64,000 bases of DNA from Selenomonas sp. TAMA-11512 (GTDB lineage Bacteria > Bacillota > Negativicutes > Selenomonadales > Selenomonadaceae): positions 2,092,501-2,156,500 of the forward strand of contig NZ_AP029018.1 in NCBI RefSeq assembly GCF_037076525.1, written 5' to 3'. Positions 1 to 64,000 of this stretch are shown here, piece by piece. The position numbers and the translations under genes are program-made. Under the pieces are notes generated by a model. The model was not told where the DNA came from, searched no databases, and was given only the letters and a program-made list of their open reading frames with translations. Within the stretch, counting starts at the first letter, position 1. Each line of letters begins with the position of its first letter.

Positions 1-35
1 GCGCCCGCGGCGAGAGTAATGATATCATGCTCCAT
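1..35 (-). CDS. hypE: HypE, hydrogenase maturation protein (N-terminal fragment, cut by window edge)
   Basis: Only the first 11 codons are inside the window. On the minus strand an ATG at 35 opens a frame reading MEHDIITLAAG, close to the conserved HypE start (ITLAHGAGG), with the usual His replaced by Ala. It overlaps the 3' end of hypD by 11 nt, the translational coupling usual in hyp operons. HypE dehydrates the HypF-made thiocarboxamide to the cyanide ligand of the NiFe site (family knowledge). The call rests on the short match plus position after hypC-hypD. Confidence 0.6.
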   Translation of the reverse strand, partial: MEHDIITLAAG

Positions 36-1140
36 AAGAAAACCTTGCCTTTCCATACTTCTGCCACGCGGCGCAAGTCCCCTCGACGGACACCATGCAG
101 GGACCGACGGCGTGTGTCGGCTTGCAGGCCTTATCAAAGAGCGCGCATTCGGGCGGCGTGATGACGCCCCGCAGCACTTCGCCGCAGCGGCAGGCGGTCG
201 GCTTGGCGCTCGCCTCCGCGACATCAAGCGGAAATGCTTTTTCAATGTCATACTCTGCAAAGGATGCACGCATGGAGAGTCCGGAGGCGGGAATCATCCC
301 TATGCCTCTCCACTCGCCCGGCACCGTCTCATACACCGTATCCATGATGCGCAGAGCAGCCGGATTTCCCTCGGGGCGCACAACACTCCCGTATTCGTTC
401 TCTACGCGCGCTTCTCCCCGCACGCTCTGCTGTACAAGGCGCAGTACCGCGCGCAGTATCTGCAGCGCCGTAAAGCCGCCGACGACCCCCGGCTTATGCG
501 CTTCGCCTTCCAGGAAGTCAAAGACGTGCGTGCCCGTGACGACGGAAGCGTGCCCCGGCAGAAGAAAGCCGTCCACGCGGACCTTCGGATCGTCGAGAAG
601 CATCCGCATTGCCGGCGGCACGAGCTTGTGCGCGGAGAGCATATAGAGATTTCGGATTCCCTGCTCTTTGGCGGCGAGCACGGTAGCTGCCGCCGTCGGC
701 GCCGTTGTCTCAAAGCCCACAGCCAGAAAGATGACCTTCTTGTCGGGCTGCTCCTTTGCCAGTTCGAGACAATCCATGGAAGAGTAGACAATGCGGATAT
801 CCGCTCCCTCTGCCTGCGCCTCGGCAAGCGAGGATTCGGATCCGGGCACCTTGAGCATATCGCCGAAGGTCGCGATCACGCAGTCCGGTCTCTTCGCGTA
901 GGCAATCGCCTTGTCCATGTAGCTGTCGGGCGTGACGCAGACGGGACATCCCGGTCCTGAGACGAGCTCGATATTTGTCGGCAGCATCTGCCGAATGCCC
1001 GCGCGAAAAATGGAAACGGTGTGTGTGCCGCAGACTTCCATGTAGCGGAGGCTGTGCCCCTCGCTCAGCACCTTGATCTCTCGCAGGATATCCCGCACCG
1101 CCGCCTTTTCCTCGGCAGCCGTCAGCTTTTTCCCGCTCAT
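25..1140 (-). CDS. hypD: HypD, hydrogenase Fe(CN)2CO assembly scaffold
   Basis: 371 residues, normal family length. The protein carries the Cys-rich signatures of HypD: MEVCGTHT near residue 34, GPGCPVCVTP near residue 62, and a C-terminal Cys cluster (TACRCGEVLRG and later Cys) that binds a [4Fe-4S] cluster. With HypC it holds the iron while CN and CO ligands are attached, before transfer to the hydrogenase large subunit; it acts in the cytoplasm. The ATG overlaps the hypC stop as ATGA and the gene runs into hypE, so the genes are translationally coupled. Confidence 0.96.
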   Translation of the reverse strand: MSGKKLTAAEEKAAVRDILREIKVLSEGHSLRYMEVCGTHTVSIFRAGIRQMLPTNIELVSGPGCPVCVTPDSYMDKAIAYAKRPDCVIATFGDMLKVPGSESSLAEAQAEGADIRIVYSSMDCLELAKEQPDKKVIFLAVGFETTAPTAAATVLAAKEQGIRNLYMLSAHKLVPPAMRMLLDDPKVRVDGFLLPGHASVVTGTHVFDFLEGEAHKPGVVGGFTALQILRAVLRLVQQSVRGEARVENEYGSVVRPEGNPAALRIMDTVYETVPGEWRGIGMIPASGLSMRASFAEYDIEKAFPLDVAEASAKPTACRCGEVLRGVITPPECALFDKACKPTHAVGPCMVSVEGTCAAWQKYGKARFSYGA

Positions 1141-1385
1141 GAGACGTCCATCCCCAACTCTACCGTGCGCTCGCCGCCGTGCATCTCATCGAGAAGCGCA
1201 TACGTCTCCTGCGCGTCCTTTTCCTCGACGATCTGCATCGCAAACCCCGCGTGGACGAGGACGTAATCTCCCGTCTTCGCCTCCGGAAGCAGCATGAGGC
1301 TCGCCTGGCGCCGCACGCCTTTGACTTCGACCTGGGCGATGGCGCCGTTCATATCAATAATTTTAGCCGGAATAGCTAAACACAT
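1137..1385 (-). CDS. hypC: HypC, hydrogenase assembly chaperone
   Basis: 82 residues starting MCLAIPAKI, the hallmark N-terminus in which Cys2 binds the iron centre and the large-subunit precursor. The frame extends upstream, but this ATG at 1385 is the right start: HypC function needs Cys at position 2, and a GGGAGTG ribosome site lies just before it. It sits 4 nt after the maturation protease gene and overlaps hypD by 4 nt. The role is to shuttle Fe(CN)2CO between HypD and apo-HyaB. Confidence 0.95.
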   Translation of the reverse strand: MCLAIPAKIIDMNGAIAQVEVKGVRRQASLMLLPEAKTGDYVLVHAGFAMQIVEEKDAQETYALLDEMHGGERTVELGMDVS

Positions 1386-1389
1386 ATTT

Positions 1390-1980
1390 TCACTCCCAAA
1401 TCCTTTCTTCCGCCACGATTGTATCGTCCAGCACGGCGTCATGCTCTTTCTTCACCGGCTCGATGCCCCAGCGTCTGAGCTCCGCCAGACTCGCCTCGAG
1501 AATGGCGGGCAGAAGGGCTTTCATCGGCTCGGTAAGCGCGACACCTGCGCCGACGTCGTAAGGCTGCACACCGAGCACGACGACCTCGGGGATACGGCGT
1601 CCCGTGACGGAAAGCGTCGCCAGCACGTCCTGTATGCCCACTTCATGCGCCGACAGTTTATCCTGAAAGTGCTCCATGACAGCGTCATCTTGAAATCGGA
1701 ACAGGGATCCCGCCGGCTCTTTGCCGTTGATGGAATCGATGACGAGGAGCTTCTGCGTCCCCGTTACAAACTGCAGAAGCTCGACGCCGAGCGTGCCGCC
1801 ATCGATGATCTGTACCGTATCGGGGAATTCGTAGTTCATATCGAGAAGCTCGACGGCACGCACGCCAAAGCCTTCGTCCTGCAGGATGACGTTGCCGATG
1901 CCGAGCACTGTAACGGGGGGCACGGCGAAAAGCGCATCGTCGTCTTCCGCGCCTGCTGTCGGTAAAATACAATCCGTCAT
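1390..1980 (-). CDS. hyaD: Hydrogenase maturation endopeptidase (HyaD/HybD family)
   Basis: 196 residues from the ATG at 1980, which overlaps the hypB stop as ATGA and has an AGAGGG-type ribosome site; a longer frame upstream has no support. The protein shows the family motif GIGNVILQDEGFGV, with the nickel-sensing Glu, and DGGTLGVELL, with the second metal-ligand Asp. It removes the C-terminal tail of the large subunit after nickel insertion. Its natural substrate is HyaB at 4087-5991, which still encodes a 24-residue tail after DPCMACSTH. Placement among the hyp genes supports this pairing. Confidence 0.93.
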   Translation of the reverse strand: MTDCILPTAGAEDDDALFAVPPVTVLGIGNVILQDEGFGVRAVELLDMNYEFPDTVQIIDGGTLGVELLQFVTGTQKLLVIDSINGKEPAGSLFRFQDDAVMEHFQDKLSAHEVGIQDVLATLSVTGRRIPEVVVLGVQPYDVGAGVALTEPMKALLPAILEASLAELRRWGIEPVKKEHDAVLDDTIVAEERIWE

Positions 1981-2639
1981 TTCTTTTCCCTCTTCCGCTT
2001 TACCTGCTTCCGCAGCCAGTCCAGCCACGCCTCAATGCCCTCATGACTGCGGCAGGAAGTTTCGACAATCTCGATGCCCGGATGGATGGTCTCGATGTCT
2101 TCCTTGGCGCTCGCCATATCAAAATCGGTGAACGGCAGAAGATCGACCTTGTTCAGTACGGCAATATCCGCCTCTTTGAACATCAGCGGGTATTTCAGCG
2201 GTTTGTCATCCCCCTCGGTCACCGAGAGGACGACGGCCTTTTTATCCGACCCCAGCTCAAACTCGGCAGGGCAGACGAGATTGCCGACGTTCTCGATGAT
2301 GAGGAGATCGAGCTCATCGAGGGAAAGCGCGCCGAGAGCACGCTGCACCATGGGCGCGTCAAGATGGCAGCCGCCGCTCGTATTGATCTGGATAACGGGC
2401 GCTCCGTGCGCTTCAATGCGCTTCGCGTCTTTATCGGTGAATAGATCGCCCTCAATGACGGCAAGCCGGAGCTCTCCCTTGAGCGCCTCGAGCGTACACT
2501 CCAAGAGCGACGTCTTCCCCGCCCCCGGTGAGCCCATCAGATTGAGCACAAAGAGCTTCTTTTCGTTAAAGAGCGCCTCATTTTCCCCCGCAACTCGGTC
2601 ATTTTTCCCGAGAATATTTTCCATGACTCGGACTTCCAT
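1977..2639 (-). CDS. hypB: HypB, nickel-insertion GTPase
   Basis: 220 residues from the ATG at 2639 (GGAG, 7-nt spacing), 4 nt after hypA. SIMIBI-class GTPase: P-loop GSPGAGKTS, the metal site TSGGCHLDA and the NKVDLLPF specificity motif. It delivers nickel to the large subunit together with HypA. The protein begins MEVRVMENILGKND and lacks both the N-terminal CxxCGC nickel site of the E. coli type and any His-rich stretch. A CxxCGC-type motif is found instead on the small protein at 3056-3298. Confidence 0.95.
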   Translation of the reverse strand: MEVRVMENILGKNDRVAGENEALFNEKKLFVLNLMGSPGAGKTSLLECTLEALKGELRLAVIEGDLFTDKDAKRIEAHGAPVIQINTSGGCHLDAPMVQRALGALSLDELDLLIIENVGNLVCPAEFELGSDKKAVVLSVTEGDDKPLKYPLMFKEADIAVLNKVDLLPFTDFDMASAKEDIETIHPGIEIVETSCRSHEGIEAWLDWLRKQVKRKREKK

Positions 2640-2643
2640 CTTG

Positions 2644-2985
2644 TCACTCCATTTCCAAATAGGCGACCTGCATCTCTCGTCCGGAGATGATCTCCAGGAC
2701 GCCCGCCTTGCACGCGGGACATATAAAGTTATAGCGCTCGACGTGCCCTTCCGCGCCGCAGCTCGTACAGCGCCCGATGAGAGGCACATCTTCAATGGCG
2801 AGCTCCGCCCTCTCGGCAATCGTCCCCTGCCGAACCGTCTCCCAGCAAAAGGCGAGAGACTCGCGCTCCACGCTCGCCATCTCGCCGAGGCGAAGAGCCA
2901 CCTTCCCGATGCGGGCGGCATTGTTTTGCTTCGCGTAGTCGAGAGCGATATCTAAAATGCCCTCGGCAATGCTCATTTCATGCAT
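2644..2985 (-). CDS. hypA: HypA, nickel metallochaperone
   Basis: 113 residues, the usual length. It starts MHEMSIAEG; the Met1-His2-Glu3 group binds nickel in this family. Two CxxC pairs (CTSC and CPAC, near residues 73 and 89) form the structural zinc site. Partner of HypB in nickel delivery. No strong ribosome site precedes the ATG. A 70-nt gap with a perfect hairpin separates it from the upstream gene, so its expression may differ from that of the structural genes. Confidence 0.94.
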   Translation of the reverse strand: MHEMSIAEGILDIALDYAKQNNAARIGKVALRLGEMASVERESLAFCWETVRQGTIAERAELAIEDVPLIGRCTSCGAEGHVERYNFICPACKAGVLEIISGREMQVAYLEME

Positions 2986-3012
2986 ACAGATTATACCTTA
3001 ATATACCAGTAA

Positions 3013-3036
3013 GAGCTGTCACAAACGTGACAGCTC
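3013..3036. other. Perfect hairpin between hydrogenase structural and maturation genes
   Basis: GAGCTGTCAC, loop AAAC, GTGACAGCTC: a 10-bp perfect stem in the 70-nt gap before hypA. No T-run follows on either strand, so it is not a standard terminator. It could be an mRNA-processing or stability element setting different levels of structural and maturation genes. The same 10-mer (minus strand 51905-51914) occurs in the serS leader. Confidence 0.6.
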
Positions 3037-3055
3037 CTCTATTCTTACACACACA

Positions 3056-3298
3056 TCAAATCGCGGCGGATAGACCGCGGGACTCAAACTGACCGATGAT
3101 CTCTGTCAGCTTCGTCTTTTTCGGGCTGTAGTCGACGGTCGTCTCCCCGTCATGCGTATGGATATGCACGTATAGAACGCCGGGAAGGCCCAAAAGCGCC
3201 TTTTCCACATCCTTCGCATTTTCCTCCGTATAGCCCTCGACGTTAAATACCAGGCGGGTATTGCCGTTGGCCCCGCCGCAGCCGCATTCAGCACACAT
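3056..3298 (-). CDS. Small HMA-like metal-binding protein with HypB-type CxxCGC N-terminus
   Basis: 80 residues. The N-terminus MCAECGCGG matches the pattern of the high-affinity nickel site at the start of E. coli HypB (MCTTCGCG). The rest looks like a ferredoxin-fold heavy-metal-associated domain (beta-alpha-beta-beta-alpha-beta): TRLVFNVEGY, a helix rich in Glu/Lys, GVLYVHIHTHDGETTVDYS, then a last helix. The usual CxxC loop of HMA domains is absent; HIHTHD offers extra ligands. The start overlaps the hyaC stop (TAATG), so translation is coupled to the hydrogenase genes. A role as nickel donor or store for HypA/HypB is inference; the protein is not assigned to a named family. Confidence 0.8.
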   Translation of the reverse strand: MCAECGCGGANGNTRLVFNVEGYTEENAKDVEKALLGLPGVLYVHIHTHDGETTVDYSPKKTKLTEIIGQFESRGLSAAI

Positions 3299-4017
3299 TA
3301 CTTGACTCTGCCCCCTGTCTTCTGCTGTTCCGGATGATTGATCTCGTTCGCATCGAGAGGCTCGTGCGCCAGGATCTTCGATCCGGAAAACATGGACGAG
3401 ACTTCGCTCTCGCCCTCCATAAACTCCGCACGGATGACCATGTAGACATGACCGATAACAAAGAGGATGATCGCCCAGGCCACATAGTGATGGACGACGT
3501 GCGTCATGTACTCGTTGCCAAGTGCCGTATTCAGCCAGAGGAAGAACGGAGCCATCACGCCGCCCGGCTCATTAGCCGCATACATGGCAAATCCCGTCAC
3601 GATCTCGATCAGGACGAGCACGTAGAGAAATGCATAGGAGCAACGCGCCAGGGGATTTCTGAGGAACGAAGCGTGCGAGCTCTTGAGGAGCATATAGTGC
3701 AGCGCCACATCCACCGTTTCGCGATAAAAGTGACCTTCCCAAAAGCGTGGGAAGAGACGATCGCCCTTGTTGACGATGAAGCCATAGATGCGGAACACAA
3801 AAGACGCCACAAAGAGATATGCCGCAAGGAAGTGGATATTGCGAATGTTATCCACCGTCATCCCGCTGAACGTCGGCTCGACGGCATATATCACCCACGG
3901 CTCGGTAATCATCAATCCCGTTGCGAAGAGTACGGCAATCGAAATTGCCATGATCCAATGGAAGATTCGCAGCCACGGACTGAAAATATAGTAAATCTTG
4001 CGTTTTACTTCTTTCAT
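3298..4017 (-). CDS. hyaC: [NiFe] hydrogenase b-type cytochrome subunit
   Basis: 239 residues, typical for HyaC/CybH. Four hydrophobic segments, with haem-ligand His in RIFHWIMAISIA (near residue 18), NIHFLAAYLF and the C-terminal HHYVAWAIILFVIGH region. It anchors the hydrogenase dimer in the cytoplasmic membrane and passes electrons from HyaA to quinone. The gene lies 69 nt after hyaB and overlaps the small metal-binding gene. Its presence marks the enzyme as a respiratory, H2-oxidising type. Confidence 0.95.
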   Translation of the reverse strand: MKEVKRKIYYIFSPWLRIFHWIMAISIAVLFATGLMITEPWVIYAVEPTFSGMTVDNIRNIHFLAAYLFVASFVFRIYGFIVNKGDRLFPRFWEGHFYRETVDVALHYMLLKSSHASFLRNPLARCSYAFLYVLVLIEIVTGFAMYAANEPGGVMAPFFLWLNTALGNEYMTHVVHHYVAWAIILFVIGHVYMVIRAEFMEGESEVSSMFSGSKILAHEPLDANEINHPEQQKTGGRVK

Positions 4018-4086
4018 TTGCCGATGCTGCTCCCGGAGAGGTTCTGCCGTCCGGGAGCTTCTCCTTTCTACGGTCAGGCGGAACCG

Positions 4087-5991
4087 TTATTTCTCTGCCT
4101 GCGTCCCCGAATACGGGTCCGTCGTGATCGTATTGATCTTCTCACCCTTTGCATTGAATACATGCGTTGAGCAGGCCATGCAGGGGTCAAAGGAGCGAAT
4201 GACCTTGACAATCTCCAGCGGTTTATCCGGAATCTGAACATGCGTGTCCATCATGGCGAGCTCGTAAGCGCCATGTCCCGCCTTATCATCACGCGGGCAG
4301 GCGTTCCATGTCGTCGGGACGACGCACTGATAGTTGTCAATGCGGCCGTTCTTGATCGTGACCCAGTGAGAAAGTCCGCCGCGCGGCGCCTCATACAGGC
4401 CGACACCCTTCGTCTCCGCAGGCCAGGTGCGCGGCTCCCACTTGTCCGCGTTCGCGGTCTGGTAGTCGCCCGACTTGAGGTTCATGATGAGCTTGTCGAA
4501 GAAGTACTTGCCGATCTCCGCATGGAGCTGCGCGTCGAGACCTCTCGCCGCCGTACGGCCGACCATCGTCGGAAGCCATACCTCCGGCGCGAGTCCGAGC
4601 GCACCCGAAACGGCCCGGATCTGATCCAGCATCAGCTTTTCCGCCCACGTAGGCTCGCCGAGCTTGCCTTCCTTCGCCTTCTGATATACAACGATATAGC
4701 GCGACAGAGGTCCGACTTCGGCAAGCTTTCCGCGCCATTTCGGCGTCTTGAGCCAGGAGTACTTGCCCTTCTCGTCAAGTGCCTTCCAGTTGGTCGGCGT
4801 ACCCTCCTTCGGGGCCGTCATCTTCGGCTTTGTCTGGCCTTCCCACGGATGGAGGTCCGCCTTGGAGCCGTCGTACTCGTACCAGGCATGCTGGACACTT
4901 TCCGTCATCGCCTCCGGGTTGGAGTAATCCGCCGGATCAATCGGCGTATACTTGGCCTTCGGCGTGCCGAAGCCCTCAACGACGCCGTCACAGCGGATGA
5001 GTAGATTCTTCTGGAAGCTGCCGTTCGAAGTGCCGCTGTACTCTTCCTCCGGGTACGCGCCAAAGGCGAGGACGCACTGCTTCGCCATGCCGCCGCCGTC
5101 AACGCGGCCCGCCTTGACATAGGCGTCACCGATCGCGAGGAGATCCGGAATATAGTATTCGTTGACGAGCGTGCGCGTCAGATTGATTGCGCGGTCGACG
5201 ATGGCGAGGCGTGCCGTATTGATCGGCGCATTGCCGTCTTCCAGGCTGATCGCGCAGGGCATGCCGCCGACGATGTAGTGCGGATGCGGATTCTTTCCGC
5301 CGAAGACGACATGCGGCTTGACGAACTCACGATGCTTATCGAGCATCTCGAGGTAGTGAACGACCGCGAGGAGATGCACCTCCGGAGGCAGGAGCTTGTA
5401 GTCCGGATGATCCCACCAGTTGGCGCTGAAGATACCGAGCTGGCCGGAGTCGACAATCTGCTGGATCTTGGCCTTGAACGTCGCGAAGTACGTCGGGCTG
5501 CCATTCGGGAAGTCCTTCGGATACGCTTCCGTGTTGATTCCGGCAGGTCCTGCAAACGGAAGTCTGTATTTTTGCAGCAGCGCCGCCTGCAGATTCGATG
5601 TGGCCATCGGATCGGCCGCTAGCGCCTCAACGGGACTGACCCAGTCGAGCGCATGAAGATGATAGAAATGGACGACGTGATCCTGGACCGTCAGGCTGGC
5701 CGCCATGATATTGCGAATATAGTTTGCATTCTTCGGAATCTTGATGCCGAGCGCGTCCTCAACGGCGCGTACGGCGCAAAGCGCGTGCGCCGTCGTACAG
5801 ACGCCGCAGATGCGCTGAATATAGGCCCAAGCGTCGCGAGGATCGCGATCGTGCATGACAAGCTCGAGCCCGCGCCAAGCCGTACCCGAGGAGACGGCAT
5901 CCTGCACGCGGCCCGTTGCTTCATCCACCTGTATCTCGACGCGCAGATGACCTTCGATTCTTGTTACGGGATCTACAACAACGTGTTTCAT
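4087..5991 (-). CDS. hyaB: [NiFe] hydrogenase large subunit, group 1 type
   Basis: 634 residues. Nickel ligands are visible at both ends: RICGVC at residues 60-65 and DPCMACSTH at 602-610. The 24 residues after His610 are the tail cut by HyaD during maturation. The protein holds the NiFe(CN)2CO active site and splits H2; with HyaA it faces the periplasm. It starts 4 nt after hyaA. Length, both motifs and the cytochrome partner agree with the membrane-bound uptake class. Confidence 0.98.
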   Translation of the reverse strand: MKHVVVDPVTRIEGHLRVEIQVDEATGRVQDAVSSGTAWRGLELVMHDRDPRDAWAYIQRICGVCTTAHALCAVRAVEDALGIKIPKNANYIRNIMAASLTVQDHVVHFYHLHALDWVSPVEALAADPMATSNLQAALLQKYRLPFAGPAGINTEAYPKDFPNGSPTYFATFKAKIQQIVDSGQLGIFSANWWDHPDYKLLPPEVHLLAVVHYLEMLDKHREFVKPHVVFGGKNPHPHYIVGGMPCAISLEDGNAPINTARLAIVDRAINLTRTLVNEYYIPDLLAIGDAYVKAGRVDGGGMAKQCVLAFGAYPEEEYSGTSNGSFQKNLLIRCDGVVEGFGTPKAKYTPIDPADYSNPEAMTESVQHAWYEYDGSKADLHPWEGQTKPKMTAPKEGTPTNWKALDEKGKYSWLKTPKWRGKLAEVGPLSRYIVVYQKAKEGKLGEPTWAEKLMLDQIRAVSGALGLAPEVWLPTMVGRTAARGLDAQLHAEIGKYFFDKLIMNLKSGDYQTANADKWEPRTWPAETKGVGLYEAPRGGLSHWVTIKNGRIDNYQCVVPTTWNACPRDDKAGHGAYELAMMDTHVQIPDKPLEIVKVIRSFDPCMACSTHVFNAKGEKINTITTDPYSGTQAEK

Positions 5992-5995
5992 TTAT

Positions 5996-7081
5996 TTACT
6001 CACCTCTCCCCTCTTCCGCCTTTTCTTTCTCGTGCTGTGAGCGCTGAATGAGGCTGGCGGCACCGTGTGCGGCGACACCCGCGACCGTCGCTACGGCCAG
6101 ACCCGCGCCGATCTTGTCAACACTTGGGAACGGCGGATACTCCGGCAGGCGTTCATAGAGAGGATCGTTATCCCAGAAGCCGGCATTCGTACATCCTATG
6201 CAGGGCGCGCCCGACTGAATCGGATAGCTCATGCCCTCGAACCAGCGCAGATTGCCGCAGGACGCGTATGTCTCCGGACCGCGGCAGCCGAGCTTATAGA
6301 GACACCAGCCGCCCTTTGCGCCGGCATCGTCAAATCGCTCCGCAAACATGCCCGCGTCAAAGAACGGACGACGGTAGCAGGTATCGTGGATGCGGTTCCC
6401 GAAGAACTGCTTCGGACGTCCTTCCAGATCGAGCTCCGGAAGCTTCCCGAAAAGCGCGACGTGCATGACAACGCCCGTCATGACCTCGGGGATAGGAGGA
6501 CAGCCCGGTACGTTGACGACAGGCGTCCTTCCGACATAGTGTCCGATGCCGGCGGAACCCGTCGGGTTCGGCTTTGCCGCCTGAATGCCGCCCGATGTGG
6601 CACACGTACCGTAGGCAATGACGCAGGCCGCATTTTCCGCGGCTCTCTGAAATGTTTCGAGGAAAGGATGTCCGCCCGACATGCAGTATACGCCGTTTTC
6701 CTTCGTGGCGACAGCGCCCTCGACAGCAAGGATATACTTGCCCTTGTACTTCTCCATCGTAGCCTCGAGATGCTCCTCGAAAGGCGCGCCCGACGCGGCG
6801 CTCAGGAGATGATCGTACTCCAGAGCGATCTGGCTCAAAATAAGATCCGACGCCATCGGCGCGGCCGAACGAATGAACGACTCGTCGCAGCCCGTGCACT
6901 CATGCCCATGCAGCCAGATGACAACCGGCAGCGGATTCGTCTCGGCAGCCTCAACGACTTTCGAGACCATGTCCGTGGAAAGCCCCATCAGAGATGTCAG
7001 CGCCACACAGCCCTTCAGGAAGCTGCGGCGGCTCATGCCGTTTCTCAGATAGTAATCCCACATACTTTCGCGTTTCTCCAC
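5996..7081 (-). CDS. hyaA: [NiFe] hydrogenase small subunit with Tat signal
   Basis: 361 residues from a GTG at 7081, chosen because AGGAGG lies 7 nt upstream. A twin-arginine motif (SRRSFLKG, residues 17-24) precedes a hydrophobic stretch, so the folded dimer is exported by Tat. HGHECTGCDES (Cys62, Cys65) begins the ligands of the proximal [4Fe-4S] cluster; further Cys for the medial and distal clusters are in the C-terminal half (RWFEGMSYPIQSGAPCIGC). A C-terminal hydrophobic segment (GLAVATVAGVAAHGAA) is the membrane anchor. First gene of the operon. Confidence 0.97.
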   Translation of the reverse strand: MEKRESMWDYYLRNGMSRRSFLKGCVALTSLMGLSTDMVSKVVEAAETNPLPVVIWLHGHECTGCDESFIRSAAPMASDLILSQIALEYDHLLSAASGAPFEEHLEATMEKYKGKYILAVEGAVATKENGVYCMSGGHPFLETFQRAAENAACVIAYGTCATSGGIQAAKPNPTGSAGIGHYVGRTPVVNVPGCPPIPEVMTGVVMHVALFGKLPELDLEGRPKQFFGNRIHDTCYRRPFFDAGMFAERFDDAGAKGGWCLYKLGCRGPETYASCGNLRWFEGMSYPIQSGAPCIGCTNAGFWDNDPLYERLPEYPPFPSVDKIGAGLAVATVAGVAAHGAASLIQRSQHEKEKAEEGRGE

Positions 7082-7162
7082 TTTACTACCTCCTCTGGTA
7101 CCCTCTATGCAAATGACGCTTATTGAGAATGTCTTTCATGAGCGTACTTTTCTCTACCTCTG

Positions 7163-7168
7163 ATTATA
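7163..7168 (-). promoter_or_regulatory. Possible -10 box of the hydrogenase operon
   Basis: TATAAT on the minus strand, about 80 nt before the hyaA GTG. The -35 area (TTAGTC, 18-bp spacing) is a poor match, so the promoter may need an activator. An A/T tract lies just upstream (7191-7230). Confidence 0.45.
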
Positions 7169-7410
7169 GCTTATATCCATAAAAAAGACTAATACTTTTT
7201 CTGTTTTTTTAAAAAAAATTTCAATATATTCTGTGCGTTTTGTTACATTTAAATTCCCCTTTAAACCTTTCGTCCTCCGCCCGGCACCCATACGTCGCAG
7301 CACACTTATTTGCCCGCGAAGCGTGGACATCACAGAGGGGCGTCTTCCGTGAATTTGTATCTGCAGGCGTGTCCCGTGAATTTGCCCCCGCGAATTTGTA
7401 TCTCAAGGTA

Positions 7411-7439
7411 TTTACAAACGCCTCTTTCCTCGCTATAAT
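7411..7439 (+). promoter_or_regulatory. Promoter of the RNase J gene
   Basis: TTTACA (7411-7416), 17-bp spacer, TATAAT (7434-7439): near-consensus sigma-70/sigma-A promoter. It leaves a leader of about 200 nt before the coding region. The second GAATTTGTATCT repeat ends 7 nt upstream of the -35 box. Confidence 0.8.
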
Positions 7440-7650
7440 ATGAAATAAGATTTGATTTGAGCGGATTTTATTTTCACCCTTTCCCCTGACGAGCGAGCGC
7501 CGATTGCGTCACGGATAAAAGGGCGGTCTTTTTATGTCTTTATATTGGATTTGGAATTGAAACGTAGGATTCGCAAGAACAAAATACGATTATTCATCCC
7601 GGTTTTTCATTGCATGTATTATGAAAACAGTTTTATGGAGGTGCCCTTTT

Positions 7651-9519
7651 TTGGCAGAAAACACAACGCAACAACAACAACCGGCGCAGGAGCGGCCGCA
7701 CCGTGAACCCCGCGGGCCGAGACAGGAGCGGGGCAATGGAGATCGCCCACATCGCCGTCCCATGAACCGCGGCGGCCAGAATCGCCGCAGCGGTGAGCGC
7801 GGCGAACGCGGCAATGACCACGGCAGTGAGCGCGGCAGTGAGCGCGGGAGCAATGCGCGCGGCGACGGCAAGCTTCTCCAAGTCATCCCTCTCGGCGGAC
7901 TTGGCGAAGTCGGCAAGAACATGACCGTCATCCGCTACGGCGATGAAATCATCATCGTTGACGCCGGGCTCATGTTCCCCACCGAAGATATGCTGGGCAT
8001 CGACCTCGTCATCCCCGATATCTCCTACCTCATCGAAAACAGGCACATGGTCAAGGCGATCCTCCTGACCCACGGTCACGAGGATCACATCGGCGCGCTC
8101 CCCTACGTCATGCGCGAGCTCGACGTGCCCGTCTACGGCACGCCGCTCACACTCGGCATCCTGAAAGGACGCCTGGCGGAGCGCGGCGTCGGCACGCACA
8201 ATCTGCATCCGAAGCAGGCAGGCGACCAGCTGCAGATCGGCGCCTTCTCCATCCGCCTCGTCCGCGTCAACCACTCCATTCCGGACGCCGTGGCGCTGTC
8301 CATCCAGACACCGATTGGCACGATCTTCCACACGGGCGACTTCAAGATGGACTATACGCCTGTCGACGGCAAGATGACCGACTTCAAGGCGCTTTCCGAG
8401 ATTGGCAACAAGGGCGTCCTTCTGATGCTTGCCGATTCGACGAACGCGGAGCGCAGCGAGCCCGTCCCCTCCGAGTCCACCGTCGGCGTCGCCTTTGACC
8501 GCGTGTTCCGCAGAGCCAAGGGCCGCATTCTCGTCGCGACCTTCTCCTCGAACGTCTCGCGCATCCAGCAGATCGCCGACTCCGCCGTCCGCTATCGCCG
8601 CAAGCTGGCAATTCTCGGCCGCAGCATGGTCAACGTCTCCAACATCGCGATGGAGCTGGGCTATCTGCAGATTCCCGAGGGAACCGTTGTTGATATCGAC
8701 GAGATTGACCGCTATAACGACAACCAGATCGTCATCGTCACCACCGGCAGTCAGGGCGAGCCCATGTCCGCGCTCACGCGCATGGCGATGAGCTCCCACC
8801 GCAAGGTCAACATCGTCCCCTCCGATACCGTCGTCATCTCCGCGACGCCCATCCCGGGCAACGAGCGCTATGTCGGCCGTACCATCGACCTTCTTCTGAA
8901 GCTCGGCTGCGATGTCGTCTACGGCAGAAGCGAGGGCATCCACGTCTCGGGGCACGCGAGTCAGGAAGGGCTCAAGCTCATGCACAACCTGATTCGCCCG
9001 AAGTACTTCATGCCGGCGCACGGCGAATACCGCATGCTCGTCAAACACGCGCGATTGGCTCAGTCCCTCGGCATGGAGCCGGAAAATATCTTCATCAATG
9101 AAAACGGCGGCATCCTCGAGCTCACAAAAAATTCCGCCAAGCTCAACGGCAAAGTGCAGTCCGGCATCGTCCTCATCGACGGTCTGGGTGTCGGCGACGT
9201 CGGCAACATCGTTCTGCGCGATCGCCAGCAGCTTGCCCGTGAAGGCGTCATCATCGTCGTCGTGGCGGTCAACCGCCAGTCGGGACACATCGTCTCGGGC
9301 CCCGATTTCGTCTCTCGCGGCTTCGTCTACGTCCGCGAATCCGAGGAGCTCATGGACACCGCGAAGCGCCGTGTCATACAGGCGCTCAAAAAGTCGGAGA
9401 GCGACCATGTCACGGAATGGTCAGCGATCAAGACGACGATTCGCGACACGCTCGGGCGTTACATTTTCGACGCGACCCGACGCCGTCCCATCATTCTTCC
9501 GATTATCATGGATGCTTGA
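7651..9519 (+). CDS. rnj: Ribonuclease J
   Basis: 622 residues from a TTG at 7651 preceded by GGAGG (9-nt gap); an in-frame ATG at 7621 has no ribosome site. Metallo-beta-lactamase/beta-CASP fold: [14 protein letters not shown] (zinc site, about residue 140), [14 protein letters not shown], then ADSTNAERS and the beta-CASP segments, and the late [11 protein letters not shown] and PAHGEYRML motifs. It degrades and matures RNA by 5'-3' exo- and endonucleolytic cuts. The first 75 or so residues are an unusual basic stretch rich in Arg, Gly, Gln and Glu ([19 protein letters not shown]), likely disordered and possibly RNA-binding. A strong terminator follows. Confidence 0.96.
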
Positions 9520-9530
9520 CATTTCCTTCA

Positions 9531-9567
9531 AAAGACCGTTTCCTCGCAGCCGGGAACGGTCTTTTTT
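9531..9567 (+). terminator. Rho-independent terminator after RNase J
   Basis: AAGACCGTT pairs with AACGGTCTT across a 13-nt loop, followed by TTTTTT. Confidence 0.85.
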
Positions 9568-9605
9568 CATGCGATAAGATGCAGGTAACTTGCATTACTT
9601 TTTAC

Positions 9606-9634
9606 TGGACAAGCAAGTGTAAATTTATTACAAT
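9606..9634 (+). promoter_or_regulatory. Promoter of fumC
   Basis: TGGACA (9606-9611), 17-bp spacer, TACAAT (9629-9634); both boxes match consensus in five of six positions. The predicted start falls inside the Fur-like palindrome. Confidence 0.8.
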
Positions 9635-9650
9635 AATGATAACGATTATC
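9632..9650 (+). promoter_or_regulatory. Predicted Fur box overlapping the fumC promoter
   Basis: The 19-mer AATAATGATAACGATTATC matches the classical Fur box (GATAATGATAATCATTATC) at 16 of 19 positions. It overlaps the end of the -10 box and the start site, where bound Fur-Fe2+ would block transcription. Iron-free FumC would then be made when iron is scarce. Confidence 0.75.
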
Positions 9651-9674
9651 TTTTTTATAAAAGGAGCTGGTTTT

Positions 9675-11102
9675 ATGGAATACCGCATTGAAAAGGATAC
9701 GATGGGCGAAATCAAGGTGCCGAATGACAAGTATTGGGGGGCACAGACCGAGCGCAGCCATGAAAATTTCAAGATCGGCGTTGGCTTGGAGACCATGCCG
9801 ATTGAAATCACGCGTGCCTTCGGCTATCTGAAGAAAGCCTGCGCGCTTGTCAACGGCGATCTCGGGCGCCTCGATGAGACACGCAAAAACGCCATTGCGC
9901 AGGCTTGTGACGAAGTCGTCTCCGGCAAGCTCGACGATCACTTCCCGCTCGTCGTCTACCAAACCGGCAGCGGCACCCAGTCCAACATGAACCAGAACGA
10001 AGTCATCGCGAACCGCGCGATGGAAATTCTCGGTCTCGATTTCCGCAACAAGGAAGCCCTCGACGTCAAAGATGCGAAGTTCATCCATCCGAACGATCAC
10101 GTCAACAAGGGACAGAGCTCCAACGACACATTCCCGACAGCCATGCGCATCGCGCTCGTCCTTGAGGTGCAGAAGAACCTCCTCCCAGCGCTTGATCAGC
10201 TCTATGCGACACTCGATGCCAAGAGCAAGGAATTCGATAAAATCGTGAAGATCGGCCGCACCCATCTGCAGGATGCCACCCCGCTTACACTGGGACAGGA
10301 GTTCAGCGGCTATGCGCACATGATCAAGGCAAGCAAGAATCAGATCCTCGCCACGATGCCGTTCCTCGTTGAGCTCTGCATCGGCGGTACAGCTGTCGGT
10401 ACGGGCCTGAACTCGCATCCGAAGTTCAGCGAGCTCGTCAGTGATTGCCTGAACCGTCTCACCGGCACAAAGTACGCCTTCGTATCGCATCCCAATAAAT
10501 TCCACGGCCTTACGAGCCATGACGCGGAAGTCTTCCTGAGCGGCGCGCTCAACGGACTCGCCGCGAACCTCATGAAGATCGCGAACGATGTTCGCTGGCT
10601 TGCCAGCGGCCCGCGCTGCGGCATCGGCGAGCTCCAGATTCCGGAGAACGAACCGGGCAGCTCCATCATGCCGGGCAAGGTCAATCCCACTCAGTGCGAA
10701 GCCGTCACAATGGTCGCCGTACAGGTTGCCGGAAATCATCAGGCGGTCAGCTTCGGCGCGAGCCAGGGCAACTTCGAGCTCAATGTCTTCAAGCCCGTCA
10801 TCGCCTACAACCTCCTCCAGTCCATCCGCCTCCTCAGCGATGTCATGATCAGCTTCGATGTGCATTGCGCCTCCGGCATCGCCGCCAACGAGGAGAAGAT
10901 TGACAAGCTCCTCCGTGAGAGCCTCATGCTCGTCACGGCACTCAATCCGCACATCGGCTATGCCAACGCGGCAAAGATTGCCAAGACCGCACACAAAAAC
11001 GGCACTACGCTTCGCGAGGAAGCCATCGCGTCCGGTCTCCTCACCGCGGAGGAATTTGACGCATGGGTTGTCCCCGAAGACATGATCCACGCAAAAGAAT
11101 AG
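9675..11102 (+). CDS. fumC: Fumarate hydratase class II
   Basis: 475 residues from the ATG at 9675, with AAGGAG 8 nt upstream; an open frame further upstream lacks a start signal. It belongs to the fumarase/aspartase superfamily; [11 protein letters not shown] near residue 328 is the signature with the catalytic Ser loop. [11 protein letters not shown] and [10 protein letters not shown] are further active-site segments typical of FumC rather than aspartase. It converts fumarate to malate without an iron-sulfur cluster. Transcribed alone, between two terminators, from a promoter with a Fur-like site. Confidence 0.95.
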
Positions 11103-11120
11103 AAAGCTAAGAGATATATC

Positions 11121-11152
11121 AAGCCGCCCCTCGACAAAGGGGCGGCTTTTTT
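11121..11152 (+). terminator. Rho-independent terminator after fumC
   Basis: AAGCCGCCCC, loop TCGACAAA, GGGGCGGCTT, then TTTT. Confidence 0.9.
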
Positions 11153-11160
11153 GTTACAAT
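11131..11160 (+). promoter_or_regulatory. Possible promoter nested in the fumC terminator
   Basis: TCGACA (11131-11136, in the terminator loop), 18-bp spacer, TACAAT (11155-11160). It would serve the three-gene lrgAB cassette starting at 11210. Sequence match only. Confidence 0.45.
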
Positions 11161-11209
11161 AGGATTCGTTTCGTCAATCATGCAGCACATAATACTTCGG
11201 GAGACATGC

Positions 11210-11731
11210 ATGGAATACGTATATCTCTTCGCCTTGTTTTGGCTCGTCATCTCTCTTAAATCCGCTCTTGCCGTCACACTGGAGTTCTTCTTCGACGATG
11301 AAGAGGACAAAGAAGACACCCTGCTCCGGAACCTCAAGGAAACCGTCGAGGAGTGCAAGGCCGCCATCGAAGAAATCAGCGCCGCAGCAAGCGAACGCTT
11401 CCTCTTCGGGCTCACCCTCCTCACCATTCTCCTCGTCCTCGGCAAGGAGGTCCTCGGCTTCCTCCTCGTCTACGCCTATGTTCCTCTCCACCAATGGCAG
11501 CAAATTGCCTTTTACCTCATCCTGCTTGCCAACATCATCTACAGCGCCCAATTCCTCCGCATCACCTTCACGATGTTCCGGTCACTGCGCGAGAGCAAAG
11601 ACCCTGACGCCATCGTCAGCCATATCTACAGCCGTGTCCTGCTCGCCGGCGACGACATCGTTGAGACCGCCGCCGTGCTCGGCCGCGCGTGGGCAGCTAT
11701 GATGCTCGTGCTTTGGGTCATTTTTAACTGA
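11210..11731 (+). CDS. Small integral membrane protein of unknown function, upstream of lrgAB
   Basis: 173 residues from the ATG at 11210 (GGGAG just upstream). Hydrophobic segments at about residues 3-20, 62-90, 98-118 and the C-terminal AWAAMMLVLWVIF indicate three or four membrane spans. Between the first two lies a charged loop (FFDDEEDKEDTLLRNLKETVEE) likely to be helical and cytoplasmic. It ends 20 nt before lrgA, on the same strand, so the three genes probably form one transcript. I do not recognise the family; co-transcription with a holin/antiholin-like pair suggests a membrane-linked role. Confidence 0.8.
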   Translation: MEYVYLFALFWLVISLKSALAVTLEFFFDDEEDKEDTLLRNLKETVEECKAAIEEISAAASERFLFGLTLLTILLVLGKEVLGFLLVYAYVPLHQWQQIAFYLILLANIIYSAQFLRITFTMFRSLRESKDPDAIVSHIYSRVLLAGDDIVETAAVLGRAWAAMMLVLWVIFN

Positions 11732-11751
11732 TAATTTTTTAGGATGGAAAT

Positions 11752-12126
11752 ATGAAATATCTGCGAGAATTTGCCATTATTCTAGGCATCACATGTATCG
11801 GCGAGATCATCAAGTACCTGATCCCTCTCCCCATTCCCGCCAGCGTGTACGGCCTGATCATCATGCTGTCCCTCCTGTCCTCCGGCCGGCTCCGGCTGAA
11901 CCAAGTACAGGTGACCGGCAGGATCCTCATCGAGACCATGCCGCTCATGTTTATCCCTGCCGGCGTGGGCCTCATGTTTTACTGGGACGAGCTGCAGCCC
12001 GTTATCGTGCCGGTACTCGTTATCACGTTTATTACCACCATCGTCGTATCGGTTTCCACCGGGAAAATGTCCGATGCTCTTTTAACTTGGAAGAATCGAG
12101 GAAAACATGGACGGCATCATCACTAA
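11752..12126 (+). CDS. lrgA: LrgA/CidA family holin-like membrane protein
   Basis: 124 residues with four hydrophobic segments and the family-typical LPIPASVYGLIIM and MFIPAGVGLM motifs. CidA/LrgA proteins form small membrane oligomers that act with LrgB; roles in murein hydrolase control and in pyruvate or glycolate export have been shown for different members. The C-terminus overlaps lrgB by 20 nt and ends in a basic, His-rich tail (KHGRHHH). Which substrate applies here cannot be told from sequence. Confidence 0.9.
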   Translation: MKYLREFAIILGITCIGEIIKYLIPLPIPASVYGLIIMLSLLSSGRLRLNQVQVTGRILIETMPLMFIPAGVGLMFYWDELQPVIVPVLVITFITTIVVSVSTGKMSDALLTWKNRGKHGRHHH

Positions 12127-12856
12127 CTCAACGACCTTCGGCGTCGTCATCAGCCTGCTTGCCTATGGGTTCGGCAGCTTTTTAAAAGACAAAACGGGGA
12201 TTGCTCTATGCAACCCCCTGCTCATTGCCATCGCCGGCGTCATCGGATTTTTGCTGATCTTCAACATTGATTATGACACATACAATATCAGCGCCCGATA
12301 TCTGAGCTATCTCCTGACACCCGCAACCGTCGCGCTTGCTATCCCCCTCTACAAGCAGATCACACTGCTCAAGGATAACCTCGTCGCTATCCTCGTCAGC
12401 ATCTTCACCGGCGTACTGAGCAGCATGGCGTGCATCCTGCTCTTCTCTCTGATCTTTCACCTGAACCATTCCTTCTACGTCACGCTGCTGCCGAAGTCCA
12501 TCACGACCGCCATCGGCATGGGTGTCGCCGAAGAGCTCGGCGGCATCCCGACCATTGCCGTCGCCGTCATCATCATCACAGGCATACAGGGCAATATCAT
12601 GGGCGCATGGATTTGTAAGATAGCCAAGATCCGACACGCCGTATCGAAAGGACTCGCCATCGGGACCGCCTCGCACGCCATCGGCACGGCAAAGGCCATG
12701 CAGATGGGAGAGGTGGAAGGCGCGATGAGCAGTCTGTCCATCGTCGTGGCGGGGCTGATGACCGTCCTTCTGGCATCGTTTTTCGCCGGGTTCGTCTTCT
12801 GCTCGAACAGCCGGTGCTTTCCCGCACCTCAGATCTGCACGGCGGGATCCGCGTAA
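12107..12856 (+). CDS. lrgB: LrgB family membrane protein
   Basis: 249 residues, multi-spanning. Family motifs [20 protein letters not shown] and [13 protein letters not shown] are present in the C-terminal half. It works with LrgA. The last 18 or so residues ([18 protein letters not shown]) look unlike a membrane protein end and read through the 3' end of the convergent ABC-transporter gene, which it overlaps by 28 nt. The stop may have been lost or moved when the two transcription units came together; no terminator lies between them. Confidence 0.9.
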
Positions 12857-13596
12857 TCCTCCGGCAGGATGCGCTGCAGAAAACGCTTCGTCCTCTCTTC
12901 CTTCGGGTGCGTGAATATATCATGGCTCGTGCCCTCTTCGACGACGCCGCCGTCCGCCATGAAGATGACGTGAGAGGCGACGTCCTTCGCGAACTTCATC
13001 TCATGCGTGACAACGATCATCGTGATGCCTTCCTCCGCGAGATTCTTCATGACCTGCAGCACCTCACCGACAAGCTCCGGGTCGAGCGCCGACGTCGGCT
13101 CATCGAAGAGTACGACATCCGGCCGCACGGCGATTGCCCGCGCGATGCCGACGCGCTGCTGCTGCCCGCCCGACAGCTGTAACGGATAGTAGTCCGCGCG
13201 ATCCTGCATGCCGACGTGCGCAAGCGCCTGCAGGGCGATGCTCTTCGCCTCTTCATGCGACACGCCGCGCCCTGCGGTGAGCCCGAGCATGACGTTTTCA
13301 ATCGCCGTCTTATTGGCGAAAAGGTTGTAATTCTGAAATACAAACGCTGTCTTTTTCCGCACCTTTGCGATGTCCGAGGACGACGCATCCGCCAGATCGA
13401 GCCGCAGCCCGTCGAGCTCCATCGTCCCGCCGTCCGCCTGATCGAGGAAGTTCAGACAGCGCAGGAACGTCGTCTTCCCCGACCCCGAGGGCCCCAGGAT
13501 AACTACCACATCCCCCTTTGCCATGTCGAGACTGACATCCTTCAGCACCGTATTTCCATGAAAGCTCTTTTGCACATTACGTACCCGCATGAGCAT
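12829..13596 (-). CDS. Polar amino-acid (probably cystine) ABC transporter ATPase
   Basis: 255 residues. Walker [13 protein letters not shown] signature LSGGQQQR, Walker [13 protein letters not shown] and the switch His in VVTHEMKF are intact, as in GlnQ/TcyN-type ATPases. It drives the two permeases encoded just upstream. It is the last gene of the UroD-SBP-permease-permease-ATPase unit. Cystine or another sulfur amino acid is inferred from the neighbouring cysK, the CymR-like regulator and shared palindromes. The 3' end overlaps lrgB on the opposite strand. Confidence 0.93.
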
Positions 13597-13618
13597 GATG
13601 CATATTCTCCTTTCTTGC

Positions 13619-14326
13619 TTACGTCATCTGCCGGAAGGCGCCCAATCTCTTTTCAGCCAGATGATAGGCAGCCTGCACGACCGAGCAGAGCACGATGTAT
13701 ACGATGAAAACATCGATGTACGCCTCGATGTAGTTATATCCGTACGACGCGGCGATGCGCCCCAGTGCCATGACGTCCTTCACCGTCATCAGGAACGCGA
13801 GACTCGTCCCCTTGATGAGGTTGACCGTGAGATTCGCGATGGCGGGCAGTGCGACGACAAGCGCCTGCGGTATGATGACGCGCACATACGTCTGCATCTG
13901 CGACATGCCGACGGAGAGCCCCGCTTCCAGCTGCCCCTTCGGAATGGCTAAGAGCGCCGAGCGAAAGACTTCGGAAAGCAGCGCGATCGTATTGAATGTG
14001 AAGATGATGACAGCATACCAGAACGGCTCCACCGCGTCGAAGATGTTGAAATCGCTTCCGATGGCCTGCAGCAGTGCGTTTATGAGGCTCGGCAGCAGGC
14101 TGTACAAGAGCAGGATCTGCAGGATGATCGGTGTGCCGCGGACAAAGGATACATACAGCCGCACCAATGGACTCAGCAGGAAATCTCCCCGCATGCGGAC
14201 GACGGCAAAGTAAAAAGCGGGAATCATCGCCAGGAGAAGCGACAGCGCGGTGAGCGAAAGCGTCACTCCGGCGCCTTCCCAGACGGTAAAGAATGTCTCC
14301 CGCATAAACGTGTAGTCTAGCTCCAT
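13619..14326 (-). CDS. Amino-acid ABC transporter permease (second)
   Basis: 235 residues from the ATG at 14326, with AGGAGG 8 nt upstream and a 10-nt overlap with the preceding permease gene. His/Glu/Gln-type permease: about five hydrophobic segments, [14 protein letters not shown] near residue 70, and the EAA loop ([20 protein letters not shown]) that contacts the ATPase. It pairs with the product of 14317-15012 in a heterodimer. Confidence 0.92.
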
Positions 14327-15012
14327 CGAGCCTGCCTCCTCTCCAGCTGATGAAATCCCTGCTCTAAGAGCAGAATCATGACCCAATAGATCAGCATGCA
14401 CGCCATGTACGTCTCAATCCCGTAGGCGCCGTAGTTCTGCCCGATGATGATGTTGGCCTGTCCGATGATGTCCACAAGGCCGATGGTATAGGCGAGCGCC
14501 CCTTCCTTTAAGAGCTGTATCGTCGAGTTCCCGAAGTTCGGCAGCGCAATGACAGCCGCCTGCGGCAGCATGATGTGGAAGAACGCGGACAGCGGCGATA
14601 TGCCGACGGATGCGGCCGCCTCGTACTGCCCGCGAGGCACAGCCAGATAGGCGGCGCGGAAGACCTCGGATATATAGGCGCCAAATAGCAGCACAAACGT
14701 AATGACGGCAAATACGGCACGATGCATGCGATTGATATCGTGGTGAAACAGCATCTCCACCAGCTGCGGCAAGCCGTAAAACACGATAAACAGCAGCACG
14801 ATCGCCGGCGTGCACCGCATGATATACGTATACAGGTGCGCAAGGGCACGCAGGGGAGGACTTCCCCCGATCTTCGCCCAGGCGAGCAGCATGCCGAGGA
14901 CAGAACCGAGGAAGACGCTTCCCACTCCCACGAGCAGAGTGACGTCCATATACTCCAAGAGTCTCGGCATGACCGTAAAGATCACGCTCGGGTCAAAGGC
15001 ACGCGTCTCCAT
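14317..15012 (-). CDS. Amino-acid ABC transporter permease (first)
   Basis: 231 residues; hydrophobic throughout. RCTPAIVLLFIVFYGLPQL and an EAA loop (ISEVFRAAYLAVPRGQYEAA) are the HisMQ-family hallmarks. It starts 18 nt after the substrate-binding protein gene. Two different permeases in tandem imply a heterodimeric channel. Confidence 0.92.
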   Translation of the reverse strand: METRAFDPSVIFTVMPRLLEYMDVTLLVGVGSVFLGSVLGMLLAWAKIGGSPPLRALAHLYTYIMRCTPAIVLLFIVFYGLPQLVEMLFHHDINRMHRAVFAVITFVLLFGAYISEVFRAAYLAVPRGQYEAAASVGISPLSAFFHIMLPQAAVIALPNFGNSTIQLLKEGALAYTIGLVDIIGQANIIIGQNYGAYGIETYMACMLIYWVMILLLEQGFHQLERRQARWS

Positions 15013-15030
15013 AACGATCCCTCCCCTCTT

Positions 15031-15894
15031 TTACTTCAGATAATCCGAAAGGCTTTCGCCGAAATACTGCTGCTCCAGCTCCGCAATCTTGCCCTCGGCT
15101 CGGAGCTCTTCGATCGCCTTATCGTACTCGTCGGCAAACTGCTGCTCATTCCGGTTGATGATCGGGTACGTCGGGATGCCGCGATAGCGGACATACGTGA
15201 GCTTATCGTCAAACTGGTGATACGGGGCATCCTCCTTTTGGATGTTGTTCTTGTAGGAGAGCTCGACCTCGAGATACGCGTCGTAACGCTTCTCCATGAC
15301 CCAGCTGAAGGCATCCGTCACGTTGAAGGACTCCGACGGCACAAGCTCGATCGGCGCGTCCGCGTGCTCCTTGTTGTACGTATCCACGACCATGTAGCGC
15401 GCATCCTGCGGCGCTATCGGGACAAGCTTGCCGCTGAACTTCGCGAAGGACTCCATATCCTTGATCTCGTCCGCGTTCTCCCTGCGGATGACGAGACCGA
15501 TGACGCTGGCTCCGAGGTTGTTCTTCGGAAAGACATACTTTTTCCTGCGCGCCTCCGTAATCCAGATCCCCTTCGTACCGACCGTGTACTTGCCGGACTC
15601 GACGCCGACAAGCAGATCGTCGTTCGACGTCGGGACAAACTCAAATTCATACTGCGGAAGCTTCTTCGCGACCTCCTTCATGACGGCGACCTCAAAACCG
15701 TCCGATTCCCCCTTTTCATTCACAAAGTCATAGGGGACAAAATAGTCCGTATGCGCTACCGTGATCTTCTTCCCGCTTTTGCCGTCCGTACCGGCGACCG
15801 CCTTGTCCGAGCCACTTCCGCATCCCGCGGCGAGCGCAAGCGCACCGACGAGCAGTCCAACGGTAAATACATTTCTCAGTTTCTTTATCTGCAT
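15031..15894 (-). CDS. Amino-acid ABC transporter substrate-binding lipoprotein
   Basis: 287 residues from the ATG at 15894 (GAGAGGAGA upstream). An N-terminal signal with lipobox LAAGC (Cys about residue 24) marks a lipoprotein. The body is a periplasmic binding protein of the SBP_bac_3 type: ITVAHTDYFVPYDFVNEKG, then DGFEVAVMKEVAKKLP and a late YPIINRNEQQFADEYDKAI. FliY/TcyJ-like proteins of this size bind cystine or related amino acids, and context (cysK, CymR-like regulator) favours that, but the ligand cannot be read from sequence. Start lies 14 nt after the UroD-family gene. Confidence 0.92.
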   Translation of the reverse strand: MQIKKLRNVFTVGLLVGALALAAGCGSGSDKAVAGTDGKSGKKITVAHTDYFVPYDFVNEKGESDGFEVAVMKEVAKKLPQYEFEFVPTSNDDLLVGVESGKYTVGTKGIWITEARRKKYVFPKNNLGASVIGLVIRRENADEIKDMESFAKFSGKLVPIAPQDARYMVVDTYNKEHADAPIELVPSESFNVTDAFSWVMEKRYDAYLEVELSYKNNIQKEDAPYHQFDDKLTYVRYRGIPTYPIINRNEQQFADEYDKAIEELRAEGKIAELEQQYFGESLSDYLK

Positions 15895-15908
15895 GATCCG
15901 ATCTCCTC

Positions 15909-16907
15909 TCAACGGGCCGCTTCTCTGACCCACTCCAAGTGCTTCCAATCGATATCCCGCGGCACGGTACAATCCGCGCCTAAGAGGACGCCCGTGCGGT
16001 CCGCGGCATCGAGAATCCGGCGCGTCTCCGCCTGAATCTCCTCCTTCGATCCCCTGTAGAGAACCTCCGATGTGAGATTCCCGAAGCCCCCGAGCACGGC
16101 ATGATTCGGGAAGAGCTTTCGCCCCTCTTCCATGGGAATCCCTTCGACTACGGCAGCCCAGTTGACCGTCTTGACATCATAATCTTGATACCACGACAGG
16201 TCATTGCGGTGACCCGCGTAGCCGCAGATGTGCAGAATGCTGTAGTCACTGACCTCACGGACGGCGGCGAGCACGGCTTTTTCCCCGGGAGCGATGACTT
16301 CACGGTAGATGTCCTTTGTAATCCCGTCTCCGATGAGATTTTGAACGCTGAAGTAGATTCCCGTCGCTCCTCCTTCCGTGACAATGCGCCGCGCCAGCTT
16401 TGCAAGGTCGCCGGAAATAACGTCAAACGCCGCTTTTAAGGTCTCCTTGTCCTCCTTGATCCACGAGACGATGAGCGCTTCTCCCTTTTCCCACTCCGGC
16501 TGCATGAACCGCAGTGTAGTCGCCGCGCCGAATACGTTGTAAAACATTGCTGTCTCGCTACCGTACTTGGACGTCAGCTTCTTCGCGTAGGCAATCTGCT
16601 CCGTGAACCACGGATCGTCATCCGCGAGCGGCCGCAGCCCCTTCAAATCGGATATCCTGCGCGCGGACGCGACCTGCGGATGCTGATAGTGAAAGTATCC
16701 GTCTGTCATGATCTTCACAAAGTCCGGCTGAAACTCCTCTATATACTTCGTCTCTCCCGCGATGACCTTTTCAATCAGCGACGGATCCCGAAAGGCATCC
16801 GCGCCGATCTCATCGTCCAGGAAGTGAAACCAGAAGCCCGAGGGGATGCGCTCCACCGGCTTTCTGTCCATGGCATCCAGCACAAGCTGCTTTTTCGATA
16901 TAGTCAT
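15909..16907 (-). CDS. UroD-family protein, candidate zinc-dependent thiol/corrinoid methyltransferase
   Basis: 332 residues from the ATG at 16907, which has GGAGAGG before it; two upstream ATGs (16919, 16928) have none. The TIM-barrel resembles uroporphyrinogen decarboxylases and MtaA/CmuA-type methyltransferases. It has H-x-C (HICG, His226, Cys228) and a later Cys (GADC, Cys313), the HxC...C zinc pattern of the methyltransferase branch; no other haem genes are nearby. It is first in a unit with the ABC transporter, 14 nt before the binding protein, and its upstream region carries a copy of the cysK/regulator palindrome. A role in thiol or methionine-related methyl transfer is inference. Confidence 0.85.
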   Translation of the reverse strand: MTISKKQLVLDAMDRKPVERIPSGFWFHFLDDEIGADAFRDPSLIEKVIAGETKYIEEFQPDFVKIMTDGYFHYQHPQVASARRISDLKGLRPLADDDPWFTEQIAYAKKLTSKYGSETAMFYNVFGAATTLRFMQPEWEKGEALIVSWIKEDKETLKAAFDVISGDLAKLARRIVTEGGATGIYFSVQNLIGDGITKDIYREVIAPGEKAVLAAVREVSDYSILHICGYAGHRNDLSWYQDYDVKTVNWAAVVEGIPMEEGRKLFPNHAVLGGFGNLTSEVLYRGSKEEIQAETRRILDAADRTGVLLGADCTVPRDIDWKHLEWVREAAR

Positions 16908-16922
16908 AGCCCTCTCCATTCT

Positions 16923-16945
16923 TAACATATATATTTACTATGTTT
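16923..16945 (-). promoter_or_regulatory. Candidate operator (third copy) upstream of the UroD-ABC transporter unit
   Basis: On the plus strand TAACATAT, 7 nt, CTATGTTT. Same arms and spacer length as the sites at 18142 and 18207, with one arm base changed. It lies 16 nt before the chosen start codon, between the cysK terminator and the gene. No clear -35/-10 pair was resolved here. Confidence 0.6.
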
Positions 16946-16955
16946 AATATCCTTA

Positions 16956-16980
16956 GAAAAACTGCTCAAAAGAGCAGTTT
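16956..16980 (-). terminator. Rho-independent terminator after cysK
   Basis: On the minus strand AAACTGCTC, loop TTTT, GAGCAGTTT, followed by TTC; about 20 nt after the cysK stop. It separates cysK from the UroD unit. Confidence 0.8.
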
Positions 16981-16998
16981 CCTAAATTTATTCCGTGT

Positions 16999-17931
16999 TT
17001 ACTCTGCGAAAAGCTCCGTCGAGAGATAGCGGTCACCGGAATCCGGAAGGATAACGACGATCTTCTTGCCGGCATTCTCCGGACGACGCGCGAGCTCCAC
17101 AGCCGCTGTAAGCGCGGCCCCCGAGGAGATGCCGACGAGGACGCCTTCCGTCTTCGCGAGCAGACGCGTGTACTTGAAGGACTCTTCCGTCGTCGCCGTC
17201 AGAACCTCATCGTAGACCTTTGTATCGAGCGTCTCCGGAATAAATCCGGGAGCCAGCCCCTGCAGCTTGTGCGGTCCTGCCGATCCTTTAGAGAGAAGCG
17301 GCGAGTCCGCCGGCTCGACCGCGATAACCTTGACCGCCGCGTTCCTGCTCTTCAGGTAGCGGCCCGTGCCGGAGACCGTGCCGCCGGTGCCGAACCCTGC
17401 GACAAAGATGTCGACCTTGCCGTCCGTAGCCTCCCAGACCTCCGGCCCCGTCGTGCGCTCATGGATAGCGGGGTTCGACTGATTGGTGAACTGCCCCGGG
17501 ATGAACGAGCCCGGCGTTTCCTTGGCGAGCTCCTCCGCCTTTTCGATCGCGCCCTTCATGCCCTTTGTTCCCTCGGTGAGAACAATCTGCGCACCGTATG
17601 CCTTGAGAAGGTTGCGCCGCTCCACGCTCATCGTCTCCGGCATCGTAAGGATTGTCTTGTACCCCTTCGCCGTCGCGACCGAGGCGAGGCCGATTCCCGT
17701 GTTGCCGGAGGTCGGCTCGATAATGGTAGCGCCCGGCTTCAAGAGCCCCTTTTCCTCCGCATCCTCAATCATCGCAAGTGCGATGCGGTCCTTGACCGAA
17801 CCGCCCGGATTGAGATACTCGAGCTTGACGAGAATCTCCGCCTTGAGATCATTCGCTTTCGCAAATCTCTTTGCATTGAGAAGCGGCGTGCCGCCGATGA
17901 GTCCCGTAACGCTGTCAACTAACTTTGCCAT
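16999..17931 (-). CDS. cysK: Cysteine synthase A (O-acetylserine sulfhydrylase)
   Basis: 310 residues, standard length. PLP Lys in NPGGSVKDR (about residue 46), substrate loop TSGNTGIGLA, glycine-rich phosphate loop GFGTGGTVSGTGRY. It makes cysteine from O-acetylserine and sulfide. AGGAGG precedes the ATG. Transcribed from a strong promoter about 240 nt upstream, whose leader contains a repeat element. In Bacillus, CysK also binds the regulator CymR; here a CymR-like gene is divergent and the promoter carries a palindrome. Confidence 0.97.
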   Translation of the reverse strand: MAKLVDSVTGLIGGTPLLNAKRFAKANDLKAEILVKLEYLNPGGSVKDRIALAMIEDAEEKGLLKPGATIIEPTSGNTGIGLASVATAKGYKTILTMPETMSVERRNLLKAYGAQIVLTEGTKGMKGAIEKAEELAKETPGSFIPGQFTNQSNPAIHERTTGPEVWEATDGKVDIFVAGFGTGGTVSGTGRYLKSRNAAVKVIAVEPADSPLLSKGSAGPHKLQGLAPGFIPETLDTKVYDEVLTATTEESFKYTRLLAKTEGVLVGISSGAALTAAVELARRPENAGKKIVVILPDSGDRYLSTELFAE

Positions 17932-17959
17932 ACGTATTTCCTCCTAAGTCATAAGCACT

Positions 17960-18126
17960 TAAGGAATCACTGATAAATGCAACACAGCCATCTTGACGCA
18001 TCTTTTCCGCACTCTTTGCGTCGGCAAATCCTCCACAGAGCACCACTCTGCGTCCGGTTTGCCTCCTTGCCAGAACGAAAAATCTACGCCAATCTGACAG
18101 ACTTCATTTTATCAGCGAGTCCTTAT
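17960..18126 (+). repeat. MITE-like element, copy A (in the cysK leader)
   Basis: About 165 bp with terminal inverted repeats (TA-AGGAATCACTGATAAA ... TTTATCAGCGAGTCCT-TA). A conserved core around 18030-18060 contains CCTCCACAGAGCACCACTCTG and can fold. It lies between the cysK promoter (18165-18193) and the gene, so it is transcribed, in reverse orientation, as part of the mRNA leader. Confidence 0.9.
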
Positions 18127-18141
18127 ATACTCAAAAAACAA

Positions 18142-18164
18142 AACATATCTTATCAATATGTTTA
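18142..18164 (-). promoter_or_regulatory. Candidate operator at the cysK start site
   Basis: Perfect palindrome AAACATAT, 7 nt, ATATGTTT, directly downstream of the cysK -10 box, so it covers the transcription start. Position fits repression by the adjacent Rrf2/CymR-like protein. Confidence 0.75.
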
Positions 18165-18193
18165 CTATACTACTTGCTTTGCAATGTGTCAAC
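18165..18193 (-). promoter_or_regulatory. cysK promoter
   Basis: Minus strand: TTGACA (18188-18193), 17-bp spacer, TATAGT (18165-18170). Confidence 0.85.
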
Positions 18194-18206
18194 CCCTATT
18201 TTTAAA

Positions 18207-18229
18207 AACATATTTTTCCGATATGTAAT
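18207..18229 (+). promoter_or_regulatory. Candidate operator upstream of the Rrf2 regulator
   Basis: AAACATAT, 7 nt, ATATGTAA: the 6-bp inner arms ACATAT/ATATGT and the 7-nt spacer match the cysK site. It ends at the -35 box of the regulator promoter and lies 14 bp upstream of the cysK -35 box, so it could serve both genes. Confidence 0.65.
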
Positions 18230-18258
18230 TGACATTTCTCTTTCATAGATTGTATAAT
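18230..18258 (+). promoter_or_regulatory. Promoter of the Rrf2-family regulator
   Basis: TTGACA (18230-18235), 17-bp spacer, TATAAT (18253-18258): full consensus. Confidence 0.9.
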
Positions 18259-18300
18259 AATGGAAGTAATTCATTCATGGATTCATGAAGGAGGGTATGT

Positions 18301-18744
18301 ATGAAGATTTCTGCCAAAGGCCGCTACGGTCTCGCGGCCATCTCCTATCTGGCCAAACACTACATGTCGGAGTCTCCGACGACGATTCTCTCCATCTCTG
18401 AAGAGTTGTCCATATCTAAAATCTATCTGGAGCAGGTCTTCTCACTGCTGAAGCGAGCCAAGCTCGTCACCTCCTCCAAGGGAGCGCAGGGCGGCTACCA
18501 GCTTGCCGTGTCGCCGCACACGTTGACAGCCTACGATGTTCTCTCTGCCATCGAACTCTCTCTCATGGAAAAGGTCACCCCGTCCGCAGATCACGCGACT
18601 GAACTTGATCAGGCCTTGATTACAGCCGTATACAATCCTCTTGACGATGCCATCCGTGACGCGCTCAAAAAGGTCACCATTGAGGACATACTGTCAGAAG
18701 AAGAGAGACTAAAGTCTGATGACAATTTTATGTATTTTATATAG
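18301..18744 (+). CDS. Rrf2-family transcriptional regulator, CymR-like
   Basis: 147 residues, starts MKISAKGRYGLAAISYLA, the typical Rrf2 N-terminal helix. Winged-helix region SISEELSISKIYLEQVFSLL and SSKGAQGGYQLA. No Cys is present, so it is not an iron-sulfur sensor like IscR; it resembles CymR, the cysteine-metabolism repressor that needs CysK as partner in Bacillus. It is divergent from cysK, with palindromes at both promoters. AGGAGGG precedes the ATG. Assignment as a sulfur regulator is inference from context. Confidence 0.88.
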   Translation: MKISAKGRYGLAAISYLAKHYMSESPTTILSISEELSISKIYLEQVFSLLKRAKLVTSSKGAQGGYQLAVSPHTLTAYDVLSAIELSLMEKVTPSADHATELDQALITAVYNPLDDAIRDALKKVTIEDILSEEERLKSDDNFMYFI

Positions 18745-18838
18745 GACCGTCATTATCATGAATGCATCAATATATTTGTCACTTCTTTCAATCTCTTTGA
18801 TTTAATTCGCCAGGGACAAAAAGTCTATGCAATTTTTT

Positions 18839-18867
18839 CAACCCTAAAAAAGGGTTGCTTTTTTTTT
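18839..18867 (+). terminator. Rho-independent terminator after the Rrf2 regulator
   Basis: CAACCCT, loop AAAAA, AGGGTTG, then CTTTTTTTTT; 95 nt past the stop. Confidence 0.85.
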
Positions 18868-18882
18868 AAAAGTGTGTATACT
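18855..18882 (+). promoter_or_regulatory. Possible promoter of the 78-residue protein gene
   Basis: TTGCTT (18855-18860), 16-bp spacer, TATACT (18877-18882), overlapping the preceding terminator. Sequence match only. Confidence 0.4.
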
Positions 18883-18955
18883 GGTAACAAGTCAATGATT
18901 TACTTCTTTTGACTACAGAAATCGGTTTCATTATTGGAGGCAACACAGTCTAGTC

Positions 18956-19192
18956 ATGAACATGGACAACGTATCCGTTGTCATCGAAAAAGGTACGGTT
19001 TCCCGCGAGGAAATCGAACGCTATATCCGTAAGATCCGGAAAAACTCTGCAGGACGTACACTGAAGCGTATCACGTTCCGACGCGAAGCCGCGTATTTGA
19101 ATCTCAGATATAGCTTTGACGGAATTCCGTTGGAGAGGGTCCGTTACATTCCGATGACCAACGAGATCAACAAAATTCAAAAAGTTGGCTGA
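18956..19192 (+). CDS. Conserved-looking small protein, function unknown
   Basis: 78 residues, basic, predicted alpha/beta: VSVVIEKGTVSREEIERYIRK, then LKRITFRREAAYLNLRYSF and a closing IPLERVRYIPM strand-helix unit. No signal peptide or membrane segment. It sits alone between two terminators, which supports a real single-gene unit. The nearest GGAGG lies 16 nt before the ATG, too far for a normal ribosome site; no other in-frame start exists in between. I do not recognise the family. Confidence 0.7.
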   Translation: MNMDNVSVVIEKGTVSREEIERYIRKIRKNSAGRTLKRITFRREAAYLNLRYSFDGIPLERVRYIPMTNEINKIQKVG

Positions 19193-19196
19193 CGCC

Positions 19197-19239
19197 AAAA
19201 AAAGGCATCCCGAGAGATACGCGCGGGATGCCTTTTTTC
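19197..19239 (+). terminator. Rho-independent terminator after the 78-residue protein gene
   Basis: AAAAAAGGCATCCCG pairs with CGGGATGCCTTTTTT, a strong stem followed by T's; 5 nt past the stop. Confidence 0.9.
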
Positions 19240-19248
19240 TTTGAAACT

Positions 19249-19413
19249 TAGGAAGCACTGATAATTCAGCCCGATCATCTTATCACATCTTTTTTGCCCG
19301 CACTTCGGCGGCAAATCCTCCACAGAGCACCACTCTGCGCCCGGTTTGTCACCTTGTTCGGACGAAAAAATCTGTACCGATCTGACAGACTTCATTTTTA
19401 TCAGCGTTTCCTA
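19249..19413 (+). repeat. MITE-like element, copy B
   Basis: Ends TA-GGAAGCACTGATAA and TTTATCAGCGTTTCC-TA, same core as copy A, same orientation. It follows the terminator at 19239 and lies in the 320-bp gap downstream of the LTA-synthase-like gene. The rest of that gap (19414-19512) shows nothing I can name. Confidence 0.9.
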
Positions 19414-19512
19414 AGAAAATGCGGCGGTTCTTCTTCTTTTCACGTGAGGTCGGCACATGTGTCTGTCCTCTGCACGGCAATTGTGCCTGTCGCTTTATGC
19501 GCTGTCAGGGAC

Positions 19513-21507
19513 TCACTTATTCTCCAAGACACCCCAGCTGAGTGTGCGGAAGCGCTTGATATCGGCCAGGACAGCCTCCTTCTCCGCGGGCGTGATCTCC
19601 TGCGGCCCCGCCCCGAAGCTCTTATAGTCTCCGCCCTCAATCTCACCCATGCCCGATCTCGTCATGAAGGAGATGCGCGTAAAGGAGGGAGCGTCACCGA
19701 ACGTCATCGACGGCGCGATCGTATGATAAAGGAATCCGGCAGGCGCAATGAGTTCCATCACAGTCGGCACTATGGAAGTATGTCCCCCCACAACATCCTC
19801 CGGCAAAAGGTCTTTTGACACACCCTTTCCGATGAGGATCAAGGGCACCGCCTCACGCTCATAGCGCGACGCCTGAGGTCCCGGATTCATGCGTATGCCG
19901 TGATCGCCCGTCACGATAAAGAGACTGTCGGGATACACTTCCTGTACCTCGCGGATGAAGCGGGCGATTTCACGTGTCATATAGCGGTAATGCAGGAGCT
20001 CCTTCGCCAGATTCTCAGGCTTCGTCTCCGCCGGTATGACGCGTTTGACCGCCTCCGTCACGGATGTCATGTCTCCCAGGCCCTCAGCCTCCAGGTTGAG
20101 ATTGTACGGGGGATGGTTCGTCGTCGTCATGACGAGATGCACGGCATACTGTCCTCCGGCCGCTTCTGCACTTCCGTCTTTCACATGATCGCGCAGCGCA
20201 TCGAAGAGGATTCCGTCCTTGACGCCCCAGATGCTCTCCGCCTCCGCCTGAAAGTCCGGCGCGCCGTAAAAGTCATCGAATCCCTGCGCCAGCGCAAACT
20301 GCTTCATATTATCCCACGAAGGATAGCCGCCGTACCAGTATTCCACGCGATAGCCCAGCTCGTGAAAGGGCTTTGCCATCGCCGTCACAAACGGCGCCTG
20401 AAAGCTCTGCGGCTGATAGTTGACCTTCGTATTGATCTCCGAAAGCCCCGTGATGACGCCTGTCAGGGCAATGGACGTAAAGTCCCCGTTCGACAGAAAA
20501 TGCCTGGAAACATACGCGTCTTCTTCCGTCATGCGCGCCAAGAGCTCATCCGCCGCATGAAGCTCTTGATACTCGGGAAGGAGCGGCCAAAGCGACATGG
20601 ATTCCCCGAGGATGATGAAGATATGGCTCGGCTTTTCGATGCGCGCGCCCGTCGCCCGCCGCTCCAGATAGGGCTCCAGGCGGTCGCCAAGATCCTTTCC
20701 TCCCGCCTGTTCGCCGGCATAGAACATCAGCCGTTCACGCTCGAGGCCGAAGATTTCCCCCTCCGCCATGCGCTTGTACATGCCGCGCGCACGATAGAGC
20801 CCTTGGAGATCGTCCAGGATGAGCTCGTCGAGAAAATGATCGCCCGTGACGCCCCCATTTTCCCAGTTGATCGAGTGCGTATAGGAAAGCGCGCCGCCGA
20901 ATCGGATGAAAAAGAAGGCGAACACAATTGCGAGAAACAGTCCCGCGCCTTGCAACAACCGCGTCCGAAGCGACGCGAAGCGGTCAAGCGCGTACGTCCC
21001 TCTGCGCAGTACGGCGCGCGCGATACAGACGAGCACCGCGGAGATGAGCAGAGCGCCGAGAAGACGGGGAAAGAACTGATACTCCGCGACCAGCGTCTCG
21101 AATATTGCCTGCCGATCGTCAAAGAGCCCCTGCACGAGCGACTGTCCGAATATCTCGCCGTACGTCCTGTAGTACGGGAAACGCGCCATGAAGAGCACGC
21201 TCAGGAGAAAGCACGCGATGGAGCTGTAGACGAGCCGCACGCGATAGAAGTCAAGGCGCGGGAGAGCCACGCTCCCGATGCATGTCAGGAACAAAAAAAG
21301 CGGCGCTATGAGAGCTCCCGCGCTCTTCAGCGACAGGCGAAGCCCCGCCCAGTTCGCCAAGAGAATCGATTCCATCGTCGTACCTGCCCCAAGATACGAT
21401 GACTCCATCACGAGGAACAGGACTCGAAACACACAGAGCACCAGCAGGAAAAAGCAAAAGAGCTTCACATCCTGCTGCAGAGAGGAAAAAAACCTGTTGA
21501 ACCTCAC
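19513..21507 (-). CDS. LTA-synthase/sulfatase-family phosphoglycerol transferase-like protein
   Basis: 664 residues from a GTG at 21507 (AAAGGGG upstream). An earlier in-frame ATG (21567) lies inside the terminator hairpin of the upstream gene and has no ribosome site. Five hydrophobic segments fill the first 200 residues; the remainder is an extracytoplasmic alkaline-phosphatase-fold domain with IILGESMSLWP, NGDFTSIALTG (position of the catalytic Thr of LtaS) and ITGDHGIRMNP (metal ligands). LtaS-like enzymes move glycerol-phosphate onto glycolipid; MdoB/OpgB-like relatives decorate periplasmic glucans. In a diderm the acceptor is uncertain. Confidence 0.87.
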   Translation of the reverse strand: MRFNRFFSSLQQDVKLFCFFLLVLCVFRVLFLVMESSYLGAGTTMESILLANWAGLRLSLKSAGALIAPLFLFLTCIGSVALPRLDFYRVRLVYSSIACFLLSVLFMARFPYYRTYGEIFGQSLVQGLFDDRQAIFETLVAEYQFFPRLLGALLISAVLVCIARAVLRRGTYALDRFASLRTRLLQGAGLFLAIVFAFFFIRFGGALSYTHSINWENGGVTGDHFLDELILDDLQGLYRARGMYKRMAEGEIFGLERERLMFYAGEQAGGKDLGDRLEPYLERRATGARIEKPSHIFIILGESMSLWPLLPEYQELHAADELLARMTEEDAYVSRHFLSNGDFTSIALTGVITGLSEINTKVNYQPQSFQAPFVTAMAKPFHELGYRVEYWYGGYPSWDNMKQFALAQGFDDFYGAPDFQAEAESIWGVKDGILFDALRDHVKDGSAEAAGGQYAVHLVMTTTNHPPYNLNLEAEGLGDMTSVTEAVKRVIPAETKPENLAKELLHYRYMTREIARFIREVQEVYPDSLFIVTGDHGIRMNPGPQASRYEREAVPLILIGKGVSKDLLPEDVVGGHTSIVPTVMELIAPAGFLYHTIAPSMTFGDAPSFTRISFMTRSGMGEIEGGDYKSFGAGPQEITPAEKEAVLADIKRFRTLSWGVLENK

Positions 21508-21530
21508 ACTTTTCGCCCCTTTCAAACCTT

Positions 21531-21575
21531 TAAAAAAACACGGATACATGCCCGGAAATCGGGTCATCGTATCCG
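21531..21575 (-). terminator. Rho-independent terminator after the GH32-like gene
   Basis: Minus strand: CGGATACGATGACCCG, short loop, CGGGCATGTATCCG with small mismatches, followed by TGTTTTTTT. It lies 30 nt past the stop at 21606. Confidence 0.8.
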
Positions 21576-21605
21576 CGGTTTCCTAAAAAGCCCATGCTAA
21601 GATCT

Positions 21606-23060
21606 TTACTGCAAGTTATACTGAATGGGATCCAGCTCCCATACCGTCCCCACGACCTTCTCCATCCTGGAGGAGGACTTGACCTCCAGGACCGGCCGGA
21701 CATCCTCCTTCGGGAAGACCATGAGAGAAGCCGCCTCTTCTCCGTGCTGGAAGAAGAACTCCATCGCCGACTTATCCTGGAAGAATCGCACGTGGAACGT
21801 GTCTCCGATCGGCAGGCGGAAGCGGCGGCCGCCCTTCCCGCCCAGAGCCATGTCGTTCCGCACGATCTCCAGGACAGCATCCTCGCGGCGATAGGTCAAT
21901 ACGAGCTTCTCTTCGCCATAGTGGAAGATCAGATGGACATCCTCCGCATGGCCGAACGTGATGCGCAGATAGCCCTCAGAGCCCTCAAAGAGCTCCATCT
22001 GCAGCTTCTTGACCTCGCATGACTCAATGTCCTTGCGGGATTCCTCAATGCGCAGATCCTTCAGCTCCTCCGCCGGTCTCGAGTAAACGCGCCCCTGCTT
22101 CAGCGTCAGCTCGCGCGGCATGGTCAGCGTGTGCATAAAGCCGAGCTCGGCCGTCGGGTAGTCCTCATCGCGGTGCGGCATGCTCATCCAGCCGATCATC
22201 ACATGACGGCCGTCAAACTGCGCCGTATACGGAACGAAGAAATCAAAGCCCCGGTCCAGCTCACGGAAGGAGGCGTGCAGCATGGTCTGATCCGTCGCCA
22301 TCATGCGGCCGGCAATGTAGCCCGACTGGAACAGATTCTGATAGGCAAACTCGAGATGCTTGACGCCGCGCGGCGAGAAGAACAGCACTTCCTGCTCTCC
22401 GAATCGCTCTACGATCGGGCACTCCCACACACTGCCGAAGAAGCCGAGCTGCGTGGAAAGCTCATCCTCGAACTTCCATTCGCCCTCTTCCTCGCGATAG
22501 ATGAGGACACAGCCGCGCGGATCGTCCTCAGGCTCCGCCTGTCCGCCGAGCAGGATGTAGTTCTTCCCTCCCTGCGTGAAGCGGAACGGGCCCTGGAACA
22601 AGTGCGTATATCCCTCCGGCGGCTCCTTGATGACGACGCCGTCCTTGCGGATAACACCGCCGTCCAGCGTGCCGAGAATCTGGCGATTATCGCGCACTTC
22701 CCCCTCCGTGCGGCGACCCGTGTAGAGCACGCGGAGCTTGCCGTCCTCGACGTACGCGCAGCCCGAGCCGCAGCCGTCGCGATCCATGTCCTCACCCGGC
22801 CACAGGACGAGCTGCGGCATCGAATACCGGATGAAATCACGCGTCTTTACGAGCACCCATCCCTTATTCTTGTCTTCCGTGGAGAACGGATTCCACTGCA
22901 GGAAGATGTAGTGTTCCTCTCCAAACCGCAGAAATCCTTTGACGCTTCCCGTAAAGCCGAAGGGCATTTCCACATGAAAGCGATTTCGCCAACGGTGCGG
23001 CATCGTCTGCATGATTTCTCTCTGCAGTCTCGCCTCCAATTCCGCCTTGTTATACTGCAT
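21606..23060 (-). CDS. GH32-like protein (annotated type: sucrose-6-phosphate hydrolase) with altered catalytic sites
   Basis: 484 residues, normal length for SacA/ScrB. The GH32 frame is clear: DMDRDGCGSGCAYVEDGKL near residue 91, VLYTGRR, and VWECP with Glu213 as the acid/base residue. The other two catalytic motifs are changed. The NDPNG block (nucleophile Asp) reads TGSVKG at residues 37-42, and the RDP block reads QGP at 156-158. Without both Asp residues ordinary sucrose or fructan hydrolysis looks unlikely, so a changed substrate or a non-catalytic role is possible. It lies 53 nt after dnaB on the same strand and ends with its own terminator. No sugar transporter is adjacent. Confidence 0.8.
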   Translation of the reverse strand: MQYNKAELEARLQREIMQTMPHRWRNRFHVEMPFGFTGSVKGFLRFGEEHYIFLQWNPFSTEDKNKGWVLVKTRDFIRYSMPQLVLWPGEDMDRDGCGSGCAYVEDGKLRVLYTGRRTEGEVRDNRQILGTLDGGVIRKDGVVIKEPPEGYTHLFQGPFRFTQGGKNYILLGGQAEPEDDPRGCVLIYREEEGEWKFEDELSTQLGFFGSVWECPIVERFGEQEVLFFSPRGVKHLEFAYQNLFQSGYIAGRMMATDQTMLHASFRELDRGFDFFVPYTAQFDGRHVMIGWMSMPHRDEDYPTAELGFMHTLTMPRELTLKQGRVYSRPAEELKDLRIEESRKDIESCEVKKLQMELFEGSEGYLRITFGHAEDVHLIFHYGEEKLVLTYRREDAVLEIVRNDMALGGKGGRRFRLPIGDTFHVRFFQDKSAMEFFFQHGEEAASLMVFPKEDVRPVLEVKSSSRMEKVVGTVWELDPIQYNLQ

Positions 23061-23113
23061 GATTAGCCTCCTGACAGCTGCACTTTCTCTATCATCGCTT
23101 CCCCATACGCGCT

Positions 23114-24451
23114 CTACCGCATATAGGAAATATCCATAAACCTCGTAAATTCCTTCAGGAATGTCAGGTTGACCGTATCGACCGGTCCGTTTCGATGCTT
23201 TGCCACGATGACCTCCGTGACGTTCTTGTTCTCCGTATCGGGATCGTAGTAGTCCTCGCGGTAGAGGAACATGACGATATCCGCGTCCTGCTCGAGAGAT
23301 CCCGACTCGCGAAGGTCGGAGAGCATCGGCCTCTTTATCTGCCGCGACTCTACGCCTCGGGAGAGCTGCGACAGCGCTATGAGCGGCACATTGAGCTCAC
23401 GCGCCAGCGCCTTCAGCGAGCGTGAAATCTCCGAGATCTCCTGCTGCCGGTTATCGCTGCCCTTCGAGGAGCGTCCCTGCATGAGCTGGAGATAGTCAAT
23501 GATGATGAGGTCGAGACCGCCCTTCTCCGCCTTGATGCGGCGCGCCTTGGATCGCAGCTCCATAGCGGTGATGCTCGGCGTGTCATCGATATAGATTTCC
23601 GCCTTGTTCAGACGATTGGCGGCATCTATAAGCCGCCCCCAGTCCTCGTCCTCCAGATCGCCGATGCGCAGCCTGGACGCGTCGATGCGCGCCTCCGAGC
23701 AGAGAAGACGCTGCACGAGTTGTGCCGCGCTCATTTCGAGCGAGAAAAACGCGACCCGCTTCTTTTCCTCCGACCGAAGAGCCACATTGGCGGCTATGTT
23801 CAGCGTAAACGCCGTCTTTCCCATGGATGGGCGCGCCGCGACAAGGATGAGATCCGATCTTTGCAAACCCGCCGTGAGCTTATTGAGATCGGTGAAGCCC
23901 GTTGAGATCCCCGTAATGCCGCCCTTGTTTTCGTAGCGTTCCTCAATCTGCATGAACGTCTCCACAAGGATGTCCTTCAAGGGGACGACCACACCTCCAT
24001 GCGGATCGGAGGCGACGGCGAGAATCTTCTTCTCCGCCTCATCCATGAGCTCGGAGACGTCTCCCGCTTCCTCATAGGCACTCGACTCAATCTCCGTCGC
24101 GACGTTGATGAGCCGGCGTAGCTGCGCTTTTTCCCTGACGATCTTCGCGTGATACATGACATTCGCCGCGGTAGGGACCGCATTGGCGATCGCTCCGACG
24201 GCCTGAATGCCGCCCACGCGGTCAAGCACGCTCGTCTTTTTCAGCTGCTCCGTAAGCGTGATGATATCGACGGGTTCTCCGCGGTCCATCAGGTCCCGGA
24301 TGGCCTCGTAGATGAGGCGATGCGCCTGCCGATAGAAGTCATCGGGCTGCAGCATCTCCGTGACGCTCTGCGCGGCCTCCTTTTTGAGCATCATGGCGGA
24401 GAGTACGGCCTGCTCCGCCTCCGTATCCTGCGGCGGCTTTCTAGTTTCCAT
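23114..24451 (-). CDS. dnaB: Replicative DNA helicase DnaB
   Basis: 445 residues, normal length. N-terminal DnaB domain (DTEAEQAVLSAMML), Walker A ARPSMGKTAF near residue 206, Walker B IIIDYLQLM, and the Arg-finger region ELNVPLIALSQLSRGVE. It unwinds DNA at the replication fork. The start overlaps lonC by 11 nt; it is the last conserved gene of the yybS-gdpP-rplI-lonC-dnaB operon. Confidence 0.98.
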   Translation of the reverse strand: METRKPPQDTEAEQAVLSAMMLKKEAAQSVTEMLQPDDFYRQAHRLIYEAIRDLMDRGEPVDIITLTEQLKKTSVLDRVGGIQAVGAIANAVPTAANVMYHAKIVREKAQLRRLINVATEIESSAYEEAGDVSELMDEAEKKILAVASDPHGGVVVPLKDILVETFMQIEERYENKGGITGISTGFTDLNKLTAGLQRSDLILVAARPSMGKTAFTLNIAANVALRSEEKKRVAFFSLEMSAAQLVQRLLCSEARIDASRLRIGDLEDEDWGRLIDAANRLNKAEIYIDDTPSITAMELRSKARRIKAEKGGLDLIIIDYLQLMQGRSSKGSDNRQQEISEISRSLKALARELNVPLIALSQLSRGVESRQIKRPMLSDLRESGSLEQDADIVMFLYREDYYDPDTENKNVTEVIVAKHRNGPVDTVNLTFLKEFTRFMDISYMR

Positions 24452-26537
24452 GCGGCGCGTCCTCTACATCCGCTTCTGCATCTTCGGCAGAAGCGCGGTC
24501 TGAAGAAATCTCCACAGAAGCGGCGCCGCCACCTTCCGCAGCAGATGCTTCACGAGAAAGGGCGCCGCTATCATGAACAACCTGCGTATCATCTGCATCA
24601 TCCTCCGCAAATATGTAAGAGAAAGCCTCTTCCGCCGTCTTGACGGGATGAATGGCGAGCCCTAAGTGCCCCTTCGGGATATCCTTGTCATTTTCCGCCG
24701 GAATGACAAGCGTCTTGATGCCTGCCTGCTTTGCGCCGTATGCTTTCTCAAAGACGCCGCCCACAGGACGAACACGCCCCTGCAGGCTGATCTCTCCCGT
24801 CACGGCTACATCCTGACGAATCTTCCTGCCCGTGACGGCGGAGACAATCGCCGCCAAAATAGCCGTGCCGGCGGACGGCCCGTCGATATTGCCGCCGCCG
24901 ATGACGTTGATGTGGACATCGTAGTCGTGGATATTTTTCCCTGTGATCTTGCGCAGGACAGAGGCCGCGTTGAAGACGGAATCCTTCGCCATCGAGCCCG
25001 CCGTCTCATTGAAACGAACGGTGCCCTTCCCCTTTTTCTCGGCTGGAAAGACGACCGCCTCAATCTCGATGACAGAGCCCAGGAAGCCCGATACGCCGAG
25101 TCCGAATATATGACCGACAACCGCGTCCGAGGAGGCCTTCTTTGTAACAAACTGGTACAGGCGGCTGACCTGTGCGACCTCGTAGATGTCCGACTTCTCA
25201 ATCCGGACAGCATCTTCGCCGCCCGTGCCGTCATTGCGGGAAAGCGCCTGACTGTAGGCGTCGGCAAGGATGTTGATCGCCTTTCGGCCTTCGATCGTGT
25301 ACTCGCCGATCAGACGGATGACCTCATCGTCGATTTCGACCTTCAACTTCGCCGCGGCCTTCTTGACGATTTCCTCGATATGCTTCGGGGTCAGCGGCTC
25401 AAAGTAGATCTCCGCGCAGCGAGAGCGCAGGGCGGGATTGATATGCGCCGCATCCCGCGTCGTCGCACCGATGAGCACGAAGTCCGCCGGCGCGCCGTCC
25501 TCAAAGAGCTTCTTGATGTAAGGAGGCACTTTCTCATCCGTGTGGTCGTAGTAAGCCGACTCGAAGTAGGCGCGCTTATCCTCCAGCACCTTTAAGAGCT
25601 TGTTCTGCAGCATGTCGTCCATTTCACCGATCTCATCGATGAAGAGAATGCCGCCGTGCGCATCCGTAACGAGACCCGGCTTCGGCTCCGGGACGCCGCT
25701 GTCCGCGAGCTCGCGGCGCGCCCCCTGATAGATCGGATCGTGTACGGAGCCCAGCAGAGGATTCGTCATATCGCGCGGATCCCAACGCAGTGTTGCTCCG
25801 TCCGTCTCAACAAAAGGAGCATCCGGCAGGAAGGGTGCATACTTTTTTTTCTTCGCCTCTTCCAGGACGAGACGGGCCGCCGTCGTCTTGCCGACGCCCG
25901 GGGGACCGTAGAGCAGGAGATGCTGCGGATAGGGCGAGGAGAGCTTCGAGGCGAGCGCCTTGACCGCCCGCTCCTGCCCGACAACGTCATCCATGTTATC
26001 CGGACGCAGAAGCTCCATGACCGACTGCGTGAGGTGTATATTCTCGAGTTTCTCAAGCTCTTCACGCTTCTTTGTCGCCTGCGGAGACTCGAAGTCCTTC
26101 TTCTCCTCTTTGAGGATCTGCATGCGGATGTCCTTCACGTAATCCTGATGATTTTCCTCGAGCTTTTCCTGTATCTTCTGCTCGATCTTATCCTCCATGC
26201 TGCGCCTCGCCATGAGGCCCGCGACGTGCTCCGAGAGCTCGTGCAGAAGCGCGGGCAGTTCTTCATCCTTCGGCACGCGTTCAATGGTCGGATTTTCAAA
26301 TATGATGCGCTGCAGAGCGAGCACACGCTCTCCGCGATTTGCGGAGCGCATGAGCCCCATGGCGTCCATCTTGCCCGCCTTGATGACGACGCGGTCGCTG
26401 CCCTGCGAATCGCTCAGGATGCCGTACAGCGCATCGATCTGACGATCCAGGTCATCGCTTTTCTCAAACGTTTCCGCCGGCTGCTTTTTCTGCTGTTTTT
26501 TACCAAAGAATCGTGTCAGAAATTTCAATGGTCTCAC
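24441..26537 (-). CDS. lonC: LonC-type ATP-dependent protease
   Basis: 698 residues. Order: charged N-terminal region with coiled-coil potential (MEDKIEQKIQEKLEEN), AAA+ module with LYGPPGVGKTTAA (about residue 218) and Walker B GGILFIDEIGEMDD, then a Lon protease domain with NIDGPSAGTAIL (catalytic Ser) and a later Lys. The Lon N-domain is absent, as in LonB/LonC proteins. Related Lon-like proteases of endospore formers are under forespore control; here the gene sits in a housekeeping operon. The start overlaps rplI as ATGA. Confidence 0.92.
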   Translation of the reverse strand: MRPLKFLTRFFGKKQQKKQPAETFEKSDDLDRQIDALYGILSDSQGSDRVVIKAGKMDAMGLMRSANRGERVLALQRIIFENPTIERVPKDEELPALLHELSEHVAGLMARRSMEDKIEQKIQEKLEENHQDYVKDIRMQILKEEKKDFESPQATKKREELEKLENIHLTQSVMELLRPDNMDDVVGQERAVKALASKLSSPYPQHLLLYGPPGVGKTTAARLVLEEAKKKKYAPFLPDAPFVETDGATLRWDPRDMTNPLLGSVHDPIYQGARRELADSGVPEPKPGLVTDAHGGILFIDEIGEMDDMLQNKLLKVLEDKRAYFESAYYDHTDEKVPPYIKKLFEDGAPADFVLIGATTRDAAHINPALRSRCAEIYFEPLTPKHIEEIVKKAAAKLKVEIDDEVIRLIGEYTIEGRKAINILADAYSQALSRNDGTGGEDAVRIEKSDIYEVAQVSRLYQFVTKKASSDAVVGHIFGLGVSGFLGSVIEIEAVVFPAEKKGKGTVRFNETAGSMAKDSVFNAASVLRKITGKNIHDYDVHINVIGGGNIDGPSAGTAILAAIVSAVTGRKIRQDVAVTGEISLQGRVRPVGGVFEKAYGAKQAGIKTLVIPAENDKDIPKGHLGLAIHPVKTAEEAFSYIFAEDDADDTQVVHDSGALSREASAAEGGGAASVEISSDRASAEDAEADVEDAPHGN

Positions 26538-26989
26538 ACTTCTCCTTCGGCTGTGATATGCACTTTGATCGTGCTCGTGATCTCCGGGTGCACCTTGATG
26601 ACGGCATCATAGTCGCCTGCACCGACGACCTCCCCTTGGATGGAGATCTTGCGGCGATCGATCTCGATGCCGTGCTCGCTTTTCAGCGCGTCGGCAACGT
26701 CCTTGCCCGTCACCGAGCCGAAGAGCTTGCCGCCCTCACCGATGCGCACGGAAATCGTAACCGCGACCTTCTCCAGCTGTGACGCCATGAGTTTTGCCTC
26801 ATCCGATGCCTGCTGCTTCTTGCGAGCGGCGGACCCCGCCTTTGCCTTGGCGACGTTGAGATTCTGGCTGTTTGCCTCGACAGCCGCCTTTCTGGGGAAC
26901 AGGAAATTTCGCGCGTAGCCGTCCGAAACCTCGACAATTTCACCCTTCTTGCCGACATTCTTAATATCCTGCTGCAGTATCACTTTCAT
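26534..26989 (-). CDS. rplI: 50S ribosomal protein L9
   Basis: 151 residues from the ATG at 26989 (AGGAG about 10 nt upstream), starting MKVILQQDIKNVGKKGE; an ATG three codons upstream sits on top of the ribosome site. The N-terminal rRNA-binding domain (VSDGYARNFLFPRKAAVEA), a long connecting helix and a C-terminal domain (GKLFGSVTGKDVADALK) are all present. The start overlaps the gdpP 3' end by 29 nt. Confidence 0.98.
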   Translation of the reverse strand: MKVILQQDIKNVGKKGEIVEVSDGYARNFLFPRKAAVEANSQNLNVAKAKAGSAARKKQQASDEAKLMASQLEKVAVTISVRIGEGGKLFGSVTGKDVADALKSEHGIEIDRRKISIQGEVVGAGDYDAVIKVHPEITSTIKVHITAEGEV

Positions 26990-28976
26990 CTTTATCATGC
27001 TCCTCTATTTGCTTCTTACTGATTTCAACGGCACGAGCGGCGACATCTTCGAGCTTTTCACCCTTGACCTGCGCACCTGCCACATTCTGATGACCGCCGC
27101 CGCCGAACTGTTCCATGATGACCTGCATATTGAGGTCGCCCGTCGATCGCGCCGAGAGCCCTACCGTATCCTGCGACAGCTGGAATATGACGAGACTCAT
27201 GCGCACCCCCTCGATGCGCAGGAACGCATCGGCAGCCTGCCCCGCAATCGCCTGCACGTTCGGGATAGACTCACTTATCTTCGAGACAATGAGACCGCCC
27301 GGATAGAGTTTTGAAGCCGCCTTCGCCTTGGCGAGCGCGACGCTCGTCTCATAATCCGTACGGAAGAGATGCTGCACCATGACCGGGTCGGCACCGCTTC
27401 GACGGAGGTACGCCGCGGCATCCAATGTGCGGACGCCCGTCTGCACGGCGAAGTTCTTCGTATCGACGACAATCCCCGAATAGAGCGCCGTTGCCTCGAG
27501 ACGGGACAGCATCGTCTCATCGCTGAAGTACATGACGAGTTCCGTGACAAGCTCACTCGCCGAGCTTGCCGCCGGCTCCGTATAGATGAGCACGGGATTT
27601 TCGATGAAGCTCTCGCCGCTCCGCCTGTGATGGTCAATGACGACAACCGAGTTGATGCGGTCTAAGAGAGACGGCGCTGCCGTGATGTGCGGGATATGCG
27701 TGTCGACGACGATCAGGAGCGGCTTCAGCGATGTAATCGAGCCGATGTCGTATTCATGGATGAGAAGATCTTCATAGCCCTTCGTCTCCTGCAGGAGCTC
27801 CTTGAACTTCTCGATGCCGTCATTCATATCCGACAGCACGATGTGTGTCGCCTTCTTCATATCACGAGCCATGCACGCGACGCCCATGGCCGCGCCGAAG
27901 CAGTCAAAATCCTCATTGTGGTGTCCCATGATGAAGACCTCGTCCGAGCCTTCGATGACCTCGCGGAGGGCGTGCGATACGACACGAGCCTTGACGCGCG
28001 TGTGCTTTTCGACCGCCTTTGCCTTGCCGCCGATGAATTGATTCTTCCCGTCCAGCATGACGGCGACCTGATCCCCGCCGCGGCCGAGCGCCATATCAAG
28101 GCGAGCCTGCGCCTCCCGGCCGAGATCCTCCATCGTCTGCTCCTCGGCAATACTGACGCCGATCGAAAGCGTGACGGGCAGACGGTTCGTCGTGCTCTGA
28201 ACGGCACGCACTTTATCGAGAATATCAAAGTGCTCCTCGTACGCCTTATCATACGTATGGCGCTCCAGGACAGCAATGTAGAGATCATCGCTGACCTTTC
28301 TGAGAAATCCGTGCAGACTCTTGATCCACGTATCGATACGCTGGTTGACCGTATAGAGGAGCGCCGTCCGCTCCGCTTCCGAGAGCCCCTGCAACACCTC
28401 ATCATAGTTATCGATCTGAATGTACAGGAGCACCGTGCGGCTCTGATTAAACCGCTCCTTGAGCTCTTCCTCCTCCGTGATATCCTCAATGTAGAACGCC
28501 ATCAGGCCCTCCGCATCGCGATTCGTTATGACGGGACGATGCTGCACCTTATAGTACCTCTCGTCATGCGAAAAGACATACATGCCCGTTTTGCCCCAGA
28601 TGGGCGTGACGATGAAGCCGGGCCACGCATCCTGCACAGCCAGCCCCTTCTCCACCGGAGTCCCGATCAAATCGGCAGCGATGCGGTTCGCCCACTCCAG
28701 ACGCCCGTCCTTATTGACAATCAGCACCGCCTGCGGCAGGCACTCAACGGCATAGCTCATCACATCGCTGACATTGCGAATGACATTCTGGCAATAGTCT
28801 TCAAAGGCGTCCCTGCGGCTCCTCACACGCTCCATGGAAAACAGCGCCGCCACGAATATAAGAACAAAACCGATTGCTGCAAGATACAGGTTGTAAAACG
28901 ACAACACCAGGGCAAACGCCAGCATGACCGCAATGTGGATAGTCGCATCCAGCCATGCAGATAGATTGCGAGGCAT
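26961..28976 (-). CDS. gdpP: GdpP, cyclic-di-AMP phosphodiesterase
   Basis: 671 residues. Two N-terminal membrane segments, a PAS-like domain (about 80-160), a degenerate GGDEF domain (ALGRGGDQVAVM) and a DHH/DHHA1 domain: MGHHNEDFDCFGAAMG near residue 350 and VVIDHHRRSGE with metal ligands, then GGGGHQNVAGAQV. It hydrolyses c-di-AMP at the membrane and so affects osmotic and wall homeostasis. Conserved neighbour of rplI and yybS. The 3' end overlaps rplI. Confidence 0.96.
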   Translation of the reverse strand: MPRNLSAWLDATIHIAVMLAFALVLSFYNLYLAAIGFVLIFVAALFSMERVRSRRDAFEDYCQNVIRNVSDVMSYAVECLPQAVLIVNKDGRLEWANRIAADLIGTPVEKGLAVQDAWPGFIVTPIWGKTGMYVFSHDERYYKVQHRPVITNRDAEGLMAFYIEDITEEEELKERFNQSRTVLLYIQIDNYDEVLQGLSEAERTALLYTVNQRIDTWIKSLHGFLRKVSDDLYIAVLERHTYDKAYEEHFDILDKVRAVQSTTNRLPVTLSIGVSIAEEQTMEDLGREAQARLDMALGRGGDQVAVMLDGKNQFIGGKAKAVEKHTRVKARVVSHALREVIEGSDEVFIMGHHNEDFDCFGAAMGVACMARDMKKATHIVLSDMNDGIEKFKELLQETKGYEDLLIHEYDIGSITSLKPLLIVVDTHIPHITAAPSLLDRINSVVVIDHHRRSGESFIENPVLIYTEPAASSASELVTELVMYFSDETMLSRLEATALYSGIVVDTKNFAVQTGVRTLDAAAYLRRSGADPVMVQHLFRTDYETSVALAKAKAASKLYPGGLIVSKISESIPNVQAIAGQAADAFLRIEGVRMSLVIFQLSQDTVGLSARSTGDLNMQVIMEQFGGGGHQNVAGAQVKGEKLEDVAARAVEISKKQIEEHDKDESDTAAGY

Positions 28977-29013
28977 ATTACCCCTCCTTTCTCGAAACCG
29001 ACAATATCATACA

Positions 29014-29952
29014 TCAAGAGTTGCGACGGTCGGAAAATCTCCGTCGGTAATCAAAATACGTATCAAACAGGCCCGTAAACGCCACGATCTGCATCATAAT
29101 CGCGCTCAGAATCGTGAAGAACACAAGCGACCAACGAAAGATCGGAGACAGCGAAAACCGCTCCGCGATATACCAAAAAAGCGAAAATCCCTCGATGAGC
29201 CCCGCCAGCATGGCAATGAGCTCTCCGTTGATAGAGACGCGATAGAGCAGATCAATCTCACGTGTTCCGCCCCAATAGAGCCCCACCATCGAGAAGCCGA
29301 AGAGGTAGAAGAACCACACCGGCAATTTCCACGTCGAGAAGGGCGGGAGAGCCATCGGCTCCCCCATGCCCAATCGATAGAACAGGCGGCGCATGAACTG
29401 ATAGTGCAGGAGAAGCGCCGTCGCGGCCTCAAAGAAGAGCACGCTCGGCGCGATGTATCCGACGATTTCCTCCAGCTTGGCGAGACCTTCGCGGCTTGCG
29501 GCAGGCTGCAAGGCCGACTGAATCATCTCCATAGAGCCGTGCGCCGACTCCAAAAACATGGAAAACGGTGCTATCCCGTAGACAAGCTGCAGAAATCCGA
29601 GCGATGCAATCCCCCCGGCAACGGATGCCAGTAATCCGCGCACGAGGATGACCGTACCCGGCCGATGCTGCCGTATTCCCTCCGCCATGGTAATGGCGAG
29701 CGAAAGCACAATAAAAAGCGACTGTGCCACGTACTCGGCACCCAAAATCGCCCCCTGCACAACCGCTCCCGTGAGCATAGCGGCAATCCCCGGTCCTCGC
29801 CCCTGCCGGACATAGAGGACAGCCGCCGGAGCCGACCACAAAAGGAAGAAGAACGCTCCGAATATGGGTAAAAACGGCGCCGACACCGCAAGAAAAAACG
29901 TAAGTATAAAGAGTAAAAACCGTTCCCTCTCCCCAGATAGGGTTTGATTCAT
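29014..29952 (-). CDS. yybS: YybS-like DUF2232 membrane protein
   Basis: 312 residues from the ATG at 29952 (AAAGG, 7-nt spacing); the open frame continues upstream without start signals. About eight hydrophobic segments, no catalytic motif seen. Family and location directly upstream of gdpP match YybS of Bacillus. Function unknown; often linked by position to c-di-AMP control. Confidence 0.88.
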   Translation of the reverse strand: MNQTLSGERERFLLFILTFFLAVSAPFLPIFGAFFFLLWSAPAAVLYVRQGRGPGIAAMLTGAVVQGAILGAEYVAQSLFIVLSLAITMAEGIRQHRPGTVILVRGLLASVAGGIASLGFLQLVYGIAPFSMFLESAHGSMEMIQSALQPAASREGLAKLEEIVGYIAPSVLFFEAATALLLHYQFMRRLFYRLGMGEPMALPPFSTWKLPVWFFYLFGFSMVGLYWGGTREIDLLYRVSINGELIAMLAGLIEGFSLFWYIAERFSLSPIFRWSLVFFTILSAIMMQIVAFTGLFDTYFDYRRRFSDRRNS

Positions 29953-30129
29953 ATCGATACCTTTCTTCGTCCAATAATATGCAAGCCTTTGCACAAGAAC
30001 ACGCAGCATTGACTTGCCGGGGAAAAGCACGGGTGCAATAAGCGTCTCATACATCCGAGATTCCCTGAATTGTCAATACGTCATTATATCAGAAAAGACA
30101 ATGCTTGTCATCTTTTCCGGCGTAAAATC

Positions 30130-30295
30130 TAAGGAAACGCTGATAAAATGAAGTCTGTCAGATTGGTGCAGATTTTTCGTTCTGTCAAGCAGGCAAACCG
30201 GACGCAGAGTGGTGCTCTGTGGAGGATTTGCCGACAAAGAGAGGGCGGAAAAGATACGCCAAGATGGCTGTGCTGAATTTATCAGCGCTTCCCTA
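30130..30295 (-). repeat. MITE-like element, copy C
   Basis: Ends TA-AGGAAACGCTGATAAAA and TTTATCAGCGCTTCCC-TA. Opposite orientation to copies A and B. The conserved core GGACGCAGAGTGGTGCTCTG lies near 30200. Confidence 0.92.
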
Positions 30296-30326
30296 ACCTT
30301 CCTCCGGAAAAGCGGAACTGCACGAA

Positions 30327-30362
30327 CGAGGGCTGCCGCGAAATGAATCACGGCAGCCCTCG
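30327..30362. other. Strong hairpin downstream of the acidic-protein gene
   Basis: 12-bp perfect stem with a 12-nt loop. The T-run is on the plus strand (30363-30366), the wrong side for the minus-strand gene at 30452, so its role as that gene's terminator is doubtful. Confidence 0.55.
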
Positions 30363-30451
30363 TTTTCTATGTGTCTTTCGCGTCCGCCGGCCGGCTGACA
30401 GTTTCGCCGCACGCGCCGCCCGGCGACGTCACGGACAGGATGAAGCTCTCT

Positions 30452-31072
30452 TTATCCGTTCTCCGCCGCCTCTTCTTCCGGCTCGACCGGATCCGGCACC
30501 CAGCGATAGATCTTTCTCGACTTCGTGATATTCACATACATCATCGTTCTGGCTTCATCGCCGTAAGCCGATTTTACCGTGAATACCAGTCTCTTTCTCT
30601 TCTTTTTCGGATTCTTCGGCCTCGGCTCCTCTTCCTCGTACGGATCATCATCGACGTCATATCCATACGTATCGTCCTCGTCCGGGTCATCGCCGTCATC
30701 CCGATTGAAAAACGCGTCCTCTTCGTCCTCGTCCAGGAAGACATCTTCCCCGAAGTCATCTTCCTCTCCCGCAAAGCCCGTCTCTTCCGGTTCCTCGGCA
30801 TCGTCTGCCGCAAGGCCGTCATCTGCGTCAAAAGCGTCGTCCGCATACGCCGCGGCATCGTCGGCGGGCTTGCCTGCCGCATCGTCCGCCGGCGCGTCGC
30901 TCCCACCCTGCACGGAGCTGAAGTCAATATCTGTTCCCTCGATGTGAATATTTTCAAGACCGACAACCTTGTCGCCCTCATGTACCGAGTCCGCAACGGA
31001 CTGTCTTGACGACGCCATCCGCTCCAAAAGCTCAGCGGCAATATCATCCTGCGACTTCTCTTCGTTTGCCAT
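30452..31072 (-). CDS. Highly acidic low-complexity protein, unknown function
   Basis: 206 residues from MANEEKSQ at 31072. Three parts: a short N-terminal helix region, a central stretch of about 100 residues dominated by Asp, Glu and Ala (YADDAFDADDGLAADDAEE), likely disordered, and a basic then ordered C-terminus beginning near KNPKKKRKRLVFTVKSAYG with strands such as ARTMMYVNITKSRKIYRWV. No signal peptide. A good promoter precedes it. The ordered C-terminal 60 residues are probably the conserved part; the family is not recognised. Confidence 0.8.
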   Translation of the reverse strand: MANEEKSQDDIAAELLERMASSRQSVADSVHEGDKVVGLENIHIEGTDIDFSSVQGGSDAPADDAAGKPADDAAAYADDAFDADDGLAADDAEEPEETGFAGEEDDFGEDVFLDEDEEDAFFNRDDGDDPDEDDTYGYDVDDDPYEEEEPRPKNPKKKRKRLVFTVKSAYGDEARTMMYVNITKSRKIYRWVPDPVEPEEEAAENG

Positions 31073-31122
31073 CTGTCTCATCACCTTCTATCCGGACAAT
31101 CGCTCTCATTCTTTCTTTTTAT

Positions 31123-31151
31123 AGTATAGAACAATGTGCCTTGGCTTGCAA
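31123..31151 (-). promoter_or_regulatory. Promoter of the acidic-protein gene
   Basis: Minus strand: TTGCAA (31146-31151), 17-bp spacer, TATACT (31123-31128). Confidence 0.7.
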
Positions 31152-31265
31152 CGAAATTCTCTTCCCGCAGGAAAAAGCGGAAAACGATTTTCGCTCACCC
31201 GCACCGTCCTTGCACGCGCGTGTCCGATCAGCCTCCGCCGTTCGGTCTGCCGTCTTGCCGATACA

Positions 31266-31299
31266 CAGAAAAACGCTGCCGTGTGAGCCGCGGCAGCGT
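31266..31299 (-). terminator. Rho-independent terminator after pfkA
   Basis: Minus strand: ACGCTGCCG, 9-nt loop, CGGCAGCGT, TTTTC; starts 9 nt past the stop at 31308. Confidence 0.85.
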
Positions 31300-31307
31300 C
31301 TGTTTTC

Positions 31308-32267
31308 TTACGCCAACACTCTGGAGAGACGAACGAGTTCCGGGTCAAGCGTCTTGGTGTTCGTGACGGCATCCTTGAGCTTGATGCTGACGACCTTGCC
31401 CTGATCATAGCCGAAGACGACATTGCTCGCCCCCGAAATCAGCGCCAGCGCCGCGCGCTCACCGAGAAGAGAGGCCTTCATGCGGTCTTCGACCGTCGGC
31501 GATCCGCCGCGCTGAATATAGCCGAGAACGGAGACACGCGTATCGATTTCCGTCTTGTCCGCGATGACCTTGCCGATATCGACCGCCGACCCCGCTCCCT
31601 CCGCCACGACGATGATGCTGTAGCGCTTGCCGTAGCTGTAGGATTCCTTGATCTCCTCGCTGATGACATCGAGATCAAATTTGACCTCGGGGACGAGGAC
31701 GTACTCCGCGCCGCCCGCGATGCCCGACATCATGGCAAGCCAGCCGGACTTCCTGCCCATGACCTCGATGAGGATGATGCGGCGATGCGCCGAAGCCGTA
31801 TCACGCAGCTTGTTGATGGCATCGAGGATCGTATTGGCAGCCGTATCGCAGCCGATCGTATAGTCCGTGCCCCAGACATCGTTGTCAATCGTCCCCGGCA
31901 GACCGACGATCGGCATGCCGTATTGAGACAGGAGCGACGCGCCCGATAGACTGCCGTCTCCGCCGATGACGACAAGCCCCTCGATGCCGTGCTTCTTCAG
32001 ATTGTCATACGCCAGCTTGCGTCCCTCTTCCGTGCGGAAGCGCGTTGACCGCCCCGTACCGAGGAACGTGCCACCGCGCTGGATGAGATCGCTGACACTT
32101 CGGCTCGTGAGCTCTTCGATGTGGTCGTCGCACATCCCCGTATAGCCGCCGTAGATGCCGAAGACCCGGACACCCTCGCCGAGCGCCGTCCGCACGACCG
32201 CGCGCGCCGCCGCGTTCATGCCCGGGCTGTCTCCGCCGGAAGTAACGACAGCAATACTGTTAATCAT
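31308..32267 (-). CDS. pfkA: 6-phosphofructokinase
   Basis: 319 residues, bacterial ATP-PfkA length. Motifs: VVTSGGDSPGMNAAARA (ATP site), IGGDGSLSGA, GLPGTIDNDVWGTDYTIG (catalytic Asp) and EVMGRKSGWLA. It makes fructose-1,6-bisphosphate in glycolysis. GGAGAGAGG lies before the ATG. Monocistronic, with its own promoter and terminator. Confidence 0.98.
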   Translation of the reverse strand: MINSIAVVTSGGDSPGMNAAARAVVRTALGEGVRVFGIYGGYTGMCDDHIEELTSRSVSDLIQRGGTFLGTGRSTRFRTEEGRKLAYDNLKKHGIEGLVVIGGDGSLSGASLLSQYGMPIVGLPGTIDNDVWGTDYTIGCDTAANTILDAINKLRDTASAHRRIILIEVMGRKSGWLAMMSGIAGGAEYVLVPEVKFDLDVISEEIKESYSYGKRYSIIVVAEGAGSAVDIGKVIADKTEIDTRVSVLGYIQRGGSPTVEDRMKASLLGERAALALISGASNVVFGYDQGKVVSIKLKDAVTNTKTLDPELVRLSRVLA

Positions 32268-32338
32268 AATGCCTCTCTCCTCTATGAAATAAATGTAAAG
32301 CCTTGTTTTTCTTCAAAACGCCATAAGTCCTATTCCTT

Positions 32339-32367
32339 ATTTTACGTTTTTTTGTGTGCTTTGTAAA
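32339..32367 (-). promoter_or_regulatory. pfkA promoter
   Basis: Minus strand: TTTACA (32362-32367), 17-bp spacer, TAAAAT (32339-32344). The pyk promoter has the same two boxes and spacing. Confidence 0.8.
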
Positions 32368-32470
32368 GAGTCGATTATATGATGTAAAAGGGGACTCTCC
32401 GGGCAGGGTGAGCGACGCGAGGAGACGCGGCAGACACGGCATGAAGCGTTTTTGCAAACCGATGCCGGTA

Positions 32471-32956
32471 TCAGCCCTGCCTCGAATGATCCTTCAGCGC
32501 GCGCTCAATGTCCCGCTTCGCGCTCTTTGCCGCGAGGTCCCGGCGCTTATCGTAGTTGTGCTTGCCCGAGGCGAGCGCGAGCTCGACCTTGGCTTTCCCC
32601 TGCTTGAAGTAGATCTTCAGCGGGATGAGCGTAAAGCCCTTCTCCCGCGTCTTGGAAAACAGCTTGACGATTTCCTGCTTGTGCAGCAGGAGCTTGCGCT
32701 TGCGCAGGGGATCGTGATTGAATATATTGCCCTGCTCGTAGGGACTGATGTGCAGTCCCTCGAGGAACACCTCGCCGTTCCGGAAGCTCGCGTAGCTGTC
32801 CTTGAGGTTCGCCCTGCCCGCGCGCAGCGACTTCACCTCGGTGCCCTGCAGCGCGAGCCCCGCCTCGATCGTCTCGTGGATGAAATAGTCATGGCGGGCT
32901 TTACGGTTTTCTGATACGGTTTTGATTCCGTCGTTTTTGCGCCCTATGTCTCTCAC
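32471..32956 (-). CDS. smpB: SmpB, tmRNA-binding protein
   Basis: 161 residues from a GTG at 32956. Core motifs [39 protein letters not shown] and the basic C-terminal tail [15 protein letters not shown], which enters the ribosome. It brings tmRNA to stalled ribosomes. It overlaps the rnr 3' end by 56 nt. No ssrA gene was seen in the window. Confidence 0.97.
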
Positions 32957-35417
32957 CTTCCTTAGGCCTTTCCTTTATAGATGGAAAAGCACTGAACGCA
33001 GCCGGCGGACCGGAGTGATGCTCCTTCCGCTTTTTCTTGTCCTTCGGCTTCCTCCTGCCGGACTTTTTCCCGTCCTTCTTCGCAGGCTTCACAGCCGTTT
33101 CGCCCTCCGCAGGCCCTTTCGGCGCCTTTACGGATGCGGCGGACGGATTCGCCTCTTTCCCGGATTTCGCCGATTTTTTCTTCTCTTTTGCGGACTTGGA
33201 GGACTTCTTCGCCCTTTTCGCCTTGTCCTCCCTCGCTGCCCTTTGGAGGCTCCCGATGTCGGTGATGCCGTTATCCTTCAGGACAAAATCGAGCTTTCGC
33301 TCCGCGAGATCCGCCTTCATGAGGACGACTTCCACTTCATTGCCCAGACGGTAGCTGACGCCCGTCGACTCGCCGACGAGCGCGAAGAGCTCTTCGCGAT
33401 ACTCATAGTAATCGTTGACCATCGACGAGACGTGGACGAGTCCCTCGACGCCGTTCTCGAGCTCGACGAAGATGCCGAACGCCGTCACGCCGCTGATGAC
33501 GCCCGTGAATTCCTCACCCACAAACTGCACCATGTACTCGATCTTCTTCATATCCGTCGTCTCGCGCTCCGCTTCGACGGCGTTGCGTTCACGCTCCGAG
33601 CTGTGCTGCGCGATGACAGGCAGCTTTTCTTTCAGGCTCTCCTGCCGTTCCTTCGTCATCGTACCCGTCCGGAACGTATCCCTCAGCAGGCGATGCACGA
33701 TGAGATCCGGATAGCGGCGTATCGGCGACGTGAAGTGCGTGTAGTAGCGAGCCGCAAGTCCGAAGTGCCCGAGCGACGCTGGCGCATAGCGCGCCTGCTG
33801 CATCGATCGCAGCGCCACGGCACTGATGATGCGCTCCTCCGGCTTTCCTTTGACCTTCTCCAGCACCGCCTGTATATCCCTCGGCTCGACGCTCCCGTCC
33901 GCGCGGGGCGCGACGTGCAGAGAAAACGCCGCCAGCAGCGTGTTGAGCCGCTCCAGCTTTTCCTCCGAAGGCTGCTCATGCACGCGGCAGATAAAGGGCA
34001 GCTCCTTCTTCTCCATGTGCTCGGCGACCGTCTCGTTCGCGGCGAGCATACACTCCTCAATGACGGATTCCGCCAGCGAGCCCGTGCGCTTGACGAGCTC
34101 CACGGGATGTCCCGCCTCATCGAGCTTGACCTTGACCTCGGCAATCTCAAAATCGATTGAGCCGCGTGCGCGGCGGATGGCCTTCCGCTTTTCCCGCACC
34201 TCGGCGAGCAGTTCGAGCATCGGCAGTACATCCTTATACCGCTCCCGCATCTCGGCGTCCTTTTCGACGAGCGCCGCATTGACCGCCGTATACGTCAGAC
34301 GATGACGCACGTGGATGACGGTCGGCAGGATCTCATAGCTTCGGACCTCACCGGAGGCGTCGAGCACCATCTCACACGCCATCGAGAGGCGGTCGACCCC
34401 CGTGTTGAGACTGCAGATGCCGTTCGAGAGCGCCGTCGGCAGCATGGGAATGACCCGGTCGACGAGATAGACACTCGTCCCGCGCTCGCGCGCCTCGACG
34501 TCGAGTGCCTCATTCTCCCGCACATAGTAGCTGACATCGGCGATGTAGACGCCGAGAAAACAGCCGCCGTCGGGACGACGCTCGGCATAGATGCCGTCGT
34601 CCAGATCCTTCGCGTCCTCTCCGTCGACCGTGACGATGGAGAGCTTCCGACGATCCGCGCGGCCTTTCATATCCTCCGGACGCACCTCCTGCGGAGTGAC
34701 GTCCGCCGCCTGCCGCACCGCCTTTGGGAATGTATCCGTGAGGCCGTACTGGCGCATGACCGAGAGCACATCGACCCCCGGCGCTCCGGCGTCGCCCAGC
34801 TTCTCGACGACCTCGCCCTCCGCGCTGCGGCGGCCTTCGGGCCACTTCGTGACATGGACGACGACCTTCATGCCCGCCTTTGCTCCGTGAAGCGCTTTCT
34901 GCGAGACGAAGATATCCTGAGAGAGCCGCTTATCGTCCGGGATGACGAAGCCGTTCTTCCGCACAATCTCCACCGTGCCGACGACGCGCGTATTCGCGCG
35001 CTCGACAACGCGGATGATGACGCCCTCGCGCGCGCGGCCGGGCAGCTCCGCCGGACTCACGCGGGCGACGACGCGGTCGCCGTGCATCGCCGAGTTCAAG
35101 TCGCCGCCGGGCACGAAGATATCGCCCGCATCCTCGCCGACCGTCTCCTCCGGCGTGATGAAGCCGAAGCCCTTCGCGCTCATCGAGAGACGGCCCACCG
35201 CCAGATTCATGCGCGCGGGGAGCCCGAGACGCTCGTTTCGCGTCTTGATGATGACCGCCGTCTCCTCGAGCTCTTCAATCGCCTGCCAGAAGAGATGCAA
35301 ATCCTCCGCCGAAAACGCCATCGCGCCCGCCAGATCCTCCTCCGTCAGAGGCCGATAGACTTCCTCCCGCATGAAGCGGACGATGTGCTTCTTTATCTCT
35401 TCCAATGTTTCTTTCAT
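32901..35417 (-). CDS. rnr: Ribonuclease R
   Basis: 838 residues. Cold-shock domains at about 60-230, RNB catalytic domain from about 250 ([18 protein letters not shown] has the metal-binding Asp series), S1 domain near 640-725 ([20 protein letters not shown]). The last 110 residues are a very Lys-rich tail ([17 protein letters not shown]), as often seen in RNase R and thought to help unwind structured RNA. It degrades structured RNA 3' to 5' and aids tmRNA maturation with SmpB. Confidence 0.97.
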
Positions 35418-35503
35418 TCATTTCTCCTGTATGTATGCCCGCTTCCGGGCTGTGCGCCGTTCCGCCCCGCTTCTTTGAGCTGCGGGCAGCGCGTCCTGCG
35501 CGG

Positions 35504-36247
35504 CTATATATCCCGCGCCTTCAAAAAAGCCGTGCATGCGTCAAAGACATCCTCGCGCACATCGCTCAGCATAATCATGTGCCCCGCGTCCACATGAATG
35601 ACCGCCTTGTCCGTTGACGACACGGCATCGCAGATATACTGCGCGCTCTCTATCTTCGCCGTCCGATCCTGCGTCCCGTGGAAGAGGCGGATCGGCACCT
35701 TGACCTCGGCGAGCCGCCCCTTGATCTCCTCAATGAAGTCCACGAGCTCGTGGACGGCGATGAGAGGCATCTTCTTGTACGTCAGATTGACAAACCCCGG
35801 GATGTGCTTACACCGATTGCGGATCTTGGGATAGTACTTGTCCATGCAGTCCGCGCGCGAGGGCAGGTATCCCATGTGCCGCGATTCATCGATGAAGATG
35901 GGCGCGCCGAGCGTGACGACCTTCTCGATCCTCTTATCGGCGGCAAGCTTCAGCGACAGAAGTCCGCCCATCGAATGGCCGATGACCGAGATGCGCGGAC
36001 AGAAGCCCGAGAGAATCGAGTACCCGTCGATGACCGAATCATACCAGTCCGCCGCGTTTGTCCTCTGCATATCCTCCGGTGACGTGCCGTGTCCGCAGAG
36101 GCGTATCGTCAGCACCGTAAAGCCGGCCTCATGGAGAGCATCCGCCAACAGCACCATCTCCGGGGGCATGCCTGTAAAGCCGTGCACCAAGAGCACACCG
36201 TGCTCGCCCCCAGGCATGAAGAACGGCTCCGCTCCTTCGATAATCAT
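35504..36247 (-). CDS. est: Alpha/beta hydrolase (carboxylesterase type)
   Basis: 247 residues. Oxyanion region VLLVHGFTGMPPEM near residue 19, nucleophile elbow VIGHSMGG near residue 94, late Asp (FHGTQDRTA) and His (HVDAGHMI). This is the usual gene between secG and rnr in Firmicutes and matches Est30-type carboxylesterases that cleave short-chain esters. No signal peptide, so cytoplasmic. The physiological substrate is unknown. Confidence 0.92.
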   Translation of the reverse strand: MIIEGAEPFFMPGGEHGVLLVHGFTGMPPEMVLLADALHEAGFTVLTIRLCGHGTSPEDMQRTNAADWYDSVIDGYSILSGFCPRISVIGHSMGGLLSLKLAADKRIEKVVTLGAPIFIDESRHMGYLPSRADCMDKYYPKIRNRCKHIPGFVNLTYKKMPLIAVHELVDFIEEIKGRLAEVKVPIRLFHGTQDRTAKIESAQYICDAVSSTDKAVIHVDAGHMIMLSDVREDVFDACTAFLKARDI

Positions 36248-36304
36248 GATAAATCGCTCCTAAAAACAAAAAGAGAGACGCTGCACGAGGAGCGTCTCTA
36301 TCCG

Positions 36305-36532
36305 TCAGACCGTCAGCTTGACAATCGCCAGCGTCAGACCGCCAAAGGCAATCGCAAGAATAATCGTCACGCGCGCCAACAGCGCGTCCAATCCGCGCGC
36401 CTTACTGCTGAAGACCGTATCATCCGCGGCGCCGAACCCCATACCTGCCGATTTCGGCTCCTGTCCCAGAACCGATACGATGAGGGCAATGCCGAGCAGC
36501 GCGTCCAGTACCATCAAACCTGTCAATAACAA
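36305..36532 (-). CDS. secG: SecG, preprotein translocase subunit
   Basis: 75 residues from a TTG at 36532, with GGAGGAGAG placed about 7 nt upstream; longer versions of the frame have no start signal. Two hydrophobic segments (about 4-22 and 53-73) flank the SecG loop with SAGMGFGA. It aids SecYEG protein export. First gene of secG-est-rnr-smpB. Confidence 0.93.
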   Translation of the reverse strand: MLLTGLMVLDALLGIALIVSVLGQEPKSAGMGFGAADDTVFSSKARGLDALLARVTIILAIAFGGLTLAIVKLTV

Positions 36533-36569
36533 ATGAAATCTCTCCTCCGCCTTATGTTCGATACGAGTT

Positions 36570-36598
36570 ATTCTATCACAAAGACAAATTCTCGACAA
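36570..36598 (-). promoter_or_regulatory. Promoter of the secG-est-rnr-smpB operon
   Basis: Minus strand: TTGTCG (36593-36598), 17-bp spacer, TAGAAT (36570-36575). Confidence 0.7.
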
Positions 36599-36636
36599 GA
36601 GGAATATATTTCTCGTTCGCTTTCCCAATCTTCAGC

Positions 36637-36669
36637 AAACAATGGATTTGCACAGGAAACAATGGATTT
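36637..36669. repeat. Two direct repeats with 20-bp period between secG and the autotransporter
   Basis: AAACAATGGATTT occurs at 36637-36649 and again at 36657-36669. A 20-bp period puts both on the same face of the helix, as for paired regulator sites. The remaining AT-rich gap of about 320 bp contains the secG promoter and a possible 22-codon leader frame; no clear autotransporter promoter was found. Confidence 0.6.
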
Positions 36670-36730
36670 CTATATTTCATCTTGCATATTTGCGCGATTT
36701 AGAATAGGATTAGAAGGAGATTCGCATCTC

Positions 36731-36799
36731 ATGGCGAAAGTAAATAATTGTTATGTTGGATTTATTGTAGAATCATATATTGAATGCGAATCACCCTGA
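36731..36799 (+). CDS. Possible 22-residue leader peptide before the autotransporter
   Basis: ATG at 36731 preceded by AAGGAG (11-nt gap); reads MAKVNNCYVGFIVESYIECE and ends two codons later, 53 nt before the autotransporter ATG. It may be a leader peptide or chance. Confidence 0.25.
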   Translation: MAKVNNCYVGFIVESYIECESP

Positions 36800-36852
36800 A
36801 ATCTCTTGGAAGGGACCCTCGCACGCGAGGACATACAAGGAGGAATATACAC

Positions 36853-39800
36853 ATGAAAAAAGAGCTGACGCGAGACGAGCTCTTGACACGCGCCGTCGTC
36901 TTCACGGCGGTCACAGGCAGCATTATGACTCTGCCGCATGCCGGCGAGGCGGCGACGAAGTTCAACGAGCACAACTACGCCACGCAGATCATCGTCGATC
37001 AGACGGACGGGCAGGAATGGTATACCGACAGTGAGGGAAATACCCGCACGAAGATGTATGTTCCAAGAGGCGATTTCATATCCCCAACCGACAAATCCAA
37101 GAGCACCACGACGCACAGCGATCAGCTCAACGTCATCTCCATTACGGATAAGGGCGTACAGAGCCAGACCGTATCGTATTACAACTACCCAAAAAGCTGG
37201 AAAACAGATGACACCGTAGCACTTCCGAATCACAAGGAGACGCAGGACTGGTATCACCCGGACGCTTCCCCCGACCTCATCGTATCCAATGACGAGACAG
37301 CCTCTGCCTTTAAGTATGACCGACCTGTCGTCAGGGACGCCGTTCCTGTCGCACCGGGTGCCGAAGTACGAGTGCTTGATAAGGGCGAGGCTATCGTCGT
37401 CGTCGCCGAGGAAGCGAAGGCCCCTGAGCTGACCCTCACGACGGGAAACCTGCGCCAGAAAGCGTTTAATGCTGCGGGAGAGCTTGTCTCTTCCGGCGAC
37501 GCCTATCACGGTACGGCTGAGGATGGCGGAAGTCTCTCCATTGCCGTCCAGCCGTCGGCATCGAACGTCAACTACAGACAGACCGATTATCTCTCCGCCA
37601 TGCTCCATCATACTGCCGACGCGCAGGCTCTGCGGGACGCAATCCCCAGCTATGAGAGCGTATCCGCGGATCTGTCAAATGTTTACTTCAAAGCGGTCGG
37701 CGGTGATATCAGCTTTGTGAACGGCTCCGTGACCGTGCAGGCGAATCACCTTTACGGCGCAAATAACACAACCAAAGTCACGCGTAAAGATAACTATGAG
37801 TTTCCTGACAAATCCCGCTTCAACGGCAAAATACACATCGGTTCCTCGAAGGATGAAGCCGGTCATACCGCCAACTATGTACCGCAGCGCGCCCGCGTCG
37901 TACTTGCAGGTGATACCGCATTTAACGCGCAGAACAGTTCATCTGACTTCACTTGGAACGACTATGCCGACAATACCATAACGAACGCCAAGGATTTTAT
38001 CAAACTGAATCCGAGCGGCACTCTGGCAGGCGCTTCCGCGCAACTTCTCGATACGGCTGATGCGGCTAAGCCGACGGTTCGTACGGACGCTGGAAATGCC
38101 ATCGACTTTAACGGCGGTATACTCGAGCTGACGGATGCAACGCTGACCGACACGCAGTTGGAGCGCGCACAGGATGCCGTAAACAAAGAAAGTGATTCTC
38201 AGAGTCTATTTACAGCATGGCGCGATGCGCTCAAAAACGGCGCTGCCTGGACTTCATCCGTACATGCCCCCTCCGTCGTCCGCGCAAGCGCTTCCACCAA
38301 GGTCACGAAGGATTCGACGACGATGCCGTCTGTCGCCGACTTTAGTGATACGTCGCAGTGGGAATACGATAAATATGCGGACGTACTGAATGTACTTGCC
38401 GCAAACAGCCTCAAAAACACCTCGGAACTTGGTCTTGTCACGTTACCTGGAAGGAATCAGTTCAACCTGATTAATTCTCGTAGTTATGTGTCACATCACG
38501 ATTCATCGGATGATCCTGATGACTGGTTTGAGAGTTCCGATCCTTATGCCGGTACATCCGGCATCCAAAGAAATATCCACGCTTCTTATATCAACTTTGA
38601 TACCGCTCCGACACGCATCTTGATTGGAGATGACCGTCATCTAACCCTCTCCGACGGACAGGGCAATCATCTCATCAAAATCGACGGCAGCGATCCGGCA
38701 GCAGGAACAAATGACGTTATCCCCATCCTCGTCGAGGGTAATTCCGTCCTCACCCTTGGCGGTACGGTAAATTCCGACAACACGCTGTGGGCAAATGTCA
38801 CTGTAAACGGCACTACGACAAGCAACGATTCTTCTGCCCTTTCAAGTATTTCAGGCGGTGCTGTCCTGGAGGTCACAAACGGTACAAAGACGGTCAACAG
38901 CGTTAAGGCAAACAAGGCAGCTATTGTGCTCCACCGGAGCGGCAGCTTGACAGCGGATGATTTAAGCACGACTGCTGCAGCCGATGGCACAATCACTGCT
39001 ACAAACGGTTCCCGTATTACCGTCAAAGACGGCGGTACCCTTAAAGCGGAGAAGATCACTCTGACGACAAATTCGGTCATGGATGTAGAAGCCGGCTCCT
39101 ATGTCCGAGCCAATGAGATCACCGGCTCCGGATTTACACTCAACTATGCGGATGCCGCGCTTGATGCTCTTGGACGCCGCATGGAGACAAAGCTCCAGAA
39201 CATCCGTGTCACGGGAAAGAGCACTGTCCATGTCGGCAACGAGAACGCGGCCGGCGACCTGCATCTTAAAAAGACGTCTGTGCTCACGGACAGCGACGTC
39301 TTGCTCGATCCCGCATGGGTCGATGACAGTCTCAACACATTGGGATACAATCCGCTCGATACCGGCACATATACGCGAGCCTTCTCGCACGCGTCCACCT
39401 TCAGCGATACGCTCTCCAAACGTCCCTCTACTGTCCCCGGAGCAGCGGATATTGAAGCCAACGCTCTCGACTATCGCCTCACCGTCGGCCGCCAGTCCAT
39501 CGCTTCTCTGGGCTCCACCCTGGAAGGCTCGACCTCCATTGAGCGCAATAGGGACGCGATGCGTACATTCCGCGAGAGCCGCTTCGACTGGGGTGAATCG
39601 GACGATCACGCCAAGAACGTCACAGCCGCTCTCTACCTGGATCAGCCCGTAAAGCTGACGTATGCGTCATCGACAGATGTTGGAACAAATCCCAACTTCA
39701 ACGCTGCAGGCACGATTCATCGCACACTCGTCGGCGGCCTGACCGTCGACGGCGACGTGACTTTCACGACCGGAACGAAAGCGACGCCGGGTCATATCGT

Positions 39801-41361
39801 CTTCGGACAGGATTCTCTGCTCATGCTCAATGCCGCACATATCGGCACCGGCCCTGTGCTCAGCTCGGAGGATGGCCGAATTGACAACACCCCCAGTAAT
39901 TTCGCAACCATCTCGGTCGATGAAAACGCGCGCCTCTATCTGACGAATATCACGACACGAGGTGTCGGCGTCGACAACGGACAGGTTATCAACCTCATCG
40001 GCAATCTGAACGTCGCGAATGGAGAAGGCTGGCTCAATCCGAACAGCGTACGTCAGATTTATACGTATCCGCTCTTCGGCGTGGTATTGGATGATGTCCT
40101 GCACAGCGGCACCCCCTCTGCCAACTACCACTATATCAAGGTCTACCGCAAGTCCGTCACGGACGTCCTGCCGGATACGATCCTGGAAGGCGCCGTCAAC
40201 GGCATCCCCGATGCCGAGCTCAACAAAGAGCTCTACCCGGATGAGCGCTCCTTGACCCCCGGCATCCGGCTCGTCCGCAAGGTCTTTGACAACCTTCTCT
40301 CCCCGGCTCCTCTGAGCACGAGTCTGCCGCTCACAAAGGCGCAGGCAACGGAGGTCCTGAACCTCGCCGGCAATCCTTCGGAGGCCGTCGGCGCTACGGC
40401 AAACGCCCTCCGGCAGACGACGGTGCTCGCGGAAGAGGCAAACGACCACTTCAGCGCCCTCTCGCCCTACGCGTTCAGTCCCGTCTCCATCCGCAATACG
40501 CCGGCAGGCCCGGCAAGCGCGTTCGACGACGCGGACAGGGACGGCGAGATCTGGTTCAAGGCGGCGCATCAGAGAAGCGAGACCGAAGGGCTCAAGGCGG
40601 CGGGCAACGCCACCGACTACGACGCGAAGTTCAACACCTTCACGCTCGGCTATGACTTCCCGCAGACGCAGCGAAACATGCGCCACGGCTTATCGGTCAG
40701 CTACGGCACGGGCGACGGCGAGCAGGCGCACCTCAGCGATGACATGAAGATCCTCGGTCTGAGCTACTACGCCTCCCTCGCGAACAAGAACAACAACCTG
40801 CTCCTCGATGCCGGCTACTACGAGACGGAGCATGAGGTCAGCGGCAATCTCCCCTACGTCGGGGATCGCCTGGACGCGGATTCGAAGACGAAGGTCTTCA
40901 CGCTCGGCGTCACGAATGAATTCGTGCAGAAGGAGCGCAACAACGTCCTTGTTCCGCATATCGGCCTGCGCTACTCGCATGTGTCCACGCCAAGCTACAC
41001 CGGCCGTCTCAACGGAGAAGCCGCTTTCCGCTACTCGCCGGAGAGCAAGGATATCTTCACGCTGCCCATCGGCGTCGGCTTCAAGCGCGACTTCCGCAAA
41101 GGTGATACGACATATCGCTTCCTCGCGGACTTCTCCTACATCCCGGTCCTCTCGGGCCGTGATGCCACGATGCGGACGCATCTCATCGGCGGCGGCGTCG
41201 ATTCCTTCGACAACGATGTCGTCAGCCGCAATTCCTACCGCGCGAAGCTCAGCTTCCTCGCGGAGAGCGACAAGTCGTCCTACGGTCTCGACTACAGCTA
41301 TCGCGGCTCGTCGGATACGACCTCGCACTACGTCGGCGCACGCTTCAACTTCAAGTTTTAA
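36853..41361 (+). CDS. Large autotransporter (type V secreted protein)
   Basis: 1,502 residues from the ATG at 36853 (AAGGAGG, 9-nt spacing); an earlier in-frame ATG at 36784 lacks a ribosome site. A Sec signal peptide (MKKELTRDELLTRA, hydrophobic stretch, ending near HAGEAA) leads into a passenger of about 1,150 residues rich in Thr, Ser, Asp and Asn with beta-helix-like repeats (LTLGGTVNSDNTLWANVTVNG). The last 270 residues, from about GEIWFKAAHQRSETE, form an autotransporter beta-barrel of alternating aromatic strands, ending in Phe (ARFNFKF) as needed for BAM assembly. No protease triad was found. Likely a surface adhesin; host or surface target unknown. Confidence 0.93.
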   Translation: MKKELTRDELLTRAVVFTAVTGSIMTLPHAGEAATKFNEHNYATQIIVDQTDGQEWYTDSEGNTRTKMYVPRGDFISPTDKSKSTTTHSDQLNVISITDKGVQSQTVSYYNYPKSWKTDDTVALPNHKETQDWYHPDASPDLIVSNDETASAFKYDRPVVRDAVPVAPGAEVRVLDKGEAIVVVAEEAKAPELTLTTGNLRQKAFNAAGELVSSGDAYHGTAEDGGSLSIAVQPSASNVNYRQTDYLSAMLHHTADAQALRDAIPSYESVSADLSNVYFKAVGGDISFVNGSVTVQANHLYGANNTTKVTRKDNYEFPDKSRFNGKIHIGSSKDEAGHTANYVPQRARVVLAGDTAFNAQNSSSDFTWNDYADNTITNAKDFIKLNPSGTLAGASAQLLDTADAAKPTVRTDAGNAIDFNGGILELTDATLTDTQLERAQDAVNKESDSQSLFTAWRDALKNGAAWTSSVHAPSVVRASASTKVTKDSTTMPSVADFSDTSQWEYDKYADVLNVLAANSLKNTSELGLVTLPGRNQFNLINSRSYVSHHDSSDDPDDWFESSDPYAGTSGIQRNIHASYINFDTAPTRILIGDDRHLTLSDGQGNHLIKIDGSDPAAGTNDVIPILVEGNSVLTLGGTVNSDNTLWANVTVNGTTTSNDSSALSSISGGAVLEVTNGTKTVNSVKANKAAIVLHRSGSLTADDLSTTAAADGTITATNGSRITVKDGGTLKAEKITLTTNSVMDVEAGSYVRANEITGSGFTLNYADAALDALGRRMETKLQNIRVTGKSTVHVGNENAAGDLHLKKTSVLTDSDVLLDPAWVDDSLNTLGYNPLDTGTYTRAFSHASTFSDTLSKRPSTVPGAADIEANALDYRLTVGRQSIASLGSTLEGSTSIERNRDAMRTFRESRFDWGESDDHAKNVTAALYLDQPVKLTYASSTDVGTNPNFNAAGTIHRTLVGGLTVDGDVTFTTGTKATPGHIVFGQDSLLMLNAAHIGTGPVLSSEDGRIDNTPSNFATISVDENARLYLTNITTRGVGVDNGQVINLIGNLNVANGEGWLNPNSVRQIYTYPLFGVVLDDVLHSGTPSANYHYIKVYRKSVTDVLPDTILEGAVNGIPDAELNKELYPDERSLTPGIRLVRKVFDNLLSPAPLSTSLPLTKAQATEVLNLAGNPSEAVGATANALRQTTVLAEEANDHFSALSPYAFSPVSIRNTPAGPASAFDDADRDGEIWFKAAHQRSETEGLKAAGNATDYDAKFNTFTLGYDFPQTQRNMRHGLSVSYGTGDGEQAHLSDDMKILGLSYYASLANKNNNLLLDAGYYETEHEVSGNLPYVGDRLDADSKTKVFTLGVTNEFVQKERNNVLVPHIGLRYSHVSTPSYTGRLNGEAAFRYSPESKDIFTLPIGVGFKRDFRKGDTTYRFLADFSYIPVLSGRDATMRTHLIGGGVDSFDNDVVSRNSYRAKLSFLAESDKSSYGLDYSYRGSSDTTSHYVGARFNFKF

Positions 41362-41386
41362 GCGCCGAAGCATACGAAAGAAAATC

Positions 41387-41425
41387 AGCAGGGAGCGCCG
41401 CACTCGCGGCGCTCCCTGCCTGCTT
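41387..41425 (+). terminator. Terminator after the autotransporter
   Basis: GCAGGGAGCGCCG, loop CACTCG, CGGCGCTCCCTGC, followed by a weak T-run; 27 nt past the stop. Confidence 0.75.
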
Positions 41426-41445
41426 TATGAAGTATATGGGCAAAC

Positions 41446-41478
41446 GAAAACGATACCGCGCGGGCGGTATCGTTTTTG
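41446..41478 (-). terminator. Bidirectional terminator, serving pyk
   Basis: AAAACGATACCGC pairs with GCGGTATCGTTTTT. It has A's on one side and T's on the other, and lies 18 nt past the pyk stop. Confidence 0.85.
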
Positions 41479-41495
41479 TATTTATATGGTTCCGA

Positions 41496-42920
41496 TTAAA
41501 TCACATACACGCGGATGGCGTTGGAATTGCCTTCGCTCGACTTGATGCCGGACGTGATGATGGAGAGGTCGCCCTTCTTCGCATAGCCTTCCCTGACAGC
41601 AGCCGCCGTAGCCGCATCGAGCATGTCGCGTTCATTTGTCCACATCTTCTCCGCGAGAATCGGCAGGACGCCCCAACGAAGATTGAGGTGACGCACGACG
41701 GACGGATCCGGCGTGTAGGCAATGATGCTGGACTTCGGACGATAGTGCGAGACGATGCGGGCCGTGTAGCCGCTCTCGGTCGGCGTGATGATCTCATCGG
41801 CGTCGAGCTCGGTCGCCATCTGGACCGTCGCGTGCGCCATCGCCATCGTGCGCGACGTCATGGTCACGACGCCCGTGCCGCGGAACATCTTCTTGTAGTG
41901 GAGCGAGGACTCGATGCGCTTCGCGATCGTCTCCATCGTAGCGACGGCGAGGATCGGATAGTCTCCGGACGCCGTCTCGCCGGAGAGCATGATGGCGTCC
42001 GTGCCGTCGAGGATGGCGTTCGCGACGTCCGAGGCTTCCGCACGCGTCGGGCGCGGGTTCGAGGTCATGGACTCCAGCATCTGCGTCGCGACGATGACGG
42101 GCTTGCCCGCCTTGTTGCACTTCTCGATGATCTCCTTCTGCACGAGCGGCACTTCCTCCGCGGGGATCTCGACGCCGAGGTCGCCGCGCGCGACCATGAT
42201 GCCGTCGGAGACTTCGAGGATGGAATCCAGGTTCTTGACGCCCTCGAGGTTTTCAATCTTCGGGATGATCTCCATGTGACCGTTGTGCTTCTCGATGAGC
42301 TTGCGGATCGCGAGGACATCGGCAGCGCGCTGGATGAAGGATGCCGCGACAAAGTCCATGTCGTGCTCGATGCCGAAGAGGATATCTTTCTCGTCCTGCT
42401 CGGAGATAGGAGGAAGTCCGAGCGGCACGCCGGGAGCCGCGACGCGCTTGCGCGTGGACATCGGACCGGAGTTCTGGATCGTCGTGACGATGTCCTTCCC
42501 CTCGACAGCGTCGACCTTGAGCGCGACAAGTCCGTCGGACAGGAGAAGTGTATCGCCCGGCTTGACCTCATTGTAGAGGTTCTTATGGTTGACGGAGCAC
42601 TTTGTCTCGTCGCCGGGCGCGTCATCATACGTAAGCGTAAAGGTCGCGCCCTTTTTGAGCTCTACCTTGCCGGCGGCAAAGTCGCCGAGGCGCATCTCCG
42701 GTCCTTTCGTGTCAAGAAGGAGAGAGACGACCTTGCCTGTCGTCTTTGCCGCCTCGCGGACGCGGTTGATGCGCTCCAAGTGCTCCTGATGATTCCCGTG
42801 CGAAAAATTGAAACGGGCAACGTTCATGCCGTTTTCAATCATGGCTTCTACAACGCCCGGCTTGTCTGTCGACGGACCTTGGGTGCAAACGATTTTCGTC
42901 TTCTTTACCATAGTTACCAT
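41496..42920 (-). CDS. pyk: Pyruvate kinase
   Basis: 474 residues from the ATG at 42920 (GGAGG, 10-nt gap); ATGs at 42938 and 42911 are less well placed. Signatures: KKTKIVCTQGPSTDKPG start, NFSHGNHQEH, IIPKIENLEGVKNLD (catalytic Lys), MVARGDLGVEIP and the C-terminal allosteric domain with TESGYTARIVS. The extra C-terminal PEP-utiliser-like domain of some Firmicute enzymes is absent. It makes ATP and pyruvate in glycolysis. Confidence 0.97.
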   Translation of the reverse strand: MVTMVKKTKIVCTQGPSTDKPGVVEAMIENGMNVARFNFSHGNHQEHLERINRVREAAKTTGKVVSLLLDTKGPEMRLGDFAAGKVELKKGATFTLTYDDAPGDETKCSVNHKNLYNEVKPGDTLLLSDGLVALKVDAVEGKDIVTTIQNSGPMSTRKRVAAPGVPLGLPPISEQDEKDILFGIEHDMDFVAASFIQRAADVLAIRKLIEKHNGHMEIIPKIENLEGVKNLDSILEVSDGIMVARGDLGVEIPAEEVPLVQKEIIEKCNKAGKPVIVATQMLESMTSNPRPTRAEASDVANAILDGTDAIMLSGETASGDYPILAVATMETIAKRIESSLHYKKMFRGTGVVTMTSRTMAMAHATVQMATELDADEIITPTESGYTARIVSHYRPKSSIIAYTPDPSVVRHLNLRWGVLPILAEKMWTNERDMLDAATAAAVREGYAKKGDLSIITSGIKSSEGNSNAIRVYVI

Positions 42921-42991
42921 AGCTGCTTGTCCCTCCATAAAGGTTTAGCCGTTTCATTCTGCCCGCGACGGCGAGCAATTCATACATATTC

Positions 42992-43020
42992 ATTTTACAC
43001 TTTTTATACGCCGATGTAAA
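42992..43020 (-). promoter_or_regulatory. pyk promoter
   Basis: Minus strand: TTTACA (43015-43020), 17-bp spacer, TAAAAT (42992-42997). Confidence 0.8.
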
Positions 43021-43112
43021 GGAAGCGTTGCGTAAATCGTCCTACATTTTGAGTACATTTTCAAATGCGGTGATGTGCATCTTCGAGGTAAGCATCTTCG
43101 ATCTAAATCCGA

Positions 43113-43141
43113 TTGCGCGAAGCGGCCCCATGTAGTAAAAT
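43113..43141 (+). promoter_or_regulatory. Possible upp promoter
   Basis: TTGCGC (43113-43118), 17-bp spacer, TAAAAT (43136-43141). The same TTGCGC -35 with 17-bp spacing precedes thrS. Confidence 0.6.
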
Positions 43142-43176
43142 AGACGCACAGATATCATGAAAGGGAGTAATGCCGC

Positions 43177-43806
43177 ATGTCAAACATCCACATTCTGGAG
43201 CATCCGCTCATCCAGCACAAGTTCACGCTCTTGCGTGATAAAGCCGTCGGCGCGAAGGACTTCCGCGAGCTTCTGTCCGAAATCTCCATGCTCATGGCGT
43301 ACGAGATCACGCGCGACTTCCCGACGAAAGAGGTCGAGGTGGAAACGCCTGTCGCCGTCGCCAAGGGCAAAGTGCTCGCCGGAAAGAAGGTCGGTCTCAT
43401 CCCCATCCTGCGCGCGGGGCTGGGTATGCTTGACGGCATGCTTCGTCTCATCCCCGCGGCAAAGGTCGGTCACGTCGGTCTCTATCGCGACCCCGAGACG
43501 CTGAAGCCTGTCGAATACTACTGTAAGCTCCCGACGGATGTCGCGAACCGCAAGCTCATCGTCGTCGATCCGATGCTCGCTACGGGCGGCTCCGCATCCG
43601 CCGCCATCACGCTTCTCAAGGAAAAGGGCGCAAAGGACATCATTCTCATGTGTCTCGTCGGCGCTCCCGAGGGCGCAGCGACCATTCAGCGGGATCATCC
43701 GGACGTCCCCGTCTACCTTGCCGCGCTCGACGAGAGACTCAACGACCACGGCTATATCGTCCCCGGCCTCGGCGACGCCGGGGACCGCATCTTCGGCACA
43801 TTGTGA
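43177..43806 (+). CDS. upp: Uracil phosphoribosyltransferase
   Basis: 209 residues, standard length. PRPP loop [16 protein letters not shown] near residue 128, [14 protein letters not shown] near 70, and uracil-binding end [16 protein letters not shown]. It salvages uracil to UMP. AAAGGGAG precedes the ATG. Single-gene unit between promoter and terminator. Confidence 0.98.
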
Positions 43807-43812
43807 AAACAT

Positions 43813-43864
43813 GAAAACCGGGGCTTCCGCACGTTCCCTTTCGCGCGGAAGCCCCGGTTTTTTT
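43813..43864 (+). terminator. Rho-independent terminator after upp
   Basis: AAACCGGGGCTTCCGC pairs with GCGGAAGCCCCGGTTT, followed by TTTT. MITE copy D begins two bases later. Confidence 0.9.
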
Positions 43865-43865
43865 C

Positions 43866-44029
43866 TAGGAAGCGCTGATAAAATGAAGCCTGTCAGATTG
43901 GTGTAGATTTTTCGTTCTATCAAGGAGGCAAACCGGACGCAGAGTGGTGCTCTGTGGAGGAGCTGCCGACAAAGAGAGGGCGGAAAAGATACGCCAAGAT
44001 GGCTGTGCTGCATTTATCCGTGCTTCCTA
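43866..44029 (-). repeat. MITE-like element, copy D
   Basis: Ends TA-GGAAGCGCTGATAAAA and CATTTATCCGTGCTTCC-TA. Same orientation as copy C. Its right end contains the last codons and the stop of the gene at 44014-45078. Confidence 0.92.
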
Positions 44030-45078
44030 ATTACTCTTGTCAGCTCGTAGAGCGCGATCTCATCCGTCTCGCGATTTGCCGCGGCGATGATGTCCTTTCC
44101 GCCGCGCACGAAGTGGAGCACATTTGCCGCGCCGCAGCCGCGGTCGAGCTCCTGCGCCTCATATTTGCCGTTCTCATACGTGAAGGCAAGCAGCCGCATA
44201 TCGTCCTGACGCGACCCGAGCACCCATGTGTTCCGTCCGGCAATCTCCCCGCCGAAGATCGCGTGCAGGAACTTGAGTCTCTCCGGATGCTCGTAGGCAA
44301 TCTCGAACTTCCCGCCTTTCCTCTCGTAGACGCGAATCGTGTCGCCATGGAACGGAGCGATCGCGCACAGTTCTTCCGCGCCGTCCCCGTTGAGATCCAG
44401 CAGCAGCGCGTCGCTCGCCGCGTCCGTCGTGAGCGTCTCGATCTCCCACGCGCCGCCGGCTGTCTCGGGCGGGCGGAATTGGAATACGCCGTTGTCCGCG
44501 GAGACAATGCTCGACGTGCCGTCGTCTTCCGCGTGGCGACAGTAGCCGTGATTCTTTGTCAGGCCTTCTTTCAATACGGTGAGCTCCAGCTGATGCGCGT
44601 CATCGAAGACCGAGAAGTCCGCAGGCAGCTCCGCCGCGAAGACTCTGCCCGGGAAGCGCCAGTCGCCCGGAAACTCGTGACCGCTCTTCAGCGCGCAGGC
44701 GATGAGATAATGTCTGCCGCCGCGCTCCAGGATATCGAAGCGATGCACGAAGGGCAGATCGACGAGGGTCCGCATCTCCCAGTCATTTTTACCCTTCGGC
44801 GTGACGACGACGATGGACGCCTCCTTCGAGGCGTCCGGCGAGTAGAACTTGCGCGTTGCCAAAAACTGCCCGTCCGTCCCCGGAATCTGCCGCATCGTCA
44901 TGACCCCGCCCGGTCCCTCCCAGACCGTCTCCTCAATCACACCGTCAGGGCTGATGAGATAGCAGGGCTTGGCCTGCTCCGAGGCGCAGAGGAAGTGCTC
45001 CCTGCCCCGGTAGCGGAGCTCTGCGAGCGCATAGCACTTCTCGAGACTCCCGACGACACTTTTCTTCACGTGCAGCAT
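44014..45078 (-). CDS. FG-GAP/VCBS-like repeat protein, function unknown
   Basis: 354 residues from the ATG at 45078 (AGGAG, 8 nt; the adjacent ATG at 45081 is also possible). It looks like a beta-propeller: repeated strand units, with one clear calcium-loop-type repeat LLLDLNGDGAEELCAIAP near residue 226. No signal peptide, so it may be cytoplasmic, unlike most FG-GAP proteins. The last four residues (RKHG) and TAA come from MITE copy D, so the original C-terminus has been changed by the insertion. Family not otherwise recognised. Confidence 0.8.
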   Translation of the reverse strand: MLHVKKSVVGSLEKCYALAELRYRGREHFLCASEQAKPCYLISPDGVIEETVWEGPGGVMTMRQIPGTDGQFLATRKFYSPDASKEASIVVVTPKGKNDWEMRTLVDLPFVHRFDILERGGRHYLIACALKSGHEFPGDWRFPGRVFAAELPADFSVFDDAHQLELTVLKEGLTKNHGYCRHAEDDGTSSIVSADNGVFQFRPPETAGGAWEIETLTTDAASDALLLDLNGDGAEELCAIAPFHGDTIRVYERKGGKFEIAYEHPERLKFLHAIFGGEIAGRNTWVLGSRQDDMRLLAFTYENGKYEAQELDRGCGAANVLHFVRGGKDIIAAANRETDEIALYELTRVIRKHG

Positions 45079-45111
45079 CATGATTTCTCCTTTGGCTTGT
45101 ATATACGCTTT

Positions 45112-45149
45112 CTTAAGAACTCTCTGCTATAATGAAGTCCATCCGATTG
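45112..45149 (-). repeat. Degenerate MITE end (remnant)
   Basis: The plus-strand segment from TTAAG at 45112 to GATTG at 45149 aligns with the left end of copies C, D and F (GCTGATAAAATGAAGTCTGTCAGATTG) with scattered changes. No second end is seen nearby. Confidence 0.45.
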
Positions 45150-45183
45150 TTTCTTTTCCGTCCGACTCGGGAGACCCCGCGCC

Positions 45184-46512
45184 TCATCGAACGACACGCT
45201 CCCAGCGCAGTCTCGACAGGAGCCACGTAGCGGCTCCCGCCCGTATCGACTGGTCGATGGCGACCGCCGCCCACGCGCCGATAAGCCCCCAGCCGAACTC
45301 GTAGAGAAAGAGCGCCGTGATGATCGGACGCAGGAACGCCACGCTGACAAAGGAATAGGTCGCGACCGCCTTCGTCTTGCCGCTCGCGCGGAGGATGCCC
45401 GCGCCGACCATCTGATGCCCCTCGGGGAAGCTCACGAGTGCGACGACCGCCATGATGATCGCCCCCATGTACAGCGCCTCCGGATCGGTGGAGTAAATCA
45501 TGAAGATCTCCTCGCGGAAGATGTACGTCAGCACAAAGGAGATCGTCGAGAAGATAAACGCCCATCGGAAGGAAAGCCGCTTCGCCTCGCGCCACGCCTT
45601 TTCGTCCTTGGCGCCGACCGCGTGTCCCGCGAGAATGGTGCTCCCCTTCCCCAGCCCCGCGGCAAACGCGTAGTAGAAGTCGCAGAAGTTCATGCAGATC
45701 GCGTGGATGGCATAGGCGAGCACACCGAGCTCGGCAACCATGCGCGTGTAGAGCACCATGCCGATACGCTCAAAGCCCTGCTCGGAGAAAATGCTCCCGA
45801 ATACGGGCAGGAATTTTCGGAAATACGCTCTGTCGGGCAGGATATCCGCCGTGTGCAGGACGCGCTCCTTACAGCTCATCCGCAGCGTGAGCAGGAGCGT
45901 CCATGCCGTGCCCAGAATCGTGCCGATCGCGGCGCCGAAGACGCCATAGGCGGGAATGGGGCCGAAGCCGAAGATGAAGATGAAGTTGCCGATGACGTTG
46001 ATGATATTGCCCTGCAGGTTGATGGAGAATACGAACGCCGTCTTGCCGAAGCCGAGCAGAAGCGCCTGCAGAATCGCGGCGAGGGATGTGAAGAACACGC
46101 CGAGGAGCGCGAGCTCGGAATACTCCATCGCAAGGGCGATATACGTATCATCCGCTCCCATCCAGCGCAGGATGCTCTCGAGATTGATGTAGAAGCCGAT
46201 ATGGATGACGGTCAGCAGCAGCGTCGACAGCGCCATCGTCTGCGTCGTCATCCGCCCCGCTCCCGCACGGTCTCCCGCGCCGAACCGCTCGGCGGCGACG
46301 ATGGTCAGCGCCGCCGCAATGGAGCGCGTCACGCAGAGAATCATCATACGCGGCTGCGTGAAGATGGATACGCCCGCGATGGCCGCCGTTCCGAGCACGC
46401 CGACCATGATGATGTCCGCTGCCGAGAGCGCGGATATAAAGATGCCCTCCATCGCGGATGGAAACGCAATTTTAAGATACTTCTTGTCACGATTGCCGAA
46501 CAGCCTCATCAT
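45184..46512 (-). CDS. MATE-family efflux transporter
   Basis: 442 residues with about twelve hydrophobic segments in two related halves, the usual MATE size. Typical elements include LGTAAIAGVSIFTQPRMM near residue 35, GAAIGTILGTAWTLLL and a second-half AAGLGKGSTILAGHAVGA. It exports cationic or other small compounds using a Na+ or H+ gradient; the substrate is unknown. Its promoter carries a palindrome of MarR-like layout. Confidence 0.93.
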   Translation of the reverse strand: MMRLFGNRDKKYLKIAFPSAMEGIFISALSAADIIMVGVLGTAAIAGVSIFTQPRMMILCVTRSIAAALTIVAAERFGAGDRAGAGRMTTQTMALSTLLLTVIHIGFYINLESILRWMGADDTYIALAMEYSELALLGVFFTSLAAILQALLLGFGKTAFVFSINLQGNIINVIGNFIFIFGFGPIPAYGVFGAAIGTILGTAWTLLLTLRMSCKERVLHTADILPDRAYFRKFLPVFGSIFSEQGFERIGMVLYTRMVAELGVLAYAIHAICMNFCDFYYAFAAGLGKGSTILAGHAVGAKDEKAWREAKRLSFRWAFIFSTISFVLTYIFREEIFMIYSTDPEALYMGAIIMAVVALVSFPEGHQMVGAGILRASGKTKAVATYSFVSVAFLRPIITALFLYEFGWGLIGAWAAVAIDQSIRAGAATWLLSRLRWERVVR

Positions 46513-46526
46513 TGAAACCCCTTATC

Positions 46527-46546
46527 AATTAAACAGTTGCTTAATT
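46527..46546 (-). promoter_or_regulatory. MarR-like palindrome at the MATE promoter
   Basis: AATTAAACAGTTGCTTAATT: the inner 16-mer is symmetric at 12 positions (TTAAxCAxxTGxTTAA). It overlaps the -10 box and start region. No MarR gene is in the window. Confidence 0.5.
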
Positions 46547-46571
46547 ATAGCATATCGGGGCGAAATTGCAA
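46544..46571 (-). promoter_or_regulatory. Promoter of the MATE gene
   Basis: Minus strand: TTGCAA (46566-46571), 16-bp spacer, TATAAT (46544-46549). Confidence 0.7.
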
Positions 46572-46572
46572 G

Positions 46573-46658
46573 AAAAAAAATACCGTCTTCCCGCGCCGGG
46601 CCGCCGCCTCCCGCAGGGGGAGACACGGCAGGCCTCTCGGCGTAAGAACACGGTATTT
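46573..46658 (-). terminator. Probable terminator after the HD-GYP gene
   Basis: Minus strand: AAATACCGT and ACGGTATTT flank a GC-rich stretch of about 63 nt that folds on itself; TTTTT follows. Its T-run is 5' of the MATE -35 box on the same strand. Confidence 0.6.
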
Positions 46659-46665
46659 GCTCTCT

Positions 46666-47904
46666 CTACGACACCGCGGGATTCTTTTTCAAAGCATCCT
46701 TGACGGTATTGCGTGACAGGAACTGCGCCTTGACATTGCCCCTGCTCTGCTGTCTTGCCCTCTCTTCCAGAATATCGTTTGCAATGAAGTTGGTCGGATC
46801 AACGCCGATCTGGTGTGTAAAGTTAACGAGATCGTTGCCGTCGATGACATGCTGAATCGTATCCGGCGGGCACTGCGAGAGATCGACATGAAACGGCTTT
46901 TCATGCACTCGCGCGTTCAGCGAGGCAAAGACGGTGACAACCGGCGTCTGCGTCTTGCCGAAGGAGACGCGCCGGACAATCGCGTAGCCCAGCGCCGTCC
47001 GCATGACCGTGCCGATGGGATAGATGGCGACGTTGTCAAAGAAGAGCTTCAGGAGCTCCGTATCAAAGTGACCGGGCGAATTCTTTGTCATAATCTGATG
47101 GACGACGTTCGGCTTGTACGATTTCTTGTACGCGCGGCTCGCGGAGAGCGCGTCAAAGACGTCCGCGATCGCGCAGATGCGCGACATGGGCGGCAGTTTC
47201 TCTTCGGTCACGCGGTCCGGATAGCCGCGCCCGTCCATGTGCTCATGGTGCTGCCCCGCAATCATGGCGAGCTGCTCCGCCATGGGGATCGCAAGCTTTT
47301 TCAGACGTTCCCGACCCTTTGCCGAATGCGTGCGGATAATCTTGAACTCGTCATCCGTCAGAGAGCCCTTCTTGTTGAGAATCTCGAGCGGTATGTCCAC
47401 CTTGCCGATATCATGGAGCAGGCCGCCGAGCGTCAGGATGCGTATCTGCTCCTCATCGTACTCCAAGAGCGATCCGAGCATGGAGCAAAGGATGGCGACA
47501 TTGACGGAATGCGCGTACGTATACGCGTCATGCGCGCGAATATCGGTAAGCTGGACGAGGTTCTCGCGCATCTCATGGACGCTCTTGACGAGACTCTCCG
47601 CGGAATTCATGAGCGTATTCACATCGAACTGCTCGTTGCGCTCGAGTGCCGCGAAGGCGGACGATATCGTCTTCACGGCGCGTATGCGCACCTGTTCATC
47701 CACGATATCCGGCGGCGGCGGCAGCTTTGAGGTCGTCGACAGGCTCGTCACGTTCATGGAGTCAATGCCGATCTTCTCCAGCTTATCGATATAGCTGTCC
47801 GTAAGCTGCGTGCCGCGCGTTAAAAAGGCGCCGCCCTTCGCATTGAAAATGCTCTGCGCCGGTATCATGCCCGGCTTTAACTGTTTTAGATTTAAGCGTA
47901 TCAT
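46666..47904 (-). CDS. HD-GYP domain protein, probable c-di-GMP phosphodiesterase
   Basis: 412 residues. N-terminal DUF3391-like region (about 1-110), then HD-GYP: GGLLHDIGKVDIP (HD pair near residue 168), HHEHMDGRGYPD (extended GYP motif near 220) and a C-terminal extension of about 120 residues. These residues predict hydrolysis of c-di-GMP. It lacks a receiver domain and membrane segments, so its input signal is not evident. Single gene with its own promoter. Confidence 0.93.
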   Translation of the reverse strand: MIRLNLKQLKPGMIPAQSIFNAKGGAFLTRGTQLTDSYIDKLEKIGIDSMNVTSLSTTSKLPPPPDIVDEQVRIRAVKTISSAFAALERNEQFDVNTLMNSAESLVKSVHEMRENLVQLTDIRAHDAYTYAHSVNVAILCSMLGSLLEYDEEQIRILTLGGLLHDIGKVDIPLEILNKKGSLTDDEFKIIRTHSAKGRERLKKLAIPMAEQLAMIAGQHHEHMDGRGYPDRVTEEKLPPMSRICAIADVFDALSASRAYKKSYKPNVVHQIMTKNSPGHFDTELLKLFFDNVAIYPIGTVMRTALGYAIVRRVSFGKTQTPVVTVFASLNARVHEKPFHVDLSQCPPDTIQHVIDGNDLVNFTHQIGVDPTNFIANDILEERARQQSRGNVKAQFLSRNTVKDALKKNPAVS

Positions 47905-47991
47905 AGAGGCAAGCCTCCTCCTGCTATTACGGGTTTTCCTCTATATGAGACAAACGATTCTCTTTCTTAATTTATATTTAATAGTGTGATA

Positions 47992-48021
47992 ATTATAGCA
48001 CATTAGATTAGAAAATGACAA
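47992..48021 (-). promoter_or_regulatory. Promoter of the HD-GYP gene
   Basis: Minus strand: TTGTCA (48016-48021), 18-bp spacer, TATAAT (47992-47997). Confidence 0.65.
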
Positions 48022-48036
48022 GGACTTTCATCCCCG

Positions 48037-48073
48037 TAAAAAAAGAGCCCTTCCGATTTTGAAAGGGCTCTTC
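48037..48073 (-). terminator. Rho-independent terminator after hcp
   Basis: Minus strand: GAAGAGCCCTTTC, short loop, GAAGGGCTCTT, TTTTT. A second hairpin without T's (CCGCGGCAC/GTGCCGCGG, 48075-48102) precedes it. Confidence 0.85.
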
Positions 48074-48103
48074 GGCCGCGGCACAGGGGGGAAGTGCCGC
48101 GGT

Positions 48104-48133
48104 TAAGGAAACGCGGATATGAAGTCTATCAGC
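48104..48133 (-). repeat. MITE end remnant at the hcp 3' end
   Basis: On the minus strand CTGATAGACTTCAT followed by CGCGTTTCCTTA matches the MITE end CTGACAGACTTCAT...CAGCGCTTCCTTA with a few losses. It supplies the hcp TGA stop. Confidence 0.6.
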
Positions 48134-49760
48134 CGACCATGCTCTTTATGTCGCTCTCCACATCCGTAATGCCGCCGATGCCGAAGGTCTCGACGAGAAC
48201 CTTCCCGACATTCGGCGAGAGGAATGCGGGAAGCGTGGGGCCGAGATGGATATTCTTGACGCCGAGGTGCAGGAGCGCGAGCAGGACGATGACCGCCTTC
48301 TGCTCGTACCACGCGATGTTGTACGCTACGGGGAGCTCATTGACGTCCGCGAGGCCGAAGACTTCCTTGAGCTTCAGCGCGATGAGCGCAAGCGAGTAGG
48401 AATCGTTGCACTGACCGGCGTCGAGGACGCGCGGAATGCCGCCGATATCGCCGAGCGGAAGCTTGATGTACTTGTACTTCGCGCAGCCTGCCGTGAGGAT
48501 GACCGTGTCCTTCGGCAGTGCCTCGGCAAATTCCTTGTAGTATCCGCGGCTCTTCATGCGGCCGTCGCAGCCCGCCATGACGATGAACTTCTTGATCGCG
48601 CCCGACTTGATCGCATCGACGACCTTGTCCGCCACGGCGAAGACCTGCTCGTGCGCGAAGCCGCCGACGATTTCGCCCTGCTCAAGCTCCTTCGGAGGCG
48701 GGCACGTCTTTGCCATCTCGATGACGGCAGAGAAGTCCTTCCTGCCGTCCTTCTCCTCGATGTGCGGACAGCCCGGGAATCCGACCGCCGCCGTCGTGAA
48801 GACGCGCGCCTTGTAGCTGTCCTTCGGCGGAACGAGGCAGTTCGTCGTGAAGAGCACGGGGCCTTGGAACGCTTCAAACTCTTCCTTCTGCTGCCACCAC
48901 GCGTTGCCGTAGTTGCCGACGAGGTGCTTGTACTGCTTGAGCTTCGGATAGTAGTGCGCGGGAAGCATCTCACCGTGCGTGTAGACATCGACACCCGTGC
49001 CCTCGGTCTGCTTGAGCAGCTCCTCCAGATCGGCGAGGTCGTGCCCCGTGATGAGGATGCCCGGGTTCTTTCCGACGCCGAGCTGCACCTTCGTGATCTC
49101 GGGGTTGCCGTAGCTCTCCGTGTTCGCCTTGTCAAGAAGCGCCATGACGTCGACGCCGAACTTGCCCGTCTCGAGGGCAAGCGCCGTGAGATCATCGCCC
49201 GAGAGGCTGTCGTCGAGAAGCATGGAGAGCGCTCTCTGCATGAAGATCTCGATGTCTTCCGACTCGTATCCGAGCGCGTTCGCGTGCTTGAGGTACGCCG
49301 CCATGCCCTTCAGTCCGTACATCGTAAGCTCGCGAAAGCTGCGGACATCTTCGTTTTCTGTCGCGAGGACGCCGACCTTCTTTGCCTTTGCTGCAAAGTC
49401 CGCCTGCGATCCCGTCCACGTGGCCGCTTCGGGCAGGTTTGCCGTCTCCTTCAGCCTGCCGCGAAGCTCGTCGCGGACGGCGAACGTCTCCGCCGAACGC
49501 GCGTCAATGACGTTCTGATCGAAGTTCGCGTTTGTGATCGTGATGAAGAGGTTGAGCGTGATGCGGTGCGCGACGCTCGCGTCAACCGCCTGCCCCTCGC
49601 CGCGCAGGCGATGCGCGACCGCCGCGAGTCCCTTCGTCGCGTAGATCAGGAGGTCCTGCGCGGCGGCTACATCCGCCGTCTTACCGCAGACGCCCTGCAC
49701 CTGACAGCCTTTTCCGCCCGCCGTCTCCTGACACTGAAAGCAAAACATTTTCGGATCCAT
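48129..49760 (-). CDS. hcp: Hydroxylamine reductase / hybrid-cluster protein
   Basis: 543 residues from the ATG at 49760 (AAGGAGAG upstream). The N-terminus [15 protein letters not shown] with VQGVCG holds the proximal FeS-cluster Cys; the C-terminal half has the hybrid-cluster ligands ([37 protein letters not shown]). This is the class with the compact CxxC spacing of strict anaerobes. Hcp handles nitric oxide and hydroxylamine stress in the cytoplasm. Single gene; a short palindrome lies upstream, and the stop codon lies in a MITE remnant. Confidence 0.96.
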
Positions 49761-49840
49761 ATAAATCTCTCCTTGCTGTGATAATCTCAATATTTGGGTT
49801 TCACTGCATTCATGATAGCAAGGAGTTATACAAGGATTCG

Positions 49841-49854
49841 GTAATATAAATTAC
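49841..49854 (-). promoter_or_regulatory. Palindrome upstream of hcp, possible regulator site
   Basis: GTAAT-ATAA-ATTAC: 5-bp arms, 4-bp spacer, the 14-bp layout used by CRP/FNR-family regulators, about 80 nt before the ATG. Arms do not match FNR (TTGAT/ATCAA). Confidence 0.4.
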
Positions 49855-49870
49855 GATAAATATTATCAAA

Positions 49871-49894
49871 AGAAAAAGCCCCCCGAAGGGGGCT
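49871..49894 (-). terminator. Rho-independent terminator after the outer-membrane protein gene
   Basis: Minus strand: AGCCCCC, loop TTC, GGGGGGCT, TTTTC. It lies about 60 nt past the stop at 49956. Confidence 0.8.
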
Positions 49895-49955
49895 CTCGCA
49901 GCGTCGTACAACGGCGGCTTCCTAAAGGAAACACAGGGCGACGCGGCGTCGTTTC

Positions 49956-50459
49956 TTAAAATTTCACATTGACACCCACGCCGACACCGTGCTCATCTTT
50001 GCCATAATCCGTCGAGAAGTTATGGTAGTTGACATTCAAATCCACATTGAGCAGCAGATTCTTGTTCAGGCCGACCTGGAACTCGTTGAAGTCCGCTCCC
50101 GTGATGAAGGACGTATACGCCTCCATGTCGATGACGGGAATCGTCGGCGAGGACAGGGCAAGGCCCGCATAGAAGTTGTTCTCGTCGCCCGGCAGATGGT
50201 TGCGGTAGCCGCCGAGCAGCTTGACGTTGTTGCCGACGAGATCGTACTGCGCGTAGTAATCGTTCTGATCATCGTACGAATCGCGGTCCGCGCGCGCATA
50301 TCCCAGCGTGACCCGGTTGTTGAGCTTGTGCTCGATGAACATATCCTCGGTACCGACACCGACGGTAGTGTCATGCGCGCCGGACTTCTGAATCGGCTGC
50401 GCAAAGGCTGTCGTTGTCGTGAGGACACCGAGTGCAACGAGTAATGCGATCTTTTTCAT
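49956..50459 (-). CDS. Small outer-membrane beta-barrel protein
   Basis: 167 residues. Signal peptide MKKIALLVALGVLTTTTAFA, then alternating beta strands (RVTLGYARADRDS, NVKLLGGYRNHLPG, NNFYAGLALSS) and a C-terminal GVGVGVNVKF ending in Phe, the BAM signal. The size predicts an eight-stranded barrel. AGGAGGGA precedes the ATG. It supports the diderm nature of the organism. Family not identified. Confidence 0.85.
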   Translation of the reverse strand: MKKIALLVALGVLTTTTAFAQPIQKSGAHDTTVGVGTEDMFIEHKLNNRVTLGYARADRDSYDDQNDYYAQYDLVGNNVKLLGGYRNHLPGDENNFYAGLALSSPTIPVIDMEAYTSFITGADFNEFQVGLNKNLLLNVDLNVNYHNFSTDYGKDEHGVGVGVNVKF

Positions 50460-50575
50460 GTCATTCCCTCCTAAAGATCTTACATTGACGCGTGCTCTCT
50501 CTTCCCGCCCATGTACTTCGTCGTCTTACGCGACTTTCCCTTTAGGATGCGAATTAGAATTCTGTAATTTGCCCG

Positions 50576-51865
50576 TTACTTCGTCGGAGGCGTGATGACC
50601 TCGACCCCTCCCATATAGGGGACGAGCGCCTTCGGAATGATGACGGAGCCGTCCTCCTGCTGGTTGTTCTCCAGGATGGCTGCGACGGTGCGGCCGACGG
50701 CCAAGCCCGAGCCGTTGAGCGTGTGGAGGTATTCCGGCTTTGCCTTCGGCTCCGGGCGATACTTGATGTTCGCGCGGCGCGCCTGATAGTCGAGGCAGTT
50801 CGAGCAGGAGGAAATCTCGCGGTACACGCCCTGCGACGGCATCCAGACCTCGATGTCGTACGTCTTCGCCGACGTAAAGCTCATATCGCCCGTGCAGAGC
50901 AGAATGACACGATACGGCAGCTCAAGGAGGCGAAGCACATCCTCGGCGGCATCGACCATGGACTCCAGCTCGTCATAGGAGGTCGACGGCTCGCAGAACT
51001 TGATGAGCTCGACCTTGTTGAACTGATGCTGGCGGATCAGGCCGCGCGTATCGCGTCCGGCGCTGCCCGCCTCCGCGCGGAAGCACGCCGTGTAGCTTGT
51101 GTAGTATTCCGGCAGCTGCTTCGCGTCCAGGATCTCGTCGCGGTGGTAGTTCGTCGTCGGAACCTCCGCCGTCGGCACGAGGTAGTAGTCCAGCCCTTCG
51201 AGCTTGAACATATCCTCGGCGAACTTCGGCAGCTGCCCGGTCCCCGTCATGCTGTCCTTATTCGCGATGTAGGGGGCGAGCATCTCCGTATAGCCGTGCT
51301 TCTCCGCGTGCAGATCCATCATGAAGTTGATGCAGGCGCGCTCAAGCCGCGCGCCGAGCCCCTTGTAGAAGTGGAAGCGCGCGCCCGTGACCTTCGCCGC
51401 GCGATCCGGGTCAAGGATGTCGAGCTCCCTGCCGAGATCCCAATGCGCCTTCGGCGCAAAGGAAAATTCCCGCGGCGTCCCGACTCTTCGCTGCTCGACG
51501 TTGTCGTTTTCATCCTTGCCGACAGGGACGCTCGCGTCCGGCATATTGGGAACGTTCAGGAGCATCTCGCGCAGCTTTTCCTCAATGTCCCTGACCTCGT
51601 TATCGAGCGCGGAAATCTCCTCGCCGACCTGACGCAGCTTCTGCGAAAGCGCCGCGGCCTTCTCTTCCTCTCCGCTCTTTTTCAGCGCGCCGACCTCTTT
51701 CGAGTGCGTATTGCGGTACGCCTTCTGCTCCTCCACCTTGCCGAGCAGATCGCGGCGCGCCTTCTCGAGGTCGCTGAATCCGTCGAGACGGTAGCTGTTA
51801 TTGCGCTTTTCCAGCATCTCCTGCACTTCGTCTAGGTGATCGCGAACAAATTTCATATCGAGCAT
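50576..51865 (-). CDS. serS: Seryl-tRNA synthetase
   Basis: 429 residues from [11 protein letters not shown] at 51865 (CGGAGGAAT upstream); the frame extends upstream into the leader. N-terminal coiled-coil arm (about 30-110), class II core with [21 protein letters not shown] (motif 2) and [15 protein letters not shown] (motif 3). It charges tRNA-Ser. A good promoter lies about 90 nt upstream; no T-box was found in that short leader. Confidence 0.97.
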
Positions 51866-51955
51866 TGCATATTCCTCCGATTCGTCCCCTCCGCCACACA
51901 GCGTGTGACAGCTCCCCAAGAGGGAAGGTCGATGATCTCATTCCAAATCAACATC

Positions 51956-51984
51956 ATTATACGTTCTTTGCGCGGCCGGGGCAA
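51956..51984 (-). promoter_or_regulatory. serS promoter
   Basis: Minus strand: TTGCCC (51979-51984), 17-bp spacer, TATAAT (51956-51961). The following leader has GAGCTGTCAC and a GC-rich imperfect hairpin (51886-51916). Confidence 0.75.
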
Positions 51985-51992
51985 GCGATTCA

Positions 51993-52922
51993 CTAAATCC
52001 GTATCTCAAACCTCTTTGTCGGCTTTTCCTGCTCTTCCTGCTTCCCCGGCTGCTGCGATGCAGGCTGCGCGCTTCGCGGCGGAGGCGACGCGGCGGGAGC
52101 GGCACTCGGCGGCTCCCTGCGCGGAACGCTCGGCGCAGCTCCCGTGCGAAGCTCAGCGTTCTTCGTCGCCTCGGCGAGCGCGTGCATGCGGTCCGCAAGC
52201 GTCAGCGGCGGCTTGTGCCTGCGCGGCGTCCTTGGAATCGATGCGGGATTGACAGCCCTCTTTTCCTGCATATCCTGCAGGAGCTTCGCTCCGTCTCCCC
52301 GCCCTGTCTCCGATGTATCCGGCCGTTTGCTCGGCACGCCGCCGAAGCCCTCCAAAAAGCTGTTGTCCGCCGTGCGCCCGCGCATGAATTTCTGCCAGAG
52401 CACGCCGACGATGATGCCCGCCAGGATGACCATCGGCAGAATCGTAAAGAGACTGCTCGACGCGTCGTGACGGCCGGGTGTCAGGAGATCGGGGTCGACA
52501 CCGCCCGGCGCCTGCGTGCTTCGCCCCGTTTCCGACGCCGCGGGAGGGAGGTTCGTGCCCTCGATGACATTGCGCTGCACCTGATTGATATTCGTCGTCC
52601 CCGTCGTCTGCGGATTGCTGCCCGCATTCCCCTGCGCGGCATCCGCCTCCCTCGCTTCCGGCGTGCGGTTATCGGTCACCGACGAGCTCTCCCGACGGAC
52701 GGGCTCCGCCTGCATCCTGCGCCCGGCATCACCCGCGTTCGATGCCGCCTGCTCGCCCGTCGAGCGCGCCGCGTCGGCGCGCTCCTGCGCCCCCTCAACC
52801 GCCGCACGTCCCGAGGCGGAGAAATCCGGCATCCCGCCCGTCGCCGCCTGTACCGCATCGAACTGCGGCATGGACGGCGGTGTCGGCGGCGTAGGTGGAA
52901 TTACTGCCGGCATATCACTCAT
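51993..52922 (-). CDS. Proline/alanine-rich single-span membrane protein, unknown function
   Basis: 309 residues. The N-terminal 150 residues are low-complexity (IPPTPPTPPSMPQ, many Ala, Gln and Thr). One hydrophobic segment at about residues 158-176 (LFTILPMVILAGIIVGVLW) is followed by a basic linker and a C-terminal Pro/Gln-rich tail (AAPAASPPPRSAQPASQQPG). No signal peptide. The architecture suggests a membrane-tethered scaffold. An internally deleted MITE copy lies just upstream of its start. Real coding is supported by its length and by the terminator/promoter layout around it, not by a known family. Confidence 0.7.
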   Translation of the reverse strand: MSDMPAVIPPTPPTPPSMPQFDAVQAATGGMPDFSASGRAAVEGAQERADAARSTGEQAASNAGDAGRRMQAEPVRRESSSVTDNRTPEAREADAAQGNAGSNPQTTGTTNINQVQRNVIEGTNLPPAASETGRSTQAPGGVDPDLLTPGRHDASSSLFTILPMVILAGIIVGVLWQKFMRGRTADNSFLEGFGGVPSKRPDTSETGRGDGAKLLQDMQEKRAVNPASIPRTPRRHKPPLTLADRMHALAEATKNAELRTGAAPSVPRREPPSAAPAASPPPRSAQPASQQPGKQEEQEKPTKRFEIRI

Positions 52923-52940
52923 CTCCTTATGACAGCTTCT

Positions 52941-52993
52941 TAAGAAAGCACTGACACCAATCTGACAGACTTCATTTTATCAGCGCTTCCTTG
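52941..52993 (+). repeat. MITE-like element, internally deleted copy E
   Basis: Left end TAAGAAAGCACTGA is joined to the right end CACCAATCTGACAGACTTCATTTTATCAGCGCTTCC; about 110 bp of the middle are missing. It lies 19 nt upstream of the gene starting at 52922. Confidence 0.85.
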
Positions 52994-53004
52994 TCTTTAT
53001 AGGA

Positions 53005-53031
53005 AAAACCTTCCCGCTGCGGGAAGGTTTT
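53005..53031 (-). terminator. Bidirectional terminator after the 138-residue protein gene
   Basis: AAAACCTTCCC, loop GCTGC, GGGAAGGTTTT; 14 nt past the stop at 53045. Confidence 0.85.
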
Positions 53032-53044
53032 ACTTCGGGTTCCT

Positions 53045-53461
53045 TTACTTCTCCATTCCATGGTGCCAGGCGTATATGTAATCCACGATCGCCTGCATCG
53101 GCGAGCCCGGCTGGTAGGGCTCCGGAGGAAGCGGCGTATCCGACGAGCTCTTCACTTCACGCGTTTCATAGCTCATCGTCTTCGAACTCAAGATCTGATA
53201 CGTTCTCTTTGCGTAGTCAAAGTGTATCCTGTAACGATAAAGGAGATCTTCCTTCGCCTTGATGATCAGGACTACCGCCGTGTATTCGTGATCGCTGTCG
53301 ATGGAGATTTTCCACGTATCCACATAGTATCCCGTCGTGCCTCTCGCATCAACGAAGCGCCAGCCGTCCTCATCGGAAGCCGCCGCCGTCCCGCTGACAG
53401 CCATTGACGCTATAAACACAGCCACCCACAGAAGGCGAAGCGGCGCGAACAAACTCCTCAA
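53045..53461 (-). CDS. Small secreted protein, surface-adhesin-E-like
   Basis: 138 residues. Signal peptide with hydrophobic core LLWVAVFIASMAV ending near GTAAAS. The mature part begins DGWRFVDARGTTGYYVDTWKI and has alternating strands (YTAVVLIIKAKEDLLYRYRIHFDYA), resembling short exported proteins of Negativicutes and Proteobacteria often named surface-adhesin E-like. The resemblance is from memory of the pattern, so the name is tentative. Confidence 0.75.
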   Translation of the reverse strand: MRSLFAPLRLLWVAVFIASMAVSGTAAASDEDGWRFVDARGTTGYYVDTWKISIDSDHEYTAVVLIIKAKEDLLYRYRIHFDYAKRTYQILSSKTMSYETREVKSSSDTPLPPEPYQPGSPMQAIVDYIYAWHHGMEK

Positions 53462-53508
53462 ATAAATCGTCCCTTTTCCACATTACATTCTTCTAATCAT
53501 ACTTTTCC

Positions 53509-53537
53509 ATTATATGTAAAAAAGCGCGTCGCGTCAA
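53509..53537 (-). promoter_or_regulatory. Promoter of the 138-residue protein gene
   Basis: Minus strand: TTGACG (53532-53537), 17-bp spacer, TATAAT (53509-53514). Confidence 0.85.
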
Positions 53538-53625
53538 CCACTTTACGAAGGTTAATCCTGCCGGGCCAAATTGTCTGAACCGCAATATCCAGTCGGACAA
53601 TCATGTATGACAGAATCAAAATTCC

Positions 53626-53790
53626 TAAGGAAGCGCTGATAAAATGAAGTCTGTCAGATTAGTACAGATTTTTCGTCCGAACAAGGTGGCAAACCGGACG
53701 CAGAGTGGTGCTCTGTGGAGGATTTGCCGCCGAAGTGCGGGCAAAAAAGATGTGCCAAGATGATGGGCTGAATTTATCAGTGCTTCCTTA
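53626..53790 (-). repeat. MITE-like element, copy F
   Basis: Ends TA-AGGAAGCGCTGATAAAA and AATTTATCAGTGCTTCCT-TA. Same orientation as copies C and D. Its interior is closest to copy B (both have CCGCCGAAGTGCGGGCAAAA). Confidence 0.92.
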
Positions 53791-53932
53791 AACAACTGCA
53801 AGCAGGAAAATCGAGGGACGGAATCGAAAGAATAATTTTATCACGCTGTATGCCGCATGAACGTCGGCACGGCCGCAGCCGCACACATTGGCGGCAAGAA
53901 ATTACGGGACAGAGGAACAAGGAGACAAGTAC

Positions 53933-55000
53933 ATGAAGAGAATCAGAAAAAGCTTTATCGCTTTCGCGCTGGCGGGTATCTTTACGCTTCCATTTTCGCC
54001 GCTTGCCGCGGCGGCGGACGATATGAACGACGCGCCCGTCACTGCCGAGAGCTTATCGGAAGCGAACCGGAGCGACAGGGACCGCATTGCCGCCGCCTAT
54101 CTTGCCCTGTTCGAGGACAAACGGCAAAAGTCCGCTGCAACGGTTTCCATCGATACCCCCCTTGCCGACATTGACTGCGAGGGAGAAATCCACCTGCAAA
54201 AGGATGACGACGCGACCAGGAGCAAGATCGAGCTCGCGTACGAGATCGAGCCGAAGGCATTTATGGGCGACAAGAAGGATATCATTTCCGGTTCAGTCCT
54301 TCTCTACTCGATAGATGATGCGGAGACGAGCACGGCTTACTACATCACCTCATTCGGAAAAACCGAGGACCAAACGTGGAAAAAGATGAGCACGCCCCTG
54401 TCGGAAGCCGGCGACGCCATCAAGCAGTGGCAGACAATGACCGAACAGTATAAACAGGATTTTTCGACGACCATTAAGGACGTAAAAACTATTTCCGACA
54501 GCGAGAGGGAAACAACGTATGAGATTACAGTCGACGGGGAAAAAAGCGGCCGACTGCTGCAGGAGATGATCGGGACGCTTCTCTCCGTCGCGGATACGGC
54601 GGCAAGTCAAAAAGCGAAAAAACAGGGTGGAAAGCTGAAGAAAAAAGATGCGGCGCCCGCCCTGTCAAACGAAGAGCTTCTCGCCGTCACGGGCAAGATC
54701 CTGCGGGAATTCCCGGACTATACGTCAACGGTTGTATACAGCAAGGAGACGAACCGCATTCTCTCGGATTCGACGGACTTCTCCTTCGTCGTGCAGCGTC
54801 TCATCCAGGCGGGCATTCGCCAGGCTCCTCCGCAGTACCGCGATAAGACGGGTTTCCTCGCGTTTTTCATTGACAGCTCGAAGGTGCGGATCAAGAATAC
54901 TTACGGCACGCTCGGCGCGGACGAGGTCATAGAGATCCCGCAGGAGGTCATTGATAACGCCGTCGAGGCACCGATTCCGCTGCCCGAAACGAAACTCTGA
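53933..55000 (+). CDS. Exported protein of unknown function, possibly LolA-like
   Basis: 355 residues from the ATG at 53933 (AAGGAG, 8-nt spacing). Signal peptide MKRIRKSFIAFALAGIF ending near PLAAAA. The mature protein alternates strands and helices (AATVSIDTPLADIDCEGEIHLQ, TYEITVDGEKSGRLLQEMIG, TSTVVYSKETNRI), the pattern of LolA/LppX-type lipid-binding folds, but no signature motif proves this. It lacks a lipobox, so it is probably periplasmic. Confidence 0.8.
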   Translation: MKRIRKSFIAFALAGIFTLPFSPLAAAADDMNDAPVTAESLSEANRSDRDRIAAAYLALFEDKRQKSAATVSIDTPLADIDCEGEIHLQKDDDATRSKIELAYEIEPKAFMGDKKDIISGSVLLYSIDDAETSTAYYITSFGKTEDQTWKKMSTPLSEAGDAIKQWQTMTEQYKQDFSTTIKDVKTISDSERETTYEITVDGEKSGRLLQEMIGTLLSVADTAASQKAKKQGGKLKKKDAAPALSNEELLAVTGKILREFPDYTSTVVYSKETNRILSDSTDFSFVVQRLIQAGIRQAPPQYRDKTGFLAFFIDSSKVRIKNTYGTLGADEVIEIPQEVIDNAVEAPIPLPETKL

Positions 55001-55057
55001 GAACAGCGCACAAAGAGATGCGTCATGATGATCGGCGCTGATGTATTCCCATAAAAC

Positions 55058-55102
55058 AATAGAGGCGGCTGCGCCGAGATGCGCAGCCGCCTCTATTTTT
55101 AT
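55058..55102. terminator. Bidirectional terminator between the exported protein gene and mtlD
   Basis: AATAGAGGCGGCTGCGC, loop CGAGAT, GCGCAGCCGCCTCTATT, then TTTA on the plus strand and TTGTTTTA on the minus strand. It serves both convergent units. Confidence 0.9.
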
Positions 55103-55114
55103 ATCCGATACGGA

Positions 55115-56248
55115 TTACAGGTACTTCCGAATCAATGCGTGGAGCTTCGATCCTGTCTCAATGCCGGAGAAGTGTTTGAGCGCGGCGTCGACGCCGTTTG
55201 CCTTGATGTAGTCCTGCAGCTCGACCGCCTCGGGGTCTTCCTTGCAGTCAAACTTCATCGCTGCCGCAATGACGAGGGCAAGGCCTTCCGGCTCCTTCCC
55301 CATCTCGATGAGCTGCGCCGCCGGAGCGACGAGACGATCGGCGGCGCCCAGCTTGCGGATGGGCCCGCGTCCGACACGCGTGACTTCGTCGGAGATGTGC
55401 GGGTTCTTGAAGCGGCTCTCGGACTTTTCGATGTACGCCTGATGGACAGCCGGGTCGAAGCCGTGCTTTTTGACGAGCAGCTCGCCTGTCTCCTTCCACA
55501 CCTCGCGGACAGCGGCGACGATCTCCTCGTCCTGCATCGCGTGGTAGATGTCCTTGATGCCCTTCTGATAGGCGAGGTAAGCTGTTGAAGCGTGTCCCGT
55601 GTTGAGCGTAAAGAGCTTGCGCTCGATGTAGGCGCCGAGGTCATCGACGTAGTGAATCCCCTGAATCGGCGGACGCTCGCCCTTGATCATCGTCGCGTCG
55701 ACATCGAGCTCGCAGTACTCCTCCACGGCGACGCGGAGCTTTTCCTCCGGATGCTGTATGGGGACGATGCGGTCAACCGCGGCGTTCGGGAAGGCGATGA
55801 GCGCATCGGCCTTCTTCCTGACATCCTCGGAAAGGTGCTCATAGACGAGCCCCTTCAAAATCTGCGAACCGCCGACCATGTTCTCGCAGGCAATGATGTT
55901 GAGCGGCGTCGAATTGACTTCCACGCGCTTCTCGATGCCTTTCGCGATGTTTGGCGCGATGAACTTCAGGATGTTCGGGCCGATGGCTGTCGTGAGGACG
56001 TCGGTCTCGACGAAGTTCTTCACAAAGAGGTCGACGTCGCCGCCGTTGATCGCGCGGACGTGCTCAACGACGATCTCCTGCGGCGCATCGCCGACGATCT
56101 CAATCGTATACTTGCCGAGGTTGTTGATATCATCGATGACTTCCTGCTGGACGTCGACAAAGGTGATCTCGTAGCCGGACGCGGAGAGCAGCTGGCCGAG
56201 GAATCCCCGACCGATGTTGCCGGCGCCGTAGTGCATTGCTTTCTTCAT
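55115..56248 (-). CDS. mtlD: Mannitol-1-phosphate 5-dehydrogenase
   Basis: 377 residues from the ATG at 56248 (GAGG, 7-nt spacing; an ATG two codons earlier is too close). NAD site MHYGAGNIGRGFLG at the N-terminus, catalytic Lys region KLFTLNTGHASTAYL. It oxidises mannitol-1-phosphate to fructose-6-phosphate, feeding PfkA. It follows mtlA by 40 nt in the same unit. Confidence 0.96.
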   Translation of the reverse strand: MKKAMHYGAGNIGRGFLGQLLSASGYEITFVDVQQEVIDDINNLGKYTIEIVGDAPQEIVVEHVRAINGGDVDLFVKNFVETDVLTTAIGPNILKFIAPNIAKGIEKRVEVNSTPLNIIACENMVGGSQILKGLVYEHLSEDVRKKADALIAFPNAAVDRIVPIQHPEEKLRVAVEEYCELDVDATMIKGERPPIQGIHYVDDLGAYIERKLFTLNTGHASTAYLAYQKGIKDIYHAMQDEEIVAAVREVWKETGELLVKKHGFDPAVHQAYIEKSESRFKNPHISDEVTRVGRGPIRKLGAADRLVAPAAQLIEMGKEPEGLALVIAAAMKFDCKEDPEAVELQDYIKANGVDAALKHFSGIETGSKLHALIRKYL

Positions 56249-56288
56249 GTTCATGCCTCTTTCTGAACCGGATCGTTATCTTCCCTCA

Positions 56289-58184
56289 TCAGTCATTTTT
56301 CGTGAACAAGTCATAGAGAAGGTTCGCATCCGTCGTCGTGTACAGCTCCTGCATCTTCGCCTCATCGTAGTCCTCGATCGCCGAGGCGATGTTCGCGAGA
56401 ATCGCGAGGTGGTCGTTGTCTTTGCCGGCGATGCCGACGATGATATGCGCTTTATTGCCGTCAGCGAATTCAATGCCTTCCGGCGACTGGATGACGACGA
56501 TACCCGACTGCTTGACGGCGTCCTTGACTGCGTTTTCACCGTGCGGAATGGCGATGCCGTTGCCGATGTAGGTGGAGAGATCGCGTTCGCGGGCGAGCAT
56601 GCCCTCGACGTAGCGCTCTTCGACGTAGCCGGCGGCGACGAGCGTCTCGCCCGCCTTCTTGATGACCTCTTCCTTCGTGAGGCCGTTGACGCCCAGGAAG
56701 ATGTTTTCCCGCTTGAGGACGCCTTCCTTGACCTGATCGGCCGGATTGTCCGCGGCGGCTTCCGCGCCCGAGGCGTCGACGCCGGCGAGGCGCGCGGAGA
56801 TGATCTCATAGACGTTGTTGTTCGTGAAATCCTGTACGAAGATGTGCTCTGCCTGCGGCGAATCCTCGATAGCGCGAGCCTTCAATTTCTCATGGGAGAC
56901 GACGATCTGCGCGTCGCTCGGAATGTTGCCGATCGCCGTATTCGTGACGGAGATGTGCGTGATGCCGTCCTTTTTCAGCTTTTTGCGAAGCGCCGCGGCG
57001 CCGAGCGCGGAGGAGCCCATACCCGCGTCGCAGGCGTAGATGATCTTCCGGAGATCCTTGCCGGCAACCTCGGCTTCGCCCTGTACGCCGGCCTCGCCCT
57101 TGCTCTTTGCCTTCATGTCCTTCATCTGCGCCTGTGCGGCTTCGAGGTCATCGCCGTCCTCAATCGGAGACGACTTTAGGATGATGGAGGCTATGACGCC
57201 GGACACGGCCGTCGCGACGAGGAAGTCCGCGATGTTGGCAAAGAAGCATCCGGACGGCGTCATCGCGAGAACCGCCAGAATGCTGCCCGGCGCGGACGGG
57301 CCCGAAAGACCGCCGTCAAACAGCGTGAGCGTGAAGACGCCCGATGCCCCGCCGGCAATAACGGCAAGGATGAGCGAAGGCTTCATGAGGATATAGGGGA
57401 AGTAGATTTCGTGAATACCGCCGAGAACGTGGATGATCATCGCGCCCGGGGACGATGCCTTTGCCGAGCCCGTGCCGAAGAACGCGTACGCGAGGAGGAT
57501 GCCGAAGCCGGGGCCCGGGTTCGCCTCCAGGAGGAAGAGCATGCTCTTGCCGACTTCCTGCGCCTGCTGCGTCGCAATCGGCGTGAGGACGCCGTGGTTG
57601 ATGGCGTTGTTGAGGAAGAGTACCTTTGCCGGCTCGATGAGGAGCGATGCGAGCGGCAGGAAGCCCGTCGCGATGAGCGCATCCACGCCCTCGCGCAGGA
57701 TGCCGTTCATCGTCGTGACGACCGGCCCCGTGACGGCGTAGGCGATCATCGCGAGGATCGCGCCCAAAATGCCCGCGGAGAAGTTGTTGACGAGCATCTC
57801 AAAGCCCGTCGGAATGCTGTCCTGCACGGCTTCATCGAACTTCTTGATGACCCAGCCGCCGAAGGGGCCCATGATCATCGCTCCGAGGAACATCGGGATG
57901 TCAGCGCCGGAAATGGCGCCGCTCGTCGCGATCGCGCCGACAACGCCGCCGCGCTGTCCGTAGATCATATTACCGCCGGCAAAACCGATCAGCAGCGGGA
58001 TAAGCCACTTCGCCATCGGTGCCGGCACCTGTGCCAGATACTCGTTCGGCATCCAGCCGACGGGGATGAAAAGGGCGATCATTAAGCCCCATGCAATAAA
58101 TGCGCCGATATTCGGCATGACCATAGCAGAAAGGGCGCGCCCGAATCTCTGCATGGTCTCCTGTGCTCCGCCTGGACTTGCCAT
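56289..58184 (-). CDS. mtlA: PTS mannitol transporter, EIICBA
   Basis: 631 residues from MASPGGAQ at 58184 (AGGAGGG upstream). Order: EIIC membrane domain (1-340; FGRALSAMVMPNIGAFIAWG), EIIB (about 375-465; IYACDAGMGSSALGA with the phospho-Cys) and EIIA (about 490-631; GIAIPHGENAVKD with the phospho-His). The EIIA domain, a separate MtlF in many Firmicutes, is fused here. It takes up and phosphorylates mannitol. The leader has two consecutive hairpins just before the ribosome site. No mtlR regulator is adjacent. Confidence 0.97.
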   Translation of the reverse strand: MASPGGAQETMQRFGRALSAMVMPNIGAFIAWGLMIALFIPVGWMPNEYLAQVPAPMAKWLIPLLIGFAGGNMIYGQRGGVVGAIATSGAISGADIPMFLGAMIMGPFGGWVIKKFDEAVQDSIPTGFEMLVNNFSAGILGAILAMIAYAVTGPVVTTMNGILREGVDALIATGFLPLASLLIEPAKVLFLNNAINHGVLTPIATQQAQEVGKSMLFLLEANPGPGFGILLAYAFFGTGSAKASSPGAMIIHVLGGIHEIYFPYILMKPSLILAVIAGGASGVFTLTLFDGGLSGPSAPGSILAVLAMTPSGCFFANIADFLVATAVSGVIASIILKSSPIEDGDDLEAAQAQMKDMKAKSKGEAGVQGEAEVAGKDLRKIIYACDAGMGSSALGAAALRKKLKKDGITHISVTNTAIGNIPSDAQIVVSHEKLKARAIEDSPQAEHIFVQDFTNNNVYEIISARLAGVDASGAEAAADNPADQVKEGVLKRENIFLGVNGLTKEEVIKKAGETLVAAGYVEERYVEGMLARERDLSTYIGNGIAIPHGENAVKDAVKQSGIVVIQSPEGIEFADGNKAHIIVGIAGKDNDHLAILANIASAIEDYDEAKMQELYTTTDANLLYDLFTKND

Positions 58185-58201
58185 GTATAAATCCCTCCTT
58201 G

Positions 58202-58260
58202 CCTGCGATTCGCGAATGCCCGCGAATCGCAGGGAAGCACGGGTGCGTCCGCGCTTCCCT
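58202..58260 (-). promoter_or_regulatory. Tandem hairpins in the mtlA leader
   Basis: A perfect 13-bp stem (CCTGCGATTCGCG/CGCGAATCGCAGG, 58202-58214 with 58221-58233, 6-nt loop) ends next to the AGGAGGG site of mtlA. A second stem (AGGGAAGC/GCTTCCCT, 58231-58238 with 58253-58260) shares three bases with the first, so the two may compete. No T-run follows. Confidence 0.6.
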
Positions 58261-58333
58261 AAAAAATAATAACATTTCCGCAAGAAGTCACGGAAGTATC
58301 GGGCGATGTGCGCCCGGTCTTCCCCGTAACCTC

Positions 58334-58392
58334 CTTCTTGCAGAGACACGACAAGGCCTCCCCACAAGTGGAGAAGTCCTGTGTCGTGAACG
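58334..58392 (-). other. Imperfect inverted repeat downstream of thrS
   Basis: CACGACAAGG and CCTGTGTCGTG with an inner TCCCCAC/GTGGAG pairing, 20-70 nt past the thrS stop. No T-run, so transcription may not stop here; it may read on toward mtlA. Confidence 0.4.
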
Positions 58393-58409
58393 ATACGGAA
58401 GCTTCCGTA

Positions 58410-60182
58410 TTACTCCGCCAGCAGCTCCAAGCTGCGGTTTTTCACCATCTCTTCGCACATCTCCACAAAGCGCGTGAGCTTCACGCCCTGCGTCTGCGCG
58501 TTCGTACCGCGGATGTTCAGGGACACGGTCTCTTCCGACGTCTCCTTATCACCGAGGACGAGGATGTAGGGATCCTTGTAGTTCTTGTACTTTTTGATCT
58601 TGTCGCGCATATTGTGATCGCCGAGGTCCATTTCCACGCGAATGCCCGCCTGCTGCAGAACCGATGCCACCTTCTCCGCGTACGCATTGTGCTCCGGACG
58701 TATGGGCACGAGAGCGACCTGATACGGCGAGAGCCAAAATGGGAATGCCCCCTTGAAGTTCTCGATCAGGATTCCGATGAATCGCTCAAAGGAGCCGAAG
58801 ATGGCTCGATGCAGGAGTACGGGCTGCTTCTGCGAGCCGTCCTGCGCCGTATAGCGAAGGCCGAAGTTCGCGGGAAGCTGGAAATCCGCCTGCAGCGTAC
58901 CGAGCTGCCACTCGCGGCCGATGGCGTCCTTCATCTTGATATCGATCTTCGGGCCGTAGAAAGCGCCGTCGCCCTCGTTGATCTCATAGTTGCCCTCGCC
59001 GAACTTCGCGTCGAGGATCGCCTTCAACTCGGCTTCCGCTTTGTTCCAGACTTCGATATCGCCCATGAAGTCGTCCGGACGCGTCGACAGCTCCGCCGCG
59101 AAGGTGAGTCCGAACGTAGCGTAGAGCTCTCTCGCAATGGACAGGATATCGTCCATCTCGGAGGCGATCTGCTCCTCCATGATGAAGTTGTGCGCGTCAT
59201 CCTGCCGGAACATCTGCACGCGGAAGAGGCCGTTGAGCTCGCCCGACTTCTCCTTGCGGTGGATGACGTCGACCTGGTTGATGCGAATCGGCAGGTCCTT
59301 ATAGGAGCGTGTCTTGTGAGCGAAGACTTTGATGGCGTGCGGGCAGTTCATCGGCTTCACCGCGAACGTGTCATCCGCCTCGATATCCCCGCCCGCGCCC
59401 GGGATGAGGAACATGTTGTCGCGATAGTGCGCCCAGTGACCGCTCGTCACCCAGAGCCGCTTGTTGTTGATCGGCGGCGCGGAAATCTCCGTGTAGCCGT
59501 GCTTCTCGTGCACGCCGCGCCAGAAATCCAGGAGCGTATTGAACAGCTTCCATCCGCGCGGGAGGAAGTACGGCATCCCGGGTGCCGTCTCATCAAACAT
59601 GAAGAGCTCGAGCTGCGGGCCGATCTTCTTGTGGTCGCGCTCCTGCGCTTCCTTGATGAACGCGAGATGCTGCTTCAGCTCATCCTTCGTCATGAACGCA
59701 TAGGCGTAGATGCGCGTGAGCTGCTCACGATTCTCATCGCCGCGCCAGTACGAGCCGGAAATCGAGCGAAGCTTGAACGACGTCGAGAGAAGCTCCTGCG
59801 AGTTTTCGACGTGCGGGCCGCGGCAGAGATCGCGGAAGTCGTCACCCGTATCATAGACGGTAATTGTCTCGCCGTCGGGCAGGTCATTGATGAGCTCGAT
59901 CTTGAACGCCTGATCGGCAAAGAGCGCAAGCGCTTCCTCCTTGGACACCTCTTTGCGCGTCCAAGTCTCTTTGCGCTTTAATATCTCGCGCATCTTGTCT
60001 TCTATTTTCGGCATATCCTCATTCGTCGCGGGACGAGGCAGGAGAAAATCGTAGTAAAATCCGTCGGCGATCTCGGGGCCGATCGCGATCTGCGTCTCTT
60101 TGCCGAAGAGCTCAAAGACCGCCTTTGCCATGACGTGCGCCAGCGAGTGACGATATACCTTTTGCAGTGGTTCCCTATCCAT
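58410..60182 (-). CDS. thrS: Threonyl-tRNA synthetase lacking the TGS domain
   Basis: 590 residues from the ATG at 60182 (AAAGGA, 9-nt spacing). Typical ThrRS has about 640; the N-terminal TGS domain of about 60 residues is missing. The sequence opens in the editing domain (RHSLAHVMAKAV with HSxxH; DLCRGPHVENS), followed by the class II core (VKPMNCPHAIKVF, FRQDDAHNF, LHRAIFGSFERF) and the anticodon-binding domain (QVALVPIRPEHNAYAE). It charges tRNA-Thr. Upstream frames do not restore a TGS domain. Confidence 0.95.
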   Translation of the reverse strand: MDREPLQKVYRHSLAHVMAKAVFELFGKETQIAIGPEIADGFYYDFLLPRPATNEDMPKIEDKMREILKRKETWTRKEVSKEEALALFADQAFKIELINDLPDGETITVYDTGDDFRDLCRGPHVENSQELLSTSFKLRSISGSYWRGDENREQLTRIYAYAFMTKDELKQHLAFIKEAQERDHKKIGPQLELFMFDETAPGMPYFLPRGWKLFNTLLDFWRGVHEKHGYTEISAPPINNKRLWVTSGHWAHYRDNMFLIPGAGGDIEADDTFAVKPMNCPHAIKVFAHKTRSYKDLPIRINQVDVIHRKEKSGELNGLFRVQMFRQDDAHNFIMEEQIASEMDDILSIARELYATFGLTFAAELSTRPDDFMGDIEVWNKAEAELKAILDAKFGEGNYEINEGDGAFYGPKIDIKMKDAIGREWQLGTLQADFQLPANFGLRYTAQDGSQKQPVLLHRAIFGSFERFIGILIENFKGAFPFWLSPYQVALVPIRPEHNAYAEKVASVLQQAGIRVEMDLGDHNMRDKIKKYKNYKDPYILVLGDKETSEETVSLNIRGTNAQTQGVKLTRFVEMCEEMVKNRSLELLAE

Positions 60183-60245
60183 AAATTCCATTCCTTTGCT
60201 GTTCGCGTTTCACTTTGAGAATGTGTCTTTCAACACTCCTCCCTA

Positions 60246-60274
60246 ATTATATGTGAAAAGGCACGCCGGCGCAA
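60246..60274 (-). promoter_or_regulatory. thrS promoter
   Basis: Minus strand: TTGCGC (60269-60274), 17-bp spacer, TATAAT (60246-60251). The leader is only about 55 nt; no T-box. Confidence 0.75.
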
Positions 60275-60289
60275 GTCCGAGAATATGCG

Positions 60290-61561
60290 CTATGCATTTT
60301 CGAGCGCGCGCTCCATGATCTCTTTGTTTGCCCGCGCGCTCTTCTCCGGCGTGAAGAGATCGCACACCCGCTCCTGCTCGATCGCATCCTGCACCTCGAT
60401 AATCTCCACGCGGTCGCCCAGGATGCGCTTCGCCTGGCGCAGGGAGAGATTCATCGATGTATCATTGCCCACAATCACGTATTCACGCGCAAAATCGCTG
60501 TGCACCGCCCGCAGAAATTCAGAAACGGCCGGCGCATTCTCCGGGCTGCCTATAAGGATCACGCTTGCCCCGCACCGCATGAGCGTAGCCGCATGCTCCT
60601 TATCGCGTGCGACAGCGATCAATGCGACTTCCGCGATCGTCTCGACGGGGATGGGGATGGAATGCGGTTCGGACATATCGTGAATGGACAGATTCCGCAT
60701 GCCGCCCCATCCTACGACCTGCTCAACGACGGAGCCCGGATGATCTGTATGCGCATGTACGAGAATTTCCTTCCCTTCCCTCGTAACGATGAGGAAGCGG
60801 CAGATATCCGACAGCTGCTTCTCGACCCGCGCCTCGGAAATCTTGCTGCGCGTCACGTGAAAGTGGATGCAGTAGGGGCGCACACGATCGTCCCGCGGAT
60901 CCGGCAGAGACATCTCGCCCTTCCCCCTGCCGAGAGAAAGCGACAGTCCCGGCGAGATGAAATCACCGTCAAGCCCCTTCTCGCATCCGGTAAGAAAGAT
61001 CAGCATCATCTTGGCTCCGACATCTTCCTCGGATTTTTTGAGCAGCATATCCTCCCCCGCGTGGATGGCGGCTCTGAGGATCTCGCTGATGGGAAGCGAT
61101 TGGCGGACAGCGCGATAGGCGCCCTTCGCGACTGCCTTTGCAGCCTCGACAAATGTATTCTGCACGGATCCGGGCAACGCTCTCTGCGCGTGAAGGATGC
61201 CGTACTGAAACGATTTTCCGAAATCCGAGGAGGACACGTCGTACTTGCCCGCCAGGCCTTTCGCCATCCCGCGAAAGAGTGCGCCGAGCACAACTCCGGC
61301 GTTTCCTCGGCCGCCGAGGACGGCAGCCGACGCCACGCGCCTCGAAAGTCCGCCGATGCTGTCGTCCTTTGCATCGGCCAACGGAAGCACTGCTGCGCCC
61401 ATCGTCCGAAGCACATGCGTCCCTGGATACGTCAGCTTCACGCCCTTCTCCGCCGCCAGCGCGTTGATCTCCTCGTAGCGCAGCAGAAATTCACTGTAAG
61501 CGCCCATGAGCATGCGTTTGAAATCGCCGCCCGTGATGACTTCCCCGTTTTCTCTTTGCAC
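60290..61561 (-). CDS. DAK2/FakA-like protein
   Basis: 423 residues from a GTG at 61561 (AAGG, 8 nt upstream; a GTG three codons earlier is possible). The N-terminal half is a DhaL/DAK2 kinase domain: LADAKDDSIGGLSRRVASAA and GGRGNAGVVLGALFRGMAKGL. The C-terminal half (HAHTDHPGSVVEQVVGWGG, then VALIAVARDKEHAATL) matches the end of YloV/FakA, the fatty acid kinase subunit. FakA proteins are about 550 residues; this one is shorter, and the ADP-site motif D-GDTGTN of DhaL is not seen (reads TYPGTHVLRTMGAAVLPL), so ATP-dependent activity is uncertain. No fakB (DegV) gene is adjacent. Confidence 0.82.
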   Translation of the reverse strand: MQRENGEVITGGDFKRMLMGAYSEFLLRYEEINALAAEKGVKLTYPGTHVLRTMGAAVLPLADAKDDSIGGLSRRVASAAVLGGRGNAGVVLGALFRGMAKGLAGKYDVSSSDFGKSFQYGILHAQRALPGSVQNTFVEAAKAVAKGAYRAVRQSLPISEILRAAIHAGEDMLLKKSEEDVGAKMMLIFLTGCEKGLDGDFISPGLSLSLGRGKGEMSLPDPRDDRVRPYCIHFHVTRSKISEARVEKQLSDICRFLIVTREGKEILVHAHTDHPGSVVEQVVGWGGMRNLSIHDMSEPHSIPIPVETIAEVALIAVARDKEHAATLMRCGASVILIGSPENAPAVSEFLRAVHSDFAREYVIVGNDTSMNLSLRQAKRILGDRVEIIEVQDAIEQERVCDLFTPEKSARANKEIMERALENA

Positions 61562-61719
61562 AGCGTTCACCTTACCTGTAAAAATTCGCGTCCGATAAAA
61601 GGATTATTCTTTCTCTTCCTAGAATATATTTACATATATGCTTATATATTTCGAGAATGGAAGGCGTATCCCTTCTTTTTCGCCTTTTCAATTTTACCGG
61701 ACAGATAAAGGAGCACCCG

Positions 61720-64000
61720 ATGCCAAAGAAAAAACCGGATGCGCAGGCATCCCCTGACATGATGATGTCGCTGGACGAGACGCTCATCGCCTCATACGAA
61801 GAGTCTATTGCGGAGACCGCGGAAAAGGATGTACCGCACGCAGAAGAGGTGGCTGACTCGCCAAAGAAGGCGAGCCGCGCAGACGCTTCATCGAAGCGCA
61901 CGGCAAAGCCCAAAGCGAAGACCGCGTCCGCGAAGAAATCCGCATCCAAAAAGGCGGGCGCGGCGAAGCATCCGGCAAAGGCGGACGCCTCCGGTGTGAA
62001 CGACACCGGCTCGAAGGAAAACGGCCGCATCAAGCTCCATGGCGAGCCTGTCTTTGCTCTCGACATCGGCACGCGAAGCGTCATTGGCATCGTCGCCGAG
62101 AAGACGGACAGCCACATGATGCGCATTCTCGCCACGGTGCGGCGCGAGCATAAGACGCGCGCCATGCTGGACGGTCAGATACACGATGTCCCGCAAGTCG
62201 CCGACATCATCCGCGAGGTCAAAAATGAACTCATCGAGCGCGTCGGTCCCCTCACCGGTGCTTCCGTCGCGGCAGCCGGCCGCGCGCTCTACACCATGAC
62301 CGCCGAGACGGAGGCGGAGCTGGGCGGCATCGTGACCGATGAGGAGCAGCGCGCGCTGGACTTCGCCGGCGTGCAGGCGGCGCAGGCAAAGCTCGCCACG
62401 TCCAAGATCATGGACGACCCGTCCCGCTACTACTGCGTCGGCTACAGCACCATTCAGTACACACTCGACGGCGTCCCCCTCAAGAGCCTCATCGGACAGC
62501 GGGGCAAGCTCGCGAAGGCGACGGTCATCGCGACCTTTCTGCCCCGGCAGGTCATCGACTCCATGCAGTCCGCGCTGCGCGACGTTCAGCTCGATATGCG
62601 TGCGCTCACGCTGGAGCCGATTGCCGCCATCAACGTCCTCATCCCTCCGACCATGCGCCATCTGAACCTGGCGCTCGTGGACATCGGCGCGGGCACTTCG
62701 GATGTCGCCATTACGAAGAACGGCTCCATCGTCGCCTACGGCATGGTGCCGCTCGCGGGCGATGAAATTACGGAGGCCATCAGCCAGCGCTACCTGCTTG
62801 ACTTCAATGTCGCCGAGCACGTGAAGCGCAGCGCTTCCGCCGGGCAGGCCGTGAAGTTCACCGATATTCTGGGCAGCGACTACGAGCTCTCCGCGGCCGA
62901 TGTCATCAGCCCCGTCATGCCGAACATTCAATCCCTCGCGGACGCCATCGCGAAGCAGATTCTCGAGCTCAATGGCGATTCCCCGCAGGCGGTCATGCTC
63001 GTCGGCGGCGGCGCGCAGACCCCGGCGCTTTCGGCACTCGTCGCCAAGGCGCTTTCCATCCCGGAAAACCGCGTCTCCGTCCGCCATCCGGATGCCGTGG
63101 AGGGCGTGGAGAGCATTCCTCTTGAGCTGCAGACACCCGATGCCGTCACGCCGCTCGGCATCTTGAAGATCGCGTCCATCAACCTGCTCCACTTCCTGTC
63201 CGTCTACGTCAACGACGAGGAAATCAACCTCTTCAACTTCCGCGATCTCACCGTCTCCGACGCGCTTCTGAACGCCGGCATCCAGCTGAAGAAGTTCAAC
63301 GGCAAGCCGGGGCTCGGGCTCATGGTCACGGTCAATGAGGAGAAGAAGTTCTTCCCCGGGACGCTCCCCTCGATGGCGCGCGTTCTCATGGACGGCGAGG
63401 ACACGACGCTCGACACGGTCGTCAAGGAAGGCGCGCGCATCACCGTCGTGGCCGGCGACGACGGCACGACACCCGAGATCACCCTTGCCGAGGTGCTGAC
63501 CGTCGCTCCCGAATTCAAGCTCTACATCAACGGCCGCGAGAAGCGCATCCGGCAGGGCGCCGTCATCAACGGCACGCCCGCGGAGCCCGGCACACTCCTG
63601 AAGGACGGCGATGTCATCGAGAGCAAGGAGCCGCGCTCCCTCGGCGAAGCGCTCAACATCGCCGGCTATCCGCCCGCCGGACGCAAGATCAGCTACACGC
63701 TAAACGGCGTTCCTTCGCATTATACGCTGAAGCCGGAAATCATCCTGAACGACGCTCCCGCCATCCTCTCCATGCCCATCCACGAGGGAGACCATGTCGA
63801 ATATCAGACAGCCGACGAGCCGCAGCTCTCCGAGGTGCTGGATCTGAAGGAGCTCCAGACCTTCGTCCGCATCATCTACAACGAGCAGGAGTTTGAGATT
63901 CCGTCCGCATCGCTTACCCTGACGGTCAACGGACACAAGGCGTCGCCGGGAACGTATCTCGAAGACGGCGCGGATGTGCGCTACGATCTCGAAGAGCGGA
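61720..64000 (+). CDS. FtsA-like actin-fold protein with N-terminal basic tail and C-terminal repeats (cut by window edge)
   Basis: 760 codons, still open at the right edge. The ATG at 61720 has AAAGGAG 6 nt upstream. Residues 1-105 are Lys/Ala/Ser-rich and probably disordered (KKASRADASSKRTAKPKAKT). Residues about 110-500 are an FtsA/PilM-type actin fold: VFALDIGTRSVIGIVAEKTD (phosphate 1), LALVDIGAGTSDVAI (phosphate 2), GMVPLAGDEITEAI and VMLVGGGAQTPAL (adenosine motif). After about 510, segments with a repeated pattern VxxNG...PxxxLxDGDxV follow (LYINGREKRI, LLKDGDVIES, YTLNGVPSHY, LTVNGHKASPGTYLEDGADV), beta-grasp-like. Ordinary FtsA has about 420 residues, so this is a long variant, possibly in addition to a normal FtsA elsewhere. 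Confidence 0.88.
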   Translation, partial: MPKKKPDAQASPDMMMSLDETLIASYEESIAETAEKDVPHAEEVADSPKKASRADASSKRTAKPKAKTASAKKSASKKAGAAKHPAKADASGVNDTGSKENGRIKLHGEPVFALDIGTRSVIGIVAEKTDSHMMRILATVRREHKTRAMLDGQIHDVPQVADIIREVKNELIERVGPLTGASVAAAGRALYTMTAETEAELGGIVTDEEQRALDFAGVQAAQAKLATSKIMDDPSRYYCVGYSTIQYTLDGVPLKSLIGQRGKLAKATVIATFLPRQVIDSMQSALRDVQLDMRALTLEPIAAINVLIPPTMRHLNLALVDIGAGTSDVAITKNGSIVAYGMVPLAGDEITEAISQRYLLDFNVAEHVKRSASAGQAVKFTDILGSDYELSAADVISPVMPNIQSLADAIAKQILELNGDSPQAVMLVGGGAQTPALSALVAKALSIPENRVSVRHPDAVEGVESIPLELQTPDAVTPLGILKIASINLLHFLSVYVNDEEINLFNFRDLTVSDALLNAGIQLKKFNGKPGLGLMVTVNEEKKFFPGTLPSMARVLMDGEDTTLDTVVKEGARITVVAGDDGTTPEITLAEVLTVAPEFKLYINGREKRIRQGAVINGTPAEPGTLLKDGDVIESKEPRSLGEALNIAGYPPAGRKISYTLNGVPSHYTLKPEIILNDAPAILSMPIHEGDHVEYQTADEPQLSEVLDLKELQTFVRIIYNEQEFEIPSASLTLTVNGHKASPGTYLEDGADVRYDLEER

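Follow-up and report, generated by a model that had tools for sequence, protein, structure and literature searches.

A small HMA-type protein with a HypB-like CxxCGC start in hydrogenase operons of Selenomonadaceae, a candidate nickel chaperone

The hydrogenase operon of Selenomonas sp. TAMA-11512

The window analysed here, a stretch of 64,000 nucleotides from Selenomonas sp. TAMA-11512, starts with a [NiFe]-hydrogenase operon on the minus strand, in which hyaA, hyaB, and hyaC are followed by a small gene, hypA, hypB, a hyaD-type gene, hypC, and hypD. The features referred to below are the following (window coordinates, evidence in brackets):

5996..7081, minus strand: [NiFe]-hydrogenase small subunit (hyaA) with a Tat-like signal, SRRSFLK (open reading frame; named from sequence and operon position)
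4087..5991, minus strand: [NiFe]-hydrogenase large subunit (hyaB) (open reading frame; named from sequence and operon position)
3298..4017, minus strand: hyaC, cytochrome b subunit (Pfam Ni_hydr_CYTB)
3056..3298, minus strand: small gene, 80 aa, MCAECGCGG tail and HMA-type (ferredoxin-like) domain without CxxC (open reading frame, Pfam HMA at the cut-off, AlphaFold2 model, fold searches)
3275..3298, minus strand: codons M1-C2-A3-E4-C5-G6-C7-G8 of the small gene, HypB-type CxxCGC motif (alignment, core-only search, codons)
3158..3166, minus strand: codons H45-I46-H47 of the small gene, part of the conserved VHxH on strand beta-2 (alignment)
2644..2985, minus strand: hypA, N-terminal MHE motif kept (Pfam HypA, TIGR00100 above the cut-off)
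1977..2639, minus strand: hypB, type 1, metal residues in the G-domain only (TIGR00073 with 277 bits, translation)
1390..1980, minus strand: hyaD-type maturation endopeptidase (TIGR00140 at the cut-off, TIGR00072 above the cut-off)
1137..1385, minus strand: hypC (TIGR00074)
25..1140, minus strand: hypD (TIGR00075)

The small protein begins MCAECGCGGANGNTRLVF, and both its open reading frame and the Pfam match bear out the preliminary description of a gene between hyaC and hypA that joins MCAECGCGG to an HMA-type domain lacking its own CxxC. The same description proposed translational coupling to hyaC. At this locus the start codon shares one base with the hyaC stop (TAATG at 3300-3296), which makes coupling plausible here; in relatives, however, hyaC and the small gene are separated by 3 to about 500 nt, and close coupling is thus not a conserved trait.

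As for HypB, translation of 1977-2639 agrees with the earlier statement that it starts with the GTPase region and has neither CxxCGC nor a His-rich tail: it begins MEVRVMENILGKNDRVAGEN...GSPGAGKT with no N-terminal extension, the N-terminus MEVRVMENILGKND sitting a few residues before the GTPase region, and it keeps the CH...C metal residues of the G-domain (SGGCHLD, NLVCP). HypBs without the N-terminal region are known as type 1 (PMC10134865). Elsewhere in the window, an open reading frame at 48129-49790 (minus strand) resembles a hybrid cluster protein, judged from residues near its start.

Predicted fold and N-terminal motif of the small protein

Residues 28-72 of the small protein match Pfam HMA (PF00403) with 24.8 bits, which equals the gathering score, and a Pfam scan up to an E value of 1 reports HMA only, the SCO4226-like family DUF4242 not being among its matches. 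The AlphaFold2 model, built from 38 sequences, has a pLDDT of 89 and a beta-alpha-beta-beta-alpha-beta order (strands 14-21, 41-46, 52-57, and 77-79; helices 25-36 and 64-72), while the first ten residues, with an average of about 52, are probably flexible. Among solved structures, the ferredoxin-like copper chaperones CopZ/CsoZ come closest (Foldseek E value 3e-5), and superposition on 2qif and 6ff1 gives a Z score of 13.2 and an rmsd of 1.0-1.2 Å. Profile score, model, and fold match together place the protein in the HMA superfamily. It scores below the cut-off of NCBIfam CopZ models such as NF033795 (24 bits versus 91). Between beta-1 and alpha-1 the metal loop GMxCxxC is replaced by GYTEENAK, and this loop is absent throughout the hydrogenase-linked branch. 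Pfam and NCBIfam scans detected no GTPase domain (CobW/HypB/UreG) in the 80-aa protein.

Invariant positions of the 38-row alignment (A2) are limited to M1, C2, C5, C7, and G40, and V44-H45-I46-H47 is almost fully conserved. Since these rows had been picked by the motif, a fair test of its conservation is a search of every fetched locus that uses nothing but the domain core (three relatives, residues 13-80). This search yields 120 distinct frames, of which 116 have the motif right after the start codon (113 with MCxxC[G/H]C and three with the motif after a GTG start); of the other four, one is truncated at a contig end, one is a degenerate remnant, and two are copper-ATPase domains. Thus, the position of the motif at the start codon is more than chance. 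The cysteine codons vary synonymously (TGT 79 and TGC 38 at codon 2, TGC 79 and TGT 38 at codon 5, TGC 96 and TGT 21 at codon 7, in members that had been collected by motif), as do the glycine codons, which points to selection on the protein. VHxH is present in 103 of the 108 distinct members without CxxC, and its H45 and H47 are possible extra metal ligands.

The motif also occurs in other settings. Beyond E. coli, four HypBs from Pseudomonadota plasmids share the MCxxCGC start, each followed by a His-rich stretch (MCSTCGC in Providencia, MCTTCGC in Paraburkholderia, MCGTCGC in Novosphingobium, and MCTVCGC in Rhizobium). In one genus with the small gene (g10; genomes G009 and G037), the tail of the small protein has an embedded His-rich stretch, MCATCGCGNHDHHHDHD, closely resembling the starts of these HypBs. 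In another genome (G119, L057:1054-1494), the HMA domain is lost and an MCKECGCG peptide, MCKECGCGHRERTIHIHSRMRKRRESIVRKEEPK, continues in frame into HypA. HypA's own start and a Shine-Dalgarno-like AAGGAGG are retained there, so a separate HypA may still be produced, and this reading frame, seen in a single genome, may be a natural fusion or a decay product. A pattern scan for MCxxCGC in 47 genomes, chosen mainly for absence of the small gene, gave 13 sites in 11 genomes, among which only the G119 site adjoins hyp genes; the other sites read were a ferredoxin-like start, had in-frame stops, or were unremarkable.

Distribution, gene neighbourhoods, and the HypB of the class

The small gene is present in 126 of 151 Selenomonadaceae genomes and beyond this family, and its profile matches 221 of 380 class genomes at an E value of 1e-4, although those from outside the family include copper-ATPases and members of the CxxC-bearing sister branch described below. 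According to co-occurrence counts in Selenomonadaceae, 153 genomes have both the small gene and HypB, 8 the small gene only, 6 HypB only, and at least 17 neither (Fisher p 2e-13, ignoring kinship). Sixteen of 17 double absences, however, belong to one genus and most of the eight genomes with the small gene only are incomplete, so the co-occurrence amounts at best to a handful of independent events. In genus g21 (G020, G046, G062, G072, and others) neither the small gene nor HypB has a match over the cut-off, suggesting that this genus lost the [NiFe] system. Many Negativicutes carry HypB without the small gene, which is therefore dispensable for HypB function in general. No relatives were found on plasmids at an E value of 0.01. 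In Bacillota outside the class, the A2 search gives as top matches chiefly copper-ATPase domains and short HMA proteins, and MCxHCGC on a diverged HMA protein occurs in two genomes of a single further family (L254 and L262).

Regarding gene order, 42 of the 80 named loci have the small gene between hyaC and hypA. This order also occurs in families f10, f16, and f21, and family f31 has hyaC followed by the small gene, with hypA three genes on. In seven further loci only one flank has a hydrogenase gene, usually next to a contig edge, and in six the nearest scored neighbours are Nik-type ATPase genes. At least 23 copies are orphans away from all scored genes, with two more also at an edge; the orphans belong to a rumen/Quinella-like group, several lie near crcB or other unrelated genes, and in the tree they fall inside the f1 group, which is compatible with secondary moves.

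Several copies outside hydrogenase operons keep nickel-related company. At L211 (5507-7997) and L212, the small gene lies inside a Nik/Cnt-type ABC transporter operon, with an ATPase gene on either side, and a SAM methyltransferase gene follows; the family-5 binding protein upstream scores best against NikA models but below their cut-offs (at L211, 351 bits versus 600 for the nickel ABC binding protein family). At L213 it comes after a similar Nik-type transporter operon, at L214 it is convergent with larC, tail to tail, and at L220 and L221 it follows hypE, near hypB and hypF at L221 and clustered with cooC, cooS, and fused hypC-hypD genes (named by eye) at L220. At L216 a CxxC-less copy comes after an [FeFe]-hydrogenase and cytochrome b operon, with cbiM and cbiN (named by eye) upstream, in a genome (G289) where no HypB was found. 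This copy and the many orphans indicate that the role may be wider. None of the loci read by eye has a copper gene adjoining the small gene.

A sister branch, found in Veillonellaceae and some larger-genome families, combines MCxxCGC with the canonical HMA CxxC, and its genes adjoin tatA or LytR-like genes; the motif on HMA proteins is thus not confined to nickel contexts. The tree sets the CxxC branch, including the outgroup, apart from the hydrogenase-linked branch with support 100/98. In this tree of 80-column proteins few inner forks are resolved. In Veillonellaceae (L168, L170, L171, L172, L174, and L180) the genes encode MCKxCGC together with CxxC and usually a His-containing C-terminal tail, and adjoin tatA and a cupin-like gene.

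CxxCGC was found in no HypB of the Negativicutes sample (N-termini at 129 loci, many of them near-duplicates), and CxxCGC-less HypB is equally usual where a family has no small gene (f2, f9, f15, f32, and most of f8 and f25). HypB is encoded in 94 of 199 genomes sampled across Bacillota. Most of the open frames span 215-270 codons, versus 217 residues in the model, which outside Negativicutes mostly leaves no room for a long N-terminal extension, and the eleven N-termini read there (ten from outside Negativicutes) have no motif. The CxxCGC-less HypB, common with or without the small gene, is thus the ordinary type-1 form, independent of the small protein. The suggestion that the HypB motif was split onto the small protein is consequently unsupported, the HypBs of the class being CxxCGC-less even where the small gene is absent. 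A survey had been proposed of whether the small gene occurs only with such HypBs; this holds in the sample but is uninformative, as no other HypB form was found in the class. Nor was any operon seen with both the small gene and a CxxCGC-bearing HypB, the combination named beforehand as a refutation.

A candidate nickel chaperone and its alternatives

From the predicted fold, the conserved motif, and the genomic company, all of them observed, we infer the metal, its affinity, the geometry of the tail, and the hand-over to HypA/HypB. With moderate confidence, we read the small protein as a stand-alone soluble nickel metallochaperone or store feeding HypA/HypB. The nickel donor proposed in the preliminary description is thereby indirectly supported as regards a HypB-type CxxCGC on a separate protein among nickel-maturation and transport genes, and unsupported as regards an origin by splitting off HypB. 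In E. coli HypB, Cys2, Cys5, and Cys7 with the N-terminal amine bind Ni(II) with a sub-picomolar Kd, and the high-affinity site has been described as particular to that protein (PMC7055735). By analogy, the flexible tail (alpha-amine, Cys2, Cys5, and Cys7) would build a Ni(II) site like that of HypB, carried by an HMA-type domain that has lost its own copper site (GYTEENAK) and has the conserved H45-x-H47. The small protein would acquire cytoplasmic nickel and pass it to HypA/HypB, where HypB has only the low-affinity G-domain site, and HypA/HypB would then insert it into the hydrogenase large subunit. More tentatively, the hydrogenase-linked proteins may represent a nickel-dedicated HMA branch that gave up the copper loop and binds metal by a portable HypB-type start-codon CxxCGC; the carriers of this motif are HypB in Pseudomonadota, an HMA protein in Negativicutes, and, in one genome, a HypA reading frame.

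Caution is called for chiefly by the CopZ-like fold, by the sister branch with CxxC, and by those copies that do not lie near nickel genes. The relatives nearest in fold handle Cu(I), which counts against nickel, as does the L216 copy beside an [FeFe]-hydrogenase, an enzyme that needs no nickel. Three-cysteine sites bind Cu(I) well, and the small protein might accordingly be a chaperone or scavenger of copper or another soft metal, whose CxxCGC shields nickel insertion from copper; the sister branch with MCxxCGC and canonical CxxC indeed resembles a CopZ variant. However, the hydrogenase-linked branch has another sequence in place of the copper loop and is split from the CxxC branch at 100/98, and the neighbours are nickel maturation genes, Nik-type transport, hypE, and larC rather than any copper gene seen by eye, so that we regard this explanation as unlikely. 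A general nickel/cobalt buffer or store, for which hydrogenase operons are merely the commonest home, would account for the orphans, for the copies near Nik-type transporters, larC, cooS, and CbiM/N, and for the many HypB-bearing genomes without the small gene. It appears distinctly unlikely, however, given that the position immediately upstream of hypA is by far the commonest arrangement and that the small gene is missing together with HypB in one Selenomonadaceae genus and in G004.

As for an origin in which a HypB would have passed its CxxCGC segment on and then lost it, a reading compatible with a nickel role, motif and position are identical to those of HypB, the local HypB lacks the motif, and the motif-HypA frame of G119 shows that another partner can carry the segment. 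Nevertheless, all sampled HypBs of the class lack the motif whether or not the small gene is present, and elsewhere in Bacillota most HypBs are too short to include a long extension. With no CxxCGC-HypB ancestor visible in the class or in the Bacillota N-termini, this literal split is rejected as unsupported and seems very unlikely; as far as present data go, the small protein appears to have acquired the motif independently of HypB. C..C.C motifs can also serve redox roles, and a thiol/redox or hydrogenase-assembly function, for example near the cytochrome b subunit, with no nickel site at all, would fit the place directly after hyaC and the copy behind the [FeFe]-hydrogenase and cytochrome b operon. 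The placement of the cysteines (residues 2, 5, and 7), exactly as in HypB, the His-rich insert in one genus, and the copies near hypE, Nik, and larC genes, where no cytochrome b gene is present, however, make such a function highly improbable.

No papers were found on the small protein or on nickel chaperones of Negativicutes. Many bacteria have a HypB without the tight E. coli site, and a conserved small protein that has the motif of this site and is encoded in the same operon is a concrete candidate donor to HypA/HypB. If this is true, a nickel member is added to a fold known mainly for copper, the CxxCGC motif is shown to be a portable module, and the hydrogen metabolism of Selenomonadaceae from rumen and mouth gains a genetic handle.

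In comparison with known systems, the small protein shares with E. coli-type HypB the M-C-x-x-C-G-C at the very start, sometimes with a His-rich stretch behind it, and the hypA/hypB neighbourhood, but it has no GTPase domain and is a separate HMA-type carrier beside a type-1 HypB. It matches the NCBIfam model HypB_prefix_1 (NF053667) from residue 1, although with 12 bits versus a cut-off of 30 (E value 0.43) it is not a member. With CopZ/CsoZ/Atx1 (PF00403) it has the predicted ferredoxin-like fold in common, and differs in lacking the GMxCxxC loop, in the added CxxCGC tail and conserved VHxH, and in its hydrogenase and nickel gene context. SCO4226 of Streptomyces coelicolor, with 82 residues, binds nickel at its dimer surface via His/oxygen ligands with a Kd of about 10 uM (PMC4186839). 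Both proteins have about 80 residues, a ferredoxin-like fold (predicted for the small protein), and no MT/HCxxC motif; SCO4226, which binds Ni(II), however, has no cysteine motif and is not described in a hydrogenase operon. CooT, a small nickel protein of CO dehydrogenase maturation, uses Cys2 in nickel binding (PMC6006190). It consists of seven beta-strands, with no CxxCGC described and no HMA fold, in contrast to the predicted beta-alpha-beta-beta-alpha-beta order here; alike are the small size, the accessory role (putative here), and Cys2, invariant in the 38-row alignment, and the L220 relative clusters with cooC and cooS.
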